NCBI RefSeq assembly: GCF_002837275.1 | Contig: NZ_NXIF01000003.1 | Coordinates: 1-32,416, forward strand | Length of the DNA: 32,416 bases | From: Malaciobacter halophilus | GTDB lineage: Bacteria; Campylobacterota; Campylobacteria; Campylobacterales; Arcobacteraceae | Reading direction: 5' to 3' | Shown: positions 1 to 32,416 of the stretch, in pieces | How the letters are laid out: each line of letters starts with the position of its first letter | How positions within the stretch are numbered: the stretch's first letter is position 1 | The notes under the pieces: generated by a model | What the model saw: the letters and a program-made list of their open reading frames with translations, nothing else | Databases searched by the model: none | Told to the model about the DNA's origin: nothing | Program-made: the position numbers and the translations under genes

Positions 1-653
1 CTATATATTAATGCTCTTAATCTACCTATATCATTAATTTCATCCCTATAAATATAATTCTGTATTTTTTCAAAAGGCACTGGTTGAGTAGGAGTATCAC
101 TTAAAATCTCTAAAAGTCTTGTCTCATTTCCTGTTAATTTTAAATAGTTACTTTGTTTAGTTACAACTGCTTTTGTTTTATCATAAATAATTTCATTTTC
201 AAATTTAAAAATATGTTTTTTTTCTTTATCTAAATTACTTTTATGTTTAAAAAAATAGTTATGTTTATTTAGTGCCGTTTGAATTGTTACTTCTAACTCT
301 TTATCTTTATATGGTTTGACTAAATAGCCATATGGTTCACTTTGCATTGCTTCTTTGATTGTTTTATCATCAGTATAAGAGGTTAAAAAGATAATGGGAA
401 TTTTATAGTATTGCCAAATATACTTAGCTGCTTTTATTCCTGAAGAGTTATCTTTTAGGTGAATATCCATAAAAATTAAATCTGGTTTTTGTTTTTTTAC
501 ATGCTGTATTGCATCATCTGCACTTGTTTCTATACCACAAACACTATAACCAAACTCATTTAAAGTAAGTTTTATACCCATTGCTAATATCGTTTCATCT
601 TCTACAATTAAAATTTCTATATCTTTTTTTAAAATATTTGGAATTTTTGTCAT
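1..653 (-). CDS. Response regulator, OmpR-like (partial; C-terminus beyond left edge)
   Basis: Read on the minus strand from an ATG at 651-653; the frame stays open to base 1, so the end of the gene is outside the window. Residues 13 to about 125 form a receiver domain: acidic pocket E18/D19 in ILIVEDE, phospho-acceptor D63 in LIFMDIHL, and the conserved lysine K113 in GYLVKPY. From about residue 150 the chain looks like a winged-helix DNA-binding domain (LTGNETRLLEIL, then GRLRALIY, as in the trans_reg_C family). It would therefore be a phosphorylation-controlled transcription factor. No partner kinase is visible; it could lie beyond the left edge. It is divergent from the TonB receptor gene with only 73 bases between them, but the spacer shows a Fur-like site rather than an obvious site for this protein. 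Family assignment is firm; target unknown. Confidence 0.9.
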   Translation of the reverse strand, partial: MTKIPNILKKDIEILIVEDETILAMGIKLTLNEFGYSVCGIETSADDAIQHVKKQKPDLIFMDIHLKDNSSGIKAAKYIWQYYKIPIIFLTSYTDDKTIKEAMQSEPYGYLVKPYKDKELEVTIQTALNKHNYFFKHKSNLDKEKKHIFKFENEIIYDKTKAVVTKQSNYLKLTGNETRLLEILSDTPTQPVPFEKIQNYIYRDEINDIGRLRALIY

Positions 654-694
654 TTTTTTTATTCTCGTAATTTTATTATCATTCTTTTCAGTTA

Positions 695-709
695 TGATAC
701 TCAATATCA
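695..709 (+). promoter_or_regulatory. Fur-like iron box over the TonB receptor promoter
   Basis: TGATACTCAATATCA is a 7-1-7 inverted repeat that matches 12 of 14 positions of the TGATAATnATTATCA form of the Fur box. A possible -10 box (TATGAT, 693-698) overlaps it, so bound Fur would block RNA polymerase. A second ATTATCATT half-like element lies at 674-683. It is followed by a strong AAAGGAG ribosome-binding site (714-720) and the receptor ATG. The position upstream of an outer-membrane iron-uptake gene makes Fur control likely; this is inference. Confidence 0.7.
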
Positions 710-726
710 TTTTAAAGGAGAGTTAA

Positions 727-2742
727 ATGAATCACAATAAAAAAATTATTTTGTCTTTTTGTGCTATTACTTTATTAACAAGTAGCATATATGCAAAAGA
801 AAAAATAGAGCCAAAAGAAGAAATCTCTTATGGAGAAATAACAGTAACTGGTGAAAAGATAGATAAAACACTTCTTGAAACTACAACTGCTATATCAGTA
901 TTTGATGAAAAAACAATAAATATAGGTAATTATAAAAAAATTGAGAATATTGTTGAACAATTACCAAATGTAGTTTTAAGTGATTTAGGTGTTCCAAATA
1001 TTAGAGGTATAGACTCTACTGGGGTTTCAAAAGGAACAAAAAGTTTAATGGCAGGTGCAAGACCAAGAGTAAATACAATAATAGATGGAGTTAATAATAC
1101 ATGGATTGGAGTTAATTATATTAGTGGGGAATTATGGGATTTAGAACAAATTGAAGTGTTAAAAGGTACTCAATCTACTACTCAAGGAAGAAACTCAATT
1201 GGTGGTTCTATAATAATGAAAACAAAAGATCCAAGCTTTGATTTTGAGGGTAAAATTAAAACTGCTTTTGAAAATCAAGAGAGTAAAAATCAATTAGCTG
1301 CTGTAATTTCTGGACCATTAATTGAAGATCAATTAGCTTTTAGATTAGCAGTTGATAGAAATAGTGGTGATGGATATATTAAATATAAAAATTTTAAAAA
1401 TAATGATAGATTAAATGAATCAACAAATACAAATCTTAGAGCAAAACTACTTTATCTTCCAAAATCAATGGAAAATTTATCTTTAAAATTTACGTTAAAT
1501 CATAGAGAAGCTGAAGGTGGGTATTTAAATTTTGTAACAAATCCAAAAGATTATGTATTTGAAGCAAGTAAAGCAAATAGAACAAACTCAAGATATCACG
1601 ATTCAAAAGATAAAACATATATTACAAATATTGATTATATTATAAATGATGATATAAGCTTACAAACGCAACTTTCATTTAAAGATTATAATAGTGAAAT
1701 AACTCAAGTGCCAAGTCCTTTAAAAGTTTTTGTTAATGAGAAAAGTAAAACATTTGAAAGTAAATTAATATACAAAAAACCATTTATAAAAGGTGTTGCA
1801 GGAGTTTACTATTATGATAGAGAGCAAGATATAGATGCACACTTACCAAAACCATCATACTTTCCTTTACATTTAGGTAATGATGAAATTAAATCTATTT
1901 CATTTTATACAGATAATACTATTGCTTTAAATAATAGTTTTGATTTATTATTAGGTGCAAGATTAGAAAAAGAGAATCAAAAAAGAGATTCAGTATCTTG
2001 GGGTGCAAATTTAAAAAAAGATATTGATGAAACAATATTTTTACCAAAAATTGGTTTAGCATATAAACCTTCAACTGAATCTATGATTAGTTTAGTTGCA
2101 CAAAAAGGTTATAACCAAGGTGGTGGTTCATTAGATTGGGATGACTTAAAATATTATGAATATGATAAAGAAGAAGTTAATTCATATGAATTAACTTATA
2201 GAACATATCTAAATGATAAAAAAATTAATCTAAGTTCAAATATATTTTACAATGATTTTGATGGTTTCCAAGCAGATGCTGCAAATAGATTTAGAAACCT
2301 TTCAAAAGTTGAAAGTTATGGTTTAGAAACTCAAATAGATGCACAAATAACAGACAAATTTAATATCTTTGCTGCTATTGGATTTTTAAAAACAAAAATA
2401 AGTAATAGTGTAAAAGAAGCTAAAGAATTAGAAGGAAATGAACTATCAACAACACCTACTTATAGTGCAAACTTAGGCTTTAATCATAAAATACATAATA
2501 ATCTTGAATGGGGTGGTAATGTAAGTTTTACAGATGATTATTACTCAGATAATGAAAATACTCAAAAGTTAGATGGATATACATTAGTTAATTTACATGC
2601 AAGCTATACATATAAAGATTTTACATTTAGAACATATGTAAATAATCTTACTGATGAAGAAGTAATCTATAAAGTTGAAACAAATAGAACAACAGTTGGT
2701 TCTCCAAGAGTAATAGGAGCTGCACTTGAGTATAAATTTTAA
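727..2742 (+). CDS. TonB-dependent outer-membrane receptor (probable ferric siderophore receptor)
   Basis: A 671-residue outer-membrane gated channel for energised uptake. Residues 1-23 are a signal peptide ending ...SSIYA. A probable TonB box (GEITVTGE, about 36-43) follows, then a plug domain to about 165 with the usual TAISVFDEKTI and VEQLPNVVLSD segments, and the LEQIEVLKGTQSTTQGRNSI plug motif. The remainder is a beta-barrel ending in an aromatic residue (ALEYKF), as outer-membrane proteins do. The start has AAAGGAG six bases upstream. It sits behind a Fur-like box and overlaps a Fes-like esterase gene by 17 bases, so a catecholate tri-ester siderophore (enterobactin or salmochelin type) is the likely cargo. 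The exact ligand cannot be read from sequence; other TonB cargos remain possible. I see no TonB/ExbBD or periplasmic binding protein in the window. Confidence 0.93.
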   Translation: MNHNKKIILSFCAITLLTSSIYAKEKIEPKEEISYGEITVTGEKIDKTLLETTTAISVFDEKTINIGNYKKIENIVEQLPNVVLSDLGVPNIRGIDSTGVSKGTKSLMAGARPRVNTIIDGVNNTWIGVNYISGELWDLEQIEVLKGTQSTTQGRNSIGGSIIMKTKDPSFDFEGKIKTAFENQESKNQLAAVISGPLIEDQLAFRLAVDRNSGDGYIKYKNFKNNDRLNESTNTNLRAKLLYLPKSMENLSLKFTLNHREAEGGYLNFVTNPKDYVFEASKANRTNSRYHDSKDKTYITNIDYIINDDISLQTQLSFKDYNSEITQVPSPLKVFVNEKSKTFESKLIYKKPFIKGVAGVYYYDREQDIDAHLPKPSYFPLHLGNDEIKSISFYTDNTIALNNSFDLLLGARLEKENQKRDSVSWGANLKKDIDETIFLPKIGLAYKPSTESMISLVAQKGYNQGGGSLDWDDLKYYEYDKEEVNSYELTYRTYLNDKKINLSSNIFYNDFDGFQADAANRFRNLSKVESYGLETQIDAQITDKFNIFAAIGFLKTKISNSVKEAKELEGNELSTTPTYSANLGFNHKIHNNLEWGGNVSFTDDYYSDNENTQKLDGYTLVNLHASYTYKDFTFRTYVNNLTDEEVIYKVETNRTTVGSPRVIGAALEYKF

Positions 2743-4297
2743 AACTCTTTTTAAGCTTTTTTCTATTTTTTTATATAGTTTTTCTTTTGCAAACTCTTTT
2801 AAAGTAGATGAAATACTAAACTATAATAGTGAAAATTTGTATCAATTAAATCTACAAAAAAGAAGTTTTATAATAGGAAGTTTTAAAGCCACATCAAGTT
2901 TTGAAACTCTTGAACTTTTAGATAAAAATAGAGTTTTAATAAAATCATTGATGATAAATAAAAAGCCACAAGGTAATTTTTACTTTGTGGCTAATTATAC
3001 AGGAAAATATTATTTAAAAATAAAAAATAGAAATAAACAAAATAGACTTAAACTAAAAATAGATAAGATTTTTCATCATCAAAAAGAGATAAAGCCTCAA
3101 AATAAAATTATAAGTGCTTTTTTAAAACAAGAACTAAAAAATATAGAAAAAACAAAAAATAGTAAAGCCTTTTGGGAAAAAGTTAAAAAAAGAGGAACTC
3201 CACTAATAGAGCATTTAAAAGCAGATGAATATATTTTAACTTTTCTACACAAAGGATTAAACTATAATGTTAAATTAATAGGTGGACCTACAGCTGATTA
3301 TACAGATTTTATTAGATATAAAAATAGTGACATATGGTATAAAAGCTTTATCGTAAAAAAGGGAATTAGAATGTCATATCAAATTGCCACAGATATTCCT
3401 AAACTTGATGCCCCAAGATTTACTCAAAAAATGGCTTTAATATCAAATGCAACAATTGATCCTTTTAATAAAACTCCTTATATTTATACTAAAGAAAAAA
3501 ATATGGATAAATATCATACTTTGTCAACTTTTTTTATAAAAGATGATAAAATTAAGGATTGGGGAGTAGAAGAAGGAAATAAAAAAGGAAAAACTAGCAC
3601 ATATAATCTTAAAAGCAAAATATTAAATAATAGTAGAGATATTACTATTTATAAACCACACAATTATAATTATAAAAAAGAGCATGATATACTTTTTGTT
3701 TTTGATGGAGAAAATTATCAAAACAAAATCAATACTACATTAATCTTAGATAACTTAATTGCAAACAATATGATAAAACCTACAATTGCTATTTTTATTA
3801 ATAATGCTTCAAAAAAGTCAAGAAGTGAAGAATTACCTCCAAATAAAAAGTTTGCAAAATTTATGGTAAAAGAGTTATTTCCTTTTATACAAACAAAAGT
3901 TAAATTTACTCACAAATCTTCAAATACAATTATAACAGGTTCTAGCTATGGAGGATTAGCTTCATCATATATAGCATTTTTATATCCTGATTTTTTTGGA
4001 AAAGTATTGAGTCAATCAGGTTCATACTGGTGGGCACCTAAAAATAAAGATGAAGCACAATGGCTAACAAAAGAGTTCTCAAAAGTTAAGAAAAAAGATA
4101 TTAAGTTTTATTTAAATGCTGGAACTTATGAAACAGGCTTTTTACCTTTAGATATTTTAGAAACAAACAGACATTTTAGAACTGTATTAATTGCAAAAAA
4201 TTATGATTTAACATATGAAGAGTTTATTGGAGGGCATGATTATTTTGCATGGAAAATATATTTGGCAAATGGATTAATTGCCTTAAGTAACAAATAG
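2726..4297 (+). CDS. Exported Fes-like siderophore (enterochelin) esterase
   Basis: 523 residues, TTG start with AGGAG (2715-2719) six bases upstream, inside the end of the receptor gene. Residues 1-22 are a signal peptide (FKLFSIFLYSFSFA), so the product should be periplasmic. About 25-112 is a small beta-rich region (SFIIGSFKATSSFETLELLD) resembling PPC-type domains; about 150-290 resembles the N-terminal domain of Fes; about 290-523 is an alpha/beta-hydrolase of the esterase (PF00756) family. The nucleophile is S407 in GSSYGG; E469 (NAGTYE) and H504 (GGHDYFAWK) are the probable acid and base. Known relatives cleave the ester backbone of ferric enterobactin to release iron. Fes of E. coli is cytoplasmic; a signal peptide on a Fes-type protein implies periplasmic hydrolysis, as for the smaller IroE and Campylobacter Cee. 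Substrate is inferred from the receptor partner. Confidence 0.85.
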   Translation: MSINFKTLFKLFSIFLYSFSFANSFKVDEILNYNSENLYQLNLQKRSFIIGSFKATSSFETLELLDKNRVLIKSLMINKKPQGNFYFVANYTGKYYLKIKNRNKQNRLKLKIDKIFHHQKEIKPQNKIISAFLKQELKNIEKTKNSKAFWEKVKKRGTPLIEHLKADEYILTFLHKGLNYNVKLIGGPTADYTDFIRYKNSDIWYKSFIVKKGIRMSYQIATDIPKLDAPRFTQKMALISNATIDPFNKTPYIYTKEKNMDKYHTLSTFFIKDDKIKDWGVEEGNKKGKTSTYNLKSKILNNSRDITIYKPHNYNYKKEHDILFVFDGENYQNKINTTLILDNLIANNMIKPTIAIFINNASKKSRSEELPPNKKFAKFMVKELFPFIQTKVKFTHKSSNTIITGSSYGGLASSYIAFLYPDFFGKVLSQSGSYWWAPKNKDEAQWLTKEFSKVKKKDIKFYLNAGTYETGFLPLDILETNRHFRTVLIAKNYDLTYEEFIGGHDYFAWKIYLANGLIALSNK

Positions 4298-4318
4298 ACC
4301 TTTAAAGGTCTGTTTGTT
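4289..4318. terminator. Bidirectional terminator between esterase and rho
   Basis: AACAAATAGACC, then TTTAAA, then GGTCTGTTTGTT: a 12-pair interrupted only by one T/G wobble, closing on a TTTAAA centre. It contains the TAG stop of the esterase. One arm ends T-rich on the plus strand and the other on the minus strand, so it can serve both the esterase and rho transcripts. Confidence 0.75.
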
Positions 4319-4334
4319 TAAAATTAAAAGTTTA

Positions 4335-5678
4335 CTACTCATTCATAGAGTTAAAAAACTCTTCATTATCTTTTGTTCTTTGCATTTTTGAATATAAGAA
4401 TTTTAAAGCTTCAACTTCATCCATTTGTGAAATTGCATTTCTTAATATCCATGTTCTTTGAAGAACTTCAGGAGTTAATAATAACTCTTCTTTTCTTGTT
4501 CCAGATTTAATAATATCTAAAGCTGGATAAACTCTTCTGTTTGAAGCATTTCTACTTAATACAACTTCACTGTTACCAGTTCCTTTAAACTCTTCAAAAA
4601 TTACTTCATCCATTTTTGAACCAGTTTCAATAAGTGCAGTTGAGATAATAGTTAAAGAACCACCCTCTTCTATGTTTCTAGCAGCCCCAAAAAATCTTTT
4701 TGGTTTATGTAATGCATTTGCATCAACCCCACCTGAAAGTACTTTACCTGAACTTGGAGTTACAGTATTATAAGCACGTGCTAATCTTGTAATAGAATCA
4801 AGTAGAATAACAACATCTTTTTTCATCTCTACAAGTCTTTTTGCTTTTTCAATAACTATTTCAGCAACTCTTACATGGTTATGTGCAGGTAAGTCAAAAG
4901 TTGAAGAATATACTTCTCCTTTAACACTTCTTTGCATATCAGTAACTTCTTCTGGTCTTTCATCAATTAATAAAACCATTAGATTAGTTTCTGGATGATT
5001 TCTAGTTATACCATGAGCTAACTCTTTTAATAACTCTGTTTTACCTGTTTTTGGAGGTGCAACAATTAAACTTCTTTGACCTTTACCCATTGGAGCAAAA
5101 AGATCAAGTATTCTTCCTGTCATTTTATTTGAGTTATACTCAAATTTAAATCTTTCAGTTGAATATAAAGGAGTTAAGTTATCAAATAATGGTCTATTTT
5201 TTGATTCATTTACAGGTAAGTAGTTAATAGCTTCAATTTTTAATAAAGCATAATATTTTTCACTGTCTTTGTTTGGAGGTCTTACTTGTCCAGTTACGAT
5301 ATCACCAGTTCTTAATGCAAATTTTCTAATTTGTGTAGCAGATACATAAGAATCACTTGAAGTATCAGAGAAGTTTCCATCTATTGCTCTTAAAAAACCA
5401 AATCCACCCTCTTTTATTTCTAAAATACCTGTGAATAAAACAAATCCACCTGCATCGATTTGGTTTTTTAAAATCGAAAACATTAAATCCTGTCTTTTTA
5501 GCTCTTGTGGATTTTCTACTTTTAATTCTTTTGCAATTTTAAGAAGATCCTGTAATGGATACTCTCTTAATTTCTCTATTGTGTGCCCTTCAACAGGAAT
5601 ATGAGTTCTAGTTTTTCTACTAGAATTCCCATTACTCTTGGGACTTTTTGTTTTAGATTGAGTTTTTGACTCTTCCAT
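4335..5678 (-). CDS. rho: Transcription termination factor Rho
   Basis: Hexameric RNA-dependent ATPase/translocase that ends transcription. Counting from the chosen Met: Rho-N helical domain about 30-73 ([15 protein letters not shown]), cold-shock-like RNA-binding domain about 77-155 ([15 protein letters not shown]), and the ATPase with Walker [10 protein letters not shown] (about 207), catalytic region LIDERPEEV (about 237), Walker [15 protein letters not shown] (about 290), and Q and R loops ([24 protein letters not shown]). The frame also allows an ATG 33 bases earlier (5711). I prefer 5678 (MEESKTQ...) because the upstream ATG has no ribosome-binding site, an AAAAGG lies 12 bases before the second, and the Campylobacter protein as I recall it begins at this point. 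A -10 box lies at 5761-5766. Length of 447 is normal for the phylum. It is convergent with the esterase. Confidence 0.97.
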
Positions 5679-5748
5679 AAGTTTATTTAACCTTTTAATT
5701 TCGATATACATAAAGTTATGTAGTTTTTGAAGTTTTTTAGTTTAAAAT

Positions 5749-5766
5749 TTAAGTTGTGTAATTGTA
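5749..5766 (-). promoter_or_regulatory. rho promoter (-10) with leader start shared with the peroxiredoxin gene
   Basis: On the minus strand the segment reads TACAATTACACAACTTAA. TACAAT (5761-5766) is a -10 box and the following bases would be the transcript start. The same 18 bases, with one change, lie at the equivalent place before the peroxiredoxin gene (6465-6482). Confidence 0.6.
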
Positions 5767-5796
5767 GTCTTTATTTGAAAAAAAGTCAATTAAAGA

Positions 5797-5825
5797 AAAG
5801 AAGCACCATAAAATGGTGCTTCTTT
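5797..5825 (-). terminator. Intrinsic terminator of the peroxiredoxin gene
   Basis: A perfect 13-pair stem (AAAGAAGCACCAT / ATGGTGCTTCTTT) with a 3-base loop, 22 bases past the peroxiredoxin stop. On the minus strand it runs into TTTTCTTTAATTG, giving the U-rich tail. It also separates the peroxiredoxin from rho downstream. Confidence 0.85.
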
Positions 5826-5846
5826 AGGTTTTAAAGGTTTTAAATA

Positions 5847-6443
5847 TTATAAATTACCTTCATTTTTTGCAAGATAATCAGCAACACCGTTAGTATCTGG
5901 TTTCATACCTTCATCACCTTTGTTCCATCCTGCAGGACAAACTTCACCATGTTCATTAGTAAATAACATTGTATCAACCATTCTAATCATTTCATCAATA
6001 TTTCTTCCTAATGGTAAGTCGTTAATAACTGCATGTCTTACTGTTCCATCTTTATCAATTAAAAAAGATCCTCTTAATGCAACTGACTCATCAAATAATA
6101 CATCATAATCTCTAGCAATTTGCTTGCTTAAGTCAGCTACTAGTGGGTATTTAATTCTTCCAATACCACCATTTTCAACAGCAGTTTCTCTCCATGCAAA
6201 GTGAGAGAATTGTGAGTCAACAGAAACACCAATTACATTGATACCTCTTTCTTTAAACTCATCTACTCTTTTAGAAAATGCAATAATTTCTGAAGGACAA
6301 ACAAATGTAAAATCTAATGGATAAAAGAATAGTACTGCACCATTCTCTCCGATATTATCATAAAGATTAAAATCTTCAACAATTTGTCCATCTGCAAGTA
6401 CAGCATTTGCTGTGAAATCTGGAGCTTTTTTAGTTACTAACAT
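5847..6443 (-). CDS. ahpC: 2-Cys peroxiredoxin (AhpC/TsaA family)
   Basis: 198-residue cytoplasmic thiol peroxidase that reduces hydrogen peroxide and organic hydroperoxides, normally recycled by thioredoxin. The active-site block FYPLDFTFVCPSE carries the peroxidatic C49 with T46 and P42; the resolving C169 is in GEVCPAGW. The GGIG loop (around GGIGRIKYP) of over-oxidation-sensitive enzymes is present, but the C-terminal YF motif that normally accompanies it is missing (the protein ends YLAKNEGNL), so it is probably a robust bacterial type. The ATG has AAGGAAATCAC before it and a TATAAT box at 6477-6482. In C. jejuni ahpC lies next to the ferredoxin gene; here metK lies between them. It is transcribed away from metK and has its own terminator. 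Confidence 0.96.
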   Translation of the reverse strand: MLVTKKAPDFTANAVLADGQIVEDFNLYDNIGENGAVLFFYPLDFTFVCPSEIIAFSKRVDEFKERGINVIGVSVDSQFSHFAWRETAVENGGIGRIKYPLVADLSKQIARDYDVLFDESVALRGSFLIDKDGTVRHAVINDLPLGRNIDEMIRMVDTMLFTNEHGEVCPAGWNKGDEGMKPDTNGVADYLAKNEGNL

Positions 6444-6464
6444 GTGATTTCCTTTTTAATTAAA

Positions 6465-6482
6465 TTAAGTTGTGTAATTATA
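6465..6482 (-). promoter_or_regulatory. Peroxiredoxin promoter (-10) and leader start
   Basis: Minus strand TATAATTACACAACTTAA; TATAAT at 6477-6482 ends 33 bases before the ATG. Seventeen of 18 bases match the rho promoter block at 5749-5766. No convincing PerR or Fur palindrome overlaps it. Confidence 0.65.
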
Positions 6483-6576
6483 TAATATTTTTCTAAAAAT
6501 AAACATTAGTTTTTAGTTAGGTTTTTTATTTAAGATAAATCTTACTTTTTAATAATATTTTTCCATAAGGAAGAGA

Positions 6577-7731
6577 ATGACAAATAATTATTTATTTACT
6601 AGTGAATCAGTAACACAAGGACATCCAGATAAGATTGCTGACCAAATATCAGATGCTATATTAGACTATATTTTAAAAGAGGATAAAAATGCTAGAGTAG
6701 CTTGTGAAACTCTTTTGACAAATGGTCTTTGTTTAATTGCAGGTGAGCTAAAGACCTTAGCATATGCTCCAATTCAAGAAATAGCAAGGGATGTAATTCG
6801 AGAAATAGGATATACAGATTCAGCCTTTGGATTAGATTACAGAAGTGCAGGCGTATTAAATGCAATTGCAGAACAAAGCATAGATATTTCAGTTGGTGTA
6901 GATAAAAAAAGTGGAGAGTTAGGAGCAGGAGACCAAGGTATGATGTTTGGTTATGCTTGTAACGAAACAAAAGAGTTAATGCCTTTACCAATTCAATTAG
7001 CACATAAATTAACAAAAAGATTAACTGAAGTTAGAAAAAAAGGTATTCTTCCATATTTAAGACCTGATGGGAAAGCTCAAGTAACAGTTGAATATATAAA
7101 TAATAAACCAACAAAAGTGACAACTATTGTTATCTCAGCTCAACATTCTGATACTATTGATTTAAAATTATTAAAAGAAGATATTATTGAAGAGGTAATT
7201 AAAGAAGTTATTCCTGAACAGTTACTACATAAAGATGTTGTTTATCATATAAATCCAACAGGTAGATTTGTTATTGGAGGACCGCAAGCAGATGCAGGTT
7301 TAACAGGAAGAAAAATTATTGTTGATAGCTATGGGGGAAGTTGTCCACATGGTGGTGGTGCATTTTCAGGTAAAGACCCCACAAAAGTAGATAGAAGTGC
7401 TGCTTATATGGCAAGATATATAGCTAAAAACTTAGTTGCTAGTGAAGTGTGTGATAAAATCATGGTGCAACTATCTTATGCTATTGGAGTTAGCCAACCA
7501 GTATCAATTATGATAAATACTTATAATTCTAATAAAATAGAAGAGAATAAAATTTTGGAAATTATAAATAGCTGTTTTGACTTATCTGTTGAAGGAATAA
7601 TTAAGCAGTTAGATTTACTTAGACCAATTTACAAGCAAACTGCTTGTTATGGGCATTTTGGTAGAGATGATTTAGATTTACCATGGGAAAAAACTAATAA
7701 AATTGAAGAGATAAAAAAGCTTATAAAATAA
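6577..7731 (+). CDS. metK: S-adenosylmethionine synthase
   Basis: 384 residues, the usual length. It joins methionine and ATP to give S-adenosylmethionine, releasing phosphate and diphosphate; active as a tetramer in the cytoplasm. Visible signatures: [16 protein letters not shown] (15-30, with the ATP-binding H16 and metal ligand D18), [12 protein letters not shown] (116-127, the first family signature), and [17 protein letters not shown] (about 262-278, the second signature with its phosphate-binding loop). A GGAAGAG ribosome-binding site lies just before the ATG. The 133-base spacer to the divergent peroxiredoxin gene shows no SAM riboswitch. The gene starts the conserved Campylobacterota block that leads to fabH; no terminator is seen before the ferredoxin gene. 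Confidence 0.98.
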
Positions 7732-7743
7732 TCTTATATTTTT

Positions 7744-7758
7744 AGATAATTATTATAA
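7744..7758 (+). promoter_or_regulatory. Possible Fur/PerR-like palindrome upstream of the ferredoxin gene
   Basis: AGATAATTATTATAA contains a perfect ATAAT-T-ATTAT core and matches 12 of 14 positions of both the Fur-type TGATAATnATTATCA and the PerR-type TTATAATnATTATAA boxes. It lies 84 bases before the ferredoxin ATG. In DNA this AT-rich such a match can arise by chance, so this is only suggestive. I recall that the C. jejuni fdxA gene responds to iron. Confidence 0.3.
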
Positions 7759-7842
7759 AACAGTATGAATATATAAGCAATATTTAAACATACATTTATT
7801 AATAGTGTGATAAAGTTTCTAAAATTTTCCAAGGAGATTAAC

Positions 7843-8118
7843 ATGGCAGTTAAAATTACTGACATCTGTATTAGTTGTGATGCTTGTTTAGATGAGTGTC
7901 CTGTAGAAGCAATTGTAGACAATGATGAAAATCCAACAGGTGAAGATATTTATTATGTATATTCTGATAAATGTGTTGAGTGTGTAGATCATCATGATTC
8001 TCCTGCATGTGCAGATGCATGTCCTACAGAAGGATGTATTGTTTGGGATGAACCAGGTGTAGGTTCTGTAGAAAGCCCAGATAGAGGTCAAGCTGGAACT
8101 CCAGTAGTTGAAGACTAA
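7843..8118 (+). CDS. fdxA: 2[4Fe-4S] ferredoxin, FdxA/Alvin type
   Basis: 91-residue soluble electron carrier. The start MAVKITDICIS is set by AAGGAG six bases upstream (7831-7836); an in-frame ATG at 7807 gives an extra 12 residues but has no ribosome-binding site and does not fit the family. The first cluster motif is CISCDACLDECP (CxxCxxCxxxCP). The second is CVEC, eight residues, then CADACP (CxxCx8CxxxCP); that longer spacing is the mark of Allochromatium-type (Alvin) ferredoxins with very low and unequal potentials. H. pylori and C. jejuni FdxA are of this type, and in C. jejuni it is linked to oxygen tolerance. The redox partner is unknown. It is followed by a strong terminator, so it is separate from ndk. 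Confidence 0.95.
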   Translation: MAVKITDICISCDACLDECPVEAIVDNDENPTGEDIYYVYSDKCVECVDHHDSPACADACPTEGCIVWDEPGVGSVESPDRGQAGTPVVED

Positions 8119-8159
8119 TTTTTAAATATACTAATTAATATACTAGTAATTTTTTATTA

Positions 8160-8197
8160 AAAAGGCGAGTAGATTTTATTCTACTTGCCTTTTTTTT
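8160..8197 (+). terminator. Intrinsic terminator of fdxA
   Basis: A 14-pair stem AAAAGGCGAGTAGA / TCTACTTGCCTTTT (one G/T wobble) around a TTTTAT loop, followed by a run of T. It is a textbook factor-independent terminator 41 bases after the ferredoxin stop. Confidence 0.92.
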
Positions 8198-8207
8198 ATT
8201 TTTTAGG

Positions 8208-8213
8208 TATAAT
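8208..8213 (+). promoter_or_regulatory. -10 box for the ndk-to-fabH operon
   Basis: TATAAT in the context TTTTTTAGGTATAATCCG, just past the fdxA terminator and 36 bases before the ndk ATG. The upstream T-rich run in place of a -35 hexamer is typical of the main sigma factor of this phylum. No further promoter of this quality is seen before fabH. Confidence 0.75.
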
Positions 8214-8249
8214 CCGCGACTTAATAAAATTAGTAGAGGAATATACTTT

Positions 8250-8663
8250 ATGGAACAAACATTATCAATCATCAAACCTGATGCAGTTGCAAAGAACGTT
8301 GTTGGAAAAATTTTAGACAGATTTGAGTCTGCTGGATTAAGAATTGCTGCAACAAAAAAAGTACAATTAAGCAAAGCAGATGCTGAAGCTTTTTATGCAG
8401 TTCACGCTGAAAGACCTTTCTTTGGAGAGTTAGTAGAATTCATGATTTCTGGACCAGTTGTAGTTTCTGTTTTAGAAGGTGAAAATGCAATGGCTAAAAA
8501 TAGAGAATTAATGGGTGCAACAAACCCTAAAGAAGCAGCAGCTGGAACAATTAGAGCTGATTTTGCTGATTCAATTGATGCAAATGCAGTTCACGGTTCT
8601 GATTCATTAGAAAATGCAGCTAATGAAATTAAATTTTTCTTCTCTGATAGAGAAATCTGTTAA
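8250..8663 (+). CDS. ndk: Nucleoside diphosphate kinase
   Basis: 137 residues, normal for the family. It moves the gamma phosphate from ATP to other (deoxy)nucleoside diphosphates through a phospho-histidine. The phosphate-binding lysine K9 is in LSIIKPDAV, and the catalytic H115 in the NAVHGSDS signature. The motif AERPFF is also present. AGAGG lies before the ATG. It is the first gene of the operon ndk - DUF177 - rpmF - plsX - fabH and follows a clear promoter and terminator boundary. Confidence 0.98.
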
Positions 8664-8679
8664 GAAGTTAAAATAGTCT

Positions 8680-9057
8680 ATGGAAATAGAGTTTAGGAAA
8701 GTACCTACAACTCCAAAAGAGTTTAGTAATGATTTTGCTTCAGTAAAATTAGAGGGTACTTTTTGTAAAATGTCGCCAACTCTAATCAAAGTTGATGCGT
8801 CACTAACAGGATTTACTTCTGTACAGTGCATTAGATGTGGCGAAGAAGAGAACATTAACTTAGATGAAAAACTAAATTTTCTGTTAAGTGATGGTATATT
8901 TAAAGGTAATGAATCTGATGATTTAATTATCGAAGTAGAAAATGGTATAATTGACTTTGACGAAATTTGTGAAAGTGAGCTTTCATCACTTGAAAGTGAT
9001 TACCATATTTGTACAAGTTGTTTAGATGACAACGAAGAAATAGAAAAAGAATTTTAA
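8680..9057 (+). CDS. DUF177/YceD family protein
   Basis: 125 residues. Two CxxC pairs, C50/C53 (CIRC) and C111/C114 (CTSC), probably bind one zinc ion; between them is the acidic segment typical of the family. YceD/DUF177 proteins are encoded directly before rpmF across bacteria, and the family is linked to accumulation of 23S rRNA and large-subunit assembly. The equivalent genes are, from memory, HP0199 in H. pylori and Cj0331 in C. jejuni. The start at 8680 has only a weak AAGAAG upstream and lies 16 bases past ndk, so translation may depend on ndk. The gene ends 11 bases before rpmF. Confidence 0.88.
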   Translation: MEIEFRKVPTTPKEFSNDFASVKLEGTFCKMSPTLIKVDASLTGFTSVQCIRCGEEENINLDEKLNFLLSDGIFKGNESDDLIIEVENGIIDFDEICESELSSLESDYHICTSCLDDNEEIEKEF

Positions 9058-9068
9058 GGAGATAAATT

Positions 9069-9221
9069 ATGGCAGTACCTAAGAGAAGAGTATCTCATAC
9101 AAGAGCAGCTAAAAGAAGAACTCATTATAAGATAACTTTAAAAAGACCAGTTAAAGATAGTGATGGAACTTGGAAGATGCCTCATACTGTTAACCCAAAT
9201 ACGGGTGAATACAAAAGCTAA
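9069..9221 (+). CDS. rpmF: Large ribosomal subunit protein bL32
   Basis: A 50-codon gene. It begins [19 protein letters not shown] and continues with the DGTWKMPH segment seen in Helicobacter and Campylobacter L32. It is strongly basic at the N-terminus and lacks the four zinc-binding cysteines of some bL32 proteins. AAGGAG sits eight bases before the ATG. The stop overlaps the plsX start as TAATG (one shared base), so plsX translation is probably coupled to this ribosomal protein, linking ribosome and membrane synthesis as in many bacteria. Confidence 0.97.
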
Positions 9222-10213
9222 TGATTAAAATAGCTATTGATGCGATGGGAGGGGACTTTGGTCCTGAGCCCATTGTTGATGGACTTGTTGCTGCGCTTAG
9301 AAGCAACACTAACTTTACAGCTATAGCTGTAGGTAAAAAAGATGAACTACTTAACCTTATACCTAGTAACTTTTTAAGTAGAGTAGAGATACTTGATACA
9401 CACGATGTTATCTCTATGACAGATAGTGCAACTGATGCACTTAAAAGAAAAGATTCTACAATATACAAAGCGATTGAATTAGTAAAAAACAAAGAAGCTG
9501 ATGCTGTTGTTTCAGCAGGACATTCAGGTGCTTCAATGTCACTTGCAACGCTTAGAATTGGAAGAATTAAAGGTATTTCAAGACCTGCAATTGCAACTTT
9601 AATGCCAACTAGTGAAAATCAAAACACTTTAGTTTTAGATGTTGGTGCAAATGTAGATTGTGATGCTAAAAATCTTTACGAATTTGCCGTTATGGGACAA
9701 GTATATGCTCAAGATGTACTTAAAAGAGATGAACCAATAGTTGGTTTATTAAGTAATGGTGAAGAGAAAAGTAAAGGAAATGAAGTTACTAAAGAGGCTT
9801 ACAAACTAATGAGAAATATTCCTAATTTTGCTGGGAATGTAGAAGGAAGCGATATCTTTAAAGGTAATGTAGATGTTGTTGTTTGCGATGGTTTTATAGG
9901 TAATATTTTACTTAAAACTGCAGAAGGGGTTGCAGATACCATTGGAGCAATTATTAAGAAAAATCTAAAACGATCACTTATTTCTATTGCTGGTGCAGTT
10001 TTAATGAGAAAAGTATTTAAAAACTTAAAAGTAAGAGTTGATTATGCTGAATATGGTGGTGCTCCACTATTAGGTGTAAAAGCTCCTGTTATTATTGCAC
10101 ATGGTAAATCAAATGCAAAAGCAGTTAAAAATGCAATTTTTCAAGCAATTACCGCAGCAAGTTCTAACTTAAACTATAACATTGAAGATAGAATAAATAA
10201 GTACAACCAATAA
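9221..10213 (+). CDS. plsX: Phosphate acyltransferase PlsX
   Basis: 330 residues. It turns acyl-ACP into acyl-phosphate, the donor for glycerol-3-phosphate acylation by PlsY at the start of phospholipid synthesis. It is a peripheral cytoplasmic membrane enzyme. Signatures: the N-terminal [19 protein letters not shown], the [18 protein letters not shown] region (about 99), [11 protein letters not shown]-like [15 protein letters not shown], and [17 protein letters not shown] (about 221). The start shares a base with the rpmF stop, and fabH follows after 16 bases. Confidence 0.98.
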
Positions 10214-10229
10214 ATTAAGGATTTTGTGA

Positions 10230-11228
10230 ATGGCTTACGCAGCTTTTAGGTCTGTTGGTGCATATATACCACCAAAGATTATGACAAACCAAGATTTTGA
10301 AAAAATCATTGATACAAGTGATGAATGGATCACAAAAAGAACAGGAATAAAACAAAGAAGACTATCTGAAGAGAATGAAGCTTCTTCTGATTTAGGTGCA
10401 AGAGCTGCTCAAGTTGCAATTGATAGAGCAGGAATAGCAAAAGAAGATATTGACTTAGTAATCTGTGCAACAGTTACACCTGATTATTTATGTATGCCTT
10501 CAACTGCATGCTTAATCGCATCAAAATTAGACTTACCACCTGTAATGGCTTATGATATTAGTGCAGCTTGTACTGGTTTTGTTTATGCACTTTCTGTTGC
10601 AAAAGCATTTATTGAATCTGGAATGAAAAAAAATGTCTTAATAATTGGTGCTGAAACGTACTCTTCAATTTTAGATTATACAGATAGAACAACATGTTTT
10701 ATTTTTGGTGATGGTGCAGGTGCAGCAATTATATCTGCTACTGAAGATAAAAATGAAGCAATTATAGATGTTAGTTGTTCAAGTGATGGAAATTATGATG
10801 ATTTAATTAAAACTCCAGGTGGTGGAAGTAAACACCCTTGCTCACAAGAAGTTTTAGATAATAAAATGGCTTGTATAAAAATGAAAGGTAATGAAACTTT
10901 CAAATTAGCAGTAAAAACACTTACTTCAGATGTTAAAAAAATGCTAGAAAAACATAATCTAACAAGCAATGATATTAATCATTTTATCCCACATCAAGCA
11001 AATTATAGAATTATAAAATCAGTTGGTGACTCTTTAGGCTTAGATGAAGAACAAATTGTAGTTACGGTTGATAAATATGGAAATACATCTGCTGCTTCAA
11101 TTCCAATGGCTATGAACTATGCATACGAACAAGGAAAAATCAAAAAAGGTGAAACTGTACTTTTTGATGCCTTTGGTGCTGGTCTTACTTGGGGAAGCGC
11201 ACTATTTAGATTCTCACCTATTAACTAG
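10230..11228 (+). CDS. fabH: 3-oxoacyl-ACP synthase III (KAS III)
   Basis: 332 residues. It starts fatty-acid synthesis by condensing acetyl-CoA with malonyl-ACP. The catalytic triad is complete: C114 in SAACTGFVYA, H255 in HFIPHQANYRI, and N285 in KYGNTSAAS. The glycine-rich FGDGAGAAII (159-168) and the C-terminal FGAGLTWGSALF are also typical. AAGGA lies before the ATG. It is the last recognised fatty-acid gene of the operon; a modest hairpin follows its stop codon. Confidence 0.98.
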   Translation: MAYAAFRSVGAYIPPKIMTNQDFEKIIDTSDEWITKRTGIKQRRLSEENEASSDLGARAAQVAIDRAGIAKEDIDLVICATVTPDYLCMPSTACLIASKLDLPPVMAYDISAACTGFVYALSVAKAFIESGMKKNVLIIGAETYSSILDYTDRTTCFIFGDGAGAAIISATEDKNEAIIDVSCSSDGNYDDLIKTPGGGSKHPCSQEVLDNKMACIKMKGNETFKLAVKTLTSDVKKMLEKHNLTSNDINHFIPHQANYRIIKSVGDSLGLDEEQIVVTVDKYGNTSAASIPMAMNYAYEQGKIKKGETVLFDAFGAGLTWGSALFRFSPIN

Positions 11229-11250
11229 CAAAAGGGCTTTGCCCTTGCTA
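11226..11250 (+). terminator. Hairpin after fabH (weak terminator or attenuator)
   Basis: TAGC AA AAGGGC TTT GCCCTT GCTA: ten pairs with a two-base A bulge and a 3-base loop, starting on the fabH TAG stop. There is no T-run directly after it, so it may only partly end transcription or protect the mRNA end before the small zinc-ribbon gene at 11295. Confidence 0.45.
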
Positions 11251-11294
11251 AACTTATACAAACAATCACTTTTTTTCTTTTTTAGGAGCAAATT

Positions 11295-11660
11295 ATGATT
11301 TTAGGAAATTGTCCATATTGCAATGCAAATGTAATCTCTAAAAAAATAACTGCACAAGGCAAAAAAATCAAACTTTATAGCTGTGAAAATGCAAAAAAAG
11401 AGTATGATGAAAGTGATTCATATGTTTTTACTTCTGACTCAACTTGTAGATTTAGAGTCTATTCAAATGCTTTTTTAAGATGGAATAAAAAAAGTTTTTC
11501 TGAAAATGAAATGAAAAGGCTTCTTAAAGATAAACAAACAATAATTAGACTACATGGAAGAAAGGGTACTAAAGAGTATTTTAAGTATGTAATACCCCAT
11601 GAAGAGTATGGAGTATCAATACTTTGGGATGAAGAAGTACCAGAAGATTATACATACTGA
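11295..11660 (+). CDS. Small zinc-ribbon protein of unknown function
   Basis: 121 residues, TTAGGAGC ribosome-binding site. Four cysteines, C6 and C9 (NCPYCN), C30 (YSCEN) and C51 (STCRFR), have the spacing of a C4 zinc ribbon. The second half, with FLRWNKKSFSENEMKRLL followed by IIRLHGRKGTKEYFKY, resembles the repeated zinc-finger modules at the C-terminus of type IA topoisomerases, so nucleic-acid binding is a reasonable guess. I do not recognise a named family. It lies downstream of fabH past a weak hairpin and could be the last gene of that operon. Its 3' end overlaps convergent azlD by 13 bases. Confidence 0.7.
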   Translation: MILGNCPYCNANVISKKITAQGKKIKLYSCENAKKEYDESDSYVFTSDSTCRFRVYSNAFLRWNKKSFSENEMKRLLKDKQTIIRLHGRKGTKEYFKYVIPHEEYGVSILWDEEVPEDYTY

Positions 11661-11968
11661 ACAAGTGCCATATAAAAGATTGTTCCTCCAAAAATAGAGA
11701 TAAGATAGTTTTTTATAGTAAGATGCAAAATAGCTGTTGCAAATACTGATAAAATCTCTTTTAATCCATATGGATAATGTGAAAACTCTATATCTTTTAA
11801 TGTATAAACTATTAATATCATCATAATAATAGGAGGGAAAAATCTCTCAACAAATACAATTGCCTTAGGTGGCTCTTTTCTTATAAAAAATATAAAAGGG
11901 AAAACTCTTGTAAAATAGTTTACCACAGCCATTACTGCAATTGCTAAATATAACTCTATTCCACTCAT
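11648..11968 (-). CDS. azlD: Branched-chain amino acid exporter small subunit AzlD
   Basis: 106 residues, with about four hydrophobic membrane segments (IELYLAIAVMAVVNYF near the start, then FPPIIMMILIVYTL, ILSVFATAILHLTI and GGTIFYMALVQYV). The TRVFPF motif near residue 20 is typical of the AzlD family. Together with AzlC it forms an LIV-E type exporter in the inner membrane, exporting branched-chain amino acids or analogues in studied species. The ATG overlaps the azlC stop as ATGA, so the two are translationally coupled. Its 3' end overlaps the convergent zinc-ribbon gene. Confidence 0.92.
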   Translation of the reverse strand: MSGIELYLAIAVMAVVNYFTRVFPFIFFIRKEPPKAIVFVERFFPPIIMMILIVYTLKDIEFSHYPYGLKEILSVFATAILHLTIKNYLISIFGGTIFYMALVQYV

Positions 11969-12648
11969 TTTTCAATCCTTTTTCTAAAGAAAAACATCAT
12001 AATTAAAGCTATAATAATTGATACAATTAACATCTTATCACTTGGTATAAAAATCAATGCAAATATGGAAGATAAAGCTCCAATTAAAAAAGGATAAATA
12101 TTTTTTAAACTTTTATATTGCTCTATACAAAGCACAACAAATAGTGCAGTTAATGAAAACTCTAATCCTGCTGTATCAAACTCAACATATGAGCCAACTA
12201 AAGCCCCACTTGTACAACCTATTATCCAATATAATTGATTTAATAACCCTAGAAATAAATAATAATGTTTCTTACTTAAACTCTCATCATCTTTAATAGT
12301 TGTTAATAAAGCATAAGTTTCATCAGTTAATCCAAATATCAAAAAAGGTTTTAATTTACCACTATTTTTAAATCTTTTTAATAAAGACAAGCCATAAAAA
12401 GATTGTCTTATGTTTACAAACCAAGAAGCAATTGCAATATCTACAAGTCCAGCTTTTGCATTAAAAAAATTAATAGCTACAAATTGCAAAGCTCCTGCAT
12501 AAATAAAAATAGACATAATAGGTGCTAAATACCAAGCATAATTAAAACTTGTCAATAATAAACCAAAAGCAAATCCTAAAACTATATATCCCATTAATAC
12601 AGGAATAGAAATAGAAAAAGCTTTTTTAAGCTCTTTTTCGTATTTCAT
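11965..12648 (-). CDS. azlC: Branched-chain amino acid exporter large subunit AzlC
   Basis: 227 residues of mostly membrane-spanning sequence. The family pattern is clear: SIPVLMGYIVLGFAFGLLL near the N-terminus, FIYAGALQFVAINFF (about 48), SWFVNIRQSFYGLSLL (about 75), and the LTDETYALL motif (about 107). It is the permease subunit paired with AzlD. The start shares one base with the stop of the upstream SspB-like gene (TAATG) and the stop overlaps azlD (ATGA), so all three form one tightly coupled operon. Exported substrate is not shown by sequence. Confidence 0.94.
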   Translation of the reverse strand: MKYEKELKKAFSISIPVLMGYIVLGFAFGLLLTSFNYAWYLAPIMSIFIYAGALQFVAINFFNAKAGLVDIAIASWFVNIRQSFYGLSLLKRFKNSGKLKPFLIFGLTDETYALLTTIKDDESLSKKHYYLFLGLLNQLYWIIGCTSGALVGSYVEFDTAGLEFSLTALFVVLCIEQYKSLKNIYPFLIGALSSIFALIFIPSDKMLIVSIIIALIMMFFFRKRIEK

Positions 12649-13088
12649 TATTTAATAAGATTTTTATTTTTTGGATTATTTTTAAAAACGTTAAGTGATT
12701 TTTCTTTTGAACTTGTATTAAATTTATCTACTGTAGCTAAAGGGTTTAAATATAAAATTGCATCATCAATTATTATTTGAAAAATAGAGTGAAGTGGTAA
12801 AGTAACTTTTGAACCAAAGTTTTCACTACCAAAACCTGCTTCAAATGTTAGTTTATTATCATCTATAATTTCAATTGTAGTATATGTATAGTTTGCTAAA
12901 ACATATAATGAAAATTTTGATAACTGTGACTTGATATTTTGTGGTAATTCAGGTGTAAATTCCATAGCTTCTAAATTTGCAGTTATAGCAAACTCTTCAC
13001 TATTATCTATTAAATACTCTATAATATCTTTTATTTGTGAGTCTATTAACTCTTTATAACTTTCTTGTTCTATGATATCACTAATCAT
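12648..13088 (-). CDS. SspB-like protein, candidate ClpXP adaptor
   Basis: 146 residues, no close family recognised by name. By eye it lines up with SspB: helix ending IIEYLIDN (22-29; E. coli YEWLLDN), strands FSLYVLANYTYTTIEI (59-74), then LTFEAGFGSENFGSKVTLPL (80-99), matching the E. coli pattern RFNARFGGIPRQVSVPL, and a final SIFQIIIDDAILYLNP. After residue 117 the chain is a low-complexity, charged tail ending KNLIK, reminiscent of the ClpX-binding end LRVVK of SspB. If right, it would deliver substrates such as ssrA-tagged proteins to ClpXP. It has its own TATAAT (13122-13127) and is coupled to azlC by TAATG. The gene is real; the function is inference. Confidence 0.5.
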   Translation of the reverse strand: MISDIIEQESYKELIDSQIKDIIEYLIDNSEEFAITANLEAMEFTPELPQNIKSQLSKFSLYVLANYTYTTIEIIDDNKLTFEAGFGSENFGSKVTLPLHSIFQIIIDDAILYLNPLATVDKFNTSSKEKSLNVFKNNPKNKNLIK

Positions 13089-13121
13089 AAGAGTTTATCC
13101 TTTTTTATAAATTAACTTGTT

Positions 13122-13127
13122 ATTATA
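13122..13127 (-). promoter_or_regulatory. -10 box of the SspB-like/azlCD operon
   Basis: TATAAT on the minus strand in AGTTATAATAACAAG, ending 33 bases before the ATG at 13088. The spacer to the divergent protease gene is only 43 bases, and the TATTATAA core is nearly palindromic, so the two divergent promoters overlap. Confidence 0.6.
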
Positions 13128-13131
13128 ACTT

Positions 13132-13773
13132 ATGAAACAGATAATTTCACTTATTCTTATATCATTTTTAACATTACAAGCCAAAAATATTACTCTTTCA
13201 CAAGAAGAGTATGAAAATATTTTAAAAAGTACAAATGCTTCGCAAATCTCTGCTAGATTAGTAAAGTATAAAAGATTACTTGATAAAGCAAAAGATTTTA
13301 ATACAATAAAAAAATTATCTTATACAAATAGTTTTTATAACAAAATTCTTCCAGTAAATGATGACACAAAATATAAAGTTGATGATTATTGGGCAACACC
13401 AAAAGAGTTTTTGATTGAAGGAAGAGGTGATTGTGAAGATTATGCAATTGCTAAATATTTTACTCTTTTAAGTTTAGGAATAGAAAAAAATAAATTATTT
13501 CTTGCAGTTGTAAAAGTTAAAAATGCTACTAATTATCACATGATTTTATTATATATTAAAAATAAAAACTCAATGCCTTTAGTTTTAGATAATTTGAGTT
13601 TTAAAGTAGTTCCTTTTAATAAAAGACCTAAGTTAAAACCAAAGTTTATTTTTAATGAAAAAGAAGCTTATATACTAAAAAATAAAAAAATTTATAAAAA
13701 AGTAAAAATCAATTGGGGGAAAGAGAATAAATGGGAAAATATTTTAAAAAGAGTTTATGAAAACAACGAATAA
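13132..13773 (+). CDS. LapG-like periplasmic cysteine protease (transglutaminase-like, peptidase C93)
   Basis: 213 residues. Residues 1-17 are a signal peptide (IISLILISFLTLQA). The bacterial transglutaminase-like cysteine peptidase signature is clear: catalytic C101 in GRGDCEDYAIAKYF, H136 in NYHMILL and D153 in LVLDNL; KPKEFL-like TPKEFLIEGRGDCEDYA is the LapG-type block whose acidic residues bind calcium. LapG releases large RTX adhesins from the cell surface when the c-di-GMP receptor LapD lets it go. Neither a LapD-like membrane protein nor an adhesin is in the window, so the substrate is unknown. No ribosome-binding site is visible; a -10 box (TATTAT, 13121-13126) abuts the ATG. Its end overlaps convergent pabC by 19 bases. 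Confidence 0.82.
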   Translation: MKQIISLILISFLTLQAKNITLSQEEYENILKSTNASQISARLVKYKRLLDKAKDFNTIKKLSYTNSFYNKILPVNDDTKYKVDDYWATPKEFLIEGRGDCEDYAIAKYFTLLSLGIEKNKLFLAVVKVKNATNYHMILLYIKNKNSMPLVLDNLSFKVVPFNKRPKLKPKFIFNEKEAYILKNKKIYKKVKINWGKENKWENILKRVYENNE

Positions 13774-14327
13774 TCTTCTAAAATATCAAAATCAATCATT
13801 GCATTTAATAGGGCTATTTTTTTACATCTTTTTAACATTTCTAAAGTAATATCTGCTTGTTTTAAAAAACCACTATCAATATATCTTTGTCTAGTAGTGC
13901 CATATAAAAGAGGTTTTTTAGGAGTTAGCCATATATTATCTAAAAAAATTGCTACGTTTGCAATTGAAGTATCTGTTAATAATGAATTTTTAAAAATAAG
14001 TATCTCATCACAAGACTGCTTTTTTTCAAATAGCTTATTAATCTCATCTCTATTTAGATATTTTTTACAATAGTTAATATCATTGTTATGTATTATTTTA
14101 AAACTTTTTATCTCTTTTTTTTTGTATTCATAATAGTTTATATTTAAAATCTCATCACTATTATAAACTACTTTACATCTTAATAATTTATCATTAATAG
14201 GATAAATATACTCACTTAAATCAATATTTTTTGCAATAGTACTTGCTACTCTTTTATTATGATACTCTAAATTATATACTTCATATTCATGGCATTTTAT
14301 TGTTTCAAAAAACTCTAAATTATTCAT
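13755..14327 (-). CDS. pabC: Class IV aminotransferase, probable aminodeoxychorismate lyase (PabC)
   Basis: 190 residues, shorter than E. coli PabC (269). Fold type IV PLP enzyme: FFETIK at the N-terminus, the PLP lysine K89 in CKKYLNRDE (E. coli KHLNR), the DEILIFKNSLLTDTSIANV cofactor region (107-125), then PLLYGTTRQRYID and a final LLNAMIDF matching the ICNALM region. It would split 4-amino-4-deoxychorismate into 4-aminobenzoate and pyruvate, for folate. Class IV also contains branched-chain and D-amino acid aminotransferases, but the pabB gene on the same strand 2 kb away supports PabC. The shortness is mainly in the N-terminal domain. It overlaps the convergent protease gene. Confidence 0.78.
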   Translation of the reverse strand: MNNLEFFETIKCHEYEVYNLEYHNKRVASTIAKNIDLSEYIYPINDKLLRCKVVYNSDEILNINYYEYKKKEIKSFKIIHNNDINYCKKYLNRDEINKLFEKKQSCDEILIFKNSLLTDTSIANVAIFLDNIWLTPKKPLLYGTTRQRYIDSGFLKQADITLEMLKRCKKIALLNAMIDFDILEDYSLFS

Positions 14328-14364
14328 TTTTTATTGGTTTAATCCTTGACTTTTTTTCTTTTGT

Positions 14365-14370
14365 TATAAT
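14365..14370 (+). promoter_or_regulatory. -10 box of the alpha/beta-hydrolase gene
   Basis: TATAAT in TTTTGTTATAATAACC, 28 bases before the ATG at 14399, behind a T-rich run. The 71-base spacer is shared with the divergent pabC gene. Confidence 0.6.
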
Positions 14371-14398
14371 AACCAAAATTTTTTTAGGATAACTAAAA

Positions 14399-15163
14399 AT
14401 GGTAGAAATAAAAAAGACAATAAAAAAATATGATAATTTTGAAGACACTTATAAACAAGGTTACATAGGATTACCTAAAGGTTTTGAAGGAATTAAAGAA
14501 CCTATGTTTTTAAGTATTAAAAAATTTAAAAAAAAATTTAAAAATTTAAAAAGTAAAAAAACATACCCTGTTCTATTTTATATGCATGGTTCTATTGGTC
14601 TTGCATATGGAAAAAAATATAAAGATGCTGTATTAAAAGAGGGGTTTATATTTTTTGCACCAAACTCATATAAATTAAAAAATAGACCTACATATAAAAC
14701 ACCTACAAAAACTCAAAATTATGAGCAAGTTCATAAAGTAAGAGTAGCTGAAATTTTTTATAATATAAAAAAACTTCAAGAGTTTGAGTTTATTGATTTA
14801 AAAAATATCTTTTTAATGGGTAGTAGTGAAGGAGCATTAGCAGCAGCACAATACAAAGGAAAAGAGTTTAAAGGAAGAATTGTTGCAGCATATGCTTGTG
14901 AAAATGGATATTATAGTCGTGATTTTAAAATTGGTGCAAGAAAAAAAGACCCATTTTTAAATATTATTGGTACCCATGACCAGTATTTTGGGAAATACTC
15001 TGTTTATGAACAAAATAATAACAACGGTCACTGTGCTATGGCACTATTAGAGTTTAAAAATGCAAAAGTAGTTTTACTTCCTAAAACAAAACATAATGTT
15101 ATTGAAAATAGATATACTATTCCTGAAGTAGTTAATTTCTTAAAACTTCATAGCAGTAAGTAG
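14399..15163 (+). CDS. Alpha/beta-hydrolase, dienelactone-hydrolase-like
   Basis: 254 residues, no signal peptide, so cytoplasmic. The fold is shown by the oxyanion segment VLFYMHGSIGL (58-68), nucleophile elbow GSSEGA with S143, acid D194 in IIGTHDQYFG, and base H232 in PKTKHNV. Basic, lysine-rich residues 41-55 are unusual. It resembles dienelactone hydrolase/PET-hydrolase-like serine esterases, but the substrate cannot be read. A -10 box at 14365-14370 and AGGAT before the ATG suggest it is transcribed alone. It is convergent with the ATP-grasp gene, with one base between the stop codons, and both share a hairpin. Confidence 0.75.
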   Translation: MVEIKKTIKKYDNFEDTYKQGYIGLPKGFEGIKEPMFLSIKKFKKKFKNLKSKKTYPVLFYMHGSIGLAYGKKYKDAVLKEGFIFFAPNSYKLKNRPTYKTPTKTQNYEQVHKVRVAEIFYNIKKLQEFEFIDLKNIFLMGSSEGALAAAQYKGKEFKGRIVAAYACENGYYSRDFKIGARKKDPFLNIIGTHDQYFGKYSVYEQNNNNGHCAMALLEFKNAKVVLLPKTKHNVIENRYTIPEVVNFLKLHSSK

Positions 15164-15177
15164 ATTAACTTACTGCT
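15152..15177. terminator. Hairpin shared by two convergent genes, both stop codons in the loop region
   Basis: AGCAGTAAGT AGATTA ACTTACTGCT: a perfect 10-pair stem with a 6-base loop. The stem codes for the last residues of both the hydrolase and the ATP-grasp protein, and the two stops (15161-15163 and 15165-15167) fall in and at the edge of the loop. No long T-run follows on either side, so it may be a weak terminator or an mRNA 3'-end stabiliser for both transcripts. Confidence 0.6.
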
Positions 15178-16235
15178 TGTGCCATTAGTTTACTATCTAA
15201 ATTTTCTAAAATTGTATCTTTTTTAAATACTTTTGCAAGCTCTTTAGCATATTGTAACTGTGTAGTAATACCTACACAAGAGCAATTAACTTCGCTTAAT
15301 ACATAAATATCATTTTGATTTTCATCATAATCTAAAATATAATCCATAGTCCATAAAATAGGGAAATCTTCATTTTGACAATAAGGTTTTAAATCCTTCA
15401 AGCCCTTTAAAGTCAAATTTATTACATGTTCCCACTTAGATTCAGTTGCAGATTCATATTTATATTTAGCACCAGAAAAAAGTGTTGCTGAGAACTCTCC
15501 TTCTTGTGGCTTTTTATGAACAACACTAATAGGTTTATCTTTTACAAGTAATACTCTAATTTCACCTTCATTTATTCTTTTTAAATACTTACAAGAAACA
15601 AACCCTTTTTTGTTTTTAAAATATACTGCATTTTCATCTTCTTGTTCAAACTTCCAAGAAAAATCAATAATAAAATCATCTAAACAATTAAATTTTTCTT
15701 TTTCATTGTTTACAGCTTCAGTACAAGTAACTGTTCCATCTTCATTTAAACAAACTAAATAGACTCCCTCCCCTGTTGAACCATAATTAGTTTTTAAAAC
15801 TCTAATTTTTTCTTTTTTTAAAACTTGGGGAAAATCTCTTTGAAACTCATCATACTTTTGATAAAACTTAGTACTTTTTTCTCCAAGATAACTATCTTTT
15901 AATTTAAAAAGAATATCTTTAAAATCAAGATTTATCATAACATCTGGATGAGTATAAACTTCTATATTATGTTTACTTAATTTTGACAAAAATTGAAAAT
16001 ATTCATCAATCTCTTTTAAATTACCTGGATTAATTCTACTAATAACTGCAAATGCATTTTGTTTTAAATATTCAAAGAGTTTATCTTTTTTATTTGGTAC
16101 ATAAAATACAACTTCAGTTTCATAAGATGTAGCTTTTTCTATCTCATGTAAAATAGGTTTTGTATCTGGCCTAAATCCATCAAAACCTTTATCGCTCCCT
16201 ACTGCATACTCTATTATAAAAACTTTTGTTTTCAT
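15165..16235 (-). CDS. ATP-grasp protein of the Cj0069 type
   Basis: 356 residues from the ATG at 16235, which has AGGAG six bases upstream; an in-frame ATG six codons earlier (16253) has none. The N-terminus KVFIIEYAVGSDKGFDGFR and the later LKTNYGSTGEGVYLV (glycine-rich loop), GEIRVLLVKDKPISVVHK and YVLSEVNCSCVGI (metal and ATP-binding region, NCSC where ATP-grasp enzymes have N or E ligands) indicate an ATP-grasp ligase fold. I recall a family named after C. jejuni Cj0069 with this look; its reaction is unknown. ATP-grasp enzymes usually join a carboxylate to an amine or thiol. It lies between pabC and pabB on the same strand and downstream of pabB by 86 bases, with TGTAA repeats in that gap. 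Confidence 0.7.
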   Translation of the reverse strand: MKTKVFIIEYAVGSDKGFDGFRPDTKPILHEIEKATSYETEVVFYVPNKKDKLFEYLKQNAFAVISRINPGNLKEIDEYFQFLSKLSKHNIEVYTHPDVMINLDFKDILFKLKDSYLGEKSTKFYQKYDEFQRDFPQVLKKEKIRVLKTNYGSTGEGVYLVCLNEDGTVTCTEAVNNEKEKFNCLDDFIIDFSWKFEQEDENAVYFKNKKGFVSCKYLKRINEGEIRVLLVKDKPISVVHKKPQEGEFSATLFSGAKYKYESATESKWEHVINLTLKGLKDLKPYCQNEDFPILWTMDYILDYDENQNDIYVLSEVNCSCVGITTQLQYAKELAKVFKKDTILENLDSKLMAQAVS

Positions 16236-16273
16236 ATATGTCTCCTGTAACATATTTAATTCTTAAATAAAAA

Positions 16274-16314
16274 TTACAAGGATTTTACAATATAATAGTT
16301 ACAGAATAATTACA
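16274..16314 (-). repeat. Four TGTAA elements in two 11-base-phased pairs
   Basis: TTACA (TGTAA on the minus strand) begins at 16274, 16285, 16299 and 16310, that is at intervals of 11, 14 and 11 bases. They lie 39 to 79 bases before the ATP-grasp ATG, within the 86-base gap after pabB. Direct repeats one helical turn apart are the usual sites of OmpR-family regulators. A TATATT at 16289-16294 could be a -10 box between the pairs. Confidence 0.4.
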
Positions 16315-16321
16315 GTTTTTC

Positions 16322-17278
16322 TTATGAAGGGATATAGATTTTATCTTGAAGTTCTTTATACTCTAAATCTATATTAGAATCACAAGTAATCCCTCCTCCA
16401 CTTTTATAAAAATAGTTGCTATTCTCTTTTTGAATAAATCTAATCAAAACAAAGCTGTAAAGAGTTTTTTTATCATATATACCAGCTATCCCTGTATAAT
16501 AGCCTCTATCGTAAGTTTCAACGCTGTTTAAAATTTCAACTGTCTTCTTTTTAGGAGTCCCTGTAATTGAGCCTGCTGGCAGTATTGAAGTTAATATATC
16601 TCCAATATTGTTATTCCAATCACTTTTTAACTCTCCACTTATCTTTGAACTTACTTGTAGTAACTGCTTTTCTCCTGCATTTATTTTCTCACAGTATCTA
16701 AACTTGTTTACTCTAACTTTTGAGGATACAATAGATAAATCATTTCTAAGTAAATCTACAACCATTGTATGCTCAGCCATCTCTTTTGCATCTGCTAATA
16801 TCTTAGCTTGTGCATTTAATATTTTTGCATCAATAGTACCTTTCATAGGATATGTATAGATTTTATCTTTTTTTATTTCAATAAACTTTTCAGGAGAAAA
16901 ACATACAAACTCATCTTTATATTTTAATTTAAATCTTGCTTGGGCTTTTTGAAAAATCTCATCTAAACTTAATTTTGTATTGATTTTTGTTTTAAATGTT
17001 AAGTTTAAAAGATATGAATTTCCTTTTTTTATGTGTTCTTGTATTAAGTCAAAAGCTTGTTTATAGCTATTATAATCAACAGGAAATTTTTCTAAATAAC
17101 TATTCTCAAAACTTTTTATATCACTCTTTTTTGTCAATTTAAAATTAATATAATTAGGTAACTTGTCTAATTTGTGTATTTCACACTTTGATAAATCATA
17201 AGATAGCATAAAAAAAAATGGCTCATTAGATGAGCCAAATCTATTTAATTTTTCTTTAATATTCTCTTTTTTCAACAT
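16322..17278 (-). CDS. pabB: Aminodeoxychorismate synthase component I (PabB)
   Basis: 318 residues; chorismate-binding enzyme that aminates chorismate to 4-amino-4-deoxychorismate, feeding PabC and folate. Key motifs: YPMKGTIDAK (lysine in the PxKGT position marks PabB, whereas anthranilate synthase has PIAGT), EHTMVVDLLRNDLS, the long ILPAGSITGTPKKKTVEI, RGYYTGIAGIYD and the C-terminal SGGGITCDSNIDLEYKE. It lacks much of the N-terminal domain of the 450-residue E. coli enzyme, as many short PabB forms do. No glutamine amidotransferase (PabA) is in the window. A TATAAT box (17296-17301) lies only 17 bases from the ATG, so the leader is very short. pabC is on the same strand about 2 kb further on, after two unrelated genes. 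Confidence 0.9.
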   Translation of the reverse strand: MLKKENIKEKLNRFGSSNEPFFFMLSYDLSKCEIHKLDKLPNYINFKLTKKSDIKSFENSYLEKFPVDYNSYKQAFDLIQEHIKKGNSYLLNLTFKTKINTKLSLDEIFQKAQARFKLKYKDEFVCFSPEKFIEIKKDKIYTYPMKGTIDAKILNAQAKILADAKEMAEHTMVVDLLRNDLSIVSSKVRVNKFRYCEKINAGEKQLLQVSSKISGELKSDWNNNIGDILTSILPAGSITGTPKKKTVEILNSVETYDRGYYTGIAGIYDKKTLYSFVLIRFIQKENSNYFYKSGGGITCDSNIDLEYKELQDKIYIPS

Positions 17279-17295
17279 TTTTAACTTTTTTGCAA

Positions 17296-17301
17296 ATTAT
17301 A
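17296..17301 (-). promoter_or_regulatory. -10 box of pabB with a very short leader
   Basis: TATAAT on the minus strand in TTAGGTTATAATTTGC; its last base is 17 bases before the pabB ATG, which leaves a leader of about 11 bases and no clear ribosome-binding site. Confidence 0.6.
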
Positions 17302-17379
17302 ACCTAAGGCAATTAAAAATATCTTTTTAAATCCTTATTTTATTTTTTTGTGATTAACATTTTGTTCAATAAAATTGGA

Positions 17380-17385
17380 TATAAT
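17380..17385 (+). promoter_or_regulatory. -10 box of argD
   Basis: TATAAT in AATTGGATATAATCTTT, 30 bases before the argD ATG. No clear ArgR box pair is seen in the 137-base spacer to pabB. Confidence 0.65.
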
Positions 17386-17415
17386 CTTTTTTAACGTTAT
17401 AAAACAGGGAAAGAA

Positions 17416-18609
17416 ATGTCAAAAGAGTTAAAAAATCTTGATAAAGATTATGTGTTAAATACATATTCAAAAAATTATATAAATTTTAAAAAAGGTATTA
17501 ATGCTACACTATTTGATGAAGAAGGAAAAGATTATATTGATTTTACTTCTGGTATTGGTGTAGTATCAGTGGGACATGGTAATAAGCAAGTAGCAGATGC
17601 TATTTATAAACAAGTTAGCAATATTACACACATTTCAAATATATATGCAATAGAACCTCAAGCAAAACTTGCTGAACAAATCTCGAAATTAAGTGGTTTT
17701 AATGTTGCTACTTTTTTTGCAAATAGTGGTGCAGAAGCAAATGAAGGCGCTATTAAAATAGCAAGAAAATATGGTGAAAAAAACTTTGAAAAGAAAAGAT
17801 TTAAAGTTATTACACTTGAACACTCATTTCATGGTAGAACAATTACAACAGTAAAAGCAACAGGTCAAGATAAATTTCATGCACCTTTCTTTGCTCCATA
17901 TCCAGATGGTTTTTCATATGACAATACTATTGATGATATTTATAATTCAATTGATGATGAAACAGTTGCAGTTATGATTGAGTTAGTACAAGGAGAAGGT
18001 GGAGTTCAACCCTTTGATAAAAAAGATATTCAAGAGTTAGCAAAATTTCTAAAAGAGAATAAAATTTTACTAATTGTAGATGAAGTACAAACTGGTATTT
18101 ATAGAACAGGAGAATTTTTAGCTTCAAACCTTTATGGAATTGAACCAGATATTATCACTTTAGCAAAAGGTCTTGCTGGTGGTGTACCTATTGGAGCTGT
18201 TGTTACAAAACATAAAAATATTTTAGAACCAGGTGACCATGGTTCAACTTTTGGTGGGAATTACTTAAGTACAACTGCTGGGCTTGAAGTTGTAAAGATA
18301 TTAGAAGATTATAAAGTAAGTGGTAAACTTGATGAGGCTATTATATATTTTGAACAAAAACTAAATGATATTTATGAAAAATATCCAAACCTATTTTTAC
18401 AAAGTGTTGGTTTAGGGCTGATGAGAGGTCTTAGAGTAAAAGATGAACAAACTTTAGCTTCAATAGTTTCTAAAGCTTTCGAAAATGGTGTTTTAGTATT
18501 AAAAGCTGGAAAAAATACCTTAAGACTTTTACCTGTTCTTACTATCTCAAAAGAAGAGATTGATGAAGGTTTCAAAAGGTTAGAAGATGCCCTTAAGCAA
18601 ATCTCTTAA
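17416..18609 (+). CDS. argD: Acetylornithine / succinyldiaminopimelate aminotransferase
   Basis: 397 residues, class III PLP aminotransferase. It makes N-acetylornithine in arginine synthesis and can serve in lysine synthesis. Visible: FANSGAEANEGAIKIARKY (101-119, phosphate binding), HSFHGRTITTVKATGQ (136-151), the VDEVQTGIYRTG aspartate (D222), the PLP lysine K251 in TLAKGLAGGVPIGAV, and HGSTFGGN. GGGAAAG stands before the ATG. It has its own -10 box and its last 23 bases contain the start of a TolC-family gene, so the two are co-transcribed. Other class III enzymes (ornithine or 4-aminobutyrate aminotransferase) are similar, but the length and motif wording favour ArgD. Confidence 0.93.
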   Translation: MSKELKNLDKDYVLNTYSKNYINFKKGINATLFDEEGKDYIDFTSGIGVVSVGHGNKQVADAIYKQVSNITHISNIYAIEPQAKLAEQISKLSGFNVATFFANSGAEANEGAIKIARKYGEKNFEKKRFKVITLEHSFHGRTITTVKATGQDKFHAPFFAPYPDGFSYDNTIDDIYNSIDDETVAVMIELVQGEGGVQPFDKKDIQELAKFLKENKILLIVDEVQTGIYRTGEFLASNLYGIEPDIITLAKGLAGGVPIGAVVTKHKNILEPGDHGSTFGGNYLSTTAGLEVVKILEDYKVSGKLDEAIIYFEQKLNDIYEKYPNLFLQSVGLGLMRGLRVKDEQTLASIVSKAFENGVLVLKAGKNTLRLLPVLTISKEEIDEGFKRLEDALKQIS

Positions 18610-19768
18610 AAAAGGTCTACTTTTATGTAGCCTTTTACCAGTTTTTGTAAATGCAAATGAAAATATTTTATCCCAAGATAGGCTAAAACAGTTTGAACTA
18701 AGTGAAAAAAAAGTAATTGAAGATAGTAGTAAATTAAAAAAAGATTGGATTAATCCAATTACTTTATCTCACACAAAAATTGATGGAGAGTACACAGACT
18801 CAGAAAAAAGTGTAATTAGAGTTGACCAACCTATTTTTAAAAGTGGTGGAATTTATAAAGCAATTAAATATGCAAATGCAACACAAAAATACTCTAATTT
18901 AGATATACAACTACAAAGAAAAAACCTAATTAAAGATGCTTATACATTATTATTTAATATAAATAAAATAGAATTAGAGATAAAAAAAGCTAACTATGTT
19001 GTAAAAAATGCACAAATAGATGTAACAAGAAAGAAAGAGCAAGTACTAAATGGCTTTTTAGATACTTCATATTTAGATAATGCAATTTTAGATGCAAATA
19101 CTGCTAAAAAAAATTTAATAGATTTACAATATCAAAAAAATGAACTTATAAATAATTTTAATAATCTTGCAAGTAAAGATTATAAACTATTTTCCTTACC
19201 AACTTTTGAGCTTGTAAGCAAAAAAGAGTTTTTAAATAAAAACCTTGAGTTATCAAAAGCAAAAGCTGATATTCAGACAAAATACGAATTTAAAGGTATG
19301 ACTTTATCAAAATATCTACCAACAGTAAGTGCTACTTTTGATTATACAAAAAATCATAATTTTTCTCCTAGCACATCAAATGAGAATGATGATACTGTTC
19401 ACAATGTTGGTATATCTATTTCAATGCCACTTGATGTTAGAACTTTTAATGATATTGAATCAACACAAATTGATTATTTAAAATCAAAACTAGCTTTAAA
19501 AAATAAGATTTTAGAAGAACAAAACTATTTTAGAACTAAAATAGCTAAGATTAATACTATTGAAAAAAAGATTGAAATAACAAAGGATGATTATAAACTT
19601 TATAGCTCATTGTTAGATACTATTGTTCAAGAAAAAAATGCTGGTTTAAAAACTAAAAGTGATGTTCAAACACTATATAATTCATCTAAAGTAAAAGAGC
19701 TTGAATTAGATATATTTAAACTAGAAAAACAGATTGAACTACTTGATATTTACGCAAGAATCCAATAA
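18587..19768 (+). CDS. TolC-family outer-membrane protein
   Basis: 393 residues. A signal peptide (GLLLCSLLPVFVNA, to about residue 23) precedes two helical-repeat halves, about 50-200 and 215-393, each with a YANATQKYSNLDIQLQ- or TQIDYLKSKLALKN-type coiled coil and a beta-strand stretch (SKYLPTVSATFDYTK; VGISISMPLDV), as in trimeric outer-membrane efflux ducts. Somewhat shorter than E. coli TolC (about 470 mature). The start lies inside argD, overlapping by 23 bases, with AAAAGG before it; no later Met fits the signal peptide. No inner-membrane pump or periplasmic adaptor gene adjoins it, so its partners are elsewhere. A terminator follows. It may export peptides, toxins or drugs; nothing here tells which. 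Confidence 0.85.
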   Translation: MPLSKSLKKGLLLCSLLPVFVNANENILSQDRLKQFELSEKKVIEDSSKLKKDWINPITLSHTKIDGEYTDSEKSVIRVDQPIFKSGGIYKAIKYANATQKYSNLDIQLQRKNLIKDAYTLLFNINKIELEIKKANYVVKNAQIDVTRKKEQVLNGFLDTSYLDNAILDANTAKKNLIDLQYQKNELINNFNNLASKDYKLFSLPTFELVSKKEFLNKNLELSKAKADIQTKYEFKGMTLSKYLPTVSATFDYTKNHNFSPSTSNENDDTVHNVGISISMPLDVRTFNDIESTQIDYLKSKLALKNKILEEQNYFRTKIAKINTIEKKIEITKDDYKLYSSLLDTIVQEKNAGLKTKSDVQTLYNSSKVKELELDIFKLEKQIELLDIYARIQ

Positions 19769-19774
19769 AAACAC

Positions 19775-19797
19775 AAGAGTTGAGCCTTTCAACTCTT
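19775..19797 (+). terminator. Terminator of the argD-tolC operon
   Basis: AAGAGTTGA GCCTT TCAACTCTT: a perfect 9-pair stem with a 5-base loop, six bases after the TolC-family stop. The following TATAATAATATT is only partly T-rich. Confidence 0.7.
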
Positions 19798-19959
19798 TAT
19801 AATAATATTACTTCTTTACTCATAATTATTATTAGATAACAATTTTCTAGTAGTTTTATCATAATTAAAACTTATTTAGTTAAAATTAATACCCTACATT
19901 AAAGAAAATTTAATTTTAATTACACTTTTTATTTATATTATTAACAAAGAAGGAGATAT

Positions 19960-21312
19960 ATGCCATACGTACATGATGTATTTAACTATTTAAAAAGGTC
20001 AAGTCCCTCTCAAACTGAGTTTTATCAAGCAGCAGAAGAGGTTTTAGAATCACTTAGACCACTAATTGAAAAAGATTCGAGATATTTAAAACATAAAATT
20101 ATTGAAAGAATTGTCGAGCCAGAAAGACAAATAATGTTTAGAATTAACTGGGTAGATGACAATGGAGAAATTCAAGTAAATAAAGGTTTTAGAATAGAGT
20201 TCAACTCAGCCCTTGGCCCATATAAAGGCGGAATAAGATTCCATCCAAGCGTAAATGCGGGAGTTATTAAGTTTTTAGGTTTTGAACAAATTTTTAAAAA
20301 TGCTTTAACTGGATTACAAATTGGTGGAGGAAAAGGGGGAAGCGATTTTGACCCTAAAGGAAAATCTGATAATGAAATCATGAGATTTTGTCAAGCTTTT
20401 ATGAGTGAATTGTATAGACATATTGGACCAAATACTGATGTTCCTGCCGGAGATATAGGAGTTGGAGCAAGAGAAATTGGATATATGTTTGGAATGTATA
20501 AAAAATTGACTAATAGATATGAAGGAGTTTTAACTGGAAAATCTCTTCTTTGGGGAGGTTCTTTAGGTAGAACACAAGCTACTGGTTATGGTGCTGTATA
20601 TTTTGCTAAATATATGCTAGAAGCAAGAGGCGAAAGCTTAGAAAATAAAAGATGTGTAGTTTCTGGTTCCGGAAATGTTGCTATTTATACAATAGAAAAA
20701 CTATATCACTTAAATGCAATTCCTGTAACTTGTAGTGATTCAAAAGGAATGATTTATGACGAAGAAGGAATTGATTTAGAGCTACTAAAGCAGATTAAAG
20801 AAGTTAAAAGAGAAAGATTAACACAATATAAAAAATATAGACCAAATGCTGTTTATACTCCTATTGAAGAGTATGAAGAAGGTACAAATGCAGTTTATAA
20901 TATCCCATGTTTTGCAGCATTTCCTAGTGCTACACAAAATGAATTAAATCTTCAAGATGCAAAAAATTTATTAGCAAATGGATGTATTTGTGTTAGTGAA
21001 GGTGCTAATATGCCATCTACTCCTCAAGCTGTTGACCTTTTCATTGAATCAAAAATTGCGTATGGCCCAGGTAAGGCAGCAAATGCTGGAGGTGTTGCAA
21101 CTAGCCAATTAGAAATGGCACAAAATGCTTCTATGACAAACTGGAGTTTTGAAGAAGTTGAAACAAAACTTGAAGAGATTATGAAAAATATTTATGAAAC
21201 AACAAGTCAAACAGCAACTGAATTTGGTGAACCAACAAACTTAGTTTTAGGAGCAAATATTGCTGGATTTAGAAGAGTTGCAGATGCAATGATTGAGCAA
21301 GGTTTAGTTTAA
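19960..21312 (+). CDS. gdhA: Glutamate dehydrogenase (probably NADP-dependent)
   Basis: 450 residues, the length of the hexameric biosynthetic class. It makes glutamate from 2-oxoglutarate and ammonium. Motifs: substrate lysine in LGPYKGGIRFHPSVN (86-100), catalytic K125 in IGGGKGGSDFDPKGKS, D165 in PAGDIGVGAREIGYM, and the Rossmann loop VVSGSGNVAIYTIEKL (about 234), followed by the SDSKG segment that generally goes with NADP. AAGGAG is seven bases before the ATG. The 191-base upstream spacer is very AT-rich, with TATTAT-like boxes but no clear operator. It shares a perfect bidirectional hairpin with convergent pyk. Confidence 0.96.
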   Translation: MPYVHDVFNYLKRSSPSQTEFYQAAEEVLESLRPLIEKDSRYLKHKIIERIVEPERQIMFRINWVDDNGEIQVNKGFRIEFNSALGPYKGGIRFHPSVNAGVIKFLGFEQIFKNALTGLQIGGGKGGSDFDPKGKSDNEIMRFCQAFMSELYRHIGPNTDVPAGDIGVGAREIGYMFGMYKKLTNRYEGVLTGKSLLWGGSLGRTQATGYGAVYFAKYMLEARGESLENKRCVVSGSGNVAIYTIEKLYHLNAIPVTCSDSKGMIYDEEGIDLELLKQIKEVKRERLTQYKKYRPNAVYTPIEEYEEGTNAVYNIPCFAAFPSATQNELNLQDAKNLLANGCICVSEGANMPSTPQAVDLFIESKIAYGPGKAANAGGVATSQLEMAQNASMTNWSFEEVETKLEEIMKNIYETTSQTATEFGEPTNLVLGANIAGFRRVADAMIEQGLV

Positions 21313-21340
21313 AATAAGAAGTAAAAATTACTTCTTATTT
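21312..21340. terminator. Bidirectional terminator between gdhA and pyk
   Basis: AAATAAGAAGTAA AAA TTACTTCTTATTT: a perfect 13-pair stem with a 3-base loop. It starts on the last base of the gdhA stop and covers the pyk stop and last codons, so it serves both convergent genes. Confidence 0.8.
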
Positions 21341-22773
21341 GGTAGGTTTAAATAGTACTCTATTTCACTTTGAGTTAAAATTTTTATTGTATTTGTACTT
21401 CCTGGAATTCCAACTGGATATCCAACAGTTGCAACATAAGGTCCAGTTTTATCCAATAAACCTTTTGAATCAAGTGTTTTTAACATTTTTTGAAACATTC
21501 TTGATGCTTGTGACTCTTTTATTGTATCAATTGAATATATTCCCCAAGCAGCAGTTAAAGAACTTAATACTTTCTTCTTATGAGTAAAAGCATAAATTTT
21601 TGTTCTTGGTCTATATCTTGACATTCTAAGTGCTGATTGTCCTGAGCTTGTTAAAGCTAAAATACCTTTAGCATTAATATCATCTGCTAATTTTGTAACA
21701 GTTGATTGAATTACATCAAACTCATCTATATAATGCATCTTTGATTGTTTATCAAAAGCATAAATCTCTTCTGTTTTAGCAATAATACTACTCATAGTTT
21801 TTACTACATTTCTAGGGTCATCACCTACTGCACTCTCTTCACTTAACATAACTACATCAGTCCCATCTAAAACTGCATTAGCAACATCTGAAATTTCAGC
21901 TCTTGTTGCTCTTTCATTATGAGTCATAGATAAAAGCATTTGTGTTGCAGTAATTACAGGTTTACAAGCTAAGTTTGCTTTTTTAATAAGATTTTTTTGA
22001 ATAGTTGGTACTTCATAATAAGGAACTTCAATTCCTAAGTCTCCCCTTGCAACCATTAATCCATCACTTGCTTCTAAAATCTCATCAATATTTTCTACTG
22101 CATCAAATTTTTCAATTTTAGCAATTAATTTACCCTTATAGTTTCCTAATAACTCTCTTGCGTGTTGCATATCTTTTTTATTTTGTACAAAAGAAATAGC
22201 AAAATAATCAACTTTATTTTCAACACCCCACTTAATATCTTCTTCATCTTTTTTAGTAATTACATCAATATCAATTACTGTATTTGGGAAGTTTACACCT
22301 TTTCTTGAACTTAAAGTACCATGGTTTTCAACTTTTGCTTTAATTTCAATTCCAGTTTCAATTACTTTTGCTCTAATTGTTCCATCGTATAAATAAATAT
22401 ACTCACCCTCTTTTACTTTATCAAGAAGTTCTGGATAGTTAATAGATACTACATAACTTTTATTGCTCTCTTTATACCCTAGAATATCCTCTTTTAAAAA
22501 AGTAATTACATCACCTCTGTGTAATTCAAAAGGCTCTTTTATATCTCCAATTCTTACTTTTGGTCCAGAGATGTCTTGTAATATACCTACAGTTGTGTTT
22601 AAATTTTTCATAGCAGTTTTTATATTTTTTAAAGTCTGTAAGTGATATGCATGATCTCCATGTGAAAAGTTTAATCTAAACATATTAGCACCAGCTTTTA
22701 TAAGCCCTTCAATTACCTCAACACTATCACTTGCTGGCCCTAAAGTTGCTAAAATTTTAGTTCTTTTTATCAT
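21328..22773 (-). CDS. pyk: Pyruvate kinase
   Basis: 481 residues. It transfers phosphate from phosphoenolpyruvate to ADP, the last step of glycolysis. Motifs: TKILATLGPASDS at the start, MFRLNFSHGDH (31-41), DISGPKVRIG, the active-site lysine in KLIAKIEKFDAVENIDEI, DGLMVARGDLGIEVP, and ATQMLLSMTHNERATRAEIS with the SEESAVGDDP region; the C-terminal domain has LTSSGQSALRMSRYRP. AAAGGAG is six bases before the ATG and a TATAAT is at 22810-22815. Pyruvate kinase is not present in every member of the phylum, so it says something about central metabolism here. It is convergent with gdhA. Confidence 0.97.
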   Translation of the reverse strand: MIKRTKILATLGPASDSVEVIEGLIKAGANMFRLNFSHGDHAYHLQTLKNIKTAMKNLNTTVGILQDISGPKVRIGDIKEPFELHRGDVITFLKEDILGYKESNKSYVVSINYPELLDKVKEGEYIYLYDGTIRAKVIETGIEIKAKVENHGTLSSRKGVNFPNTVIDIDVITKKDEEDIKWGVENKVDYFAISFVQNKKDMQHARELLGNYKGKLIAKIEKFDAVENIDEILEASDGLMVARGDLGIEVPYYEVPTIQKNLIKKANLACKPVITATQMLLSMTHNERATRAEISDVANAVLDGTDVVMLSEESAVGDDPRNVVKTMSSIIAKTEEIYAFDKQSKMHYIDEFDVIQSTVTKLADDINAKGILALTSSGQSALRMSRYRPRTKIYAFTHKKKVLSSLTAAWGIYSIDTIKESQASRMFQKMLKTLDSKGLLDKTGPYVATVGYPVGIPGSTNTIKILTQSEIEYYLNLPNKK

Positions 22774-22809
22774 GGGCTTCTCCTTTAATAATTTATTTTT
22801 CTTGGTAGT

Positions 22810-22815
22810 ATTATA
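22810..22815 (-). promoter_or_regulatory. -10 box of pyk
   Basis: TATAAT on the minus strand in TTTTAGGTATAATACTACC, 36 bases before the pyk ATG. The context AGGTATAAT is the same as at ndk. Confidence 0.7.
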
Positions 22816-22843
22816 CCTAAAATCTATTACATTGCAGTAACAC

Positions 22844-22877
22844 TATAATTAATAATCTAACAAAACTTAGATAAAAT
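22844..22877 (+). promoter_or_regulatory. Two possible -10 boxes for the midA-like gene
   Basis: TATAAT at 22844-22849 would give a leader of about 28 bases without a ribosome-binding site. TAAAAT at 22872-22877 is followed by six bases and then the ATG, which would place the transcript start on the ATG itself (leaderless). Confidence 0.45.
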
Positions 22878-22883
22878 CATAAC

Positions 22884-23882
22884 ATGAAAAAATTTAGTGA
22901 CTTTATGAACTCATGGCTATATGCAAAAGATGGCTATTATGCAACATATAAACAAATAGGAAAAGAAGGTGATTTTTTCACTTCTGTTTCTACAAGTAGT
23001 TTTTTTGGTGGAGCCATTGCAAATAAGATTTTATGCTTAATAAAACAAGAAAAACTCTCAAAAGATGCAACAATTGTAGAGATTGGTGCGCATCATGGAT
23101 ATTTATTAGCTGATATTATTCAGTTTATTTATACTTTTGATGCACAACTTTTAAAAAGTTTAAACTTCGTAATTATTGAAAGATTTGAGAATCTAAAAAA
23201 AATACAAAAAAAGTATCTTTATGACTGTTTTGGTGATGAAATTAATTTAACTTTTTATGATGATATAAAAAGTTTTAAAACAAAAGAAGCTTTTGTAGTT
23301 GCAAATGAGATATTTGACGCCTTTGCTTGTGAGCTTGTATATACAAAAAATGATAACTTATATCAAGCATTTACTCAAAATAATAAAATTCATTTTGAAC
23401 CTTGCAAAGATGAAAATCTTATAAAACATTGCAAAAAATATAATATAAAAAAAGGTGAAGTTTGTTTAGAGTATAAAACTTTTATAGATACTCTTTTAAA
23501 AAATATACATAAACTTTTCTTTTTAACTTTTGATTATGGAGATAAATATCCTAGAAATGATTTTTCTTGTAGGGTTTATAAAAATCATAAAGTACATGCA
23601 ATTTTTGAAGATAATTTAGATTTAAACTCTTTATATAAAAATAGTGATATTACTTATGATGTACATTTTAACTACTTAAGTGAACTTTTTAGTAGTTGCA
23701 AAAGTATTGATTTTAATACCCAAGCAAATAGACTAATAGAGTTTGAAATCACTAAGCTTTTATCTATTTTAAAAAAACATGTTTCTTATGAAACTTATTT
23801 AAAAGAGACTCAAAAAGTAAAAATTTTATTAGAACCAACAGGAATGGGAGATAGATTTAAGTCTTTATTTATATACAAATAA
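22884..23882 (+). CDS. MidA/NDUFAF7-type SAM-dependent methyltransferase
   Basis: 332 residues, cytoplasmic. The family pattern (PF02636) is clear: GDFFTSVSTSSFFGGAIA (29-46), SAM-binding VEIGAHHGYLLADII (65-79), VVANEIFDAFACEL (138-151, the conserved NE-DA motif), a YKTFIDTLL-type segment, LTFDYGDKYPRND, and a C-terminal LLEPTGMGDRFKSLF. NDUFAF7, the mitochondrial member, methylates an arginine of the NDUFS2 subunit of complex I; the bacterial target is not established. It is short compared with typical members (about 380). No ribosome-binding site is visible. It ends four bases before the convergent DUF779 gene, with a shared hairpin. Confidence 0.82.
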   Translation: MKKFSDFMNSWLYAKDGYYATYKQIGKEGDFFTSVSTSSFFGGAIANKILCLIKQEKLSKDATIVEIGAHHGYLLADIIQFIYTFDAQLLKSLNFVIIERFENLKKIQKKYLYDCFGDEINLTFYDDIKSFKTKEAFVVANEIFDAFACELVYTKNDNLYQAFTQNNKIHFEPCKDENLIKHCKKYNIKKGEVCLEYKTFIDTLLKNIHKLFFLTFDYGDKYPRNDFSCRVYKNHKVHAIFEDNLDLNSLYKNSDITYDVHFNYLSELFSSCKSIDFNTQANRLIEFEITKLLSILKKHVSYETYLKETQKVKILLEPTGMGDRFKSLFIYK

Positions 23883-23887
23883 AGACT
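23860..23887. terminator. Hairpin across the ends of the midA-like and DUF779 genes
   Basis: AGTCTTTATTT ATATAC AAATAAAGACT: a perfect 11-pair stem with a 6-base loop. It contains the midA-like TAA stop and reaches into the DUF779 stop codon, so it can act for both convergent transcripts. Confidence 0.65.
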
Positions 23888-24257
23888 AATTAATAGGTTT
23901 TAGATTTTTATACTCTTCATCAGTGAATATTCTTGATATGGTTAAAAACTGATAACCTAAATCTATTTCTAAAGAAAAAGAGTTACCAAAGGCTGTCTCT
24001 TTTTTAACATCAATAGTTATGTGTGAGTGTTTAAAATACTCAAACTGGTCTCTATCCATAAAAAATTCACAACCACAAATCTCTCCAAGTTTTACATTTC
24101 TACTTGGAACATAAAAATCATCTTTTGCATAGCACATAGGTGCTGTTCCATCACAACAACCACCACTTTGATTAAATACAAGCTCTCCATGCTCTTTTTT
24201 AAGTTTTTCAATAATCTCGCAAGCTTTTGGAGTTACATCAACTCTTTTTACTTCCAT
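23886..24257 (-). CDS. DUF779 protein, companion of aldehyde dehydrogenase
   Basis: 123 residues of the DUF779 family (PF05610), nearly always encoded next to an ExaC/AldB-type aldehyde dehydrogenase, as here. Conserved cysteines C34/C35 (SGGCCDGT), C42 (PMCY) and C61/C63 (EICGCEFF) suggest metal or redox binding; the YAKDDFYVPSRNVKLGE segment is the family core. Its biochemical role is not known; help in maturing or protecting the dehydrogenase is a guess. AAAGGAG lies before the ATG. It is 46 bases downstream of the dehydrogenase on the same strand, with a hairpin between them. Confidence 0.85.
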   Translation of the reverse strand: MEVKRVDVTPKACEIIEKLKKEHGELVFNQSGGCCDGTAPMCYAKDDFYVPSRNVKLGEICGCEFFMDRDQFEYFKHSHITIDVKKETAFGNSFSLEIDLGYQFLTISRIFTDEEYKNLKPIN

Positions 24258-24271
24258 GATTTCTCCTTTAT

Positions 24272-24294
24272 TTCATAGGGAAAATCCCTATGAA
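24272..24294 (-). other. Inter-gene hairpin between aldehyde dehydrogenase and DUF779
   Basis: TTCATAGGG AAAAT CCCTATGAA, a perfect 9-pair stem between the dehydrogenase stop and the DUF779 ribosome-binding site (ATAAAGGAG directly follows it on the minus strand). Without a T-run it is more likely an mRNA processing or stabilising element, or a partial terminator that lowers DUF779 relative to the enzyme. Confidence 0.5.
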
Positions 24295-24303
24295 TAATAT
24301 CTA

Positions 24304-25800
24304 TTAAAAAAATCCCATTGCATTTTTGCTATAAGAAGTTAAGATATTTTTTGTATGTCTATATGAGTTTAACATCATCATATGAGTTTCTCTACCAATA
24401 CCTGATTTTTTATATCCACCAAATGAAGCATGTGAAGGATACATATGATAGCAATTTACCCATACTCTACCAGCTTCAATTCCTCTACTCATTTTGTGTA
24501 ATTGGTGTGCATCTCTTGACCAAACACCTGAACCTAAACCATATACTGTATCATTTGCAATTTCTAAAGCTTCATCTTCATCTTTAAATGTAGTTACAGC
24601 TAATACTGGCCCAAAAATCTCTTCTTGGAAGATTCTCATTTTATTGTGACCTTTAAAAATTGTTGGTTTAATATAGTTTCCATTAGGGAATGTTTTACTT
24701 TTATACTCTTCTCCACCAATTAATAGTTCTGCACCCTCTTCTTTACCAATTTTAATATACTCTAAAATTTTCTCTTTTTGAGAAGTAGAAGCTTGAGCAC
24801 CCATCATATTACTTGGGTCTAATGGATTATCTTGAGTAATTTTTTCTACTCTTTCAAGAACTCTTTTCATAAAAGGTTCATAAATTGATTCTTGAATTAG
24901 TGCTCTTGATGGACAAGTACAAACTTCACCAGAGTTAAACGCAAATAAAACTAGACCTTCAATTGCTTTATCAAAGAATTCATCATCAGCATCCATAATT
25001 GATTCAAAGAAAATATTTGGTGATTTTCCACCTAACTCTAAAGTAGAAGGAATAATATTTTCAGTTGCATATTGCATAATTAACTGACCAGTTGTAGTTT
25101 CACCAGTAAATCCTACTTTTTTAACATCTGGATGTGTTGATAAAAATTTACCAATTTTTCCACCTGAACCATTAATAATATTTACTGCACCTTTTGGTAA
25201 TGCATCTTGAATTACTTCCATAAGTAATAAAATTGACATTGGTGTAGCACTAGCTGGTTTCATTACAATACAATTTCCAGCTGCTAATGCAGGTGCTAAC
25301 TTCCAAGCTGCCATAAGTAAAGGGAAGTTCCAAGGAATAATTTGTGCAACAACTCCATATGGCTCATAAATCTCTTGAGATACTGTATCTTGGTCTAAAT
25401 CAGATACACTTCCAGATTCACCTCTAATAACAGAAGCAAAATATCTAAAGTGATCAACTACTAAAGGAATATCTGCATTTAGAGTCTCTCTTACTGTTTT
25501 ACCATTATCTAAAGTCTCTGCAACTGCAAGTTGTTCTAAATTTGCTTCAATTGCATCTGCAACTTTATTTAACATAGTACTTCTTTCAATAACAGAAGTT
25601 TTTTTGTATGTTTCAAAAGCTTTTTTTGCAGCACTTACGGCAAGCTCAACATCTTCTTCATTTGATCTTGGAATTTTTGTAAGTACTTCTCCATCAACTG
25701 GTGAAACATTATCAAAATACTCACCACTTTTTGGAGCAACCCACTCTCCACCAATAAAATTTTCATATTGTTTTTTAAATGTTGGTTTTGTATATGCCAT
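24304..25800 (-). CDS. NAD(P)-dependent aldehyde dehydrogenase (ExaC/AldB type)
   Basis: 498 residues. It oxidises aldehydes such as acetaldehyde to acids in the cytoplasm. Motifs: N158 in IIPWNFPLLMAAWKLAPAL, cofactor loop VGFTGETTTGQ (229-239), general base E255 in TLELGGKSPNI, catalytic C294 in NSGEVCTCPSRA, and EEIFGPVLAV near the C-terminus. The pattern, ending SYRHTKNILTSY, and the DUF779 neighbour are typical of the acetaldehyde dehydrogenase II (ExaC/AldB) branch. AAAGGAT precedes the ATG. An extended -10 box (TGCTATACT) lies at 25843-25850, covered by phased TAGC repeats, and the divergent gene is a FIST-type sensor kinase that may control it. Confidence 0.93.
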   Translation of the reverse strand: MAYTKPTFKKQYENFIGGEWVAPKSGEYFDNVSPVDGEVLTKIPRSNEEDVELAVSAAKKAFETYKKTSVIERSTMLNKVADAIEANLEQLAVAETLDNGKTVRETLNADIPLVVDHFRYFASVIRGESGSVSDLDQDTVSQEIYEPYGVVAQIIPWNFPLLMAAWKLAPALAAGNCIVMKPASATPMSILLLMEVIQDALPKGAVNIINGSGGKIGKFLSTHPDVKKVGFTGETTTGQLIMQYATENIIPSTLELGGKSPNIFFESIMDADDEFFDKAIEGLVLFAFNSGEVCTCPSRALIQESIYEPFMKRVLERVEKITQDNPLDPSNMMGAQASTSQKEKILEYIKIGKEEGAELLIGGEEYKSKTFPNGNYIKPTIFKGHNKMRIFQEEIFGPVLAVTTFKDEDEALEIANDTVYGLGSGVWSRDAHQLHKMSRGIEAGRVWVNCYHMYPSHASFGGYKKSGIGRETHMMMLNSYRHTKNILTSYSKNAMGFF

Positions 25801-25842
25801 GTTTATCCTTTATTTTTTTTGTAAAGATTATTCTACAAAAAA

Positions 25843-25851
25843 AGTATAGCA
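25843..25851 (-). promoter_or_regulatory. Extended -10 promoter of the aldehyde dehydrogenase gene
   Basis: TGCTATACT on the minus strand: a TATACT box (25843-25848) with the TGn extension, 42 bases before the ATG. Its GCTA is the first of four such elements spaced 11 bases apart. Confidence 0.6.
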
Positions 25852-25883
25852 TGAGTTTAGCTTTAAAATAGCAAGAAAATAGC
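25847..25883 (-). repeat. Four TAGC/GCTA elements with an exact 11-base period (candidate operator)
   Basis: TAGC starts at 25847, 25858, 25869 and 25880 on the plus strand (GCTA on the minus strand). The outer two units are longer and identical (AAAATAGC at 25865-25872 and 25876-25883). A period of one helical turn is the normal layout of binding sites for OmpR/PhoB-type regulators. The array covers the spacer and -10 region of the aldehyde dehydrogenase promoter, and the next operon on the other side encodes an OmpR-type regulator. Confidence 0.55.
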
Positions 25884-25959
25884 GTTTTGCAAATACCTAG
25901 TTTAGGGGTTTTTAAGAGTACAGTTCAAAATAATTTATTAAAACTTTCTTTTTTTATGC

Positions 25960-25965
25960 TAAAAT
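25960..25965 (+). promoter_or_regulatory. -10 box abutting the FIST kinase start codon
   Basis: TAAAAT, then CTCTAC, then the ATG. The expected transcript start, about seven bases after the box, is the A of the ATG, consistent with a leaderless mRNA. A T-rich run lies upstream. Confidence 0.45.
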
Positions 25966-25971
25966 CTCTAC

Positions 25972-27885
25972 ATGAAAACATACAATTACAGTATTGATAA
26001 TCAAAATGACATCAATAAAATAGAGTTCCAAAAGTTTAAAAATCATAAAAATATCTTAGTACAAATTTTTTGTGGAGATTATAAACTTCAAGAGTATTCA
26101 AACACTATAATAAAAAAACTACCACAAGCAAAATGTATTGGAGCTACAACAGATGGTGAAATTATTGAGAATCAAGTAACTACAAACAGTAGTGTTATTT
26201 CTATATCTATTTTTGAAAACACAAATTTACAAACAGCTTATTGTACAAATAAAGACTCTTTTAAAAATGGTCAAGAGTTAGCACAAGAGCTTATTACAAA
26301 AAATACAAAACTTCTTATTATCTTTACAGATGGAACAGTTACAAATGCAGAAGAGTTTTTAAAAGGGGTTGAATCAATAAATAGTAAGGTAATAATTTGT
26401 GGAGGAATGGCAGGAGATAATAGTGAGTTTATTCAAACATATATCTCTTGTAATAATAAAGTTTTAAAAAGAGGTTCTGTTGCAGTTGCTTTAAATTCAA
26501 ATATTTTAAAAGTATATAATGATTATAGATTTAATTGGTCTACTATTGGAGTTGGACACACTATAAATAAAGTAAAAGGGAATAGAGTTTATAGTATATC
26601 TGGTATGAAACCCACAGATTTTTATGCAAAATATTTAGGGGAAGAAGTAGCAAAAGAGTTACCAACTACGGGTATTGAGTTTCCATTAATTATCGAAAAT
26701 GGTTCAATAAAAACAGCAAGAGCAGTTTTAAAAAAACATAAAGATAAAACACTTAGCTTTTCAGGTAATTTTAATGAAGGTGATGTTGTAAAATTAGGTT
26801 TTGGTAATGCAGAAATGATTATGCAAAATCCAATAAATGAACTAAAAAATCTATTAGAAGAGTTTAAACCACAAAGTTTTTTTCTTTACTCTTGTATGGC
26901 AAGAAGAAGATTTATGCCAAGTTTTATTAATGTTGAAATAGAGCCCTTTTCAAATATTACTTCAACAAGTGGTTTTTTTACATATGCTGAGTTTTTTCAC
27001 AATAAAGGACATAATGAACTACTAAACCAAACTTTAACTATTGTTGCTTTAAGTGAAGACTTAAGTAAAGAAAAAATACAAATCAAACAACTACATAATA
27101 AAAGTAATAATAAAGATGCAAGAACAATAAAAGCATTAGCTCACTTAATTGAACAATCATCTCAAGATTATGATATACAAACAAAAAAACTTCATAAGCA
27201 AAAAGCTTACTCAAATAGCATTCTTGCTTCTCAAAAACAGTTTTTAAGACATACAGTACATGAAACAAGTACTCCTTTATCTGTAATTATGAGTAATATA
27301 GAGTTATATGAGATGATTCATGGAAAAAATGAGTATATTTCAAATATTGAAGTTGCAATGAAAAATATCTCTTCAATTCATGATGACCTTAGTTTTTTAA
27401 TAAAAAAAGACCAATTAGTGTATAATAAGATTCAAATTGATTTAGTTGATTATGTAAGAAGTAGAATTGACTTTTTCTCTCAAGTTGCATTACAAGTAAA
27501 ATCTAATTTTATTTTCTTTGCAAATGAAGAAAGAATGCCCATATTTTTTAGTGAATCAAAACTTCAAAGAATTGTAGATAATAACCTAACAAATGCAATC
27601 AAATATACCTTTGAAAATGAAAATATCTATGTTGATTTAAAAAGAAAAAAAAGTGATTATATATTAAGTATATCTAGTCATTCATGTGTAATTCAAGACC
27701 CAAAAAAGATTTTTGAAGAGTATTATAGAGAAGAAAAGACTCAAAAAGGTTTTGGATTAGGTTTAAATTTAGTAAAAAGAGTTTGTGAAGAAGAGAATAT
27801 TCAAATTGATGTAGTTTCTGATAAAAACAATACTTGTTTTACTTATACTTTTAAAGGAGAAGCAAGTGAAAATCTTACTACTTGA
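25972..27885 (+). CDS. Soluble FIST-domain sensor histidine kinase
   Basis: 637 residues with no signal peptide or membrane segment, so a cytoplasmic sensor. About 25-205 is a FIST_N domain (CIGATTDGEIIEN, VIICGGMAGDN) and about 210-360 FIST_C (PTDFYAKYLGEE, FFLYSCMARRRF); FIST domains are thought to bind small ligands. A coiled-coil linker leads to the dimerisation helix with H430 in HTVHETSTPLSVI, then an ATPase domain with N box NNLTNAIKYT and G2 box GFGLGLNLVK. The G1 box is degenerate: where kinases have DxGxG or NxG it reads SSHSCVIQDP. No ribosome-binding site precedes the ATG; TAAAAT at 25960-25965 could start a leaderless mRNA. The regulator gene overlaps its end by 20 bases. Divergent from the aldehyde dehydrogenase gene. 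Confidence 0.88.
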   Translation: MKTYNYSIDNQNDINKIEFQKFKNHKNILVQIFCGDYKLQEYSNTIIKKLPQAKCIGATTDGEIIENQVTTNSSVISISIFENTNLQTAYCTNKDSFKNGQELAQELITKNTKLLIIFTDGTVTNAEEFLKGVESINSKVIICGGMAGDNSEFIQTYISCNNKVLKRGSVAVALNSNILKVYNDYRFNWSTIGVGHTINKVKGNRVYSISGMKPTDFYAKYLGEEVAKELPTTGIEFPLIIENGSIKTARAVLKKHKDKTLSFSGNFNEGDVVKLGFGNAEMIMQNPINELKNLLEEFKPQSFFLYSCMARRRFMPSFINVEIEPFSNITSTSGFFTYAEFFHNKGHNELLNQTLTIVALSEDLSKEKIQIKQLHNKSNNKDARTIKALAHLIEQSSQDYDIQTKKLHKQKAYSNSILASQKQFLRHTVHETSTPLSVIMSNIELYEMIHGKNEYISNIEVAMKNISSIHDDLSFLIKKDQLVYNKIQIDLVDYVRSRIDFFSQVALQVKSNFIFFANEERMPIFFSESKLQRIVDNNLTNAIKYTFENENIYVDLKRKKSDYILSISSHSCVIQDPKKIFEEYYREEKTQKGFGLGLNLVKRVCEEENIQIDVVSDKNNTCFTYTFKGEASENLTT

Positions 27886-28525
27886 AGATGATGTAATGCT
27901 AAATAATGCAATAAAACAGTATTTAGAATCTGTTGGTCATGTAGTAGTTTCAACAAGAGATGGAAGAGAGTGCCTTGAAATAGTAGAGAAAAAAAAGTTT
28001 GATTTACTTATTTTAGATATAAATGTTCCAAATATTGATGGTCTTACAATTCTTGAGGTATTGCATAAAAAGAAAAAAGCAATTCCAACTATATACATAT
28101 CTGCTTTAATAGATATAGAAGATATTTCAAAAGCTTTTAACATAGGATGCAATGACTATTTAAAAAAGCCATTTCACTTAAAAGAGTTACACTTAAGAAT
28201 TAATAGACTTTTACAAAATAAAGTTATCCCTTTACAACACAAAAGATTATCAAACTATTATAGTTTTGATTTAGAAACAATGACTTTATACTTTAATAAT
28301 GAGCCTCATATACTTCCTAAAAGGCAACTACTTATAATTGCATTACTTGCAAAAAATAGAAGTTTAGTTGTAAACTATGATATGTTTAGAACTTATGCTT
28401 ATGAAGATGAAGATGTAGATATAGCTACAATTAGAGCAGAAGTAAATAGAGTAAAAAAAGTTTTAAAAGAGGACTTTATTATTAATGTTAGAGGTATTGG
28501 ATATATGGTAGAAAGACCAAATTAG
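27866..28525 (+). CDS. OmpR-family response regulator paired with the FIST kinase
   Basis: 219 residues, GTG start inside the kinase gene with AAAGGAG (27853-27859) six bases upstream. Receiver domain 1 to about 115: acidic E7/D8/D9 (LLLEDDV), phospho-acceptor D51 (LLILDINVPNIDG), K101 (YLKKPF). Winged-helix domain about 130-219 with RQLLIIALL, DVDIATIRAEVNRVKKVL recognition helix, and the final INVRGIGYMVE hairpin. It would be phosphorylated by the FIST kinase and bind DNA as a head-to-tail dimer. The 11-base-phased TAGC array upstream of the kinase operon, over the aldehyde dehydrogenase promoter, is the obvious candidate site. Confidence 0.93.
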   Translation: MKILLLEDDVMLNNAIKQYLESVGHVVVSTRDGRECLEIVEKKKFDLLILDINVPNIDGLTILEVLHKKKKAIPTIYISALIDIEDISKAFNIGCNDYLKKPFHLKELHLRINRLLQNKVIPLQHKRLSNYYSFDLETMTLYFNNEPHILPKRQLLIIALLAKNRSLVVNYDMFRTYAYEDEDVDIATIRAEVNRVKKVLKEDFIINVRGIGYMVERPN

Positions 28526-28605
28526 AAAATATTTTAGGATTTTTTTTTGAGTAATAATAAAGATTAATTAGCTAGAATTTCACATAAATCATAAAAAGGT
28601 TTAAA

Positions 28606-28806
28606 ATGACACTTACAATTAATGGAGAAACAAAACAGTTTAATCAAGGTATTACTCTACAAGAGATAATTAAATCTTTACAAATTGAAGAGAAAGTTAT
28701 GGCAGCTGCTGTTAATATGGAAATTGTAAAAAAAGATGATTGGGATAGATATACTCCAAATGACAAAGATAAACTAGAACTTTTACAGTTTGTTGGTGGT
28801 GGATAA
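28606..28806 (+). CDS. thiS: Sulfur carrier protein ThiS
   Basis: 66 residues of the ubiquitin-like ThiS fold, ending in the Gly-Gly (FVGGG) that is adenylated by ThiF and converted to the thiocarboxylate that gives sulfur for the thiazole of thiamine. The MTLTINGETKQF start and the VAAAVN-like MAAAVNMEIV segment are typical. AAAAAGG is six bases before the ATG; TAGAAT at 28573-28578 may be its -10 box. No thiG, thiF or thiH gene is in the window, and the leader holds no TPP riboswitch. yraN follows after 10 bases and is probably co-transcribed. Confidence 0.9.
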   Translation: MTLTINGETKQFNQGITLQEIIKSLQIEEKVMAAAVNMEIVKKDDWDRYTPNDKDKLELLQFVGGG

Positions 28807-28816
28807 AGAGTAAGTT

Positions 28817-29149
28817 TTGAGTAAAAACAAAGGTAATCTTGCAGAAAATAAAGCTTGTGAATACTTAATTTCACAAGGCTTTAAAATTGTTGATAAAAAC
28901 TTCTATGCTAAAAAACTAGGAGAGATTGATATAATTGCAACAAAAAACAGTACTTATCACTTTTGTGAAGTCAAATCTGCAGATAACTATGAAACTGCTG
29001 TAAATAATATAACAAAAAGTAAAATTTCAAAACTCATAAGAAGTATTCAATACTATTTACAAATAAAAAACCTAAATACTTCTTACTCATTAGATGCAAT
29101 TATTGTTGTAAATGAGCGAATAACTCATCTTGAAAATATTACTTTGTAA
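28817..29149 (+). CDS. yraN: YraN family (UPF0102) nuclease-like protein
   Basis: 110 residues, TTG start ten bases after thiS, chosen because MSKNKGNLAENKACEYL is the normal family beginning. It has the restriction-endonuclease-like core: E10, the GEIDIIA motif (D in GEID), and CEVKSA. The family is widespread and its role is not settled; nuclease activity on DNA is the usual guess. There is no strong ribosome-binding site, so translation may be coupled to thiS. Its end overlaps the convergent DUF502 gene by 11 bases. Confidence 0.88.
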   Translation: MSKNKGNLAENKACEYLISQGFKIVDKNFYAKKLGEIDIIATKNSTYHFCEVKSADNYETAVNNITKSKISKLIRSIQYYLQIKNLNTSYSLDAIIVVNERITHLENITL

Positions 29150-29807
29150 GATACTCTTCTAAAGAAGGAAACTGCTCAATATTCTTTGGTTCTACATTAA
29201 TAATTTCGGCTAAAGATTTAACTCCCATTGATAAAAGATATTGTAAATTTGTATCAAAACTAGCTTCTTCAATAACATAAATTTTATCTTTTGGAACTTC
29301 AAACATATATCCACCATTAGGGATTGGAGTCATTGATAAAGTTACAGTATAATGATTTTTTATAATACTTTCTTTAGTTGAATACATTAAACCTATATTA
29401 TACCCTTGAGTAGTAAAACCCTTAATAAGAACCACTAAAACTTTTTTCTCTCCAGATTTTGAAGTATTAAAAATATTTATAAGCTCTTTAATTGTTTTAT
29501 ATCCAGGTATTTTTGAATAAACTCTTTGTATAAAGTCCCCAAGTCTAGTTTCAACAAAAGTTCCTATTAAATAAGCTACAAAACCTAATAATACTACACC
29601 TATAATTGTCCATATAAAAGGATGATGTTCAGGATTTAAACCAAAAAGTTTAAACATACTTCCTGTTAAAGCATTAATATTTTCATAAATCCAAATAACA
29701 AGTAAAGTTATAGCAACAATTGGAGCAAGCCAGAAAAGACCTTTTATAATTACTGTAAAAATATGGTCTTTTCCATGGCCTAAATATTTTTTAACTCTAT
29801 CTAACAT
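29139..29807 (-). CDS. DUF502 family membrane protein
   Basis: 222 residues. Two membrane segments, about 20-43 (IIKGLFWLAPIVAITLLVIW) and 64-88 (FIWTIIGVVLLGFVAYLIG), are followed by the family block DFIQRVYSKIPGYKTIKELI (about 91-110) and a soluble domain with VVLIKGFTTQGYNIGLMY and PIPNGGYMFEVPKDKIYVIE. The DUF502 family has no firm function in bacteria. A TATAAT at 29833-29838 and AGGA before the ATG give it its own promoter. It lies downstream of the chemoreceptor gene on the same strand. Confidence 0.9.
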   Translation of the reverse strand: MLDRVKKYLGHGKDHIFTVIIKGLFWLAPIVAITLLVIWIYENINALTGSMFKLFGLNPEHHPFIWTIIGVVLLGFVAYLIGTFVETRLGDFIQRVYSKIPGYKTIKELINIFNTSKSGEKKVLVVLIKGFTTQGYNIGLMYSTKESIIKNHYTVTLSMTPIPNGGYMFEVPKDKIYVIEEASFDTNLQYLLSMGVKSLAEIINVEPKNIEQFPSLEEYLTK

Positions 29808-29832
29808 AAAACGTCCTACTTATTTTTGTTAG

Positions 29833-29838
29833 ATTATA
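29833..29838 (-). promoter_or_regulatory. -10 box of the DUF502 gene
   Basis: TATAAT on the minus strand in TTCGTTATAATCTAAC, 25 bases before the ATG, in the 61-base gap after the chemoreceptor stop. Confidence 0.6.
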
Positions 29839-29868
29839 ACGAAAAATATTTAACTAAAGGTATAAAAT

Positions 29869-32388
29869 TTAATGTTTACCTTTAAACTCTTTTTCTTTTG
29901 TGTCTTCAACTATTTTTGATGCAACCTTATCAGTTTTTGTTGCTATTTCTTGTGTTTGAGTTGCAATTGAAGCATTTTTTTGTGTTTGTTGATCTAATTG
30001 AGTTACTGCATCGTTTATCTGTTCTATTCCACTTTGTTGCTCTTTTGAAGCTGCACTTACTTCACTTATTAACTCAATTGTTCCATTAATATTTTCATTT
30101 AATGATTTATACCCGTCAATCATCTCACTTGCAATTTGTTTACCTTCATTAGCCTTTAATGTTGCATTTTCTACTATATTTTTTATCTCTTTTGCTGCTT
30201 GGGCACTTCTACTAGCAAGATTTCTAACTTCTTGTGCAACTACTGCAAATCCTCTTCCAGCTTCACCAGCTGTTGCTGCTTCTACTGCTGCATTTAAACT
30301 TAAAATATTTGTTTGAAATGCTATTTGGTCAATCACAGTAATTGCTTGAGCAATTGATTGTGTTTGCTCATTAATTTCATCCATTGACTTAGTAGTATTA
30401 AAAGCCATCTCTTGACCAAGATTTACTGATTTTGTAAGTTCTTTTGCATTATTACTCATTTTTTCAACATTATTTGAGTTATTTATTACTGTACTTGTTA
30501 TCTCTTCTAAAGCTGCTGCAGTTTCTTCTAAACTTGCTGCTGCTTCATTTGCACTTGTACTTAATACATCAACATTTGACAACAATAAATTAGAGCTATC
30601 TTTTAAACTAACTCCACTATCTTGGTTTTGAATAAGCATACTAGTTATTGAGTTTCCTAAATTATTTATTCCATCAATTAATTGTGATAATTCACCTTTT
30701 AACTCTTTCTTATCAACACTATTTAAATAGTTATAATTTGAATATTCATTCAATATACTTAAGATATTTTTGAAATTTCCTTCTAAATTATCAAGCATAC
30801 TATTTATAAGATTTTTCAACTCATTTAAACCTTGGTTATTAGAATCAAGTTTAATTCTACTTGTTAATACACCAGAATTTACCGTATTAATTACACTACT
30901 TGCATCACTTATTAGTGCTTTTTCTTCTTCTAATCCCACTTTTACTTTTTTAATATTGTTATTAACCTCTTTTGCCATTAATCCTATTTCGTCATTTGAA
31001 GAGATTTTTAACTCTTCTATATCATTTGCTTCTTTATTTAAATATTTAAAGAATCCTAAAAGTGATACTTGAAAGCTTTTTAAAGGTTTTATTATTATTT
31101 TGTTAATAAAAAATAGAATCACTGCTGATACTAAAATAATTATAACAATAGAGATAATTGTAATTAGATTTCTTAAATTATATGCTGGATTTAAAGCTTC
31201 TGATTTATCAATCTCTGCAATAATTGCCCATGATGTAGTTGAAAAAATATCAATTTTACTAGATATACTTAAAACTTCAATATCTCTATAATCTTCAATT
31301 ATACTTTTAAATGTTTCATCTTTATTTACACTATTTAAAGCATTTTTAGTTGAATTAGTTTTTATTTGCCAAACTCCTATTGTTGAACCTAATTCTTGAA
31401 CTATTTTATCATCAATTGATTTTGTAAATCTAGAGTTATTTCTCATTTTATAATCACTACCAAGTAAATAAACTTCTCCACTTTCTCCTAAACCCGCATC
31501 TTTATATTTACCTTCTAATGCCATTATACTATTTATTCTATCTACTGGCATTTGAAAAATAAGCACACCTTTTTTCTCATTTTCTATAAAAATTGGTGTT
31601 GCAATAAACGAAGCTGCTGCATTATAACTTGGTTCATACGGTGCAAAGTCCTCAAAAGCAAGTTCATCTTTATTTAAATTTAATGCTTTTTTATATACTT
31701 TTGCTATTCCTGTATTACTATAAACTCCTGTTTTTAAATTTGTTGCAAAGTCTTTTTCTTTAAAGTCTGTATATATTAAGTTTCCATTTAAATCTACCAT
31801 AAAAATATCATATAATCCAAACTCATTTAAAAATTTATCAAAACTTTCATGATACTTTTTATGAGCATTCATATAAGAAGAGGCATATTTATTATTAAAA
31901 ACTAAACCATTTTTATTCCCAAGAGATTTCTTATTATCAGTAATAAATATATATTGTGCAATTAAAGCACTATTTAAAACAGGTAGATAATTATTAATAT
32001 CTTTTCTTATTTCTGCATTAGGAACATTATAGTTTACAGAGTTTAAGTAGTTTCTTTGAAAATCATCTTTAAGCTCTTTTTTTATTTGTTCTATATTAAG
32101 ATTAACTTCTTCTTCTAATTTATAAAAACCTTTTTCAAACTCTAAAAAAGACTCTTTTGTAGTATTTGAGTTTGCAAGTGATACTAAAAGGGATTTTAAT
32201 GAAGAGAAATAATCTTTTATCTCTTTTTTCTTTACAGTTTTTAGTGTCATTAATTTATTAAATTCTGCATTTAATAAAGCTTGAGTTGATTTATTAACTG
32301 AAATAACTGTAATTAATGTACCTAAAAAAATCAATGCAATGATTGTGGCAATTGTCAATTTTACTTTTATATTTTGATTCTTAAACAT
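29869..32388 (-). CDS. Methyl-accepting chemotaxis protein with a large periplasmic sensor domain
   Basis: 839 residues. Membrane segment 1 is about 10-30 ([20 protein letters not shown]). A periplasmic sensor of nearly 390 residues follows: a long helical part ([14 protein letters not shown]...) and a Cache-like part ([36 protein letters not shown]). Membrane segment 2 is about 424-447 ([18 protein letters not shown]), followed by a HAMP-like region ([19 protein letters not shown]). The signalling tip is the usual [20 protein letters not shown] and [15 protein letters not shown]. It ends KEFKGKH without a CheR-docking pentapeptide. AAAGGA precedes the ATG. It should couple an unknown extracellular ligand to CheA/CheW; none of those genes is here. 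Confidence 0.95.
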
Positions 32389-32416
32389 TTTTAATCCTTT
32401 CTCAAAAACTATTTAA

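Follow-up and report, generated by a model that had tools for sequence, protein, structure and literature searches.

A conserved four-copy GCTA array as candidate operator of a FIST kinase/response regulator pair predicted to control aldehyde dehydrogenase in Arcobacteraceae

The spacer between an aldehyde dehydrogenase (ALDH) gene and a divergent operon encoding a FIST-domain histidine kinase and an OmpR/PhoB-type response regulator, here called RR1, contains four GCTA half-sites at 11-nt spacing. This array is a real, non-chance pattern that is conserved across Arcobacteraceae. Judging from sequence comparisons, it is likely to be the operator of the ALDH gene, to which phosphorylated RR1 would bind head to tail as an activator, and the FIST kinase and RR1 would constitute the alcohol/aldehyde-oxidation two-component system of Arcobacteraceae. 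The assignment of this function follows from relatives in which the same type of box precedes a ped-type cluster for a PQQ-dependent alcohol dehydrogenase (PQQ-ADH). A literature search, which covered few subscription journals, returned no RR1-type regulator, GCTA box or alcohol/aldehyde regulon of this kind, and no GCTA-type motif appears in the papers on CemR and BumSR that were consulted.

The array and its gene neighbourhood

The analysed stretch of 32,416 nt (the window) carries TAGC at positions 25847, 25858, 25869 and 25880, i.e. at a pitch of exactly 11 nt, as a preliminary description of this DNA had reported. Read in the direction of the ALDH gene (minus strand), the candidate operator array (25847-25883) is GCTATTTTCTT-GCTATTTTAAA-GCTAAACTCAT-GCTATACT, with copies 1 to 4 at 25883-25880, 25872-25869, 25861-25858 and 25850-25847. 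Chance is excluded as its origin by shuffles and a genome scan: when the 171-nt spacer was shuffled 20,000 times with dinucleotide counts preserved, four GCTA copies at 11 nt never arose, and any 4-mer with at least three different letters, repeated four times at a constant spacing of 8-15 nt, turned up in only 4 of 20,000. Throughout the 2.75-Mb genome, GCTA triples at 11-nt spacing exist at only two loci, namely the ALDH array and a site upstream of pta-ackA. Across 60 relatives, 46 such triples were found among the matches listed, versus 2 for the reversed control.

These numbers also bear on the alternative that the array is the A/T-rich periodic pattern found in place of the -35 element in Campylobacter sigma-70 promoters, which would require no dedicated regulator. 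This explanation is highly improbable, since that pattern is A/T-rich rather than GCTA-based, GCTA triples at 11 nt are confined to two genomic loci, and the boxes are concentrated at alcohol and acetate genes and co-occur with the FIST kinase (see below). A generic periodic promoter of Campylobacterota was thus ruled out, given that GCTA arrays are rare and gene-specific.

The gene downstream of the array (24304-25800, minus strand) encodes an NAD-dependent aldehyde dehydrogenase (Pfam Aldedh) of the ExaC/PedI type, i.e. an acetaldehyde dehydrogenase. Its best score, 840 bits, is with the ExaC model NF050026 (cut-off 900); models of other aldehyde dehydrogenase families score far lower. A gene for a DUF779 protein (PF05610; 23886-24257, minus strand) comes after it and, based on gene order, is probably cotranscribed. 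On the plus strand, the divergent operon begins with the FIST kinase (25972-27885), which is composed of FIST_N, FIST_C, HisKA and HATPase_c domains and retains an HETSTP H-box as well as the ATPase domain. NosP is the nearest named family of its FIST half, yet at 76 bits (cut-off 450) this half is a distant relative rather than a NosP protein.

The gene for RR1 (27866-28525, plus strand) overlaps the end of the kinase gene. RR1 is a member of the OmpR/PhoB family by both its receiver and its winged-helix domain. In the receiver (PF00072), D51, D8, S79 and K101 are invariant in seven proteins comprising RR1 and its paralogue RR2 (see below), and the phospho-acceptor aspartate is present. The C-terminal domain (PF00486) is predicted to form four beta strands, three helices and a hairpin, amounting to a complete winged helix, and Foldseek matches are OmpR/PhoB homologues and their DNA complexes.

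Promoter geometry

The ALDH promoter is devoid of a -35 hexamer, and the array occupies its place. In most of 38 divergent ALDH/FIST-kinase spacers that were compared, 11 nt separate the last GCTA from a TANNAT hexamer, and the spacer alignment reveals, after these 11 nt, a block with strongly conserved bases, TGTAnAATTTCA. The corresponding element of the window is TG-TAGAAT (25830-25837, minus strand), whose TAGAAT hexamer (25830-25835) lies 11 nt past the last GCTA. The same distance recurs at related promoters: in a survey of sites chosen without requiring a -10 element, with ties counted as fractions, the best TATAAT-like hexamer was found at offset 11 for 15.5 of the 18 ped sites and for 30 of the 47 acetate sites. 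The conserved block and this offset in ped and acetate promoters indicate that the ALDH -10 element is probably TAGAAT. A competing hexamer, TGCTATACT (TATACT), which lies over the fourth copy, is less likely in view of the conserved TGTAnAAT block and the 11-nt offset elsewhere. The earlier suggestion that one GCTA copy sits inside the extended -10 box is therefore probably wrong, as conservation and related promoters put the -10 element 11 nt further on.

With TAGAAT as the -10 element, the array would span about -60 to -24, the position of a PhoB-type activator. It had been argued that repression is as likely as activation because the array reaches the -10 box, but this does not follow if, as is most likely, the array ends before the -10 element, and the fixed 11-nt distance at most box promoters favours activation. 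A repressor operator, at which RR1 would block RNA polymerase at the ALDH promoter, is unlikely. The array does overlap the region covered by RNA polymerase (-60 to -24), and the overlap would be direct if TATACT were the -10 element. Yet repressor sites tolerate varied positions, whereas the constant 11-nt gap between the last half-site and the -10 element at most ped and acetate promoters, together with the absent -35, fits activation.

The proposed mechanism accordingly has three steps, each of them predicted. The FIST kinase would phosphorylate RR1. Phosphorylated RR1 would then bind the array as two tandem head-to-tail dimers, with one monomer per 11-nt unit and GCTA as the recognised core. 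Finally, bound RR1 may stand in for the -35 contact and so activate transcription of the ALDH gene and, with it, the DUF779 gene.

At the other end of the spacer, the kinase gene has an extended -10 element of its own, TATGCTAAAAT (25955-25965, plus strand), with similar -10 elements at the kinase end of other spacers. The lone GCTA within it is part of this element and does not belong to the array. Since the -10 element is about 6 nt from the kinase ATG (25955-25972), the kinase mRNA may be leaderless.

Conservation and co-occurrence with the FIST kinase

The array is present in 38/38 divergent ALDH/FIST-kinase spacers examined, each from a different species of Arcobacteraceae. Four perfect GCTA copies are found in 31 of them, 29 at 11-11-11 spacing and two at 11-12-11, the latter being expected if two dimers bind. 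Among the remainder, six have one copy changed to GCTT and one retains a single pair. Over the 38 spacers, mean information per column is 1.72 bits in GCTA, 0.75 bits in the linkers and about 0.41-0.43 bits outside, meaning that the GCTA columns are roughly four times more conserved than their flanks. The check that had been proposed for the array, whether the repeats are kept where the gene pair is kept, thus came out in its favour, and the idea of tandem OmpR/PhoB-type sites for the neighbouring regulator is supported insofar as these predicted sites are retained with the gene pair.

Four of the spacers (G112, G110, G019 and G023; L177, L185, L049 and L051) contain an additional GCTA pair upstream, on the kinase side, at a distance of 25-44 nt from the four-copy array, possibly an autoregulatory site. 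A contig scan yielded six loci only. Close relatives that bear a name include Arcobacter sp. CECT 8985 and a Halarcobacter MAG.

Beyond the divergent spacers, a strict box, GCTAWANTCANGCTA-N11-TANNAT, a pattern picked after the ALDH arrays were seen, occurs in 38/104 Arcobacteraceae genomes. All of these encode the FIST kinase (38/62 FIST-positive versus 0/42 FIST-negative genomes, Fisher p = 5e-12), and the same holds within genus g11 (8/14 versus 0/17, p = 4e-4), although shared ancestry makes such p-values overstate independence, a problem that the within-genus contrast lessens but does not remove. An ALDH orthologue, 76-86% identical, was found in 14 FIST-negative genomes, and none of them shows a GCTA pair; with G073 left out because the match there begins at residue 39, the count is 0/13. 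Most of these 13 promoters have one GCTA at the usual distance from the -10 element and, 11 nt upstream of it, a degenerate copy (GTTA, GTAA or GCAA). Where the kinase is present and the ALDH gene lies distant from it (G008, G026), the GCTA pair is retained. The 11-nt repeats are conserved beside the RR1 gene and track its presence.

A predicted alcohol/aldehyde regulon in relatives

Mapping of the regulon, carried out on selected genome stretches, identified boxes beyond the ALDH promoter. In two relatives, G022 and G007, the box precedes a ped-type PQQ-ADH cluster that encodes a PQQ-dependent dehydrogenase of the methanol/ethanol type, a PedF cytochrome c550, a PQQ-dependent beta-propeller protein, PQQ_ABC_bind, an ABC transporter and a weakly MoxJ-like binding protein, among others. 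PQQ-ADH, PedF and the ExaC-type ALDH share a common promoter box in both genomes, as a Ped/Exa-type regulon would. PQQ-ADH itself is found in 9/60 relatives, and in all nine the FIST kinase is present as well. No PQQ-ADH accompanies the ALDH in the window's own genome. In G055, the ALDH promoter is without the array, and a box is instead located upstream of a molybdoenzyme of the aldehyde oxidase/xanthine dehydrogenase type that is divergent from the FIST kinase.

The box at alcohol-oxidation genes in relatives ties the FIST domain to alcohol and aldehyde metabolism. The proposed link between the array and aldehyde oxidation gains from this, the ALDH being ExaC-like and the box preceding ped alcohol-oxidation genes elsewhere. 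The picture of a self-contained circuit, by contrast, was drawn too narrowly, as the box also occurs before the ped cluster in relatives and a paralogous acetate system appears to use a nearly identical half-site.

Several further loci were recorded during the mapping. Four-copy 11-nt GCTA arrays lie upstream of orthologous genes in G022 (L120:2955-3953) and G007 (L129:2190-3247); the G007 protein behind this array has an XdhC Rossmann domain and resembles molybdenum-enzyme maturation factors, an unexpected association with the box. G007 also has a second FIST kinase/regulator pair (L132:4182-6751), 52-56% identical to the window's kinase and with no GCTA boxes nearby, and second copies are likewise found in G010, G027, G118 and G121. 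A GCTA pair with a TATAAT hexamer at the usual offset also stands beside a gene block conserved between two members of the window's genus (L137:2408 and L127:455, minus strand).

A putative sister system for acetate

RR2 is paired with a Cache-domain kinase with an MctS-like N-terminus and adjoins an actP-type symporter gene; the window's own genome encodes it, too (L125). It is 52% identical to RR1, with which it shares the recognition-helix motif TIRAExxRxKK, so GCTA alone cannot separate the sites of the two regulators. Based on gene neighbourhood, RR2 appears to read a second set of boxes, about atGCTAnnTTWATGCTA, which precede actP, DUF485/symporter genes, acs and pta-ackA and are also found in FIST-negative genomes. 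The pta-ackA site, as the genome's only other triple, was at first suspected to be a target of the FIST-linked regulator. Since pta boxes are of acetate type and also occur in FIST-negative genomes, the site was then assigned to RR2. The actP-type symporter gene beside the acetate two-component system of the window's genome (L125:3801-5696; G000 contig C33) has one in-frame stop, which could be a true lesion or a sequencing error; the frame is open in relatives.

Position matrices were trained on 16 ped and 52 acetate-locus sites, with the ALDH sites left out, and in leave-one-out runs correctly separated 14/16 ped and 50/52 acetate sites. By this measure, which relies on linker bases and, for RR1, on a training set of just 16 sites, the proximal ALDH pair is of RR1 type in 38/38 spacers (mean +15.3 bits). 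In the window, the proximal pair GCTAAACTCATGCTA (25847-25861, minus strand) fits the strict pattern and is of RR1 (alcohol) type at +13.5 bits, the distal pair GCTATTTTCTTGCTA (25869-25883, minus strand) is of acetate type at -12.1 bits and the middle register is ambiguous at -3 bits. The array may hence be composite in this genome.

This observation leads to a dual-input alternative, possible but less likely than not, whereby in the window's genus RR2 and its Cache-type kinase read the distal pair and RR1 the proximal one, integrating acetate and alcohol/aldehyde signals. The distal pair scores -12.1, -11.8, -11.0 and -7.2 bits in 4/6 genomes of the genus, compared to mostly +3 to +19 elsewhere; RR2 is present in the same genome with its assigned boxes at actP, DUF485/symporter, acs and pta-ackA; and most FIST-negative ALDH promoters combine one GCTA and a degenerate partner with an acetate-type linker. 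Nevertheless, the distal pair is slightly RR1-like (+4) in the other two of the six genomes, and the score gap arises from linker bases only, which RR1 may tolerate. It is a slightly more doubtful step still to conclude that the window's genus has a two-input promoter at which sister systems kept the GCTA core, diverged only in linker preference and share one operator at the acetaldehyde-to-acetate step.

That RR2 alone controls the ALDH array, with the FIST pair acting elsewhere, is quite improbable. The identical GCTA core would allow it, and FIST-negative ALDH promoters are mostly acetate-type (10/13 at -7 bits or lower). However, four-copy ALDH arrays and RR1-type linkers exist only alongside the FIST kinase, also within one genus, whereas RR2-type sites occur without the kinase as well. 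The preferred reading remains RR1 as the predicted activator of the ALDH gene.

Comparison with known systems

The kind of system described here is already known. The PHO box consists of two 11-nt direct repeats, each with 7 well-conserved and 4 less conserved nucleotides, that are bound head to tail (PMC4415409). As at the E. coli PHO box and its regulator PhoB, 11-nt direct repeats take the place of the -35 element. The GCTA array differs in its core, in having four units rather than two and in its association with alcohol/aldehyde rather than phosphate genes. By analogy, it is predicted to work like a PHO box through RR1 binding, but it is not one.

ArcA sites mostly comprise 3-5 direct repeats, predominantly at 11 bp centre-to-centre, and ArcA controls carbon oxidation (PMC3798270). 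E. coli ArcA boxes thus resemble the GCTA array as a multi-repeat array at 11-bp pitch linked to carbon-oxidation genes. ArcA mainly represses oxidation, whereas the array geometry here suggests activation, and core, kinase and regulon are all different.

The two box types amount to a candidate code by which two sister two-component systems of Arcobacteraceae, for alcohol and for acetate, would recognise their sites. It should help in predicting carbon regulation across the family and in understanding how paralogous regulators split or share sites.

On the sensor side, the Campylobacterota two-component system BumSR of C. jejuni also has a cytoplasmic sensor, which responds to short-chain fatty acids (PMC11796366). 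BumS, however, contains a PAS domain and functions solely as a phosphatase, whereas the FIST kinase has the H-box histidine (HETSTP) and no PAS domain. With the NosP sensors of NO, it has the FIST domain alone in common. FIST domains occur widely as sensors, but few of their ligands are known; the kinase described here probably responds to a compound from alcohol or aldehyde oxidation or, alternatively, to NO/heme as in the distant NosP. A conserved FIST kinase, a defined operator and coherent targets (ExaC, and PQQ-ADH where present) make this signal testable by reporter.

The closest parallel in gene content is the ped/exa system of Pseudomonas. The ped cluster of Pseudomonas putida carries a FIST gene, PP_2663 (a nosP homologue), beside PedS1 (PMC12997753). 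The regulon in relatives of the window's genome likewise includes PQQ-ADH, a PedF cytochrome c550, PQQ_ABC_bind, a PQQ beta-propeller protein and an ExaC-type ALDH, and both clusters contain a FIST gene. In Pseudomonas, FIST is a stand-alone protein (PP_2663/NosP) that targets a hybrid kinase (PedS1/ErcS'), and activation proceeds via LuxR-type AgmR/ErbR; in Arcobacteraceae, FIST and kinase are fused in one protein, with an OmpR-type regulator as the output. Finding FIST with quinoprotein alcohol oxidation in a second phylum besides that of Pseudomonas suggests that the association is functional.
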